Shown piece after piece: positions 1 through 40,066 of a DNA stretch of 40,066 nucleotides (its first letter is position 1; every line of letters starts with the position of its first letter). The notes under the pieces were generated by a model, which did no database searches, had not been told where the DNA came from, and saw nothing but the letters and a program-made list of their open reading frames with translations. The translations under genes were made by a program, and so were the position numbers. The DNA is taken from positions 1 through 40,066 of IMG/VR virus record IMGVR_UViG_3300024975_000027. One strand, given 5' to 3'. This DNA is from a virus.

Positions 1-2
1 CA

Positions 3-50
3 CCTGCTCGCCAAGGCGAGCGCCAGTCCGCTGAGTATGCTGAGAAGTAG
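3..50 (+). other. Possible 3' end of a flanking ORF
   Basis: One plus-strand frame is open from the window edge to a TAG at 48-50 and runs straight into the hairpin at 51-75. In a lambda-type prophage the DNA beyond Rz1 is the att site and then the host, so this may be the last 15 codons of a host gene. The fragment is far too short to identify, and a second frame stays open to the TGA at 61-63. Confidence 0.25.
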
Positions 51-75
51 AAAGGCCCGCTGAACGCGGGCCTTT
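51..75. terminator. Bidirectional intrinsic terminator
   Basis: The stem GGCCCGC/GCGGGCC has a TGAA-type loop and is flanked by AAA on one side and TTTT on the other, so it can end transcription from either side. On the minus strand it would close the late operon after Rz1. On the plus strand it would follow the ORF ending at 50. The rest of 76-195 shows no gene. Confidence 0.7.
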
Positions 76-195
76 TGTGCTTGCCATGCCCGTCACCGGG
101 CCTGCGTCACATGTTGTCGATCATCATACTAAAACAGGCCGCTAGACCAATGAATATGCGGGCTTTGTATTCCGCTCCGCACCAGATGGCCCCAG

Positions 196-510
196 TCATG
201 GCCCCGTTTTCGCCTTCAACTGAAAATCTGGCGTAGTCGGCCAGGCCTCGACCAGCCCCGCATGCCTGCGCCGGCAGTCGGCCGCGGCCAGTTCGCGGGC
301 CTTAAGCACTGCCTCCCACGCCTGAAGCGTGGCGTCGGCCTCGGGGTAGGCTGGCCCGGTGGCGCAGGCTTGCGCCAGATCAGGGGGAGGGGGGAGGCGG
401 GGCGAGATCGTCGGCGACGGCGTTGAGCAGGCGGCCAAGGCCGCCAGGCAGGACGATGTCGCCAGCGCGAGCGCCAGGCGTGCAAACGGGTGCTGGTTGA
501 TCGAGGACAC
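196..510 (-). CDS. Rz1: Rz1-like outer-membrane spanin lipoprotein
   Basis: This gene encodes 104 aa, read in another frame and starting inside the upstream Rz gene, the classic spanin arrangement. The chosen start is GTG at 510, preceded by GGAGA at a spacing of 6-7 nt. A longer in-frame start at 621 would bury the signal peptide. The product has a hydrophobic signal segment and the lipobox LAAC near residue 28, then a proline-rich mature start (RLPPPPD). The family role is an outer-membrane o-spanin that pairs with the inner-membrane Rz to fuse the membranes at lysis. It runs 184 nt beyond the end of Rz, so its mature C-terminus is longer than in lambda. It is the last gene of the late operon. 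Confidence 0.85.
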   Translation of the reverse strand: MSSINQHPFARLALALATSSCLAALAACSTPSPTISPRLPPPPDLAQACATGPAYPEADATLQAWEAVLKARELAAADCRRRHAGLVEAWPTTPDFQLKAKTGP

Positions 511-745
511 GCTGGGTCTCCGGTTGAAGGGCTTGGGCGCGGCGCTCACGCGCGGCGCGGTCGGCCTGGTAGCCCTTGCTGGCTGTGAATTGCTGCCAGG
601 CCTGGGACTTGAGATCGTCAACGACAGCCTCGGCGCGATCGCGCTCGGCCTTGTCCCACCTGGCCTGCACGTGCTCGGTGCCGAGCCACCATCCGCCGAG
701 GCCGCAGAGCGCGGCCACGGCCGCGGCGATGAGGGCCGAGTTCAC
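380..745 (-). CDS. Rz: Rz-like inner-membrane spanin
   Basis: The protein has 121 aa. The start is a GTG at 745 whose GTGA overlaps the stop of the endolysin gene, implying coupled translation; a more upstream in-frame start at 862 would lie inside the endolysin. Residues 4-22 form one membrane helix (ALIAAAVAALCGLGGWWLG). A charged, probably coiled-coil region follows to about residue 75, as in i-spanins. The C-terminus is proline-rich. Rz1 is nested in a second reading frame and extends past it. Role from family knowledge: inner-membrane half of the spanin complex acting in the last lysis step. Confidence 0.85.
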   Translation of the reverse strand: MNSALIAAAVAALCGLGGWWLGTEHVQARWDKAERDRAEAVVDDLKSQAWQQFTASKGYQADRAARERRAQALQPETQRVLDQPAPVCTPGARAGDIVLPGGLGRLLNAVADDLAPPPPSP

Positions 746-1674
746 GGCCGCAGCGCCAGCTCGTACTTGGGCGCCTTGACGCGCAGCACGTCGGCCACGT
801 GGTGGCGGCTGATGTCGCAGGCGCTGCGGCCGGCGTAAAGGGGTTGACGGCTGGCTGTGCACGTCCCCTCAACGTGTGCCCACCACTGGCCGGGGTCGCA
901 CCCGGCCGTGAGCTGGCAGGCCCGACGGTCTTGGCTTACCCGGCCCCGGCCGGCGTTGTATGCGAGGTCAGTGAAGGCCAGGCGAGCCGAAGGGCTCGCG
1001 ATCATGGGCAGCGCCTGCCAGTCGTCGCGGCTCTTGAGCACCAGGGCGCGCAGCTGCAGCTCGGGCCGGTGGTAAATCGAGGCCCAATCCAGCGCGGCCA
1101 GCGCGGGGTGGCGGTCGCGCAGCTCGGCCAGCGCGTCGAAGCGGGTGCGCCCGTCAGGCAGCCAGGCTCGGGTGAGCTGGCCGAGGCCGGCGCCCTCCTC
1201 TCTCGCGGTCTTGAGTCGAGCCGTGGGCAGCCAGCAGCGCTTAGCCTGCGGGCAGGGACCAGTCTCATGCTCGATCAACCCTCCGAAATAGGCCGGCATG
1301 GGGTGGCCGGGCCAGTTGGCGCGGATCTCGCCGGCCAGCGTGGGCAAGTACTGCGCAGCCTGCGGTGGCGCCTGTGCATGCGCGGCCCTGCCGAAGAGGC
1401 CCAGCAGACCCACCAACACCATGGCCAGCGCCACCAGCGCCAGGCCGGCGCCGATGGGGTGCTCGCCGGCCTTGCGGAAGAGGCGGCGCATATCGGCCTC
1501 GGGGTAGTCGTGCAGGGCCTTGCGGCTCCAGTGGGCGAACGCCACGGCCACCAGCGGCGTGACGCAGCCCAGCAGCAGCATGGCGGTGCTGACGCCCTGG
1601 TCGGGGTCGGTGAGGTAGAGCGCGGCCACCACGAGGGCCCCGCCGCCGAAGATGAACAGATGCCGGAATCGCAT
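742..1674 (-). CDS. Holin-like membrane domain fused to lytic transglycosylase-type endolysin
   Basis: The protein has 310 aa. The N-terminus has three hydrophobic segments (about residues 7-22, 29-47 and 74-97) ending in AHA/QA, which resembles a signal-peptidase site at 98-101. The rest matches phage lysozyme-like/transglycosylase endolysins: a probable catalytic Glu in EHET (residues 135-138), a Cys pair (GPC and RCW), then an LKTARE-x-GAGLGQLT motif and a C-terminal helical part. It therefore looks like a small holin-like protein fused to a muralytic enzyme. It would be held in the inner membrane and could be released by cleavage. It lies between a small membrane protein and the spanins, and its stop overlaps the Rz start. 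The enzymatic class is inferred from family motifs. Confidence 0.75.
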   Translation of the reverse strand: MRFRHLFIFGGGALVVAALYLTDPDQGVSTAMLLLGCVTPLVAVAFAHWSRKALHDYPEADMRRLFRKAGEHPIGAGLALVALAMVLVGLLGLFGRAAHAQAPPQAAQYLPTLAGEIRANWPGHPMPAYFGGLIEHETGPCPQAKRCWLPTARLKTAREEGAGLGQLTRAWLPDGRTRFDALAELRDRHPALAALDWASIYHRPELQLRALVLKSRDDWQALPMIASPSARLAFTDLAYNAGRGRVSQDRRACQLTAGCDPGQWWAHVEGTCTASRQPLYAGRSACDISRHHVADVLRVKAPKYELALRP

Positions 1675-1683
1675 ATCGACCTC

Positions 1684-1920
1684 CTACTTGATCAGTTTTG
1701 AAAGCAGCTCGAACTTGATGCCGCCCAGCAGCAGCAGGGCCAGCAACACATACAGCCCAAGCCGCCGCAGGCCCTTGCCGAGCGATCGGTCGATGTAGCC
1801 GCCCCACGCCGAGGCGATGCGCTCGACAGTCTTTTCATCGCTCAGCCGCTCGATGAGCTTGGCTGTCATGTGGTCGGCAACGGCCTCGGCGTCGGCGTCG
1901 GTCAGGGTGCGGTCTGGCAT
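1684..1920 (-). CDS. Small one-helix membrane protein, holin candidate
   Basis: The protein has 78 aa: an acidic N-terminal helical part, then a single strongly hydrophobic stretch (LGLYVLLALLLLGGI, about residues 53-69) and a short basic tail. It overlaps the upstream gene by 19 nt and sits directly before the endolysin, so a lysis role such as holin or holin accessory is plausible. I do not recognise the family. The membrane segment near the C-terminus would suit a protein with most of its mass in the cytoplasm. Confidence 0.6.
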   Translation of the reverse strand: MPDRTLTDADAEAVADHMTAKLIERLSDEKTVERIASAWGGYIDRSLGKGLRRLGLYVLLALLLLGGIKFELLSKLIK

Positions 1921-2204
1921 GGTGGCTCCGTAGCTTGGGTGTCAGGTGTTGCCGCCGCCCTCGCCGCGCTGGCGATGCGGCCGAGCAGCTCGTCGGCGGC
2001 CTGGCGCTCGGCGGCGTTCATGTCGCGCCAGCGCTGGGCGCTCTCGCGCAGCTGGGCCACGCGAACGGCGGGCGCATAGTCGATCTCAGCCAGGTGCAGC
2101 CGGCCCAGCACCGGCGCTGCGTGCAGATCGACGGTGACGCCGTCGTGCCGGGCCACGCCGTGGCCGCCGTCCCACCAGAGGCGGGTGATGATGTCGGTTT
2201 GCAT
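1902..2204 (-). CDS. Unknown protein between tail and lysis genes
   Basis: The protein has 100 aa and starts at ATG 2204, two bases after the stop of the upstream tail gene. The N-terminus (IITRLWWDGGHGVARHDG) looks beta-rich, and residues about 45-85 are helical and charged. There is no signal peptide or membrane helix. A longer in-frame extension to 2630 exists but would overlap the upstream gene completely. I do not recognise a function; position suggests a minor tail-tip or tail-fibre accessory protein. Confidence 0.6.
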   Translation of the reverse strand: MQTDIITRLWWDGGHGVARHDGVTVDLHAAPVLGRLHLAEIDYAPAVRVAQLRESAQRWRDMNAAERQAADELLGRIASAARAAATPDTQATEPPCQTAP

Positions 2205-2206
2205 TC

Positions 2207-2716
2207 TCAGGTCCCCAGCAGACTTTCCAGCTCTTCGACGGTCTCTGCGTCTTCGATCGCTGCGCGCAGATCCCGCAGCTCGACCTTGTCGCCCTCCAGC
2301 GCGGTGAGCTGGGTGATGTCGCCGGCGTCGGGTTCCTCGCTGGCCAGCAGCGCCAGCACGATGGCGCTGGTGGGCCGCACCTGGGCGCGCTCGACACCCT
2401 CGATCTGCACCTGCACCGCAATGGTGGCGTCGCGCTTGAGCGCGGCCAGCGTGGGCGTGCTGACCCAGCGCAAGGTCTCGGTGTCCCAGGCCCAGGTGGC
2501 ATCGTCGGTGGCATCGGGCGCGGGGGGGATGTAGTCGATGACGTCGAGCGTCTCGACATCGACGGCGCGCGAGAGCCCATCGGGCAGCGCCGCGGGGTCG
2601 CCCTCGATGACAAGCTCGCCGGCGCGGCACTGCAGGGGCAGGTCATCAGGCTCGCAGGTGCCCACGCGGGCGATGACGCCTGACGTGGCGTCATAGACGA
2701 TGTAGCCGATCATCAT
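2207..2716 (-). CDS. Tail-tip/tail-fibre accessory protein
   Basis: The protein has 169 aa. The start is taken as ATG 2716, where ATGATGA overlaps the stop of the host-specificity gene; the ATG at 2713 is an alternative. The N-terminal half is beta-rich (GYIVYDATSGVIARVG), the middle carries a P-P-x-P plus WAWD/RWV stretch common in tail-fibre-adjacent proteins, and the C-terminus is acidic and helical (EELESLLGT). It follows the central tail-tip gene, so a role in the fibre or its assembly is likely, but it is not a clear member of a named family to me. Confidence 0.6.
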   Translation of the reverse strand: MMIGYIVYDATSGVIARVGTCEPDDLPLQCRAGELVIEGDPAALPDGLSRAVDVETLDVIDYIPPAPDATDDATWAWDTETLRWVSTPTLAALKRDATIAVQVQIEGVERAQVRPTSAIVLALLASEEPDAGDITQLTALEGDKVELRDLRAAIEDAETVEELESLLGT

Positions 2717-5700
2717 CGCTTGATCCTCTTGATGCCCCATTGACCAGAGGTCTCGAAGCCGTTGTTGCGATTGGCCAGCAGCCCCTGGTCCGTTAGCCCC
2801 TTGACGGTGTAGAAGCAGGTGAGCGCCCAGGCGCCCGCACCTGGTGTGGCCTGCGCCGCGATCGGGATCGGGATGGGCGTTTCGAGGTTCGGCCCCTTGG
2901 CGGGGCTGGCCAGCTTCACCCGCTTGCCAATCTCAATGGGCGTCTCGGCGCCCCTTTGAATTTGCAGCCAGACCTCGGTCTGGAAGTTGTCCACGCGGCG
3001 GATGGTGTCCACCTGGCTGAGCACCGCCTGGTTGTGCAGGCCCAGGACGTTGATGTCCAGCAGATCGCCCGCATCCAGGCTGATGGTGGGGCCGACGAAG
3101 AAGCCGACCGAGACCGAGTCGCCCGTGCCAGAGCCGCCGCTGGTGCTGGACGAGTTGAGCGTGACCCCGTTGCTGCTGACCGCCTGGGCCTGCAGGTCAA
3201 CTGTGGTGATGGAGCCTGGGCCTACGTAGGGAATCCAGGCGCCGCCCTGGCGAATGTACGAGCGGCCGGTGCTGGGCACGGTCCAGGTGGAGCCGTCAGG
3301 CACGGCGCCGGGGTCGCCCTCTTGGCGGTAGTTGTGGATGACGGCACCGGTGACACTGCCGCTAAAAGAGACGCTGTTGAACCTGGCCCCTGCCCCGTTT
3401 ACGCTGGCGGCCAGATAGAACGTCTGCCCCGTGCCGACCGACACCGATCGCACCTCGGTGCCGTTCTTGAACCACTTCACATTGGTGCCGTCATAGAGGA
3501 CCGCGAAGGTGTCGTCTGTGGTGTGCGTCGTCGAATAGCCCCCAGATGGTGGGCTGGCCAGCGCCGTACCGCTCTCGAAAAAGCTCCAGCCATAGCCCGG
3601 AGATCCGGTCGAGCCGATACTGAGCCCGCAAGACATGAAGTCTTTTGTGACCCCGACCTTGAAGCTGGCCTGAGCGCCGCCGATGTAACTCTCAACGCTG
3701 TGCCCTGCCGCTGTGGCGTCGATAGGGCTTCCATTGCGAATGCTTGTGCCTGAATCGGACACAGCGGTGCCCGTGAGCACCCAGGTAAAGGTGGCACTAC
3801 CCGACCCCGCCCCATCCACCCCGTCGCGCACCTTGGTGATCGTCACGTAGCTGACGGCGCCGTCCCAGGTGCACTTGATGGTGACCACATCGGTGGCCAT
3901 GGCGCTTTCGCTGAGCGTGCGGGCGGTGCCGGTGCCGCTCAGCGTGGCGGAGCCCTCCTCGATCGTGAAGGCCGGCGCGCCGGTGAGGTTATAGCCAAAG
4001 GCCAGGATGTTCAGCGAGGCCGGCGTCGATGCGCCATCAGGCGCGATCTTGAACAACGTGCTGGTGGCCACCAGCTGCACGATCTTGCTATTCACCGGGG
4101 CGCCGGCCACGGTGAGGCTGGCGGTGGCGGCCGAGTAGTTGCCCGACTGGTCTATATGCCGCACCCGGGCGGTGTAGTCATCGGCCACGAGGATCTCTTG
4201 CACCCAGGTAGTGGCGCGGCCCTTGAACGCGAGCGTGGCGGTGTCCCAGTCGCTGCCGCCGAGGCGCACCTCGGTCTCGCCATAGTCGAGATCGGTGCAG
4301 GCGTCCCACGTCCAGGTGATGCGCCCCATGTTGAGCGTACCGGCCAGGCCCGTCACGTCGCTAGCGGGCGCCGACTTACCGAGCACCAGGTGCGCCACCT
4401 GGGTGGCCCACTTGCCGGCCACCAGGCTGTTGCTGGCGCGGGCGGTGAAGACATAGACGGTGCCGTCTTGCACGCCCGTCAGATACAGCTGAGAGTCTTC
4501 GCCGGGCGTGGTGACGGTCTGCCAGGTGCTGGGGTCTTCGCCCGCGCGGCCATAGCGCACCTCGATGTGGCCGCCGCGGCGCACGGCCTCTTGCACCACG
4601 GGCGTCCACTTGATGAGCAGGCGCGAGAGGATGGTGCCGTCGCGCAGCAGCAGCAGGTGCTCGGTGCCGCTCTCGGGGGTGAGCAGCTCGATGTCGGGCA
4701 CATCAAAGAGGCTGGGCAGCGTGGTGTTGGGCGCGGGGTCGCGGCCGGTCAGCTCGGCGACCTCGAAGATCTCGGCGGCCGTTTCGGCCATGCCGAGCTG
4801 CACGCCCTGCGTGGGGTGCCAGCGCCAGCCGGTGACCTCGAACAGCTTGCCGTCCATGCCATAGCGGGGCATGGTGAAGGCGCCCACGTCGAACAGCTCG
4901 CATCGCCAGGCGTTGAGGTTGCAGCTGGCATCCATGCGCAGGCTGGCCTGGCCCGAGCGCACGGCAATGCGGCCCAGCTGCTGCGCGTGGGCGATGTGGT
5001 TGACGCCCTGATACTCCAGCTCGATGGGGTATTCGCCCTCGGCGGCGACGAGGGTGTCATCGGTCACCGCCGGGAAGGGCAAGACCTGCCACCGCTCATC
5101 AGGATCGACACACACGCCGCTGACGCTGTTGACCTTGTTCTCGCGGGCCACACCATTGGACAGACGTACGAGCGGGGTGTCTGGCAGGTTGCCCTGGTCA
5201 TCGAGCGGCAGGCCGATCCAGCTCTGATCCATCGCGAATACCGGGGCTGCGCTGTACCCGGGCCGCATGCGCCAGGTGCCGCCAGCCCAGCCCCAGCGGC
5301 CGGCCATGGCCTCGAAGATCTCATCCATCGCGGCGCGCGGGTCGCCGGCGGTGTCGATGGTGATGCCGCAGCGGTAGCGCGGCAGGGTGACGGTGACGAG
5401 GCTATCGTCGCCCTTGCGCAACGGGAAGTCGGTGGCTACCTCGCAAACCGTTGCGGCTGCATTGACGTCAGAGGTGCGGATCTCATAGGCCGGCACGGCC
5501 CAGCCGAGCGGGTGGCGGGCGTAGTGGTAGGCCAGCAGGGCCGGGTCTTCGCTGAAGGCGGTGGTGCTGGTGCGGGGGTCGAGCACGCGGGCGCCGCGCA
5601 TAAGGGCGGTAATGTTGGGGATGCCCTGCGGGAACACATCGGGGTCATAGAGCAGATCGACCACGGCCACGGCGATGCCGTCGAAGCGATCGGTGAGCGC

Positions 5701-6414
5701 AATCTCGTCGGGGTGCTCGTAGTGCAGCGTGGCGCCAACGTTCTGGCCGTCCATGCCGCTCCAGGTGCGGATGCGCACATGGCTGGTGCCGGTGTAGACC
5801 TGCCAATTGATGGACACGGGGCCGTAGGCCGGGTCGCCCGTGACGTTCACCACATTGCCGGGCAGCACGACAAACTCGGGTGTGCTGCCCTCCCCGCCCT
5901 GCTGGTAGGCCACGCTGACGGAGCCGGGCACCACGGCGCCGGGGATGCCATAGCTGCCGAGGCCGGAGCCATCGAGCGTCAGTGGCTCCTGCTCGCTGCG
6001 CACGCCGCCCTTGAGGTAGGGGGCCGTTTGCACATAGCCATCCACATCGAGCGTGACGGGCAGGTCGGCCAGGAAGAAGGTCTCGAAACCATCGACCTCA
6101 TGCCCGGCGAAGCTGATCACCAGGGTGAGCGTTTCGCCATGCTCGCCGCTCGTCCAGCGGCGGCGGATTCCCTCGACGGTGCGCACGCGGCCGAGCACCA
6201 GCTGGGCCGAAGCATTGGGGGTGATGTCCACCATCTGCATGCGGTCGCGCAGGCTGGCGTTCCAGGCATCGCGGGCTTTACGTTCGGCCTTGCGCTGCTG
6301 GTAGTTGCTGAGGATCAGCGACGCACCGACCTGGGCAATGAACACCTGGGTGGCGGTGAGTGCCAGGTATGAACCGGCCGCGTTGATGGCCGCCGCGATG
6401 ACTACAGCGGGCAT
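2713..6414 (-). CDS. Host-specificity/tail-tip attachment protein (lambda gpJ-like)
   Basis: The protein has 1233 aa and is the largest in the window. The N-terminus has a hydrophobic alanine-rich stretch (residues 1-35). Residues about 40-560 form the conserved hub region of gpJ-type/GTA-type tail-tip proteins. Residues about 575-760 hold fibronectin type III-like beta repeats (a YVFTARASNS type strand). Residues about 870-1010 resemble a SPRY/concanavalin-like lectin fold (GYGWSFFESGTA, VKWFKNGTEV). The tail beyond 1010 is beta-rich. Role: closes the tail tip, reaches the receptor and sets host range. The lectin-like part is the likely variable receptor-binding element. It follows the peptidase-like, minor tail and Dit-like genes in the usual order. 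Confidence 0.9.
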   Translation of the reverse strand: MPAVVIAAAINAAGSYLALTATQVFIAQVGASLILSNYQQRKAERKARDAWNASLRDRMQMVDITPNASAQLVLGRVRTVEGIRRRWTSGEHGETLTLVISFAGHEVDGFETFFLADLPVTLDVDGYVQTAPYLKGGVRSEQEPLTLDGSGLGSYGIPGAVVPGSVSVAYQQGGEGSTPEFVVLPGNVVNVTGDPAYGPVSINWQVYTGTSHVRIRTWSGMDGQNVGATLHYEHPDEIALTDRFDGIAVAVVDLLYDPDVFPQGIPNITALMRGARVLDPRTSTTAFSEDPALLAYHYARHPLGWAVPAYEIRTSDVNAAATVCEVATDFPLRKGDDSLVTVTLPRYRCGITIDTAGDPRAAMDEIFEAMAGRWGWAGGTWRMRPGYSAAPVFAMDQSWIGLPLDDQGNLPDTPLVRLSNGVARENKVNSVSGVCVDPDERWQVLPFPAVTDDTLVAAEGEYPIELEYQGVNHIAHAQQLGRIAVRSGQASLRMDASCNLNAWRCELFDVGAFTMPRYGMDGKLFEVTGWRWHPTQGVQLGMAETAAEIFEVAELTGRDPAPNTTLPSLFDVPDIELLTPESGTEHLLLLRDGTILSRLLIKWTPVVQEAVRRGGHIEVRYGRAGEDPSTWQTVTTPGEDSQLYLTGVQDGTVYVFTARASNSLVAGKWATQVAHLVLGKSAPASDVTGLAGTLNMGRITWTWDACTDLDYGETEVRLGGSDWDTATLAFKGRATTWVQEILVADDYTARVRHIDQSGNYSAATASLTVAGAPVNSKIVQLVATSTLFKIAPDGASTPASLNILAFGYNLTGAPAFTIEEGSATLSGTGTARTLSESAMATDVVTIKCTWDGAVSYVTITKVRDGVDGAGSGSATFTWVLTGTAVSDSGTSIRNGSPIDATAAGHSVESYIGGAQASFKVGVTKDFMSCGLSIGSTGSPGYGWSFFESGTALASPPSGGYSTTHTTDDTFAVLYDGTNVKWFKNGTEVRSVSVGTGQTFYLAASVNGAGARFNSVSFSGSVTGAVIHNYRQEGDPGAVPDGSTWTVPSTGRSYIRQGGAWIPYVGPGSITTVDLQAQAVSSNGVTLNSSSTSGGSGTGDSVSVGFFVGPTISLDAGDLLDINVLGLHNQAVLSQVDTIRRVDNFQTEVWLQIQRGAETPIEIGKRVKLASPAKGPNLETPIPIPIAAQATPGAGAWALTCFYTVKGLTDQGLLANRNNGFETSGQWGIKRIKR

Positions 6415-6836
6415 GCTGCGCTCCAGGCCCGCGAGGGCGCATTCACGGGCTCAAGCCCATCAGGCCCAGGGGCCAGCCACTGCGCCCCCACGCACACGGC
6501 CAGCATGGGTCGGCCCGCCTGCTCGGTGAGGCCCGCGTCGCCCGGCTGGGCCATGGCGGGCGAGATCTCGGGGCCGAGGCGCTGGGCCACGATGGCCCCG
6601 AGCATGTCGTCGCCCAGGTAGCCGCCGAGCTTGCGCATCAGCAGCCGGGTGGCGCCGGCCTCGGTGCTGTAGCGGCCGCGGAAGTCTGCCGCCGGGTCAT
6701 GCCCGGTGACGGCCTGGGCGGCGTCGGCCACCCACAGGGCGCAGTCGTGCTGGCCCCAGGCAAACGGGCGGCGCAGGCGTGACGAGACCAGGCGCTGCAG
6801 GCGGGCGGCAGCGTCGGGCAAGCGTGTAGTGCTCAT
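6402..6836 (-). CDS. Tail-associated NlpC/P60-like (DUF6950-type) protein
   Basis: The protein has 144 aa. ATG 6836 overlaps the stop of the upstream gene (ATGA), and the far longer upstream frame is a shadow. The motif FAWGQHDCALWVAD (about residues 25-38) has the Cys typical of papain-like NlpC/P60-related tail proteins, which act as peptidoglycan hydrolases or structural relatives at the tail tip. The catalytic His is not obvious, so activity is uncertain. Order in the cluster (Dit-like, DUF2163-like, this gene, gpJ-like) matches gene transfer agent and many siphophage tail tips. Confidence 0.75.
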   Translation of the reverse strand: MSTTRLPDAAARLQRLVSSRLRRPFAWGQHDCALWVADAAQAVTGHDPAADFRGRYSTEAGATRLLMRKLGGYLGDDMLGAIVAQRLGPEISPAMAQPGDAGLTEQAGRPMLAVCVGAQWLAPGPDGLEPVNAPSRAWSAACPL

Positions 6837-7405
6837 TTTTTGAAGAAGCTGGCCTTGGGCCACGCGAGGGGCGCGGCGTCGGTGGCGGGGTCGAAGTCGA
6901 AGCAGGTGTCGCCGGGGTAGCGGCGCTGCTGCTCTTCGTTGCTGTAGCGGCGGGGCTTGGCGCGCACGGCCAGCAGGCCGCGGTGCTCGGCCGTGACGCT
7001 GACGGTGGCGGTGGCGCCATCGGTGAACTCGGGCACGTTGAGGGTGCCGGACCAGGCGAGCACAGCATCGGCCACGGCGCCGGTGTCGGGGTCGATGAGG
7101 GCATCCCACACGCGCACACCGCGGCCCTCGACGGGCTCGCCCAGGGCCAGGCCGATCTGCGTGCCGTCAACGCCTGGCATGGTGAAGCGCAGGCCCTGCA
7201 GCTCGCCCGAGGTGTCCTCTATCGGCTCGACCTGGCCGAGGCCGCTGCGAATCCAATCGAATCCACCCCAGGCCACATTGCGGCCGGCGGTGGTGAAGCG
7301 CACGGTTTCGCTGAGGCTCAGCTCGATGAGCTGCACCCATGGGATCTGCTCGCCCGCGGCGATGCGGGCCAGCAGCGCTTGTGCGGCCAGGTTGAGCACG
7401 CGCAT
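6833..7405 (-). CDS. Minor tail protein (DUF2163-like)
   Basis: The protein has 190 aa and is beta-rich. It carries a short C-terminal Cys motif (RRYPGDTCFDF) like that seen in DUF2163/BR0599-type tail proteins. It lies between a Dit-like gene and the NlpC/P60-like gene, as in gene transfer agent tail clusters. Family role: part of the baseplate hub below the tape measure. Assignment is from motif and gene order, not a database search. Confidence 0.7.
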   Translation of the reverse strand: MRVLNLAAQALLARIAAGEQIPWVQLIELSLSETVRFTTAGRNVAWGGFDWIRSGLGQVEPIEDTSGELQGLRFTMPGVDGTQIGLALGEPVEGRGVRVWDALIDPDTGAVADAVLAWSGTLNVPEFTDGATATVSVTAEHRGLLAVRAKPRRYSNEEQQRRYPGDTCFDFDPATDAAPLAWPKASFFKK

Positions 7406-7407
7406 GG

Positions 7408-8016
7408 TCAGTACACCTCGACGAGGGTGAGATCGAGCGAGGCCTGCCAGGCGGCGCGGCCGTACTGGAAGGCGCTTTGATTGGCCGGGATCTGGAAGTG
7501 CGCCACGGGTTGCAACCAGGTGAGCCCGGCGCCGGCCGTCAGCTGCTGGCGCAGCGGCAGCACCAGGGGCACGGTCAGCACGCCCGCGCCATCGGCCACG
7601 GCGCCGGCATAGCCGGTGAGCAGCAGCAGGCCCCCATCGGCCCCCAGTGGGTCGCCCGCGAGCAGGGTATCGCCCACATCGCCCTGGACCTGCAGCGTGC
7701 GCGCACCGGCCGCGGCCGTGACGGCCACCGTGGGCGTGCCGCGCAGGGTGCCGTTGGGGTTGGGCCGCTCCAGGTGGTGCACGCTGAGCCAGTGGCCGGC
7801 GCTGATGACCTCCATAAAGAAGGCCTCGCGCCTGGCGCCCTCCAGCGGGCTGCAGGGCGCCAGGGTGACGGTGGCGCGCAGCCGGTCAGCCAGGTGGCTG
7901 ATGCTTTGCGTCTGGCCGCTGAAGAAGCTGCCGTAGCCGCTCTTGGGCGTGCTGGCGCCCCAGGTGAACGCCTTGGGGCCAAAGCAGCGCTCCGAGGGCC
8001 ATGCGAGGATGGACAT
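7408..8016 (-). CDS. Distal tail protein (Dit-like)
   Basis: The protein has 202 aa, beta-rich, with an aromatic N-terminus (PSERCFGPKAFTWGASTP) and a region about residues 95-165 of alternating small residues (GTPTVAVTAAAGARTLQVQG). It is directly downstream of the tape-measure gene with a 3-nt gap, the usual site of the distal tail protein that joins tube and tip. The gap to the next gene is 2 nt. Function is inferred mainly from position and size. Confidence 0.65.
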   Translation of the reverse strand: MSILAWPSERCFGPKAFTWGASTPKSGYGSFFSGQTQSISHLADRLRATVTLAPCSPLEGARREAFFMEVISAGHWLSVHHLERPNPNGTLRGTPTVAVTAAAGARTLQVQGDVGDTLLAGDPLGADGGLLLLTGYAGAVADGAGVLTVPLVLPLRQQLTAGAGLTWLQPVAHFQIPANQSAFQYGRAAWQASLDLTLVEVY

Positions 8017-8019
8017 GGG

Positions 8020-10185
8020 TCAGGTCGCGAAAGCGCCGCCGGTGCGCGCCGAGCGCAGCAGCTGCTGGTTGTTGCGGGCGATCATGGCCTGCATGGCCTG
8101 GATCGTTTGGGGGCTCACGTCGCCGTTGACGTGATAGACCTGGGTGATCTGGATCGGCGGCTGGGCCTGCGCCTGGCGGCGGCTCTGCGAGGCGCTGAGC
8201 ACAGTGCCGTTCTGGTCGGGCTGGAAGGTCTCAATGCCGTTCTCGTTCACCCGGTACACGCCGCCGGCCTTGGCCCGGCCGCCATTGGCCAGGCCGCCAT
8301 GGGTGGGGGTGGGCGTGCCGTTGCCGATGCCATAGCCGCCGTAGTCGATCTTCATTCCACCGCCGAAGAGCGCATCGGCGGCGCCACTGAGCAGCTGCTC
8401 CAGCAGCTTGTTGCCGGTTTCGGCGATCGGCCGAATGATGGGCGTGAGAATGGTCTTCGCGAACTGAGCCTCCAGCTCGCGCAGGAAGACCTTGTAGAGC
8501 GGCTCTCCCCGACGCACGCCGTCGAGAATGCCCTGCTCCAGGGAGGTGGCGAGGGTGTCGCGCGTTCTCTCGCCCATGTCGTCGATGGACTTGCGCACCT
8601 CCTCGTCGGCCTCTTTGCGCGTCTTGTCCACCAGCAGGCCGCGGCGCTTGCGCAGCGCGTCGATCTCGGCATTGAGCACCTGCAGGCGCTCCTCGCCGAC
8701 ACCCTTGGCCTCCTTCTCGGCAATCGTCGCCTCTTTCAGCGCGATGGTCGAGTCGATACGGGCCAGCTCCAGATCGGTGATGGCGGCCTTGGTGAGGCCG
8801 ATGGTGGCGACCTCTTTCTCCAGCTCGGCGTTCTCTTTCATCATGGCGTCGAGCCCGTCCAGCATCTGCTTGGCGGCGCGGCTGCGCGAATCGACCTCGG
8901 CGTCGAGCAGCGACTTGGTCTGCTTGGTCAGGTCGTTCTGCTGGGCCTGCGCCAGGATCTGGCGCTCCAGGGCCGGCGTGATGCCCTGAATGCGCTTGAG
9001 CTGCACATCCTTGAGCGCCTGCTCGTAGCTGGTCAGCTCCTGCAGCTTCTCGCCAGACTTTTGCAGCTGCTCCAGGTAGCGCTGGGCTTCGGTCATAGCA
9101 GCCGTCTGGCCCGAGCCCCCCTGCTTGAAATCGCCGACGCGCTTGCCCCCCGCCGCATTGCGAGCATCGCTGAAGGGCGCCTGCGCCTTATCCTGCGCGG
9201 CGTTGAGCTGCCCTATGGCCTGCTTGTACGCGGCGATCTCATACGGCAGCTCGACCTCGACGATCTGCGCCAGGCGGTTGCGGCGGTTGGGCGTGTCGGC
9301 ATTGGTGTAGTCGGCGCGCAGCTGCTCCTGGATGACATCGCGCTCGGCGGCCAGGCTGCGCACGGCCTTGCCCAGGTCGGCCCGGGCCTTGGTGTCGAAG
9401 AACTTCTCATCGAAGCCCAGCCAGGCCATCAAGCTGCCGCCCACACCCCGATTCTTGACCGACTCGAACAGCTTGTTGATCGGCGGGATCAGCTCATTGG
9501 CGACGGCCCGACCGGCGTTGCTGGCGTTCGTCTCCAGCGAGGCCAGGGCCTTGTTGAACTTCTCGGCCTCGTCAGCCTGCTGGCTCGTGACGGTGGCGTT
9601 TAGCTTGCCGGCCTGCGCCAGGTCGCCCAGGAAGCCCGCCACCTCTTTGGTGCTCTTGCCGAAAAACTCCGCCGTAACGCGGGCCTTGTTGCCGTCTTTG
9701 TCGAAGCCCTGCAGCGCGAGCGCGATGGTCTGCAGCGCATCGGCCGGCGATTGCTTGCGCAGCTCGGCCGCGCTCAGACCGATTGCCTTGAGCGCCTGCA
9801 GCACACCGCTGTTGGGGTCGTTCTCGCCCAGGGCCTTGTTGAGCTTGAGCGCGGCGGTGGTGACCAGGTCGAGCTGCGCGCCGTTCCGACGAGCCACGTC
9901 TTCGAGGGCGCTGAGCTGCTCGACGCTGGCGCCAGTGGCATCACTGGCGTCATTGAGCGCGTCCAGGTCGCGCGCAATGGTGCGCAACCCACCGACCAGG
10001 CCTGCCGTGGCGCCCGCCACACCGAACGCCAGCAGGCCCAGCCCGGTGTTGAGCTTGCCGATGGCGCTTAGCGCCGTGTCGGAGTGCTCGCGCACGCTGC
10101 CCAGATCCTTTCTCAGGTTCTGGAAGGTGCGCCCGAACTTGTCTTCGGCAGCGACTGTGTATTTGATGTCACGCTCGCCCATCAT
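8020..10185 (-). CDS. Tape-measure protein
   Basis: The protein has 721 aa. It starts with a TMP-type N-terminus (DIKYTVAAEDKFGRTFQNL), followed by a small hydrophobic glycine-rich region (residues about 48-66), long alanine/lysine/glutamate helices with coiled-coil character in the middle and towards residue 560, and a C-terminus with a short GYGIGNG linker and a QAQPPIQ stretch. Role: sets tail length and helps carry DNA across the membrane. It immediately follows the frameshifted tail chaperone, as expected. ATG 10185 and ATG 10182 are both possible; GGGG lies just upstream. Confidence 0.9.
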   Translation of the reverse strand: MMGERDIKYTVAAEDKFGRTFQNLRKDLGSVREHSDTALSAIGKLNTGLGLLAFGVAGATAGLVGGLRTIARDLDALNDASDATGASVEQLSALEDVARRNGAQLDLVTTAALKLNKALGENDPNSGVLQALKAIGLSAAELRKQSPADALQTIALALQGFDKDGNKARVTAEFFGKSTKEVAGFLGDLAQAGKLNATVTSQQADEAEKFNKALASLETNASNAGRAVANELIPPINKLFESVKNRGVGGSLMAWLGFDEKFFDTKARADLGKAVRSLAAERDVIQEQLRADYTNADTPNRRNRLAQIVEVELPYEIAAYKQAIGQLNAAQDKAQAPFSDARNAAGGKRVGDFKQGGSGQTAAMTEAQRYLEQLQKSGEKLQELTSYEQALKDVQLKRIQGITPALERQILAQAQQNDLTKQTKSLLDAEVDSRSRAAKQMLDGLDAMMKENAELEKEVATIGLTKAAITDLELARIDSTIALKEATIAEKEAKGVGEERLQVLNAEIDALRKRRGLLVDKTRKEADEEVRKSIDDMGERTRDTLATSLEQGILDGVRRGEPLYKVFLRELEAQFAKTILTPIIRPIAETGNKLLEQLLSGAADALFGGGMKIDYGGYGIGNGTPTPTHGGLANGGRAKAGGVYRVNENGIETFQPDQNGTVLSASQSRRQAQAQPPIQITQVYHVNGDVSPQTIQAMQAMIARNNQQLLRSARTGGAFAT

Positions 10186-10191
10186 CGCCCC

Positions 10192-10736
10192 TTAGAGTTC
10201 GCCGGCCTGGTGCATGGCAAACATGTGGTGGTAGTCCTCGGCGGTGAGCCGCTCGCCTAGCTCTGCGGGGCTGCAGGCGTATCGGACGCAGAGCCAGAGC
10301 CGGAACTTGAGCTCGGGCTCTGCGTCGAGTTTTTTGCGACGGCCACCTCGTCCAGCCCGCTCAGGCGCTCGGCCACGAGCTGCAGACGCTTGAAGGCGTC
10401 TGGGTAGTGCTGGTAGAAGACCTCCCACTCGTCGACGGTGTAGAAGGCCGTACCGCCCTCGCAAAGCACGGCCACGGCCAGCAGTTGGGGAACGTACTTG
10501 CCGAACTTGGCGAAGTCGTCATACCCGGCCTCGATGGAGCGGCCCGGCGGGCCGTCTTCATCGGCGGCCTGCTGGCGCAGCTGGCGCGCCACCTGCTGGC
10601 GCAGGGCGACGATGGCAAAGCTCTCGCTGGCCAGCAGGCCGCGCACGATGACCGAGCCGCCCAGCTCGGGCAACGGCACGGGCTCGCGGCGCGCCTGCAG
10701 GGGCGGCGCCGCTTTGAGGAGTGGGAGGTTTTCCAT
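10192..10736 (-). CDS. Frameshifted tail assembly chaperone (GT-like fusion)
   Basis: A -1 shift at AAAAAAC (10335-10329) joins 136 codons of the upstream frame to a second frame that reads LDAEPELKFRLW and ends at 10192, giving 181 aa. The second frame lacks a convincing start of its own. This is the arrangement of lambda G/GT and its many analogues: the short form and the long form assist tail tube assembly on the tape measure. The product precedes the tape-measure gene by 6 nt, as in lambda. The second frame is helical and ends HHMFAMHQAGEL. Confidence 0.85.
10257..10736 (-). CDS. Tail assembly chaperone, unshifted form (gpG-like)
   Basis: The protein has 159 aa, starting MENLPLLK at ATG 10736. 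The upstream in-frame extension to 10952 overlaps the tail tube gene and is unlikely. The body (about residues 30-125) is the structured domain. After the slippery site the unshifted frame turns into a serine-rich low-complexity tail (SPSSSSGSGSASD), typical of the sequence that follows a recoding site. It is the major product; a minority of ribosomes would make the longer form. Confidence 0.85.
   Translation of the reverse strand: MENLPLLKAAPPLQARREPVPLPELGGSVIVRGLLASESFAIVALRQQVARQLRQQAADEDGPPGRSIEAGYDDFAKFGKYVPQLLAVAVLCEGGTAFYTVDEWEVFYQHYPDAFKRLQLVAERLSGLDEVAVAKNSTQSPSSSSGSGSASDTPAAPQS
10285..10335 (-). promoter_or_regulatory. Programmed -1 ribosomal frameshift site with stem-loop
   Basis: The heptamer A AAA AAC is at 10335-10329 and is correctly phased (GCA AAA AAC in the upstream frame). 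Two to three nucleotides later begins an 11-bp perfect stem: GACGCAGAGCC (10326-10316) pairs with GGCTCTGCGTC (10295-10285), with a 20-nt loop. Slippage by -1 gives ...K-N/K-LDAEPELK and continues to 10192. The heptamer class is a known efficient -1 signal; the structure is seen directly in the sequence. Confidence 0.85.
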
Positions 10737-10741
10737 GGCGG

Positions 10742-11395
10742 TCAGGTGGCGTAGTTCGTGCCGGTGTTCTGCAGCGCGAAGTTGACGGGCGTGGTGACCT
10801 TGCGGCCCGACGCGCCAGGCGCCATGGGGGCGGCGATGGTGGCAACGAAGGCGTACTTGGAGTTGTCCGCAAAGGTGACGAGCACGCAGCGCGGGGTCTT
10901 GGTGACGAAGGCGCGGTTGGCTTCGACCAGCGCCGCATTGCCGGGCTCCCACACGCTAAGAAAGCCATAGCCCTCGGGCGTGCTGGAGACGATGGCCTGG
11001 CTATCCTTGCTGTCATGAATCAGCGTGGTGTCTTCAAAGATGGCCTCGCCGCCGGTTGGGCTGGGCTCGCTCAGGGTGTTGAAGGTGCGATCGAAGGTGA
11101 CCACCTGGAAACTTCCGCTGACGAAGGCGTGGTAGCCGATGGCGTCGACGTCTTCGAGCACCAGGGTGTTGGCAGCGGTGTCGACCGATAGGATGCGGAT
11201 CAGGCGCCGATCCAGCTCGGTCATGCCCTGCACGCTGAGCAGCAGCCAGTTGCCCGCAGCCGGGTCAGCGCCGGAGTAAGACACCACGCACGGGCTCGCC
11301 GCCGTGATATTGGTGACCGCTTGCGCGGCGGCCATGCCAGCCGAGAGCGAGGCCAGCGCCACGCCCACATTCGTCCAAAATTTATAGCCACTCAT
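10742..11395 (-). CDS. Major tail tube protein
   Basis: The protein has 217 aa and is beta-rich, with a mixed small/polar N-terminus (MSGYKFWTNVGVALASLSAGMAAAQAV split by a short helix). Acidic and aromatic residues recur through the body, and it ends PVNFALQNTGTNYAT. It sits just upstream of the tail chaperone gene, the normal place for the tube protein that hexamerises around the tape measure. The N-terminal hydrophobic stretch is not a signal peptide in this context. Size fits siphophage tube proteins. Confidence 0.75.
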   Translation of the reverse strand: MSGYKFWTNVGVALASLSAGMAAAQAVTNITAASPCVVSYSGADPAAGNWLLLSVQGMTELDRRLIRILSVDTAANTLVLEDVDAIGYHAFVSGSFQVVTFDRTFNTLSEPSPTGGEAIFEDTTLIHDSKDSQAIVSSTPEGYGFLSVWEPGNAALVEANRAFVTKTPRCVLVTFADNSKYAFVATIAAPMAPGASGRKVTTPVNFALQNTGTNYAT

Positions 11396-11425
11396 GGTGA
11401 AGTGCTCCTATAGGTTGCAGTGAAA

Positions 11426-11881
11426 TCAAACAAGGGTGTGGGGGTCGTTCGACGCGGTCTGAAACCGCGCCAGCAGCCGCACGAGTGCCCGGCCGGTGGC
11501 GGCCTGGCCCTCGCTGGCCGGCAGGCGGCTGATGCCGCGCAGCTCCAGCTCGCAGTTGGGCCGCGGCTCAAGGTAGGCATGCGCCTCGGTGCCGAGCAAG
11601 GCCTCGATCACGTCGGCGGCCAGCAGGTCGAGCGCGGTGTCGATGTCGGTGACATCGCGCACGAGCACTTCGATCTCCAGATCCAGCTCGTGCTGGTAGA
11701 GCTTGGGCCAGGTGACGTCATCGGTGTTGACGTCTTCATCGCCCTGCATCACGCGCAGGGCCGGCAGTGCGTCTTCAGCGATGGGCCAGTGGCGACCCTT
11801 GAACACGCTGTTGCCGGCCAGCGTGGTGCCCAGCAGCAGGGCCTTGGTGGCGTCTGCCACCTGGGTGGATGCGAGTGCCAT
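11426..11881 (-). CDS. Putative tail terminator / minor tail protein (gpU-like)
   Basis: The protein has 151 aa with mixed alpha/beta composition (DLEIEVLVRDVTDIDTALD; LRGISRLPASEGQ). It lies between the head-tail joining gene and the tail tube gene, the lambda U position. Role by analogy: a hexameric cap at the end of the tail where it meets the head. The family assignment rests on order and size. Confidence 0.65.
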   Translation of the reverse strand: MALASTQVADATKALLLGTTLAGNSVFKGRHWPIAEDALPALRVMQGDEDVNTDDVTWPKLYQHELDLEIEVLVRDVTDIDTALDLLAADVIEALLGTEAHAYLEPRPNCELELRGISRLPASEGQAATGRALVRLLARFQTASNDPHTLV

Positions 11882-11885
11882 GGGG

Positions 11886-12173
11886 TCAGACCTTGACGAG
11901 GATGAGACGGCGCAGCGCGCCGTCGGGCGGTTCGTCGAGAACCTGGCGGATCTGGTGGGCGCCGGTGGTGAGCGTCACAGCCTGGCCCTCAGCGGCGCCG
12001 ACGGCCCAGCTGGCGGGCAGCAGGATCGACACTTCGAGGGACAGGATGCCGCTCTCCAACACCTGGGCGCCGCGGTCAACCATGGCGTGGCGCTGAGGGC
12101 CGGCGCCGATGGTGACGGGTTCGATGCCCGGCGCGCCCGGGCTGAACATGACGCTGAAGTCTTCGACGAACAT
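11886..12173 (-). CDS. Putative head-tail joining protein (gpFII-like)
   Basis: The protein has 95 aa, mostly beta strands, with a start MFVEDFSVMFSPG and a final HQIRQVLDEPPDGALRRLILVKV whose hydrophobic end suits a small barrel. It is the small gene between the capsid region and the tail terminator, the place of gpFII/gpZ connector proteins. The distance to the next gene is 4 nt. The call is positional. Confidence 0.6.
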   Translation of the reverse strand: MFVEDFSVMFSPGAPGIEPVTIGAGPQRHAMVDRGAQVLESGILSLEVSILLPASWAVGAAEGQAVTLTTGAHQIRQVLDEPPDGALRRLILVKV

Positions 12174-12188
12174 GGCGCGGGCCTGGCG

Positions 12189-12548
12189 TCAGACCTTGGC
12201 GGGCTCGGCCGCCGCAGCCGCTGCAGTGGCGGCGGTGGCCGCCTGCTGCTCCAGGACGGCCTTGACGGCCGCAGCAGCGGCCTGGGCGATGGCGCCGGCC
12301 AGCAGGTTCTCGGGCGTGGCGTTTGCACGCTCGGCCGAGGCCGCCTCATGTTCTTTGGTAGTGTCCCGCAGCTTCGGCGCCTTGGGATCTTTCGGGTCGA
12401 TGAGCTTGCCGCGGCCCGACGCAAGCACCTGGGCGGCGTCTTCGTCGTCGAGATCGACAACGGAGTCGGCGCAGAGTGGGCGGGCCGCCTCGCCGGCCGC
12501 TGCAGCGCCGATGAAAACGGTGGACAGAATCAACAGACGCTTGGTCAT
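12189..12548 (-). CDS. Small head-region protein
   Basis: The protein has 119 aa. The core (SVVDLDDEDAAQVLASGRGKLID, about residues 29-51) matches a compact module seen in many small phage head proteins, ending in a G-K/R-x motif. An N-terminal hydrophobic stretch resembles a signal sequence but is likely just an extended start. The C-terminus is alanine-rich (about residues 80-119). It follows the capsid gene across a terminator. The role is unknown; a decoration or connector accessory is possible. The same module occurs at the N-terminus of the SGNH hydrolase at 17101-18834. Confidence 0.55.
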   Translation of the reverse strand: MTKRLLILSTVFIGAAAAGEAARPLCADSVVDLDDEDAAQVLASGRGKLIDPKDPKAPKLRDTTKEHEAASAERANATPENLLAGAIAQAAAAAVKAVLEQQAATAATAAAAAAEPAKV

Positions 12549-12571
12549 GATGGGTTCCTCGATTGCATGGG

Positions 12572-12612
12572 GTGTAAAAGACTGGCCCGCCGGGCTAGAC
12601 CAGGCGGGCCAG
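12572..12612 (-). terminator. Intrinsic terminator after the capsid gene
   Basis: On the minus strand, CTGGCCCGCC and GGCGGGCCAG form a perfect 10-bp stem around an 11-nt loop, followed by TCTTTTAC. It lies in the 94-nt gap between the capsid gene and the next small gene. It probably lowers transcription of the tail genes relative to the capsid, unless antitermination by the Q-like protein overrides it. Confidence 0.75.
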
Positions 12613-12642
12613 TGAAAGCGCCTTACGGCACTGGCTGATGAC

Positions 12643-14766
12643 TTAGACGGTGAGCGCGTCCAACATGGCGGCGAAGCTCTGCGCGCGGCGCACGGCCACG
12701 TCGATGCTCTGCCACACGTGGAAGCGCACGATGCGGTTGGCGGCCTGGGTCAGCTCGTCGGGCAGAATCTCGGCGGTGCCCCACTCGCCGATCAGCAGGT
12801 CGGCCCAGTTGCCGAAGCCGATGGCAGAGCACGCGGCGCCGCTGCTGCCCTTGACCAGGTCGTTGCGCACGTTGTTGCTGACGCCGGCCCGGTAGCCGTT
12901 GAGACTGCCGAACAGCGAAGGGTCATCACCCGCAATCGGCGGCATCCAGATTTCCTGGCCATTGGTGCCGCTGAATTTTTGGGTCCGCTTCAGCTTGCCG
13001 CGCACTCGGGTGTTGGTGATGTAGCCCACCGAGCCCTGGGCGGCATTGTTGTTGGCCACCTGGCTTTCCAGGTCAACCATGTGGTCCCACGTGGGCGCCA
13101 GGCCGTTGGTGCCGCCCAGCACGGCGCCGATGCCTGCCGTGTTGAACATGCCCGTGGGCTGGTTGCCCGAGCCGGTGCCGTGCAGGCCCACAAAGTCGAG
13201 CTGCGTGGCCATGGTCTCGATGAGGTCCGCACGGATCAGGCCCTCCACCGCCGGGGTGCCCTGGATGAGCATGTCGCGCGTCACGTCCTGAATGGCATGC
13301 GCCGTTTTCATGCTCATGGTCACCACAGCGAAGCTGGCATCGCTCTCGGCGCCCGCACCAGCCTGCGCCACCCAGCCGGGCGTGACGCTGCCGATCTGCC
13401 GCGGAATGCTGACATTGCCCACCAGGCCCGACAGCACGCGCACGCCCATGCGGCGCAGCAGCGAGGCGTTGCGCAGCAGGGTGATGAAGTCGGCGGCCAT
13501 CAGGTCGGTGGCGACCATCGCGCCACCGGCCACGGTGCTGGACGTGGCCAGGTCGCGCTGCGAGGTGATGACGCGATCGCCGATCATCAAGCGGCCCTCG
13601 ACCACGCGCACGCCGGGCAGCGGCTGGCTCATCACGTCGAACGGCAGGTAGTTGCCCTGGCCCTGGCCGCGGTAGCCGTTTTTCTCCATGGCCTCGCGCA
13701 CGGCCTTGGCGCACTCGTGCTCGAACGGGGCCACTTCGCGGTTTTTCTCCAGCAGGCTGCGCATGTAGCGCGAGACGCTGAAGCTCTTGGCCTGCTTGTC
13801 GGTCAGGCCGATCTGGCCGGCGGGTTGCTCCAACGGGGCATCGCTGCCGCGCTTGTGCAGCTCGTCCAGCGCCAGGCCGCGGAACAGCTCCAGAGCGGTG
13901 CCGTCGTTGACGGCCTTGTCGCCCATCTCGCGCAGGTTGTGGCGCGTGGCCAGGGCCATGATGCCCTTGACGCGGTCCTGCTCTTCTTTCTGTGCGGCGC
14001 TGCGCGCCTCGGCACGGATCTTGTCCAGTGCGGCCTTTTCTGCTACTTCGTCCATGGTGATTTGCTCCTGTGTACGGGTGGGTTGCTTGGGTGGTGGTGG
14101 TGGGTTGTCTTCAGCGCTACGGCCGATGCCGACAGTCATGTCGGCAGGGATGGAGACGCTGCTTTCTTCAAGCGGGCGCCAGTCGGTCACGCGGTACGTC
14201 CTCACATCGCCCTCTTGCTTCACCAGCTCGAGTTCGTTGATTTCGTAACCCACGCTCACGTTGACGCGCACGCCGTCTTTGGCGTCCTGCATTTCCTGCT
14301 CGGCCCTGGCGCTCTTACCGAAGCGCCAGCGGGAACGACCTTTCCGGTCGCGGCCAACCAGGGCGCTGAGGACAACGCCAATCTGTTGCCTGGTGTCGTG
14401 ATCGGCCAGCACAGGGGCGCGGCCGGAAGCGATCCAGGACATGTCTACTTCGCCCTCGGCGTGGCCGAGGATCTCGACGCCCCACCAGCGCTCGTAAGGC
14501 GTCTCGCTGCTGAAGGTGACATCGACCTCGCGGGTTTCTTCGTCGATCTGGTCGGCGCGGATGGCTCCGCTGGTGTACTCGACCAGGCCGGGCGCCGTGG
14601 TGGCCGCGCGCTCGCCTTCGGCCGGCAGCTGGATGGTGCGAGTGACATCGGCGAGGCGCAGGCGCTGGCCGACCTGCAGGGCGCCCAGCGCGGCCAGCAG
14701 CTCGATGCGGCCAGGCGCGTCTGCACGCGCCCAGTAGCGGTTACTTTGCAGCGGATTCATCGTCAT
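12643..14766 (-). CDS. Prohead protease-major capsid protein fusion (HK97 fold)
   Basis: The protein has 707 aa. Residues 1-215 match HK97-type prohead proteases, with His in ADHDTRQQIG (H123) and Ser in NVSVGYEI (S171), the likely catalytic pair. A proline-rich linker (221-230) leads to a charged helical part about 235-330, resembling the delta domain. The remainder (about 335-707) is the major capsid protein with the HK97 signatures GSVTPGWVAQAG, QDVTRDMLIQG and a Q-P-T-G-M-F loop. Such fusions are known in prophages; self-processing is expected to cut between the domains. It overlaps the portal gene end by 26 nt. ATG 14766 and ATG 14760 are both possible. Confidence 0.88.
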   Translation of the reverse strand: MTMNPLQSNRYWARADAPGRIELLAALGALQVGQRLRLADVTRTIQLPAEGERAATTAPGLVEYTSGAIRADQIDEETREVDVTFSSETPYERWWGVEILGHAEGEVDMSWIASGRAPVLADHDTRQQIGVVLSALVGRDRKGRSRWRFGKSARAEQEMQDAKDGVRVNVSVGYEINELELVKQEGDVRTYRVTDWRPLEESSVSIPADMTVGIGRSAEDNPPPPPKQPTRTQEQITMDEVAEKAALDKIRAEARSAAQKEEQDRVKGIMALATRHNLREMGDKAVNDGTALELFRGLALDELHKRGSDAPLEQPAGQIGLTDKQAKSFSVSRYMRSLLEKNREVAPFEHECAKAVREAMEKNGYRGQGQGNYLPFDVMSQPLPGVRVVEGRLMIGDRVITSQRDLATSSTVAGGAMVATDLMAADFITLLRNASLLRRMGVRVLSGLVGNVSIPRQIGSVTPGWVAQAGAGAESDASFAVVTMSMKTAHAIQDVTRDMLIQGTPAVEGLIRADLIETMATQLDFVGLHGTGSGNQPTGMFNTAGIGAVLGGTNGLAPTWDHMVDLESQVANNNAAQGSVGYITNTRVRGKLKRTQKFSGTNGQEIWMPPIAGDDPSLFGSLNGYRAGVSNNVRNDLVKGSSGAACSAIGFGNWADLLIGEWGTAEILPDELTQAANRIVRFHVWQSIDVAVRRAQSFAAMLDALTV

Positions 14767-16504
14767 CCCCTTTGGGTGGTGTTTCGTCGTCGTCGTCGGG
14801 TTCCGTCTCCGCCTCGGCGCCCGGCTTGGCGGGCTTGCCGGCGTCGTCGATGGCGGGGGTCTTGTGGGCGATGGCGGCCTGCGTGTTGAGCGTCACGCCC
14901 TTTTCACGGGCCGCGGACTCCTCGGCGGCCAGCTCGTCCATCACCTCGTCAATGTCGCGGCCCAGGCTGGCGGCGATGCGCGTGCGGCTGTTGATGCCGA
15001 GGGCAACCTCTTGCGCGTAGGCGGCCACATCCTTTTGCGGGTCGGGGCTGCGGAAGGGCTTGGCGATGAAGAGCGGGCAGTTCAGCCGCTCGAAAGCGTC
15101 AGGCGGCAGGCGGCCGATGGCGCCTATGCTCAGCCCCAGATCGAGCCAGGGCTCGAACATGGGCACCCCGACGTTTTCGCGGAAGAACTCCTGCAGGCCT
15201 TCGTAGGTGTCGCGGTCGTTGTTAGCGCCGTGGCGCATGGCGCTGAGGCTGACGCCTTCGAGGTCTTGCGCGAGCGTGTTGTACGAGATACCGACGCTGG
15301 CCGCGAAGGCACGCAGCATGAGTTTGGCGAAGGGGTCTGTGGCTTCGTCGGGGTACTTCGGGTCATAGGTCTGGAAGTCCCAACCGGCGGGCAGGACCCC
15401 GAACGTTCCAGGTTCGGCCTCGGTGATGAGGTTGCCCTCGGCATCGGCTCCATCAGCCACCGGCGTGCCGTCCGCATTCGTCGGGTTGATGGGCAGGCCT
15501 TCGACGCCGGGCGGCTTGAACCAGCCCATCTTGCTGGCACCCTGGCGGGCATTGACCAGGGCGGCTTCGAGAAAGCCCTCCAGCATGCCCATGCGGCGAG
15601 CACCCGCGTACAGCCATGGCACGCCGCGTACGGTGTCGGGCCGCTGCTCTTCGTTCAGGAAGACATGCAGGATGCGGTCGGCCTCGACGCGGCGGTGGCG
15701 GAACACGGGCACGTTGACAACGTCGTCGCCCGGATGTGCGCTGTAGAACCAGTAGGCGACCGGACGGCCGTAGGGATTGCGCTCCACGCCCATGCGCACA
15801 TCGTTGCCCTCGGCCAGCTTGCCGACGCCCGCGACGGCCTGGTTGCGGCCGACGTTGAGGTTTTCGTCAAGCAGATCGGGATCGATCAGGCGCCAGGCGA
15901 TGCCGTGCTTGCCGAACTGGCGGCCGTACAGCTTCTCGATGATCACTTCGCCGTCGCGCGGCAGGCCCGTGATGATGGCCCGCTCGAAAGCGGCGCGGCT
16001 GTATTGCCCGCACGCGCTGAAGGTGCCGCGCTTGCTGAAGCGCGCGTATTCGGCCTCGATGGTGCTGTTGGCATCCACATCAAGCTTGCCGCCGCGGGCC
16101 TTCTTGATCTTCATCTGCAGCTCGAAACCGCGCGGCCCGGTGACGTTGTTGCGCAGCAGTTGGCCGAAGCGCTTGACGTATTCGTTGTTCACGAACAGCG
16201 AGCGGGAGCGCTGGCGCATGGTGCGCAGGCTCATGCGCAGCTCGGCATTGCCGGACATGACGCCGGCTATGGCGCTGAGGTCTGCGACCAGGCGGTCATT
16301 GCTGGCCGCCATGTAGGTGCGCAGGCTGCGGCTTGTGCCCCCGGCTGAAAGGCGCTGCAGGGCGCCGCTCGGGCCGGCGTGCCATTGGCCGCCGCGAGCA
16401 GTGGCGCCAGCCAGGTGGCGGGCCTCGGGTCCATGCTCGGCGCGCCAGCGAGCGAGCACGGTTGAGCCCCCCGAGGGTTCAACCCGGGAGCGGTGGTTCG
16501 TCAT
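14741..16504 (-). CDS. Portal protein (lambda family)
   Basis: The protein has 587 aa. Typical lambda-type features are the MRQRSRSLFVNNEYVKRF stretch (about residues 93-110), the RRVEADRILHVFLNEEQRPD-like segment split by VRGVPWLYA, and the helical stem with EGFLEAALVNARQGA. It ends with a flexible acidic tail (EPDDDDETPPKGDDD). Role: dodecameric ring at the capsid vertex for DNA packaging and tail attachment. It follows a gpW-like gene, as in lambda W-B. Confidence 0.92.
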   Translation of the reverse strand: MTNHRSRVEPSGGSTVLARWRAEHGPEARHLAGATARGGQWHAGPSGALQRLSAGGTSRSLRTYMAASNDRLVADLSAIAGVMSGNAELRMSLRTMRQRSRSLFVNNEYVKRFGQLLRNNVTGPRGFELQMKIKKARGGKLDVDANSTIEAEYARFSKRGTFSACGQYSRAAFERAIITGLPRDGEVIIEKLYGRQFGKHGIAWRLIDPDLLDENLNVGRNQAVAGVGKLAEGNDVRMGVERNPYGRPVAYWFYSAHPGDDVVNVPVFRHRRVEADRILHVFLNEEQRPDTVRGVPWLYAGARRMGMLEGFLEAALVNARQGASKMGWFKPPGVEGLPINPTNADGTPVADGADAEGNLITEAEPGTFGVLPAGWDFQTYDPKYPDEATDPFAKLMLRAFAASVGISYNTLAQDLEGVSLSAMRHGANNDRDTYEGLQEFFRENVGVPMFEPWLDLGLSIGAIGRLPPDAFERLNCPLFIAKPFRSPDPQKDVAAYAQEVALGINSRTRIAASLGRDIDEVMDELAAEESAAREKGVTLNTQAAIAHKTPAIDDAGKPAKPGAEAETEPDDDDETPPKGDDDESAAK

Positions 16505-16512
16505 GGGGAGCC

Positions 16513-17073
16513 TCAGCGTGGGCGCGTGAAGCGCACGTAGATCTGGTTTTTGGGGCGCAGGCCGGCGGCCAGGTTGGCGGCAGCGGTTTCGCTGGCGAGC
16601 TGGCCCTGCCAGAAGGTGATCTCCCGATCCAGCTCGGCGGCGTTCTTGAACTCTTGCTGGCGGCCGTTGACGCTGTAGCTCTGCACCCCGCCCTGGGCCA
16701 GCGACCAGGCCGCACGCGCGGCGAGCAGATCGTCGAGCGTCTTGCGGGCCAGCGTGCGGCCGTCATAGCCCGCAGTGATGGTGCGCAGGTTGGGCTTGAT
16801 GACCAGCTGCTCGCCGCTCACCGTGGCCACGCTTGCGCCCTGCTCGGCCCACAGCACCGCGGTGTACTGGCCGGCCACCCAGTTGGCCGTGGTGGCGGCC
16901 GATGCGCTGAACAGGTGATCAGCGCCCGAGGCGGAAGCGACCAGGTCGATGACGGCATCGCCCGACGCGCGCGGCGTCAAGCGCAGCTTGGCCACCCAGC
17001 CCGACGTGGCCGGGTAAGCGGCCAGCGTCTGCAGGGATTGCCAGCTGTCGCCGGAGGTGATGGGGGGGAGCAT
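16513..17073 (-). CDS. gpW-like head-tail joining protein with an added N-terminal domain
   Basis: The protein has 186 aa. Residues about 105-165 resemble lambda gpW: a helical LDDLLAARAAWSLAQGG, then a beta hairpin SYSVNGRQQEF, then a helix ELDREITFWQGQLASE. Residues 1-100 form a separate beta-rich domain (DSWQSLQTLAAYPATSGW, VAGQYTAVLW) like those in tail or fibre proteins. gpW itself is about 70 aa, so this is a fusion. The gene sits between terminase (after an inserted SGNH gene) and portal, the A-W-B order of lambda. gpW stabilises packaged DNA and forms the joining site for the tail. The upstream Shine-Dalgarno is weak. Confidence 0.7.
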   Translation of the reverse strand: MLPPITSGDSWQSLQTLAAYPATSGWVAKLRLTPRASGDAVIDLVASASGADHLFSASAATTANWVAGQYTAVLWAEQGASVATVSGEQLVIKPNLRTITAGYDGRTLARKTLDDLLAARAAWSLAQGGVQSYSVNGRQQEFKNAAELDREITFWQGQLASETAAANLAAGLRPKNQIYVRFTRPR

Positions 17074-17100
17074 GGTGTACTTACCGGCAAGGTATGGGAA

Positions 17101-18834
17101 TCAGGTCAGCAAGAAGCTGAAGCTGTCAACCAGCAGGATCGCCTTGCCGGTCGAGCTGAGTCGCACGTTGGCGGCCCAGTACATCGCAGTCGTACCGGGG
17201 ATCATCGTGGGCTGAATCACTGCGGCTGGCGTCGGGACAACACCGCGGAACGCCGCTTGCTCAAAGTCGCTTTCGGCGGTTTCCGTGAGGTTCAATCCCG
17301 ATACAGCAAGACTTGCCCCTGCCGCATTGAGCATCCCCTTCACATCGGTCCATAGGCCGATGACGCCGGACGGCGCCTGCATCCACACCTCCGCCTCGGT
17401 GGTGATCGTTTGGCCGACTGCCCAGCCGACCTTGCCGGCAGTTCCACCAGATCCAGCGCCGAAGTAGGCGACGAGGGTCATAGTCTCGTAGGTGCCTGCC
17501 CCGGTGATGAACAGCGCTTGCCAGAAGCCAATGCGCTCGTTAACGTCGGTCGAGACCTGCACACAGGTCCAGGTCACCTGGTTTGCACCCGCGTTGTCAA
17601 TGACCGTTGCGCCGGGAGTGGTCGGCCAGGTGGGCTCGGCTCCGCCGGTAACGGGGGTGCCGGCAACTGCTGTCGCGACATAGAGATAGGGCTTTGCCAA
17701 ATCAACCGTGGTCGGCCGGCGAACCATGCCGACCGTGGTCGCGGCAGCTGCTGCCCATGCTGTGGCGTCTTGCACGCGGCGGGGCACAGTCGCTGCGACC
17801 GCCGTAACGCCGGAGCCGCTCGGCCGAGTGGCGATCAGTCCGGCAGAAACCACGCCAGTCACCCCCGTGCTGGCCGTGCCGCCAGATGCGGTGCACCTGG
17901 CAACAGGAGCGATGTTGTTCGAGGTGCTGTCAAATGCCCAGGTCTCAGCGCTGTGGGTCGGATACCGCTTGGGCGGGCCGCCGATGGCTGCGTAGATGGC
18001 GGCCCGCTGAATAGCCATGCGTTGATTCGCCCGCGCTTTGGGGTGCACAAACGTCGTCATGGCGTATGCGCTCTGGGGAATGCATGTGACTTGGGTCGGG
18101 TCAGCAAGGACGGCCGCGTCGTCTGCACACTTCGCCCGCGGCGTGACGGCGCACCAGTTGCGGATCAACCGGCAAAGGGCGCCCCAACGGGCGCGGCGCG
18201 TATCGTCTTTGTTCCACACCGTCGCGTCGATCTCAGCAGGCGGCGGGGTCCGAACGATCGCTTGAGCCCCGATTGCCCAAGCCTCAGCAGCCAGCAACTT
18301 GATGTTGCGAAAGATGATTTCGGCAGCCTGACTGTTGAGGTCGTTGGTGCCGTAGTGAAACTCCACAAAGGCCAACTGCCCGTTGTATGGCGCCAGCAGT
18401 GCGCGTACCCGCGCAAGACCCCCGCTGGCGTATGGGTCTGCCCCGCCATCACCCGCCGTTTCACCGCCAACGCCGGAGTTCAGTACAAGGGTGAAGCGAT
18501 TGGAGTCCATCGCCAGCGCCCAGGCGACGGGGCTCCGAGCTGTGTATTGAATTTGGGTCGCATTCACCACCATGCCAGCTACCGCAAGCGAGTCACCAAC
18601 GACGGCGCCGGCCATCCCAGCCCCTGACACCAGGGATGTGAGAGCAGCGTCCTCGGCAGCTGTGAAGGTGACAGCCCCACCCTGATCAGGCCATGCATTC
18701 GGCCGACTTCCCGGCCACGTAGCGCGCTTCGTCGCAACCAGCTCGAAGGCCAACGAGTCGGGCACGTCAACCGTGCCCGGCCCCAGCAGGCCAAGAGCAC
18801 CACCGTGCACCGCCTCTTTCAGTACAACTTGCAT
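17101..18834 (-). CDS. SGNH/GDSL-type hydrolase, likely virion-associated
   Basis: The protein has 577 aa. Residues 1-40 (MQVVLKEAV..., TVDVPDSLAFELVATKRAT) look like the small head-protein module also present at 12189-12548. Residues about 75-285 hold SGNH blocks: GDSL with S82, a Gly block (NSGVGGETA, G121), GTND with N164, and a HP motif (H264). The usual Asp three residues before His is Thr, so activity needs testing. Residues about 300-577 are beta-rich and Ala/Thr/Gly-rich, with a WPTTPGATVIDN-type strand repeat, possibly a binding domain. The gene interrupts the terminase-gpW order. The likely substrate is an ester, such as an O-acetylated surface glycan, inferred from the family only. 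A GAGGA-like RBS lies 8 nt upstream. Confidence 0.75.
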   Translation of the reverse strand: MQVVLKEAVHGGALGLLGPGTVDVPDSLAFELVATKRATWPGSRPNAWPDQGGAVTFTAAEDAALTSLVSGAGMAGAVVGDSLAVAGMVVNATQIQYTARSPVAWALAMDSNRFTLVLNSGVGGETAGDGGADPYASGGLARVRALLAPYNGQLAFVEFHYGTNDLNSQAAEIIFRNIKLLAAEAWAIGAQAIVRTPPPAEIDATVWNKDDTRRARWGALCRLIRNWCAVTPRAKCADDAAVLADPTQVTCIPQSAYAMTTFVHPKARANQRMAIQRAAIYAAIGGPPKRYPTHSAETWAFDSTSNNIAPVARCTASGGTASTGVTGVVSAGLIATRPSGSGVTAVAATVPRRVQDATAWAAAAATTVGMVRRPTTVDLAKPYLYVATAVAGTPVTGGAEPTWPTTPGATVIDNAGANQVTWTCVQVSTDVNERIGFWQALFITGAGTYETMTLVAYFGAGSGGTAGKVGWAVGQTITTEAEVWMQAPSGVIGLWTDVKGMLNAAGASLAVSGLNLTETAESDFEQAAFRGVVPTPAAVIQPTMIPGTTAMYWAANVRLSSTGKAILLVDSFSFLLT

Positions 18835-18858
18835 GATCGCGTCCTCAAGAATTCAAGC

Positions 18859-21057
18859 TCATCCCCACCGATTCACAAACCCGCGTTTGGGCTTGGGCCT
18901 CGGTGGCACTGTGTTGCGGCGCACGGGCAGCTGGGCTGCAGCCGGCGCGGGGTCAGGCGTCAACAGATCGGCCTGGCCTTCGGGGGTTTCGCGGTTGCCA
19001 GCCGCGGGCTTATCCCCATGCCTGTTTTCAGCGCTATCCGAGCCGCCGATGGCCGCCTCGCCGCTATGTGTCTCGTCGTCGCCTGGCTGCTCCTGCTGTT
19101 GTGCATGCGTTTGCACAACATCAGGCGCAGGCTGGTAGCTCGGGTTCGGCGCGCCGTCGTCGAGCAGCTCCATCTGCTGCACCTTGCCGAACAGCTTCTC
19201 CCGGGCCAGCCACACCGACTCGGCATGCCGGCCCTGCATTGCGTACAGAAAGGCGGCGTAGGCATAGACCTCGCAGTCCCAGGCCTCATTGCGTTCGCTG
19301 CCCTTGACCCACCAGAGCGCTTTGTTGCCCTGCTTGTCTCGCCGCCACTCGCGCCGCTCGCTGCGCAGCTGCTTGTAGTAGTCGGCCTGGTAGCCCATGG
19401 GGAAGTGGTAGTAGCCCCCACCCCGGATCGAGAGGCGCAGCCGGCCGTCGATCAGATTCTTGATGCTCTGCGTGCCCACCCAGCGCAGCTCGGCGCCGCC
19501 TGGCACGGGGCTCCCCCTCCAGGTGAAGTCCTGTTTCTTCGGCTTGCTGAGCTTCGGCGCGTCGTACTTCGTCGCGCCCCGGATCGCAAACCAGTGCTTG
19601 CCGCGCAGCTGGGCATCGCGGCAGAAGGCATACACGTCCTCGCCGTGGTGGCCGCCGGCATCGATCGCCGCCGCATCCACCCGCATGGTCTGGCCGCTGG
19701 CGTGCTTGATGGGCGCACTGAGCAGCTCGCGCAGCTTGGCCCAGGTTTCTGGCGAGCTGGGCGAACCGTAGATCTCGCTGTGCCAGATGCCCCAGCTCTC
19801 CTCTCCCCTCCCCCACGCACGGAAGGTGACGGCCAGGCGGTTGTCCTGCGTGTCCACCCCTGCCGTACAGACCAGGCCGCCTTGCGGGCAGGTCATCAGG
19901 TCATAGACCTCGGCGCGCTGCTGGAGCTGCTCGCCGCCCACATCGGCCCGCACCTTGTCGGCCCAGGGCAGCGCGAGGTTGTTGTTGAAGAAGATCTTCA
20001 GCTTCTCCTCGTCGCCCTGCGCCGCCAGCCACTCGACCACCAGCGTCGGCCAGGGCCGCCAGCCGATGGGCGCGCCCAGGGCGTTGAAGCCCACCCAGCT
20101 GGCGACACCAGGCTCGCCGGCGGCAGTGGGCAGCCAGAAGGCCCGGCCGGATTCGCGGGCGCCGTCTTCGGTCATCCGCGGCGGCCTGGCACGGTAGTTG
20201 GCCGCCTTCCAGGCTTGCTCGTCGTTCAGCGCGCCGCATTCGGTGCAGGCGTACTTGGCGCTTTCCGCGTCGCCGTCGATCCACTTCAGCTGTTCCCACA
20301 CGAGGGGCTGCGCGTGGTGGCAGTCCGGGCAGTGCAGGTGCCACTTGCGCTGATCGCCCCGGGCGGTCTCGGCGGCGATGGCGCTGGCGCCCTCGATGGT
20401 CGGCGTGCCGTCCCCGAAGATCTTGGCCTTGCGCCCGAAGTTGCTGGTGCGCCCCCGGGCGATATGGATCGGCGAGCCCTGCTTGCCGAGATCTCGCACG
20501 TACTCGTCGGGCTCCTCGAACTTGACGTAGCGGATGGTGCTGGACTTCAGCGCCCCCACCCGGTTCGCCCCGACCAGCCGCATCGCGCCGCCCGGGTAGC
20601 GCTTGCGCAGCTTGGTGTTGCCGCTGCCCTTCACATTGGCCGGCTTGATGCGCCGCCGAAGCTCCTTTGTGTTGGCCCGCATGGGCTCGAATCGCAACAT
20701 CTCCCACTGCTTGGCATCGTCCAGCGTCGGGAACACCACCAGCATCGAGCCCGCCGCCGTGCAGATCCAGGCGCCGATCAGGTTCTCGCCGGTGACCGAG
20801 CCGCCCACCTGGTGGGGCTTCATCCACCAGCCCTCGCGCCACGGCGACCCCGGCGACATGGTGCGCTGTATGTCGATCAGGTACGGCGTGCGCGCATTCC
20901 TGAACGGGCCGGGCTCGGGCGTGTCAGGCGGCAGCACACGGTTGGCCTCTGACCACTCATCGACCCAGATGCGGGCATCCGGCTTGAGGGCGCTGGCGAT
21001 GGCCTTCAGGTAGGCCCGCTTCGCGCTCTCAGTCGTCTGGATCTTCATCGTCGTCAT
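18859..21057 (-). CDS. Terminase large subunit (GpA family)
   Basis: The protein has 732 aa. A deviant Walker A, KPHQVGGS (residues 80-87), has the Lys at the first position as in lambda gpA (KSARVGYS). The acidic Walker B region is FEEPDEY. A four-Cys zinc ribbon (CPDC...CTEC, about 250-285) follows, and nuclease Asp/Glu and Asp/Gly motifs are present from residue 395 (GVDTQDNRL) on. The C-terminus is a low-complexity basic tail (PRPKPKRGF). Role: ATP-driven DNA translocation and cos cutting. It overlaps the small subunit gene by 29 nt. MTTMK at 21057 is used as start; the ATG at 21048 is an alternative. Confidence 0.93.
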   Translation of the reverse strand: MTTMKIQTTESAKRAYLKAIASALKPDARIWVDEWSEANRVLPPDTPEPGPFRNARTPYLIDIQRTMSPGSPWREGWWMKPHQVGGSVTGENLIGAWICTAAGSMLVVFPTLDDAKQWEMLRFEPMRANTKELRRRIKPANVKGSGNTKLRKRYPGGAMRLVGANRVGALKSSTIRYVKFEEPDEYVRDLGKQGSPIHIARGRTSNFGRKAKIFGDGTPTIEGASAIAAETARGDQRKWHLHCPDCHHAQPLVWEQLKWIDGDAESAKYACTECGALNDEQAWKAANYRARPPRMTEDGARESGRAFWLPTAAGEPGVASWVGFNALGAPIGWRPWPTLVVEWLAAQGDEEKLKIFFNNNLALPWADKVRADVGGEQLQQRAEVYDLMTCPQGGLVCTAGVDTQDNRLAVTFRAWGRGEESWGIWHSEIYGSPSSPETWAKLRELLSAPIKHASGQTMRVDAAAIDAGGHHGEDVYAFCRDAQLRGKHWFAIRGATKYDAPKLSKPKKQDFTWRGSPVPGGAELRWVGTQSIKNLIDGRLRLSIRGGGYYHFPMGYQADYYKQLRSERREWRRDKQGNKALWWVKGSERNEAWDCEVYAYAAFLYAMQGRHAESVWLAREKLFGKVQQMELLDDGAPNPSYQPAPDVVQTHAQQQEQPGDDETHSGEAAIGGSDSAENRHGDKPAAGNRETPEGQADLLTPDPAPAAAQLPVRRNTVPPRPKPKRGFVNRWG

Positions 21058-21622
21058 CGACCGACTCGGTCAGCACCTTGTCGACATCGAAGGCACCGAA
21101 CACTTCGCCGAGCGCGTCCTCCAGCAGCTGCTCGATCTGGTGGGCATCGGTCAGCACCGCGCACTGGTCTTTCACCCGGGCCGGCAGGTTCATCGCCGCA
21201 TCGCGCAGCTGGCGGAAGGCGGTGAAGGCCAGCCGCATGCCGTCTTGCAGTGCCAGCACCTGGCCCTTGGTCTGCGCAAACTCGTACTGCTCCCGCTCCA
21301 GGGCGAGCTTCTCGCGCTTGGCTCGGTTGTCGCGATACAGGTCGGGCTCGGCCGGCGTTGCTGGCCCTGTTGTCTCGGGCTCATCGCCGGGCGCCTGGTC
21401 GAACAGATCATCAGCACCAGGCTGAGGGCCTGCACCGTGCAGCAGCGACTGCTTGGCCTGGTCGGTGTTGAGCACCCAGTCGCGGTCGGCCTGGTCGGAG
21501 TCGATCTTCTGACCAGCCCCCACCGCCACCGTCTTGATGCGCCCGGACTCGATGGCCTTTTGCACCGCCCGCAGCGCGCACTTGCGATGCCGGGCGTACT
21601 CGCGTTGCCCCATCAGAGCCAT
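21029..21622 (-). CDS. Terminase small subunit (Nu1-like)
   Basis: The protein has 197 aa. An N-terminal helix-turn-helix (QREYARHRKCALRAVQKAIE, residues about 6-25) is followed by a linker, a helical middle (RDNRAKREKLALEREQYEF) and an acidic C-terminus (DDDDED). Role: binds the packaging site and positions the large subunit. The start is ATG 21622, with GAGG 8 nt upstream. The RBS lies inside the last of four repeats that run upstream from the start codon and may be its binding sites. Confidence 0.85.
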   Translation of the reverse strand: MALMGQREYARHRKCALRAVQKAIESGRIKTVAVGAGQKIDSDQADRDWVLNTDQAKQSLLHGAGPQPGADDLFDQAPGDEPETTGPATPAEPDLYRDNRAKREKLALEREQYEFAQTKGQVLALQDGMRLAFTAFRQLRDAAMNLPARVKDQCAVLTDAHQIEQLLEDALGEVFGAFDVDKVLTESVDDDDEDPDD

Positions 21623-21624
21623 GT

Positions 21625-21669
21625 GACTACCTCTTTTGACTACCTCCCTTGACTACCTGCCGACTACCC
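21625..21669 (-). repeat. Four GGTAGTC direct repeats, candidate cosB (R-site-like)
   Basis: On the minus strand GGTAGTC occurs four times (21669-21662, 21658-21651, 21645-21638 and 21632-21625) at 11- and 13-bp steps, ending right at the terS start. Three copies are AGGTAGTCA-like. In lambda, R sites that bind gpNu1 lie next to the terminase small subunit gene and cosN. The 70 nt to the left (21670-21744) would be where a nicking site could sit; no obvious cosN dyad is visible there. Confidence 0.6.
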
Positions 21670-21744
21670 AAGCCAAACCACTGTGCAGGCACGCGCGAGG
21701 CGCTGGCGAATGACCCGCGTGGCTGAAGGCCCGGGAGTACCTAT

Positions 21745-22413
21745 TCATCTGGCCGAGGCCAGGGCCTGCTGCCAGGCGCGGGCGAGGCGCTTGGGGAACT
21801 CACGCTCGGCGATGCGACGGGCGCGGTCATCGAAGTGCCAGCGCTGGCGGTATCGGGCGCTGACCTTCGGGAACACAACGATGGGGATCAGCCGGTGCTC
21901 GGTGTCGCTCACCACCACCCGCTTGTAAATCCCCGCTGGCCTGCCGTCGCCGGGCTCGCCATAGAACAGATCGAGCTGCTGGCTGACACCGAAGCGCCTG
22001 GCCTGCGTCTTCGTCGCTGCCTTGCCCTGCTTGGCCCTGCTCACCAGCTGGCGGATCAGGCCGGGCGGCAGGTTGCCGTGTGCATTGAGGCTCACGACCG
22101 AAGGCAAGCGCAAGGCCTGCCGCTTGGGCTGGCGCCTGCCGCCATCGACCTGATAGCGCAGGTACTCGGCCTGCTTGTCTTTCACGCCCACCGTGGCCTG
22201 CAGCCGATCCTTGCGCGCTGCCTGCACGTAGAACCCCCCCTTGGTGAAGGGGGTGGGGTTGTCCAGGTCTTGCTCCAGACCCTTCGGCATCTCGGCCTGT
22301 ATCGCCTTTACCGTGCCGGTCAGGGCCACGGCGGTGGCAAAGGGCAGCTGCGAGCTGAGGCGGTCAACACCTCGGATCACATCCTTGATGTTGTGGCTCA
22401 GATCGATGCGCAT
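21745..22413 (-). CDS. Tail completion/minor tail protein Z-like
   Basis: The protein has 222 aa. The start is taken as ATG 22413, with GAGGG 5 nt upstream; the TTG at 22431 is weaker. Residues about 15-60 form helices (LSSQLPFATAVALTGTVK), the block DNPTPFTKGGFYVQAARKD (about 57-76) is a strong signature of phage proteins near minor tail Z, and a basic C-terminus (RRIAEREFPKRLARAWQQ) follows. It is the first gene of the late operon, unusually placed upstream of the terminase. It probably helps connect tail and head. Confidence 0.6.
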   Translation of the reverse strand: MRIDLSHNIKDVIRGVDRLSSQLPFATAVALTGTVKAIQAEMPKGLEQDLDNPTPFTKGGFYVQAARKDRLQATVGVKDKQAEYLRYQVDGGRRQPKRQALRLPSVVSLNAHGNLPPGLIRQLVSRAKQGKAATKTQARRFGVSQQLDLFYGEPGDGRPAGIYKRVVVSDTEHRLIPIVVFPKVSARYRQRWHFDDRARRIAEREFPKRLARAWQQALASAR

Positions 22414-22432
22414 ACAGGCCCTCAAGTGCAAA

Positions 22433-22456
22433 CGCCCCGCAGGTGAGTGCGAGGCG
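22433..22456 (-). terminator. Candidate late-leader terminator (tR'-like)
   Basis: A stem CGCCTCGCA/TGCGGGGCG (one mismatch) with loop CTCACC is followed by only TTTG on the minus strand, just upstream of the first late gene. It is weak as an intrinsic terminator, which would suit a signal that a Q-like protein antiterminates. It sits about 70 nt downstream of the candidate late promoter. Confidence 0.4.
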
Positions 22457-22504
22457 TCGGGGTGGGTCAGAAGCGGGACACAACTTCACAACCTGCCTGA
22501 AATG

Positions 22505-22542
22505 TACCTAGAAACTCTATTCCGTAAAACTCCTTTTTACGG
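22505..22542 (-). promoter_or_regulatory. Candidate late promoter overlapping a hairpin
   Basis: On the minus strand, TTTACG (-35-like), 16 nt, then TACATT (-10-like) precede the late leader. The same stretch holds an 8-bp inverted repeat CCGTAAAA-CTCCT-TTTTACGG (22522-22542) that includes the stop of the Q-like gene. A lambda-like pR' immediately after Q is the expected layout. The hexamer matches are 4/6 each, so this is a candidate only. Confidence 0.35.
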
Positions 22543-22944
22543 GCGAGCGGCTTTCTGCAGGGCCTCGACGCGCTCGCGCTGGGTGCGCTGGGCCTGAGCG
22601 ATACCACTGAGCCACGAGGCCAGCTGGTAGTGCGCCTGGTCGATGCGTGCAAACACCGTGGGCACCGAGACACACAGGCGGGCCGCCTTGTCTTTGACGC
22701 TGCCGCCGCCGGTGTAGACGGCCTCCACGGTGGCACGCAGATGCGACGGCAGGCTCTTGACGCCACGGTCAGTCTCTTCGGCCTCGACGCTGAGCATGGG
22801 GACTGTGGCCTCGGCATAGCCATCTCGACCGGCATCAGGGTCGGCCAGGTTTGGTGATGAGTAGCCAAGGCCGCCAACACCGACACCCAGCCGCCAACGC
22901 CCCCAATTCAACAACCGCCGCTCGATGTCTTCAATGCGAGCCAT
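22537..22944 (-). CDS. Q-like late transcription regulator
   Basis: The protein has 135 aa. The N-terminus (IEDIERRLLNWGRWRLG) is the usual start of Q/ArpU-like late regulators. Residues about 62-105 form an HTH-like region (SLPSHLRATVEAVYTG, then VKDKAARLCVSVPTVF), and the C-terminus is charged and helical. The RBS GAGG is 7 nt before ATG 22944. It follows the replication gene and origin and precedes the late operon, the position of Q in lambdoid phages. It would either antiterminate or activate transcription of the lysis and structural genes. Confidence 0.75.
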   Translation of the reverse strand: MARIEDIERRLLNWGRWRLGVGVGGLGYSSPNLADPDAGRDGYAEATVPMLSVEAEETDRGVKSLPSHLRATVEAVYTGGGSVKDKAARLCVSVPTVFARIDQAHYQLASWLSGIAQAQRTQRERVEALQKAARP

Positions 22945-23026
22945 ACAGAGCCTCGCTTTCTGGATGGGTCAGGCAAGCCGCTTTCACTTTTTCTTTCCTT
23001 CTCTCTAGAACAAAGATGAATGAGGA

Positions 23027-23284
23027 GTTACGCGGTTACGCGCGCGCGTAACTCGCAAACCCGCGCCGGATATAGCGAGTTACGCGGTTACGCAGTTACG
23101 CCGGGGTCCATACAGGAGATTCGTTCGCATGCACATGCACCACCTCGTGCCCGCCCGCCCGCCTGCACGCACACAGGCACACACGCGCCCGCATGCACAC
23201 GGGAGGGCCGCGTAACCGCGTAACCGCGTAACTTCCCGCGCCAATGCTGGGTTTCCGAGTTACGAGGGGCCGTAACGGCGTAAC
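23027..23284. repeat. Mirror-symmetric iteron array, candidate replication origin
   Basis: Twelve 8-mers of consensus GTTACGCG or its reverse complement lie in a non-coding gap. Direct: 23027, 23035, 23079, 23087, 23095, 23259. Inverted: 23045-23052, 23209-23216, 23217-23224, 23225-23232, 23269-23276, 23277-23284. Copies are back to back, 8 bp apart, so three of them form about 2.3 helix turns. The centre (23103-23208) has alternating purine/pyrimidine stretches (CATGCACATGC, CACACAGGCACACAC) and a GC-rich run. The array starts right at the end of the primase-polymerase gene. A pyrimidine-rich tract (22984-23006) flanks it. Origins with iterons next to the replication gene are common; function here is inferred. 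Confidence 0.75.
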
Positions 23285-25971
23285 TAGACATGGGGCGGGA
23301 TCTCCTGCTCGTCGTCGCCGTCGCCGCCCCGGGAGCCAGGCCCCAGGTACTTGCGCAGCTCGATGTCGAAGTCGAACCAGCACTCGGTGGCCCATTGGCC
23401 CATGGGCGTGCCTGGCGGCGGCTCTGTGACCTGCAGCATGCGGGTGGGCCGCACGTCAGTGGGCCGCATGCGTGACGGCCTGGTCTCGTCGGTCACCACG
23501 GGCTTGGCGGTCTTCACATAGGCGAAGTCCACCTTCATCACCTTGTCGGTGCAGGGCCTGCCCATCGTGTCGGAGATCCGCTTCACCATCGAGGTGAAGA
23601 GAGCCTGCTGCACCGGGAATCGGTCCCCGGTGCGCTGCGCATACTTCAGGTAGGCCCGGTAGGCCTGCTGGCAGGTACAGGCCCTGTAGGGCAGCGCCAG
23701 CTGGCCGTCCGACCATTCCAGCCAGAAGCGCTCGGGGCTCTTGCGGTTCAGGTCGATCAGGTTCTGTTTGGCCACCGTCAGCGGGGCATGTGCAAACGGA
23801 TCGAACCCGGACAGGTCATAGTGCAGCAGGTAGTGATAGAAGGCCTGCATGCCGCCCTCGCGCTTCCATTTGCCGAGGCGCGAGTAGAAGTCGGCCTCAC
23901 GGGCGCGGGGCGTGAAGATCACCAGGTAGCGGCGATCGCTGTTGTCCAGCGCCAGCGGCTGCAGCTCGTTCGAGTTGAACCACACGTTGATGTGGTTGCG
24001 CTCGGTGCGCCGGGGCAGGTTCTTCGGGTTGATCTGCACATCGACGCTGGTGATCAGTGCCTTGAGCCGGTTTTTGTTGTGCACCAGCTCGGCCCGCGAT
24101 GACACCTCGTCGCCGACCACAAACATCTTGCGGCTGCGCCAGTCGTTGAACTTGTCCTCCAGCTCGTCCTGGCCCACGGTGATGCCGTACTCGCCATAGA
24201 TCTCGACCACCAGGTCGGTCAGGAAGTTTTTGCCGGCGCCCTCGTCGCCGTGCATCACCACCGCCGAGCGCAGCTTCGCGCCGCGGTGCTGCAGCGGGTA
24301 GGCCAGCCAGCACATCAGGAAATGGCGGATCTCGTCGCGCTCGACCTCGTCGTCGGCCGTGCGGCTGGTGAGGTGCTCGATCAGCTCTTTGATGGGCTCG
24401 ACGTCGCCCTCTTTGGGCTCGGTCGGGAAACCGCCGAACAGGTTCACGTGCGTGTTCGGGTCGGCCTGCTCGGTGGGGTCAAACACCACCTTGTCGGGCA
24501 TCACCGTCCAGCGTCCGGTGGCCTCACGGGTGTGGGTGGACTGGCCACCCTTCCACAGCTTGGTGATGAAGGTGCCATGCGCGTGCGCCATGTTGGCAAT
24601 CTTCATGATGATGCGGGCCTTGCCGTCCCAGACGGTGTCGGTGCCGTAGATCAGCGCGAAGTTGGCCCGCAGGTCGTTGAACTTCTCCCAGTCGATGTCG
24701 TCGTCTGCGCCATCGCCGTCAGACTCGCCCTCGGGCTTGCTGGACTTGCCTCGGCCCTTGCCTTTGCCCTTGCCCGCCCCCTTGCCCCCGGCTGCAGACG
24801 CACTCGCGGTTTCTTCAGGGGGTGGGGGGTCAGGCCGCTCATCAGCGCTGGCCGGTCCAGCATCATCGGGCGGCGGCACCGAGCGCAAGCGAGGCCGGGG
24901 CTTGCTGAGCGTCACGCCCACAAGCGGGGCCAGCCAGGCCAGGGCATCTTTGAGCGAGTGCCCGCCGAACTCGACCACCAGGTCGATGGGGCTCATGCCG
25001 CGCCGTGTGCCCCAGTCTTTGATGCCGCCGGGCGTGATGGTCAGATCCTCCTGCAGATCGCGGCCCAGCGCCTTCGAAGTGATGCGGTAGCCCTCGCCGA
25101 ACTCGCTGGTGTGCGGCTTGGCGCGGTTGTTGAAGAGCACCTGCACCCAGTCGTGCAGGTTCGCCATGGCCGCATCATTCACAGCCTTGAAGTCCTTACC
25201 CTTCTCAGGCATGGGCGCGCCGGCTACAGCGGCCAGCTTGGGCTTGGCCGGCTGGCCATCGGCGGCAGCTTGGGCCAGCGCGGTGGCAACAGCGGCCTTC
25301 TCCGCCTTCTGCGCCTCGATGCTGCGCTCCACCATCACCCGCATATAGGTCAAGGCGTCCGGGTCTACCGGCACGGGCTCGGTCGGCGTGCCGCCCCAGT
25401 GCGCGCCGGTGCAGGTGAAATACTGGCTGTCGCAATAGACCTCAAGGCCGATGGCGTCATCCTTGAATTTCGGCGTGTGGCCCTGCAGGATGATGTGCAC
25501 GCCGGTGCCCGAAACACTGCGCTCGGTGTAGCTCGGGCAGCGAGCCATGATGTCTTGGCACAAGGGCGACACCTCGCCCGTCTCCAGGTCGATGGCGCCG
25601 TCGATGTCAATACCGAGCAAGCCATCGCCTGGCAGAAAGGCGAAGCCGATGCCCGCCCAGTGCTGCGAACCCTGCATGCACTTCAGCGCCTGCTCGAAGC
25701 TGACCAAAGTGCTGCGGTCCAACGGGTGGCCCTGTGGCACCTGCGGGTGCTCCAGGCTGGGGAATCCATCCTTGGGCTTGCCTCGTGGCCACCCCCGCGG
25801 CTTGCCCGAGGTGTAGAACGGCACCTTGGCCGGCTTGGAGCCCTTGCCGTGGTCGATGAACTTCCAGACCAGCCAGTGCGGCAGATCTCGCATGGCCGCC
25901 GGCATGTGACAGCGAAGCCGCTCGATGTCGGCGGCTCGCTGGGCTTTGGGGTCGGGCGGGCGCTCGGTCAT
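23284..25971 (-). CDS. Primase-polymerase/SF3 helicase (NrS-1-like)
   Basis: The protein has 895 aa. Residues 30-200 match archaeo-eukaryotic primase-type prim-pols: IDIDG (D122, D124), SGTGVHII (H159) and LEVYCDSQYF (about 176-185). A linker at 385-425 is very basic and repetitive (GKGKGKGRGKS). Residues about 430-720 are a helicase part: Walker A HGDEGAGKN (574-582), Walker B MFVVGDEV (616-623) and the SF3-type NVWFNSNE. Beyond about 720 lies a helical C-terminal part. The closest known protein type is the NrS-1 phage enzyme, which unites primer synthesis, polymerisation and unwinding. It would start replication at the adjacent iterons. The ATG overlaps the upstream gene (ATGA). Confidence 0.85.
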   Translation of the reverse strand: MTERPPDPKAQRAADIERLRCHMPAAMRDLPHWLVWKFIDHGKGSKPAKVPFYTSGKPRGWPRGKPKDGFPSLEHPQVPQGHPLDRSTLVSFEQALKCMQGSQHWAGIGFAFLPGDGLLGIDIDGAIDLETGEVSPLCQDIMARCPSYTERSVSGTGVHIILQGHTPKFKDDAIGLEVYCDSQYFTCTGAHWGGTPTEPVPVDPDALTYMRVMVERSIEAQKAEKAAVATALAQAAADGQPAKPKLAAVAGAPMPEKGKDFKAVNDAAMANLHDWVQVLFNNRAKPHTSEFGEGYRITSKALGRDLQEDLTITPGGIKDWGTRRGMSPIDLVVEFGGHSLKDALAWLAPLVGVTLSKPRPRLRSVPPPDDAGPASADERPDPPPPEETASASAAGGKGAGKGKGKGRGKSSKPEGESDGDGADDDIDWEKFNDLRANFALIYGTDTVWDGKARIIMKIANMAHAHGTFITKLWKGGQSTHTREATGRWTVMPDKVVFDPTEQADPNTHVNLFGGFPTEPKEGDVEPIKELIEHLTSRTADDEVERDEIRHFLMCWLAYPLQHRGAKLRSAVVMHGDEGAGKNFLTDLVVEIYGEYGITVGQDELEDKFNDWRSRKMFVVGDEVSSRAELVHNKNRLKALITSVDVQINPKNLPRRTERNHINVWFNSNELQPLALDNSDRRYLVIFTPRAREADFYSRLGKWKREGGMQAFYHYLLHYDLSGFDPFAHAPLTVAKQNLIDLNRKSPERFWLEWSDGQLALPYRACTCQQAYRAYLKYAQRTGDRFPVQQALFTSMVKRISDTMGRPCTDKVMKVDFAYVKTAKPVVTDETRPSRMRPTDVRPTRMLQVTEPPPGTPMGQWATECWFDFDIELRKYLGPGSRGGDGDDEQEIPPHV

Positions 25972-26252
25972 GCCCTGCCCTGCTTGCGTGATTGCATCGA
26001 GAGCCGCGCCTCGTGGTCTTCTCTGCAGTATTCATCGCAATACACCGCCAGCGGCAAGCAGCTGCCGCCGCAGTTAGTGCAAACGCCCGGTGTGGCCTTG
26101 GGCGTGAGCGCCGCAGCCTGGCGCTGCTGGGCCTGGGCCACCGCCAGGAACTGCGCATCGCGCAGGGTGGCCAGATCCTCTTCGCCGATACGGCCGTCGT
26201 CATCCGTCAGCGCTGCCCGCACTGGGAGTGCGTGGTGTGTCCCGTCGCTCAT
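25968..26252 (-). CDS. Small Cys-rich zinc-binding protein
   Basis: The protein has 94 aa. The C-terminal part has CTNCGGSC...CDEYC (about residues 58-75), a likely zinc-binding cluster of four or more Cys, followed by EDHEAR. Its length and placement recall TraR/DksA-like or short zinc-finger phage proteins, but the spacing differs from DksA, so a DksA function is not claimed. It is translated with the primase-polymerase gene (ATGA overlap). Confidence 0.6.
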   Translation of the reverse strand: MSDGTHHALPVRAALTDDDGRIGEEDLATLRDAQFLAVAQAQQRQAAALTPKATPGVCTNCGGSCLPLAVYCDEYCREDHEARLSMQSRKQGRA

Positions 26253-26284
26253 GGCGCGGTGTCCTTGTTGTGAGGGGTGATCGG

Positions 26285-26566
26285 TCAGCGCGACCAGGCG
26301 CGCATGAGGCAGTCAAGGCCCGGCGCCGGCACGGCCATGCCGCGCGGCGCGTAGTCCACCATCGGCTTGCAAGAACCGGCCACACGCACCCTGCCCACCT
26401 CTTGCAGATCGCCGGCACGGGCCATGTTCTCCACGGTTCTGCGCCCGACCAGCAGGCCAACGCTGGCGCGCTGGGCAATGTCGCGCCAGGTCGCATTGCG
26501 CTGCTCGGCCTTGAGCGCCATTGCGGCCTCGCTGAGGGCTCGGCGCACTTCGCCTTGGGGCCTCAT
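26285..26566 (-). CDS. Putative DNA-binding (HTH) early protein
   Basis: The protein has 93 aa. Residues about 25-55 (TWRDIAQRASVGLLVGRRTVENMARAG) fit a helix-turn-helix, and the C-terminus (PRGMAVPAPGLD) is proline-rich. ATG 26566 overlaps the CII-like stop. It lies in the leftward early operon between regulator and replication genes, so it may support replication or transcription control. Confidence 0.55.
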   Translation of the reverse strand: MRPQGEVRRALSEAAMALKAEQRNATWRDIAQRASVGLLVGRRTVENMARAGDLQEVGRVRVAGSCKPMVDYAPRGMAVPAPGLDCLMRAWSR

Positions 26567-27066
26567 GGCGCGCCCCCGGTGGACGGCTTGCCCTCGGCAT
26601 TGCGCCGCACCAGGTAGCGCATGAACGCATCACCGGCGGCGACCAGCTGCCCCCACTGCTCCTCTATGGCGCGCACGTCGCGGTCAGACACATCGCCGTC
26701 AGCGGCGCGGGTGGACGCCTCGATCATCACGTCGCCGACCTCTTTGCTTACGCGGCCAAGGTGCATGCCCAGTTCCTGATCGGGCACATCGCAGGGCAGC
26801 ATCGGTAGCGGCAGCGCAAAGCGGCCCACCTCGGCCTCGATGGCATCGCCGATACGCAGATCGTCCGACCGGGTCATGATGCGCACCGCATCCAGCAGGC
26901 CCAGCTTGAAGCCCGGCGCGCCGGACAGCTCTTTGCGCAGCGTCTCCCAGGTCTTGCCCAGCTTCAACGCCATCTCGGGGCCGCCGTAGTCCTCGACCGT
27001 GTGGCGGGCCGCATCCAGCGGGCTCATGCAGACCGAATCGCTGCGGGGGGTGCTCCAACTGCTCAT
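26563..27066 (-). CDS. CII-like regulator (P2 CII/phage_CII family)
   Basis: The protein has 167 aa. The start is taken as ATG 27066; a longer open frame from 27096 is possible. The block SPLDAARHTVEDYGGPEMAL, then KLGLLDAVRIM, is the hallmark of the phage regulatory CII family. The rest is helical with IEEQWGQLVAAGDAF. Role by family: helps set the lysis/lysogeny choice. It is the second gene of the leftward early operon after the Cro-like gene. Confidence 0.75.
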   Translation of the reverse strand: MSSWSTPRSDSVCMSPLDAARHTVEDYGGPEMALKLGKTWETLRKELSGAPGFKLGLLDAVRIMTRSDDLRIGDAIEAEVGRFALPLPMLPCDVPDQELGMHLGRVSKEVGDVMIEASTRAADGDVSDRDVRAIEEQWGQLVAAGDAFMRYLVRRNAEGKPSTGGAP

Positions 27067-27165
27067 AACCTGGACCTCGCAAACTGGATATGGCAATGCA
27101 CTGGCATGGCGCCCAAACTGCAGGCATGAACTGCAGCAAAACCTATCGAAGTGCGAATGAATGAC

Positions 27166-27489
27166 TCAGCTTGCATGGCGAGCCTCGCCCAATTTCACGG
27201 TTTCAGCGGGCGCACCATTTGGTGCAGCACCAGATTGACCGACAATCGCCCGCTCATTAACCACTTGATTCAGGCAGCCGTCCCAAATGAGGTGCCAGTC
27301 TTTCGGTCGAGTCACGCTTACGGGGACTTGGCCGCCGGTCTCAATCTCGATCTGGCGGGCCAGCGCTGCGCTGGCAACTCGGGTGCCATACGCTACGTTT
27401 CGCAGGTGCCCCACTGTCGTCCCAACCCGGAGCGCGAAGGCCTCTAGGTCTTCGTCCTCCAGGGGTCTGATGTATTCGCGCAGTTCCAT
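27166..27489 (-). CDS. Cro/YdaS-like repressor
   Basis: The protein has 107 aa. ATG 27489 is used; a TTG at 27495 is open but unlikely. The first 60 residues carry an HTH (EDEDLEAFALRVGTTVGHLRNVAY) and the typical ending RPKDWHLIW. It is divergent from the CI-like gene and faces the operator pair at 27500-27540, so it is the likely lytic-side repressor. The predicted transcription start is 2-3 nt before the ATG, so its message may be almost leaderless. Confidence 0.75.
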   Translation of the reverse strand: MELREYIRPLEDEDLEAFALRVGTTVGHLRNVAYGTRVASAALARQIEIETGGQVPVSVTRPKDWHLIWDGCLNQVVNERAIVGQSGAAPNGAPAETVKLGEARHAS

Positions 27490-27497
27490 AGCCAAGG

Positions 27498-27526
27498 ATT
27501 AAACCAGATGGTTTACACGAAAGCAA
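27498..27526 (-). promoter_or_regulatory. Leftward early promoter (pR-like)
   Basis: On the minus strand TTGCTT (27526-27521), a 17-bp spacer and TTTAAT (27503-27498; 5/6 match to TATAAT) drive cro, cII and the replication genes. The operator at 27500-27515 overlaps the -10 box and spacer, so binding by the repressor would block it. Confidence 0.7.
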
Positions 27527-27540
27527 CACCATTTGATCTA
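27500..27540. promoter_or_regulatory. Operator pair O1/O2 in the immunity region
   Basis: O1 (27500-27515) is TAAACCAGATGGTTTA: 7-bp arms and a 2-bp spacer. O2 (27525-27540) matches 10 of 14 arm bases. Centres are 25 bp apart. O1 lies on the leftward promoter. A weak rightward promoter for cI (TTTACA at 27512-27517, TCTAAA near 27537) is overlapped by both, as in lambda pRM. Confidence 0.75.
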
Positions 27541-27564
27541 AACGACGGGGTTCAATCCCCGCCC

Positions 27565-28272
27565 ATGAGTGATCATCTGGTGCGGGTTTCAAGGCTTAAA
27601 CAGTTGCAGGGCGAGAGCGAGCCAAGCTGGAGCGATTCCGAGCTGGCGCGGCAATGCGGGCGAACGCCGCAGCAGGTCCGAGCCTGGTTCAGCTACAACC
27701 CAGACACCAAGAAGGGCCGACCTATAGGAGAAAAGCTCGCCCGATCCCTCGAAGAGAAGCTGAAACTGCCCCGTTACTGGCTGGACGAGCGGCCTGGTTC
27801 AACTGCTAAATTTGAAGCCAGGGAGGGTAGCAAGATATATAGCGGCGCTCCTGCCCCGCACGCGGTTACCCACGATGGCACGAACGTGCCTGTTATCGAG
27901 TGGGAACTGTTACCGAAGATGCTGTCTGAGCCGAATTCCAGCTTTACCCCTAGCGCACCGCATCTGCCGACATTTGCGCAGGCGACCCGCTTTGCCAAGT
28001 TTGTGGCCATGCCCGATGACTCGATGTCGCCCGTGTTTCAACCAGGCGATCACATCCTGTTCGATCCAGCTGAGCTGCCCCGCGCCGGCGACACGGTACT
28101 GGTGAGCATCCCCTCGGGCGAGCATTTCGTACGCACCTACAGGCCGCGCACGGCCCACCACTGGGATGCAACGCCGCTGAATGGCAACTACGAGCCACTG
28201 TCATCACAGACGGATGGCGCCGTGGTGGCTGCGGTGATGGTGGAGCACCGGCGATATCGGGCGACGCGCTGA
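27565..28272 (+). CDS. cI: CI-like repressor with S24 domain
   Basis: The protein has 235 aa. The start is ATG 27565: an upstream in-frame ATG (27508) lies inside operator O1. No clear Shine-Dalgarno is present, so translation may be leaderless. Residues about 22-65 form the HTH DNA-binding domain (SDSELARQCGRTPQQVRAW). Residues about 145-230 are a LexA/CI-like C-terminal domain with the Ser in PDDSMSP (S153). The general-base Lys of the family aligns with R190 (EHFVRTYR vs LexA EVTVKRL), and no Ala-Gly or Cys-Gly cleavage bond is visible in the linker. The domain would keep dimer and operator cooperativity but might not self-cleave. It lies between the two operator pairs. Confidence 0.88.
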   Translation: MSDHLVRVSRLKQLQGESEPSWSDSELARQCGRTPQQVRAWFSYNPDTKKGRPIGEKLARSLEEKLKLPRYWLDERPGSTAKFEAREGSKIYSGAPAPHAVTHDGTNVPVIEWELLPKMLSEPNSSFTPSAPHLPTFAQATRFAKFVAMPDDSMSPVFQPGDHILFDPAELPRAGDTVLVSIPSGEHFVRTYRPRTAHHWDATPLNGNYEPLSSQTDGAVVAAVMVEHRRYRATR

Positions 28273-28273
28273 G

Positions 28274-28915
28274 CTAGTTCTGGATCGCATCCACGATCCC
28301 AATGGTCTGGCTTGGCCCACTGGTGTAAACGTAAGTTTGCCTCGCTGAAAACACGTGCTGGCGACGCGTACCGCTGGCCGTCTCAGTGCTGTTCACGCTG
28401 TCCGGCTCACCCAGCACAGCATAGGCGCCGCAACTGGTCATTCCCAAGACCACGACATTGCCGCTCAGCTGAGAGGTGTCAACACCGTTGACCAGCCCCT
28501 GATCGGTGACGGATCGCCGCAGCGCCTCGGCATACGCGCTGTTGCGATCTCGCCGCATCTCGCGGCCCCAAGCTGCGCACTCCTGCCACCACTTCATGGC
28601 GTGGATCTTGGAGCCGAACTTGGCGACCGCCGCATCCACCTTGCGCTTCGCCTCGGCCTCCATGGCTAGTAACCGATCGCGCTCGGCCGCGGCCGATGCC
28701 GCTTGAGCCACCTGCTCGGCCGTTGGCGCCGGGTCCGGGCGAAGCAGTGCAGTTCGCTTGGCTTCGCCGTCGGCCGCCACCTGGCCAAGACGTGACGACG
28801 CCAAGGCAAATGCCACGACTGCGGCCCCGGCAGCAAGCGCATACGGCAGCGCCCCACCCGACCGGCGATGCAGCGACCCAACCGCTCGGCCAATCTCCCT
28901 GGCAAGACCCATCAC
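28274..28915 (-). CDS. Membrane-anchored protein with a BamE/SmpA-like C-terminal domain
   Basis: The protein has 213 aa. One membrane helix (about residues 23-40) is followed by a helical/coiled region (about 60-110: AERDRLLAMEAEAKRKVDA) and a C-terminal domain (about 150-213) with VLGMTSCGAYAVLGEPDSVN and YVYTSGPSQ, the pattern of BamE/SmpA-type folds. It is convergent with cI, with one base between the stops, and follows the lipoprotein gene. It has no place in phage growth and is likely expressed in the lysogen. Superinfection exclusion or envelope change is a reasonable guess. Confidence 0.6.
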   Translation of the reverse strand: MMGLAREIGRAVGSLHRRSGGALPYALAAGAAVVAFALASSRLGQVAADGEAKRTALLRPDPAPTAEQVAQAASAAAERDRLLAMEAEAKRKVDAAVAKFGSKIHAMKWWQECAAWGREMRRDRNSAYAEALRRSVTDQGLVNGVDTSQLSGNVVVLGMTSCGAYAVLGEPDSVNSTETASGTRRQHVFSARQTYVYTSGPSQTIGIVDAIQN

Positions 28916-28929
28916 CTCTCCAAACGCTA

Positions 28930-29343
28930 CTAGAACGCGGTTTCTTGGAAAACCAGTTCATTGTTCAGCCCTGCATCGAGCAGGAAGACACGCAGCGCCT
29001 TGTCTCGTAGCTCGACGGTGACCTCTTTGAGCTGACCCGCGCACAGCGCTCCCTGGACTTCAGCGCTCAGCACGTGGCGCCCTGCCGCCAATGTGAATTG
29101 CACCTTCTCAGCACGCCATAGATCAGCTATCGGCTTGCCGTCCGCGTAGACACGGAAGCGGCACCCACTGGCCGCGAACACATCATTGCGCTTGATCACC
29201 ACCGGGTCAGACTGGTCGAGGGTGAACCCTTCGAGTATCTGAGCTGAAGGCACGTGCTTCGCCTGCTCCGTTCGTATCACCGTGGTCGAGCACCCGCCGA
29301 CCAGCGCCGCCATCACCACGAGCCCAAGTGTTGTTGTCTGCAT
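28930..29343 (-). CDS. Lysogenic-conversion lipoprotein
   Basis: The protein has 137 aa. The signal peptide has the lipobox LVGGC (Cys18), followed by Ser, so it would go to the outer membrane by the +2 rule. The n-region lacks Lys/Arg, which is unusual. The body is beta-rich with FRVYADGKPIADLW, like small phage or plasmid envelope lipoproteins. The Shine-Dalgarno AAGGGGG lies 6 nt upstream. It is encoded between the operator pairs and beside the repressor, typical of lysogenic conversion genes. A block of phage DNA entry is plausible but not shown. Confidence 0.65.
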   Translation of the reverse strand: MQTTTLGLVVMAALVGGCSTTVIRTEQAKHVPSAQILEGFTLDQSDPVVIKRNDVFAASGCRFRVYADGKPIADLWRAEKVQFTLAAGRHVLSAEVQGALCAGQLKEVTVELRDKALRVFLLDAGLNNELVFQETAF

Positions 29344-29390
29344 TGAATCCCCCTTGCCATGACCCTAGCAAGATGAACAGCAGTCGGCAA

Positions 29391-29431
29391 TAAATCAGAT
29401 GGTGTAGACAAAGCTTAAACCATTTGGTTTA
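29391..29431. promoter_or_regulatory. Operator pair O3/O4 at the rightward promoter
   Basis: O3 (29391-29406) TAAATCAGATGGTGTA matches 12 of 14 arm bases. O4 (29416-29431) TAAACCATTTGGTTTA is perfect and extends to 18 bp as TTAAACCATTTGGTTTAA. The centres are again 25 bp apart. Together with the first pair this gives a two-site switch region on each side of cI. Confidence 0.78.
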
Positions 29432-29433
29432 AT
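29405..29433 (+). promoter_or_regulatory. Rightward early promoter (pL-like)
   Basis: TAGACA (29405-29410, 5/6 to TTGACA), a 17-bp spacer and TTTAAT (29428-29433, 5/6) form a strong-looking promoter. O4 covers the spacer and -10 box, so the CI-like protein would silence it. Transcription should start near 29440, giving a 20-nt leader with GGAGG at 29451. Confidence 0.75.
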
Positions 29434-29460
29434 CGACTCCGAATCAACCCGGAGGCGATC

Positions 29461-30171
29461 ATGCAGACACCCGAGATCCTCGGTCCCGGCCACTACCAAA
29501 GCGAGACAGACCCGGCACTGACCTACCACTGCGCAGAAGGTGCCGTCTGGCTGGTCATCAACATCGACCCGGAGACCGGCCTGCATCGGCCAGGGCCTCG
29601 GGACTACCGTGTGCGCGTCCGTGATCAGTGGACTCCTATCCAGTTCGCCCCTCAGGCCCCGGCGCCGGTGCCGGTGCCGGCCTGGACCTATCAGGCGCCG
29701 AAGCACCCCAGCACCTCGCCGTTGCAGTGCTACTACAGGGCCGCAGAGTTTCACGACATGCTGTTCGGCGCAGGCTCCTACGTCGATGGGGCCGCCAGCC
29801 TGCAGCTGTTCCGCTGGGCCGACAGCGCCGCGGGATGCCGACTCGAAGTCAGCCGATACGGGCAGGGCAGCTGTACGGCCGACCTGACCACCGAGCAGCT
29901 GCTGCAGCTGCGCGACGCCTGCAACGACGCCCTGCGAGACATCGCCCAGGCCGAAGATGACCGCCTGCGCCGCGAGTCGCTCGACGAGATCCGCGCAGAC
30001 ATGGAACTCGCCCGCGAAATGGGCCTGAGCGGCCCCGGCGCGTACTACGCACACCCCGATGTGCACTATGTAGCTACCGAGGCCGAGGTCGCCCCCAAGC
30101 TGCGCAGCATCAAAGTGGGCATCGTCATCGTCGATCCGTCCGTTGCCCAGGCAACGGCTGCGGAGGCCTGA
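29461..30171 (+). CDS. First gene of the rightward early operon, unknown
   Basis: The protein has 236 aa and is soluble. The N-terminus has a small beta-rich part (GPGHYQSETD; GAVWLVINIDPETG) and a proline-rich linker (APVPVPAWTY), then a helical, acidic second half (LLQLRDACNDALRDIAQ). It has no visible signature. It occupies the position of N in lambda, but is not N-like (not a short basic protein). The RBS is GGAGG, 6 nt upstream. It may be an early takeover factor. Confidence 0.65.
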   Translation: MQTPEILGPGHYQSETDPALTYHCAEGAVWLVINIDPETGLHRPGPRDYRVRVRDQWTPIQFAPQAPAPVPVPAWTYQAPKHPSTSPLQCYYRAAEFHDMLFGAGSYVDGAASLQLFRWADSAAGCRLEVSRYGQGSCTADLTTEQLLQLRDACNDALRDIAQAEDDRLRRESLDEIRADMELAREMGLSGPGAYYAHPDVHYVATEAEVAPKLRSIKVGIVIVDPSVAQATAAEA

Positions 30172-30173
30172 CC

Positions 30174-30416
30174 ATGCGCGCCAACCGCATCCCCCGCATC
30201 CACGGCGCCCGCGCCCACTGCCGCACCCCGGCCACTGGCTGGCCCCTGGCCGACTGGGCCGACCAGCGCCCACACACCCGCTGGCCGCTGATCGCGCTGC
30301 TGCTGGCCCTGCTGTGCGGCCTGGCGGGCAATGCCGACCTGCCGGCCGATGACGAGCTGCCGGCCTGCGATGCCGCCTGCGCGCAGACCCTTGCCGCTGA
30401 CGAGGTGACCACATGA
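30174..30416 (+). CDS. Small membrane protein of the early operon
   Basis: The protein has 80 aa with one hydrophobic segment (LIALLLALLCGLAG, about residues 38-51), a basic N-terminus and a Cys-containing acidic tail. It overlaps the next gene by ATGA (30413-30416). The role is unknown. Confidence 0.55.
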   Translation: MRANRIPRIHGARAHCRTPATGWPLADWADQRPHTRWPLIALLLALLCGLAGNADLPADDELPACDAACAQTLAADEVTT

Positions 30417-30760
30417 GCGAAGCCCCAAAGCACAAAGCCGGCCGCATCTATGTGCTGCCACCGCCTCTCAGGTTCACGCCGCCTCGCCATACGCGCCAGC
30501 TGCGCGAGCAGCTCAAGGCCCAGGACGATGCAGCGTTCGCTGACACGGCCCCGCCGCCGCTGGAGCCCTTCGGCCAGCGCCTGCGCCATGCGCAAGACGT
30601 GGCCCGCGCCAGAGACCAAGGCTACGCACAGGGCTATATGGACGGCCTGGCCAGCCGCGTGCACGTCACGCCCGCGGCCCGCATGGTGAGCGCGCTGCTG
30701 GGCGCTGTTGCCTGCTGCCTGGGCTTTTGGGGCTACCACCTGGTCAGGGCCTGGCTGTGA
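30413..30760 (+). CDS. Early operon membrane protein
   Basis: The protein has 115 aa: an N-terminal soluble, basic and proline-rich part, then a C-terminal hydrophobic helix (VSALLGAVACCLGFWGYHLV, about residues 90-110) and a short Arg-Trp end. It shares ATGA with the previous gene and a GTGA with the next, so the three form a coupled group. No known family. Confidence 0.55.
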   Translation: MSEAPKHKAGRIYVLPPPLRFTPPRHTRQLREQLKAQDDAAFADTAPPPLEPFGQRLRHAQDVARARDQGYAQGYMDGLASRVHVTPAARMVSALLGAVACCLGFWGYHLVRAWL

Positions 30761-30996
30761 GCACGCTGCACCACGCCCGCCCCATCGCCGAGCCCGCATC
30801 GTGGGCGCAGGCCCGCCCCTTCCGTGCGTGCGAGCTGTGCGACCACGGCCAGACGGTGCTGCAGGGCCAGCGCCGCTGCACGCACCCCAGCGCGGCCGGC
30901 ACCAGCCAAGGCGTGCCCGTGCACCAGGCCCGCGCCCTGGGCGGCGCCTGCGGCCCCGAGGCCGACTTGATGCTCCCGCCATGGGTGCGGTCATGA
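30757..30996 (+). CDS. Small Cys/His-rich early protein
   Basis: The protein has 79 aa with a GTG start (GTGA overlap with the previous stop). The pattern CELCDH...RRCTHP plus a later GACG gives four Cys and two His, likely a zinc site. Similar small Cys-rich proteins occur in many betaproteobacterial phages; the function is unknown. Confidence 0.5.
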   Translation: MSTLHHARPIAEPASWAQARPFRACELCDHGQTVLQGQRRCTHPSAAGTSQGVPVHQARALGGACGPEADLMLPPWVRS

Positions 30997-31298
30997 GGCG
31001 CGAAGCCACCGTCACCGACCAGGACCTGCAGCGCGCCTGGGAGGCCCTGCGCCAGCCCGACTGGTTGCCCCTGCAGCAGGCCATGCACGCCGCCGCCCAA
31101 TACAAGCTGGTGTACGGCCTTGCCCTGCGCATGGCCAATGGCGAGCGGCCGCCAACGGCGAGCACACCCGAGCGGCCGACGCCGCCCGCAGGCACCGTGC
31201 GGCGCGAATGCCACGCCCCACCCGGCCCGCCGCTGCCGCACCACGCCGCGATTTTCGACCGCAAGCGGGCCGCCTCGGGCGAGCGGCCCGACGACTGA
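30993..31298 (+). CDS. Small helical early protein
   Basis: The protein has 101 aa from ATG 30993 (ATGA with the previous gene). Residues 8-55 are helical (DQDLQRAWEALRQPDW), and the C-terminus is a Pro/Arg-rich disordered tail. An upstream open extension overlaps two genes and is a shadow. Not recognised. Confidence 0.5.
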   Translation: MRREATVTDQDLQRAWEALRQPDWLPLQQAMHAAAQYKLVYGLALRMANGERPPTASTPERPTPPAGTVRRECHAPPGPPLPHHAAIFDRKRAASGERPDD

Positions 31299-31347
31299 CT
31301 GCGCCCCATCCAGCCTGCCCATCACCACCAAGCACCGAAAGGTCACC

Positions 31348-31899
31348 ATGAGCCACCACCACAAGCAGCGGCGCTCCAAGCACTACCGCCCGCGCGGCAT
31401 CGACACCAACCCCATCGAGCTGGCGATCAACCAGGCCATGCGCCTACTGCCGGCCGAGCAAACTGCGTTGACCGAGCCGATGGAAGCGGCGTTCGCCGAG
31501 ATCCGCGCCGGCCACGGCAACCTGGAGCACTGGGCGCGTCTGGCCGACTCCTTAAACATCGCCACTGCGCTGGCCCACCTAAGCATTGCCAGTGACCACC
31601 ACGCCACCTTCGAGGCCGGCCAGCAGGCGCTGAGCCGTTTGCACGAGCGCGTGGCGGCAAGCGGCTGCTGGACGCTCAAAGGCCGCGAGATCGCCGCGCT
31701 CGACGACGCGCTGTTTGTGCACAAGGTGCAGCTCAGCGTGTGCAGCCGCCGCGAGCTGCGCGAGGCCGTCACCAGCGTGATGCACCGCGTGCAGCAGGCC
31801 CTGGCCGGCAACGCGGCCACAGGCGTGCGCGTGTGCCTGCCTGGCCTGCTGGGCGGTGGCCAGCCTGAGCTGCAAGGGGCTGCGCATGCCCACGCCTAA
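31348..31899 (+). CDS. Conserved early phage protein of unknown function
   Basis: The protein has 183 aa and starts with a His-rich basic patch (MSHHHKQRRSKHY), then mostly helices (SIASDHHATFEAGQQALS) and a Gly-rich end. The RBS is AAAGG, 5-6 nt before ATG 31348. Its end overlaps the P-loop gene by 14 nt. No catalytic motif. Confidence 0.55.
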   Translation: MSHHHKQRRSKHYRPRGIDTNPIELAINQAMRLLPAEQTALTEPMEAAFAEIRAGHGNLEHWARLADSLNIATALAHLSIASDHHATFEAGQQALSRLHERVAASGCWTLKGREIAALDDALFVHKVQLSVCSRRELREAVTSVMHRVQQALAGNAATGVRVCLPGLLGGGQPELQGAAHAHA

Positions 31900-32149
31900 C
31901 AAGACCTGGTACGTCCACGGCCCGCAGGGCTGTGGCAAGACGCAGCACGGACCCGCCATCGCCGCGGCCCTGGGCCTGACCACCGTGGTCGAGTGGGAAC
32001 CAGGCCAGCGCCTGCCACCCGTCATCGGCCACCTGGTGCTTCTCCACTCGCCGCCCCCCGGCCAGCTCGAAGGCTTCCGCCGCGTGATGGCCTTCGACGA
32101 CGCGATGAAGCTGGTGCGCGCCAAGCAGCGCAGCCACCGCACCACCTGA
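31886..32149 (+). CDS. Mini P-loop protein
   Basis: The protein has 87 aa with a clear Walker A GPQGCGKT (about residues 12-19) preceded by the strand WYVH, and a second hydrophobic strand HLVLLHSPPP that may serve as Walker B or a small-molecule loop. It is far smaller than normal P-loop ATPases, so it may be a domain-size NTP-binding protein or a regulator. The start is ATG 31886, within the upstream gene, with an AGGGG site about 6 nt upstream. Confidence 0.6.
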   Translation: MPTPNKTWYVHGPQGCGKTQHGPAIAAALGLTTVVEWEPGQRLPPVIGHLVLLHSPPPGQLEGFRRVMAFDDAMKLVRAKQRSHRTT

Positions 32150-32189
32150 CCCGCCCGCATGGGCACAACCCCGCCCGCAAGGGCACAAC
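32150..32189. repeat. 20-bp tandem repeat with small hairpins
   Basis: Two 20-bp copies (32150-32169 and 32170-32189) differ at one base, each holding a GCCC-x4-GGGC mini-hairpin. They lie in the short gap before the next start and RBS. A translational role or simple duplication slippage are both possible. Confidence 0.6.
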
Positions 32190-32203
32190 AGGAGAGTCTC
32201 ACC

Positions 32204-32416
32204 ATGACGTTCAAACACCAGCTCGGTGCATCTGCCATCGACACGATCAGCAGCTTTCACGGTGCGATCACCGCGAGGGCCGAGTACGTGGGCACCACCA
32301 ATTGCCGCTACGAAGTGACGCCGCTGCACGCCGACGCCAACGGCAAGCCGATCGACCCGCAATGGTTCGACGAAGGCCGCCTCGTTACCGGCACGCAACC
32401 CGAAGCCCAAGGCTGA
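32204..32416 (+). CDS. Small conserved phage protein
   Basis: The protein has 70 aa from ATG 32204, with RBS GGAG about 9 nt upstream. Its compact strand pattern (HQLGASAIDTISSFHGAIT, ending in PQWFDEGRL) is common among small phage proteins of unknown role. A longer start at 32159 runs through the tandem repeat and is rejected. Confidence 0.6.
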   Translation: MTFKHQLGASAIDTISSFHGAITARAEYVGTTNCRYEVTPLHADANGKPIDPQWFDEGRLVTGTQPEAQG

Positions 32417-32422
32417 CCCATC

Positions 32423-34387
32423 ATGAGCGAAGCCACCCCACAAGCCCTGACCCCGGCCCCGCCGGTGGCCGGCGCCACCGAAGCCCCCGTCCAGCTGATG
32501 CAAGGCGGCGAGGCACACCACTACGCGCTGACGCTGTTCACGCGCAGCCCCAACAACCCGCGCACGCGCTTCTCCGAGAGCTACATCGAGGAGCTGGCCA
32601 CCAGCATCAAGCGGCTGGGCGGCGTGATCCAGCCCCTCCTGGCGCGGCCCAACCCCGAGTACGCTCCAGGCAACGGCCGCCCGCCGTATGAGATCGTCTG
32701 CGGCGAGTGCCGCTATCGGGCCAGTGTCAAGGCCGACATGGCCGGCATCCTGGCCATGGTGCGCCCGCTCACGGACTTCGACGTGCAAGAGGTGCAGATC
32801 GTCGAGAACCTGCACCGCAATGATCTGCACCCGCTGGAAGAGGCCGAGGGGCTGCAGCGCCTGCTGCGCGCGCCTGACGGCCTGCAGGGCTATGACAGCG
32901 TCGAGGAGCTGGCCGCGCGCCTGGGCAAGAGCCGGCGCTGGGTGTATGGCCGGCTGCAACTGCTGCAGCTGAGCGAGCCGGTGCGCATCGCGTTCTTTGA
33001 AGACCGCATCAAGGCCACCGTGGCCGGGCTCATTGCCCGCATGCCTGACGCCACCCAGCAGGCCGAGGCGCTGGCGCGCATCGAGGCAGGCTTCGGCGGC
33101 GAGAGCATGTCGTTCCGCCAGGCGGCCGAGTACCTGCAGAAAGACTTCATGCTCAACCTGGCCAAGGCCCGGTTCGACATCAAGTCGGCTTACCAATGCG
33201 CAGGCCCGTGCGGGCAGTGCCCCAAGCGATCGGGCGCCAACCCGGATCTGTTCGAGGACGTGACGGCCGGCGACATGTGCCAAGACCGCGCCTGCTTCGA
33301 CGCCAAGACCGAAGAGGCCCACCAGGCCGTGCTGGCCGGCGCACGCGCCATCGGCTGCAAGGTGTTGGCCGGCGACGAGGCGCGCCAGCTCATGCCCAGC
33401 GCCAGCATGCTGCCTACGGGCTACCAGTGGTTCGACAAGCCCTGCCCCAAGCTCACGGCCAGCAAGCGCACCCTGCGCGAGCTGTTCGGCACCAAGCTGC
33501 GCGACCTGGTGGTGATCGACCACCCGCAGACCGAGACCATCATCGAGCTGATGCCCGACACGGCCGTCAAGAAGATGCTCAAGGCCAAGGATCTGCTGCG
33601 CGACGAGCCCGCACCGGCGGCACCAGCGCCCGCCCTGTCCGTCGCCCCGGTGGTGAGCCATGGCCCGGCACCGGCACCCAAGCCGGTGCCCGTGAAGCCC
33701 CGCACCGACCAGCAGCTCGAAGCCGACATGGCCGAGCGCGCGGGCGATCTGTTCAGCCAGATGCTGTTCAAGCGCATGCACGACCAGCTGGCCAGCGCCG
33801 AGCAGCTGCCGGCACGCGCGGCCGAGCTGCTGGTGCTGCAGCGCGTCGAAGACAACATGAGCGCCCAGGCCATCGAGCTGATGTATGAGGTGCGAGGCTG
33901 GGACTTGCCCGACCGCCAGACCGCCTATTTGTCCGACTTGGCCGCGAAGCTGCGCACGCTCGACGGCCACCAGGTGGGCCTGCTGCTGATCGAAACGCTC
34001 TACGCGGAGGAGCTGACCAACAGCGACACCCTCGGCGACCTGCGCACCAACTTCGAGAGCTACGCCCTTGAGGTGGCCGAGCTTCTGGAGATCGAGCTGC
34101 CCCCGATCCAGGCCGAGGCCGACGAGGGCGCCTATCAGCAGGTGAGCGCCGAGGAGCGGCGGCGACTGGGCATGGATAGCGACGAGGACGAGCACGACGA
34201 TGCCACCGACGCGACCGCGGCTTTCGTTGCGGTGCACGCGCCCAAGCCCACCGCCGCCAAGGTGCCCGTCAAGTACCGCAACGCATCGACCGGCGAAAGC
34301 TGGAGCGGCCGTGGCCTGCAACCCAAGTGGCTGAAGGTGGCCATCGGTGCCGGCGCACGGCTGCAAGACTTCGAGGTCGCCCCATGA
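32423..34387 (+). CDS. Lone ParB-like protein with a Cys cluster
   Basis: The protein has 654 aa. ParB signatures are NPRTRF (about residues 45-50), GECRYRA (94-100, the CTP-binding motif) and ENLHRNDLHPLEEA (128-141), then an HTH (LAARLGKSRRWVYGRLQLL, about 163-181). A Cys cluster CAGPCGQCPKR...CQDRACF follows (about 258-292), likely a zinc knuckle as in some plasmid/phage ParB/KorB-like proteins. The C-terminal half (about 380-600) is helical. No ParA gene is present in the window, so it probably acts as a DNA-binding regulator or CTP-switch clamp, not in classical partition. It overlaps the next gene by ATGA. Confidence 0.82.
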   Translation: MSEATPQALTPAPPVAGATEAPVQLMQGGEAHHYALTLFTRSPNNPRTRFSESYIEELATSIKRLGGVIQPLLARPNPEYAPGNGRPPYEIVCGECRYRASVKADMAGILAMVRPLTDFDVQEVQIVENLHRNDLHPLEEAEGLQRLLRAPDGLQGYDSVEELAARLGKSRRWVYGRLQLLQLSEPVRIAFFEDRIKATVAGLIARMPDATQQAEALARIEAGFGGESMSFRQAAEYLQKDFMLNLAKARFDIKSAYQCAGPCGQCPKRSGANPDLFEDVTAGDMCQDRACFDAKTEEAHQAVLAGARAIGCKVLAGDEARQLMPSASMLPTGYQWFDKPCPKLTASKRTLRELFGTKLRDLVVIDHPQTETIIELMPDTAVKKMLKAKDLLRDEPAPAAPAPALSVAPVVSHGPAPAPKPVPVKPRTDQQLEADMAERAGDLFSQMLFKRMHDQLASAEQLPARAAELLVLQRVEDNMSAQAIELMYEVRGWDLPDRQTAYLSDLAAKLRTLDGHQVGLLLIETLYAEELTNSDTLGDLRTNFESYALEVAELLEIELPPIQAEADEGAYQQVSAEERRRLGMDSDEDEHDDATDATAAFVAVHAPKPTAAKVPVKYRNASTGESWSGRGLQPKWLKVAIGAGARLQDFEVAP

Positions 34388-34584
34388 GCATCGCGCCCAC
34401 CACAGTGCACATCGGCGGCGCACACACCGCCATGAAAGAGAACATCGCCCGCGAGGCCGCCAAGCTGGTGGCCCTGGCCGAGGCCTTCGGTCTGGTGGTC
34501 ACCATCGAGCGCGAGTCGCTGCCGCCGCTGCGCATGGGCAACCATGCGCCGGTGATTGCGGTATGGCAGATCGGGGAGAAGTAG
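34384..34584 (+). CDS. Small early protein, unknown
   Basis: The protein has 66 aa from ATG 34384 (ATGA with the ParB-like gene). Mixed alpha/beta composition (AREAAKLVALAEAF; HAPVIAVWQIGEK); no motif recognised. It precedes the DUF5131 gene by 2 nt. Confidence 0.5.
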   Translation: MSIAPTTVHIGGAHTAMKENIAREAAKLVALAEAFGLVVTIERESLPPLRMGNHAPVIAVWQIGEK

Positions 34585-34586
34585 CC

Positions 34587-35642
34587 ATGGCCGCGCAATC
34601 GAACATCGAGTGGACGGACTCCACCTTCAACCCCTGGGAAGGCTGTCAGAAGGTCGGCCCGGGCTGCGACCACTGCTATGCCGAGAACCGCAATGCACGG
34701 TTCGCGGGCGGCCAGGCGATCAATTGGGGGCCTGGCGCTCCACGCCGCCTGACCAGCGCCAGCAACTGGGCCAAGCCCTTGGCCTGGAATCGAGACCATC
34801 AAGCGTTCTTCGCCCAGCACGGCAGGCGGCGTCGGGTGTTCTGTGCCAGCCTGGCTGATGTGTTCGACAACGCAGTGCCGGCGCAATGGCGCATCAGCTT
34901 GCTCAGGCTCATCGAGCAGACGCCGCACCTGGATTGGTTGCTGCTGACCAAGCGCATCGGCAATGCAGCGGACATGCTCGAAGTGGCCATGCGCGCCATC
35001 ACCGCCGGCCGTGAAGGCTGGCGGGACAACTACTTCCCGCACGTCGCGATCGGCGCCACGGTGGTCAACCAGGAAGAGGCGGACCGCGATGTTCCGAAGC
35101 TGCTGGCGACACCGGCGCGCGTGCGGTTCCTGAGCATCGAGCCGATGCTGGGGCCGGTGGACATTAAGAAGTACCTGTGGCCAGTGCATGCACGCTGGCC
35201 CGCGAAGTACCGCTCTCCTGCCGAGGCTATCGCCGACGGCGCAGAAGTTACCTACCACCGGCAGGCACTGATCTCTTCAGACTGGGCCAACCACTTGGTG
35301 AACTGGGTAATCGTCGGCGGCGAGAGCGGCCCCGAGGCCAGGCCGATGCACCCTGACTGGGTGCGCTCGCTGCGATATCAGTGCGAAGCCGCGAACACGC
35401 CCTTTCTGTTCAAGCAGTGGGGCGAGTGGGCTGTCTGCGTCGGAGACGATCAGCGCTTACACCCAGAGGCAATTCGCGCTCGACGGGAAAACCACACAGC
35501 CGCATGGCCAGATGGCACGGTCGGAGATGGCGCCCATCGAAAGAACGGCGGGTTCGGCACGCCGCTGCTACGCATCGGCAAGAAGGCTGCCGGCCGTCTA
35601 CTCGATGGCCGCACGCATGACGGCTTCCCCCCCGCCGCTTGA
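34587..35642 (+). CDS. Gp37/Gp68 family (DUF5131) protein, radical-SAM-like
   Basis: The protein has 351 aa. It begins QSNIEWTDSTFNPWEGCQ and continues with a CX6CX2C cluster (CQKVGPGCDHC), the hallmark of DUF5131. Beta/alpha barrel strands are visible (WLLLTKRIGN, FLSIEPMLGP, WVIVGGESGPEARP). The cluster suggests a radical SAM-like iron-sulfur site. Family members are common in phages and their chemistry is not settled. An upstream open frame begins inside ParB and is a shadow. The RBS is GGGGAG, 8 nt upstream. Confidence 0.8.
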   Translation: MAAQSNIEWTDSTFNPWEGCQKVGPGCDHCYAENRNARFAGGQAINWGPGAPRRLTSASNWAKPLAWNRDHQAFFAQHGRRRRVFCASLADVFDNAVPAQWRISLLRLIEQTPHLDWLLLTKRIGNAADMLEVAMRAITAGREGWRDNYFPHVAIGATVVNQEEADRDVPKLLATPARVRFLSIEPMLGPVDIKKYLWPVHARWPAKYRSPAEAIADGAEVTYHRQALISSDWANHLVNWVIVGGESGPEARPMHPDWVRSLRYQCEAANTPFLFKQWGEWAVCVGDDQRLHPEAIRARRENHTAAWPDGTVGDGAHRKNGGFGTPLLRIGKKAAGRLLDGRTHDGFPPAA

Positions 35643-35651
35643 GGGCCTGAC

Positions 35652-36071
35652 ATGAAAGCACTTTCTATCCGCCAGCCCTGGGCCTGGCTCATCTGCCAGG
35701 GCATCAAGCCCGTGGAGAACCGCACCTGGTGGATCGCCTACCGCGGCGAGCTGCTCATCCACGCCGGCAAGACGTTCGACCACGAGGGCGCGCAGAGCAT
35801 CGCCGAGGTGTTCCCGGATCTCGCCGCGCGCATGCCGGCGCCCGACCAATACGAGATGGGCGGCATCGTTGGCCAGGCCACGCTGACCGACTGCGTGCGC
35901 GAGCACCCCAGCCCGTTCTTCACCGGCCCGTTCGGCTTCGTGCTCGCCGATGCGAAGCCCCTGCCCTTCCGCCCCTTCAAGGGCGTGCTGGGCCTCTTCG
36001 AGGTGCCAGACGCCGACGAGCAGGCCGAGGCCTTTCCCCAGTCCAGCCAGGCACAGGAAGGGCTGTTCTGA
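35652..36071 (+). CDS. ASCH-domain protein
   Basis: The protein has 139 aa. The start MKALSIRQPWAWLICQGIKP is the ASCH signature; ENRTW and GKTF form the expected RNA-binding pocket region, and PFKGVLGLFEV is the closing strand. ASCH proteins are thought to bind RNA; the phage role is not known. It follows DUF5131 by 10 nt. Confidence 0.8.
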   Translation: MKALSIRQPWAWLICQGIKPVENRTWWIAYRGELLIHAGKTFDHEGAQSIAEVFPDLAARMPAPDQYEMGGIVGQATLTDCVREHPSPFFTGPFGFVLADAKPLPFRPFKGVLGLFEVPDADEQAEAFPQSSQAQEGLF

Positions 36072-36072
36072 C

Positions 36073-36339
36073 ATGGCCACGAAAGACATCAGCGACGTGC
36101 AGGTGCTGCAGGCCTATGCCGAGGCATCGAGACTTTATGCCGCGAATCCCACGCTCTTTCGATGGCCTGAGGCGCTGCTGCAGGAACGGACCGGCCAATG
36201 CAAGAAGGTGTGCTTCAGCGCTATGGATCGCGCCCACCGCCGCGGGCTCACCGAGTACGGCGTCAGCCTGCGGGCCGGATGGATCACTGACGCCGGCGAA
36301 GCGCTTTTGGCATCCACCAAGCCGGAGCCTGCAGCATGA
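36073..36339 (+). CDS. Small conserved phage protein
   Basis: The protein has 88 aa from ATG 36073. It is helical with FRWPEALLQERTGQ and CKKVCFSAMDRAHRRGL, followed by a strand-rich end. It overlaps the next gene by ATGA. Similar short proteins occur in many phages of this type; the role is unknown. Confidence 0.6.
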   Translation: MATKDISDVQVLQAYAEASRLYAANPTLFRWPEALLQERTGQCKKVCFSAMDRAHRRGLTEYGVSLRAGWITDAGEALLASTKPEPAA

Positions 36340-36631
36340 CCACCGCCAAAGCCGCCTACGTCAAGAGCCAGGGCCAGACGCGCAGCCATCACTGCCACTG
36401 GCCCGGCTGCACCAAGCAGTGCCCCCCCCGGCGATGTGGGGCTGCAGGCCTCATTGGTACAGCCTGCCGGCCGACCTGCGCAAAGACATCTGGGCCACCT
36501 ACCGGCCCGGCCAAGAAGTCCACGGCACCCCGAGCCGCGCCTATGTGCGCGTGGCCCAGGCGGTGCAGGACTGGATCACCCAGCACCAGGCCAGCGCGCC
36601 GGTGCAAACACGATTGGATGACGCACCATGA
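36336..36631 (+). pseudogene. Frameshifted small Cys-rich gene
   Basis: Two frames give one product of about 98 aa. The first frame carries SHHCHWPGCTKQC, and the second continues PPAMWGCRPHWYSLPAD to the stop at 36631, where the next gene starts by ATGA. The break falls in a run of eight C (36422-36429); nine C would restore one frame. The C4/His pattern suggests a zinc-binding protein. Real indel, sequencing error and slippage are all possible. The intact coupling at both ends argues that the gene is normally functional. Confidence 0.7.
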
Positions 36632-37521
36632 CTTCCGCCTATCAGCGCTTCGCCGCGGCAATCAGGCGCCTGCTCGCGCCAGGCCCTGCTTGGGTTATCG
36701 AAAAGGCTACCAACCGCCGCGCCGAGCTTGCCGAAGACGCCCTCGGCAGGTATCGAACCGCCGTCGATGATCTCGACAGGTGGTGCGGCCACACGTACCC
36801 GCAAGCCCGCCTGATTGCTGAGCACTTGCGCGCTGCCGGTGAAGGCCTTGGCCTCAATGCTGGTACGCCGTGTGGCAGCGAGGCCTGTACCGTCAGCGGC
36901 TTGCGCCAGCAGCTCGCAAGACTTGCCCCGGCCTTCCCGACCTGGATCGGTTTCGAGCAGCCCGACACACTCCTCATTGACCGAAAGCGCTACACCGCGA
37001 GCTTGCTCGGCCGTACCGGTCTTATGGGGGAGCGGGGGGCGCTGCTGACGATCGAGTCAAACCCCGAAGATGAGCAGGTGACGTTCAGGCGCATGCACTC
37101 GTCACCCGCTGTGCTCGATGTGCTGGACGAGCGCGAGTGGCAGATCAACGTCGAGCGGTTCATGCCGGCGCACGACGACGAGCACGACGCCGGCGAGATG
37201 GCTGCGGCCGCGGCGGCCTATGCGCTGTCGGCCGCAGACCGCCTGCATCCGCTGTCGCAGGGGGACGGCGGAACAGAGGCCCCACTGTCGTGGCCATGGG
37301 ATGCCAGCTGGTGGCGGCCCAAGACGCCACGCGAAGACCTGGTGCGCGCGGCTGCGCTGGCGATCGCAGAGATAGACAAGCTAGACCGTCAAGCGGCCAA
37401 GGCCGCCCGCATGCCATCGATGCCGGCGCACGGTCGCGTTTTCAGCGAGTCCGAGGCCGAATCAGCGATTGATCGCCTGCGCGGCATGATCACCCCTATC
37501 CAGCCGCCGAGCCCGAAATGA
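36628..37521 (+). CDS. Conserved phage protein of unknown function
   Basis: The protein has 297 aa. Residues about 170-285 match a widespread phage domain: EWQINVERFMPAHDDEHDAG, later DASWWRPKTPREDLVRAAAL, and helical EIDKLDR. The N-terminal half is less recognisable (FAAAIRRLLAPG; GSEACTVSGLRQQLARL). The start overlaps the previous gene by ATGA and the end overlaps the next by ATGA. The role is unknown. Confidence 0.65.
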   Translation: MTSAYQRFAAAIRRLLAPGPAWVIEKATNRRAELAEDALGRYRTAVDDLDRWCGHTYPQARLIAEHLRAAGEGLGLNAGTPCGSEACTVSGLRQQLARLAPAFPTWIGFEQPDTLLIDRKRYTASLLGRTGLMGERGALLTIESNPEDEQVTFRRMHSSPAVLDVLDEREWQINVERFMPAHDDEHDAGEMAAAAAAYALSAADRLHPLSQGDGGTEAPLSWPWDASWWRPKTPREDLVRAAALAIAEIDKLDRQAAKAARMPSMPAHGRVFSESEAESAIDRLRGMITPIQPPSPK

Positions 37522-37739
37522 ACACTCAAATCAAGTACCCGCCCGGCGCCCTGGTGCGGGCAACCGAGATCTGCCGCGACCCCAAGACCGGCCGCCCTGG
37601 CCTGCTGCCAATCAACCGCTCGACCTGGTACAAGTGGATCAAGGCCAAGCGCGTGCCTGAGGGCCGCAAGATCGGTGCGGCCACGACGGTGTGGCCGGTC
37701 GAGGTGGTGCTGGCGCTGGGGCAAGGTGAGGCGCCGTGA
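37518..37739 (+). CDS. AlpA-type DNA-binding protein, candidate excisionase
   Basis: The protein has 73 aa. The core LVRATEICRDPKT, LLPINRSTWYKWI and GAATTVWPVEVVLAL is the AlpA family winged-HTH. AlpA-like proteins next to a prophage integrase often act as recombination directionality factors or regulators of int. Here the methylase and a small gene lie between it and int. ATGA/GTGA overlaps place it in the early operon. Confidence 0.75.
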   Translation: MNTQIKYPPGALVRATEICRDPKTGRPGLLPINRSTWYKWIKAKRVPEGRKIGAATTVWPVEVVLALGQGEAP

Positions 37740-38602
37740 CGGTGGCCAGCCCGGCGCTGCGCTACCACGGAGCCAAGTTCCGGCTTGCCCCCTGGGTGCA
37801 GCGGTTCTTTCCGCCTCATGCCCGCTACGTCGAGCCCTTCGGCGGCGCGGCTGGCGTGCTGCTGCAGAAGCCTCGCGCCTATGCCGAGGTCTATAACGAC
37901 CTGGATGGCGACATCGTCAACTTCTTTCGCGTGCTGCGTGACCCGGTGCAGTGTGCCGAACTCGTCGACGCCTGCCAGCTCACGCCCTACGCCCGCGACG
38001 AGTTTGAGCTGGCATTCAAGCCCACCGACAACCAGGTAGAACGCGCCAGGCGCACTGCTGTGCGCGCGGCCATGGGCTTCGGGTCAACCAGCGCCACCAA
38101 AGGCACATGCGGCTTTCGTACGGACACCCGGCGCAGCTACGGCACGGCCCAGCACATCTGGCAGCGATACCCAGACAGCCTGGCCAGCATCGCCAAGCGC
38201 CTGCAGGGCGTGCTCATTGAGAATCGCCCGGCGATCGGAGTCATGCAAACGCATGATGGCCCCGACACTCTGCACTTTGTTGACCCCCCCTACTTGCCGG
38301 AAACCCGGGAGCGGCCAGGCCGCGGCTACTACCGCCATGAGATGACCGCCGACCAGCACGCCGAGCTGCTGGACACCGTCGACGGCCTCGCCGGCATGGT
38401 GGTGCTATGCGGCTACCCGAGCGAGCTGTACGACACGCGGCTGGCCCACTGGCAGCGCCACACCACCGTGGCCCGAATTTCCGGCCAGCGCGGCACCAGC
38501 AACCGCACCGAGGTCATCTGGATCAACCAGGCCTGCGCCAATGCGCTGCACCGCCTCGACGGCGGGCTGTTTGCCGAGCAGGCAGCTCAAGCCGTAGGCT
38601 AA
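37736..38602 (+). CDS. Dam-like adenine-N6 DNA methyltransferase
   Basis: The protein has 288 aa with a GTG start (GTGA with the previous gene). Motif I FGGAAG (residues 35-40) binds SAM; catalytic motif DPPY is at residues 183-186. The strand pattern of D12-class MTases follows. Role: methylates adenine, probably to protect phage DNA from host restriction or to mark it. Without a partner endonuclease it is an orphan enzyme; the recognition site cannot be read from the sequence. Confidence 0.88.
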   Translation: MTVASPALRYHGAKFRLAPWVQRFFPPHARYVEPFGGAAGVLLQKPRAYAEVYNDLDGDIVNFFRVLRDPVQCAELVDACQLTPYARDEFELAFKPTDNQVERARRTAVRAAMGFGSTSATKGTCGFRTDTRRSYGTAQHIWQRYPDSLASIAKRLQGVLIENRPAIGVMQTHDGPDTLHFVDPPYLPETRERPGRGYYRHEMTADQHAELLDTVDGLAGMVVLCGYPSELYDTRLAHWQRHTTVARISGQRGTSNRTEVIWINQACANALHRLDGGLFAEQAAQAVG

Positions 38603-38638
38603 GGCAACATAGCGACCTCAACTCGTCGCGACTCCATC

Positions 38639-38836
38639 ATGAACATCTATCACGTCAGTTGGCTACAGGCCCACCAGTACGGCCTGAATGCCGTCGTCAT
38701 CGCCGAGACGGCCGATGCGGCCCTGCAACTGCTGGACCTGGCCGCCTCAAACACCAGCGGCGTGGAAGTGGCCACGCTAGGCCCATGCACCTCGGGCGCC
38801 ACCGCGCCCGAGGTGATCTGCTGCGAGCAGCTCTAG
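38639..38836 (+). CDS. Small unknown protein before int
   Basis: The protein has 65 aa: a helix-rich start (IYHVSWLQAHQYG), a strand-like core (NAVVIAETADAALQLL) and a Cys-containing end (EVICCEQL). It has no clear RBS and stops 9 nt before the convergent integrase. It could be a small anti-defence or regulatory protein; no family recognised. Confidence 0.5.
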   Translation: MNIYHVSWLQAHQYGLNAVVIAETADAALQLLDLAASNTSGVEVATLGPCTSGATAPEVICCEQL

Positions 38837-38845
38837 TCCGCAGGC

Positions 38846-40066
38846 TCACGCCCTGAGCTGCACCACCTCGGCCCCGGCCGCCAGTCGCTCAATGCGATCG
38901 GCCAGGAACTGCAGCGCCCTGGCCCGCTCCTCGGGCAGCTCGTGATGGCTGTAGGCCGCCGATACCTTGTCGGGCTCCTGGTGAGCCAGCAGCAGCTCCA
39001 CCACATCCTTGCCGATGCCGTGCTCACGCAGCAGCGTGGCGGCCGTGCCCCGCGTGCCGTGTGGGCTGAACTCGGGCATGCCGAAGTCCATCCGCTTGAA
39101 AAAGTGATTCAGCGTCACCTCGGCCATGTGTGCTGACCGGCGCGAGATCGACGGCAGGATGTACTCGCTGCCCTGAGAGAAGTGGAACAACTGGCGCAGC
39201 AGCTCAACGGCCTGGCGCGACAGGTACACCCGGTGCGGTTTCTTCATCTTCATGCGCTCGGCCGGGATGTCCCACACCGCCCCATCCAGATCGAACTCGG
39301 GCTTTTTGGCCCTGAGCAGCTCCATCTTGCGCACCATGGTGAGCAGCAGCAGCTTGCTGGCCAGCAGCGTGCCGCCGTGAGCGCCCTGCTGGTCGATCGC
39401 GCGCCAGAAGGCCCCGATCTGGCTCTCCTTCAGATGCGGGTGATGGGTCTTGGGCGGCACCGAGACCGCGCCCTTGAGCGGCGCGGCGGGGTTCGTGGCC
39501 ACCAGCAGCTTGCGGATGGCAAAGTTATAGATCTGCTGGACGATGACGCGGATTCGGTCGGCCGTGGTCGGGTTGCTCAGCCGGCGCTGGATGATGGCCA
39601 GCACGTCGGCCGGGCGCACGTCACCGAGGGCCATGTGCCCAATGGCCGGGTACACATCGGCATCCAGCCAGCGCACGATCTGCGCACGATAGGTGGCGCC
39701 GCGATAGTGCAGGGTCTCGGCGATCCAGATCGACGCGAAGGCCTGGAAGGTGACCGCCCGGGCCTCCTCGACCTTGCGCTGCACCTGGTCAAGCTGCTTG
39801 GCCTTGGCCGGGCTCTCGCCGCGCTCGACCAGGGCGCGCAGCTCCTCGTGCTTGTCTCGGGCCTGCTTGACGGTGAAGGCCGGGTAGCTGCCGATGGTGA
39901 CTTTCTCGCGCTTGCCGTCCAGGTGGTACTTGAAGCGCCAGGTCTTCGCCCCCGAGGGCAATATCTCGATGATCAGCCCACCGCCATCCGTCAGTGAATA
40001 TGCCTTCTCGCGGGGCTTGGCCTGGTCGATGGTTATCGGCTTCAGCGAGTAATTGACGTGGCGCAT
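38846..40066 (-). CDS. int: Tyrosine integrase (DUF4102/P4 type)
   Basis: The protein has 406 aa. The N-terminal DUF4102 arm-binding domain (LTDGGGLIIEILPSGAKTW) is followed by the core-binding part (about 110-195). The catalytic residues are R246 (TMVRKMEL), K275 (MKMKKPH), H336 and R339 (HGTRG), H362 (LLAHQ) and Y372 (AAYSH), all in place, so it should be active. The ATG is at the last base of the window, so attP/attL lies beyond 40066 or inside this gap. Convergent with the early operon. Confidence 0.92.
   Translation of the reverse strand: MRHVNYSLKPITIDQAKPREKAYSLTDGGGLIIEILPSGAKTWRFKYHLDGKREKVTIGSYPAFTVKQARDKHEELRALVERGESPAKAKQLDQVQRKVEEARAVTFQAFASIWIAETLHYRGATYRAQIVRWLDADVYPAIGHMALGDVRPADVLAIIQRRLSNPTTADRIRVIVQQIYNFAIRKLLVATNPAAPLKGAVSVPPKTHHPHLKESQIGAFWRAIDQQGAHGGTLLASKLLLLTMVRKMELLRAKKPEFDLDGAVWDIPAERMKMKKPHRVYLSRQAVELLRQLFHFSQGSEYILPSISRRSAHMAEVTLNHFFKRMDFGMPEFSPHGTRGTAATLLREHGIGKDVVELLLAHQEPDKVSAAYSHHELPEERARALQFLADRIERLAAGAEVVQLRA

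Follow-up and report, generated by a model that had tools for sequence, protein, structure and literature searches.

A two-armed array of twelve iterons directly downstream of a primase-polymerase/helicase gene is a probable replication origin of a temperate phage

The viral DNA analyzed here (40,066 nucleotides, IMG/VR record IMGVR_UViG_3300024975_000027; hereafter the window) carries twelve copies of one hexamer, arranged in two inverted arms of six around a 106-bp centre, directly 3' of a gene encoding a primase-polymerase (prim-pol)/helicase. Comparison with related loci indicates that this array is very probably the replication origin of the phage. A sequence-only reading of the window had proposed an origin served by the adjacent enzyme. 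The comparison supports this: the array lies beside the gene across relatives, its iteron word evolves with the C-terminal DNA-binding domain of the protein, and self-loading helicases of the same layout have demonstrated origins.

Exact GTTACG/CGTAAC sites occur twelve times at positions 23027-23284, six per strand and at the places given in the sequence-only reading, while only three further sites are present elsewhere in the 40-kb window. The features of the region are as follows:

23027, 23035, 23079, 23087, 23095 and 23259, plus strand: GTTACG sites
23047, 23211, 23219, 23227, 23271 and 23279, minus strand: GTTACG sites
23027-23042, plus strand: outer iteron pair of the left arm, GTTACGCG twice with 8-bp spacing
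23045-23052, minus strand: single inverted iteron of the left arm, CGCGTAAC
23053-23078, no strand: 26-bp spacer with AAACCCGCGCC
23079-23102, plus strand: inner iteron triple of the left arm, 8-bp spacing
23103-23208, no strand: centre, 106 bp, GC content 0.70
23209-23232, minus strand: inner iteron triple of the right arm
23259-23266, plus strand: single inverted iteron of the right arm
23271-23284, minus strand: outer iteron pair of the right arm
23284-25971, minus strand: gene for the 895-aa replication protein (AEP primase-polymerase, SF3-type (DUF5906) helicase and C-terminal winged helix)
23368-23739, minus strand: codons 745-868 of that gene, predicted winged-helix domain and proposed iteron reader
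22537-22944, minus strand: following gene (135-aa product), which resembles antitermination Q genes in its position and is similar to genes of loci L005 and L055

From the outside towards the centre, each arm starts with two direct sites, followed by an inverted one, some 26 bp of spacer and then three direct sites, with 8-bp phasing within the outer pairs and the inner triples. The offsets from the centre (0, 8, 16, 48, 60 and 68) are identical in both arms, and all six opposite-strand site pairs share exactly the same axis, 23155.5. The arrangement had been described as mirror-symmetric; the two arms do match, but the symmetry is that of a dyad (an inverted repeat) and not of a mirror. In 50,000 random placements of twelve sites, no more than four pairs shared an exact axis, compared to six in the array. 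The largest cluster of a single 6-mer within 260 bp comprised twelve copies at the array and seven in the rest of the window, while Markov simulations of 40 kb gave clusters of 5-7. The array is therefore genuine and far beyond chance. A second word, AAACCC (often as AAACCCGCGCC), is found in the spacers between the outer and inner iterons (23053-23078 and 23233-23258); it is common to many relatives, even those with different iterons.

The array was placed by the sequence-only reading next to the primase-polymerase gene, and it lies directly 3' of that gene: the outermost iteron of the right arm and the stop codon overlap by base 23284. The 895-aa product contains both an AEP primase domain and a hexameric helicase domain. 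The primase part was matched to PHROG DNA primase families and to PDB structures of the NrS-1 primase (residues 106-196) and 7ola, and DUF5906 was recognized at residues 573-681. An AlphaFold2 model of the helicase plus C-terminal part (pLDDT 88.6) has as its nearest folds the NrS-1 C-terminal region, AsfvPrimPol, poxvirus D5/E5 and the SaPI5 primase-helicase, all of them ring helicases. The C-terminal domain modelled alone has a predicted winged-helix topology (pLDDT 91); its fold matches are statistically weak and mostly to winged helices, including Cdc6 and the P4 origin-binding domain.

The window is that of a temperate phage, with genes for an integrase, CI, CII-like and DksA-like proteins, then the prim-pol, the array and a small gene, followed by the small and large terminase, portal, major head protein, tape measure and tail fibre. 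The integrase gene lies 15 kb and the terminase genes 2 kb from the array. Since the 135-aa product of the small gene matched no Pfam or PHROG family, and no similar protein was found in cultured phages, it is called Q-like on position and weak resemblance. This gene is outside the origin, and other genes take its place in relatives.

Protein-first searches yielded 80 viral and 35 bacterial loci which, together with cultured phages and after removal of near-duplicates, gave a set of 81 relatives. Arrays were scored by the number of copies of one 6-mer, on both strands, per 300 bp. Beside the helicase stop codon this statistic reached at least 8 in 52 of the 81 relatives and at least 10 in 34, compared to 16 and none, respectively, of 32,748 windows elsewhere in these loci. 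Weak or degenerate arrays were found in about a quarter of the relatives. Two inverted half-arrays around a centre are the rule, beginning near the helicase stop codon in most cases; exactly six plus six sites occur in 14 loci, most loci have 5-7 sites per arm, and the arm offsets match. The sequence-only reading had made its proposal depend on finding such arrays in relatives, and one was indeed present beside the orthologous gene in most of the 81. The gene order, the layout and the conservation of that layout are direct observations.

Among cultured phages the array was found in Stenotrophomonas phage S1 and in Pseudomonas phages Turba and pAN. By inspection, Moraxella phage Mcat7 and Curvibacter phage PCA1 have iterons with an AT-rich centre, and Halomonas phage H4907 has iterons at the corresponding place. 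Two annotated ORFs, gp2 of S1 (L120, 2454-2804) and a 117-nt hypothetical ORF of H4907 (L121, 3753-3869), overlie the iterons and are unlikely to be real genes. The array was absent from the virulent helicase relatives KpV79, phiVC8, YSD1, PW916, CN1 and VBv52, and so is no general companion of DUF5906 helicases. In many viral relatives (e.g. L006-L049, with helicase ORFs of ∼470-580 aa) the primase and helicase are apparently encoded by separate genes, and the array is located behind the helicase gene; in the window the two are fused.

The converse approach started from the array: a search of IMG/VR for three GTTACG sites in tandem identified 56 stretches, 24 of which were inverted arrays. 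Fourteen of these 24 lay within 400 bp of a helicase detectable with the present queries, and one lay at 573 bp. Most true cases adjoin genes for DUF5906, DUF927 plus Cch-HTH, VapE-like or AAA_25 helicases. Arrays were located directly 3' of a DUF927-type helicase gene in L160 (3697-3903), L170 (4829-5035) and L174 (2462-2667); of these, L160 and L174 were scanned for domains, and both contain DUF927 together with the Cch HTH domain (HTH_56). The array of L168 lies 3' of a DUF5906 helicase gene and next to a Prim-Pol gene, that of L178 (4903-5089) directly 3' of a gene for an AAA_25 protein, and a scan with GTTGCG placed one (L210, 9431-9668) behind a VapE-like helicase. As arrays sit behind DUF927, VapE-like and AAA_25 genes, the design is carried by several initiator-helicase families. 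Hits in L164 (tandem GTAACCCC), L192 (REP-like), L194 and L200 were rejected as having a different structure.

The iteron word itself is not conserved. Fourteen words were counted among the relatives, including GTTACG, GTTGCG, GTCACG, TTTACG, GTGCGG, GTGCAG, ACTACG, ATCCAC, CGGCAT and CAGACA, and at least 18 changes are required on the helicase tree, on which the starred branches force at least three origins of GTTGCG. Other arrays read, for example, GTTGCGCG or GTCACGCG where the window has GTTACGCG. The word has usually changed at most or all sites together, and in several loci (L006, L019 and L076) all twelve sites carry the new one. Given this turnover, no match at the DNA level was to be expected in cultured phages, and none was found in a DNA-level search with the array.

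Differences between iterons were found to follow differences between winged helices when corrected for the helicase (partial rank correlation 0.40; 0 of 500 permutations), whereas the correlation with helicase difference, corrected for the winged helix, was only 0.10. Within the closest clade, the correlation with the winged helix was no stronger than that with the helicase. Turnover together with covariation is the pattern expected if the C-terminal domain of one protein reads all sites: a change of specificity would force the twelve sites to change jointly, resulting in different words in different phages.

The centre of the array had been characterized as alternating purine/pyrimidine DNA. 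Its alternation does exceed that of shuffled sequences (0 of 300 shuffles reached it), but it covers 65% of steps, the longest run is 15 nt, it is interrupted by the C-run CCCGCCCGCCCGCC, and it is weaker than in most relatives. Among these, alternation was higher than in their own shuffles in the centres of 63 of 74 loci, with a median longest run of 20 nt. The centres have a median length of 79 bp and a GC content mostly of 0.5-0.7; few are AT-rich (such as L061 and, by inspection, L123 and L124). The triplets GTG and CAC together are about three-fold more abundant in them than in the background (median 8 versus 2.8), an excess that is significant in two thirds of the loci. In the window, GTG occurs eleven times and CAC once on the gene strand of the centre. 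GTG is a template start motif of the pRN1 and NrS-1 primases (PMC4234260, PMC8718748). The centre is a candidate site of opening and first priming, and may act through Z-DNA, weak stacking or priming triplets.

By analogy with known self-loading helicases, we infer how binding, loading, melting and direction might be brought about. One helicase hexamer would fill the six sites of one arm with its six C-terminal winged-helix domains, each site corresponding to one protomer, and a second hexamer would occupy the other arm in the opposite orientation. The two opposed rings, driven by ATP, would melt the ∼106-bp centre, the primase domains would start primers on the exposed strands of this GTG-rich DNA, and host enzymes would extend the two forks. 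The array could thus possibly load the prim-pol/helicase in two directions, as the sequence-only reading had suggested. The full combination, i.e., a melting and priming core that is prone to left-handed DNA, GTG-rich and alternating rather than AT-rich, two six-site arms each taken by one hexamer, and concerted replacement of twelve sites and winged helix, is put forward tentatively and may well not hold in its entirety. Since GC skew showed no switch at the array, it lends no support to the origin reading. Rfam and tRNA searches returned nothing.

A different function would be that of an operator, through which the replication protein or another regulator switches the downstream late or antitermination gene, or through which the protein regulates itself. 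The array does lie between the prim-pol gene and the next gene, upstream of the latter, and plasmid iterons often serve both as origin and in autoregulation. However, it remains with the helicase while the downstream genes vary among relatives; these fall into ∼15 similarity clusters, as sorted by automatic picking of downstream ORFs in which some clusters are single and possibly false ORFs. No promoter- or terminator-like site was detected at 22850-23450, the array lies at the 3' end of the prim-pol gene, away from its promoter, and two exact arms around a centre of 75-115 bp would be unexpected in an operator, which we therefore regard as very improbable. Partition (as a centromere), packaging or recombination appears even more improbable. 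There are centromeres and pac sites that consist of small repeat arrays, and the terminase genes are 2 kb away; against this, the integrase gene lies at 15 kb, the scanned genes (a subset of those in the window) include no Par protein, the arrays accompany the helicase gene irrespective of its location, and DNA is packaged without an array in virulent lineages whose helicases are related.

It might also be supposed that the arms extrude as a large stem-loop read by the replication protein, as in an origin of the pRN1 type, with the repeats as a by-product. The arms can indeed fold as one long hairpin, far better than shuffled sequences (z -7.1), pRN1 depends on a stem-loop of 100 bp located 3' of its prim-pol gene, and a stem-loop has also been predicted 3' of the homologue in BIP-1 (PMC4234260). 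Tandem copies within an arm would be unnecessary for a hairpin, however, and in the 25 loci with exact axes complementarity was 98% at iteron positions compared to 51% in the spacers, while spacing was kept. Moreover, BPP-1, the sister of BIP-1, also has a 2+2 inverted iteron set near the gene. We consider there to be little chance that the structure alone is what is read, though a stem-loop may play some part, and prefer an iteron-based origin.

The analysis provides a sequence-defined, directly testable candidate origin for a large and mostly uncharacterized set of temperate phages. The overall design is that of the rep-ori of PICIs and SaPIs, so the term "novel origin" used in the sequence-only reading is only partly right: the class is known, and what is new, to our knowledge, is its occurrence in complete temperate phages, the core that is not AT-rich, the exact 6+6 geometry and the word turnover. 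Searches of the open full-text literature uncovered no earlier description of such inverted arrays in phages. A rep-ori design that had been called unique to phage-satellite islands would be common to complete phages and at least four helicase families, which bears on the source of satellite replicons. The 14 words form a natural series of initiators and iterons with which to study DNA recognition by a ring helicase and its loading in the form of two opposed rings.

In PICI origins, two iteron sets flank an AT-rich region, and a Gram-negative PICI has a rep-ori that supports the replication of a plasmid (PMC6092414); a 2018 report described this design as unique to PICIs and present in no other known bacterial replicon. 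The C-terminal domain of SaPI Rep binds iterons directly downstream of its own gene, apparently as two hexamers (PMC7581432). The window resembles the rep-ori of SaPIbov1, SaPI5 and EcCICFT073 in that a self-loading helicase gene is immediately followed, on its 3' side, by the origin (in the window, the proposed one) and two sets of short iterons flank a centre; in SaPI5 the helicase is likewise fused to an AEP primase, and its primase-helicase (7ola) is among the fold matches. It differs in its centre, which is GC-rich (0.70) and partly alternating rather than AT-rich, and in its arms, which are exact dyads of six sites with 8-bp phasing. Unlike a PICI element, which is a satellite lacking virion genes, it encodes virion proteins (large terminase, portal, head, tape measure and tail fibre) together with integrase, CI and CII.

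SCCmec Cch and Cch2 are likewise helicases that bind an origin, and short iterons follow their genes downstream (PMC7581432); L160 and L174, whose arrays are of the same type as that of the window, encode the Cch HTH domain. Cch2 has three AAGTG iterons in direct repeat, in contrast to two six-site arms. Phage P4 alpha resembles the 895-aa protein as a fused primase/helicase/winged helix that binds origin iterons (PMC4234260), and its origin-binding domain (1ka8) is a weak fold match to the C-terminal domain; its primase is of the TOPRIM type, and the likeness is one of protein, origin layout aside. No DnaA box (TTWTNCACA) was found anywhere in the window, which distinguishes it from DnaA-dependent iteron plasmid origins.

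The NrS-1 prim-pol is the same type of protein and provides the nearest solved structure of the helicase region. No iteron array has been reported for NrS-1; since its genome is reported to contain only two copies of the 8-nt recognition site, located mid-genome (PMC7102993), it is a poor model for the DNA site.

The proteins of pRN1 (ORF904) and of BIP-1/BPP-1 combine AEP primase, SF3 helicase and winged helix as in the window, with the origin 3' of the gene; this origin is essential in pRN1 and predicted in BIP-1, and a bidirectional model with two hexamers has been proposed (PMC4234260). The potential to form a large stem-loop 3' of the prim-pol gene is shared with pRN1, in which no iterons were recognized, whereas the unit in the window is twelve iterons. 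In BIP-1, a stem-loop origin was predicted in 2014 at the 3' side of the homologous gene, and suitable iterons were not found (PMC4234260). In BPP-1, unlike the window, the set does not exceed 2+2 and is located ∼470-600 bp beyond the gene. This inverted set, TTTGCCTCGTTTGCCTCG / CGAGGCAAACGAGGCAA, surrounds an AT-rich centre past the annotated bbp28 ORF (L126, ∼26610-26711) and is a candidate origin distinct from the stem-loop proposed in BIP-1.
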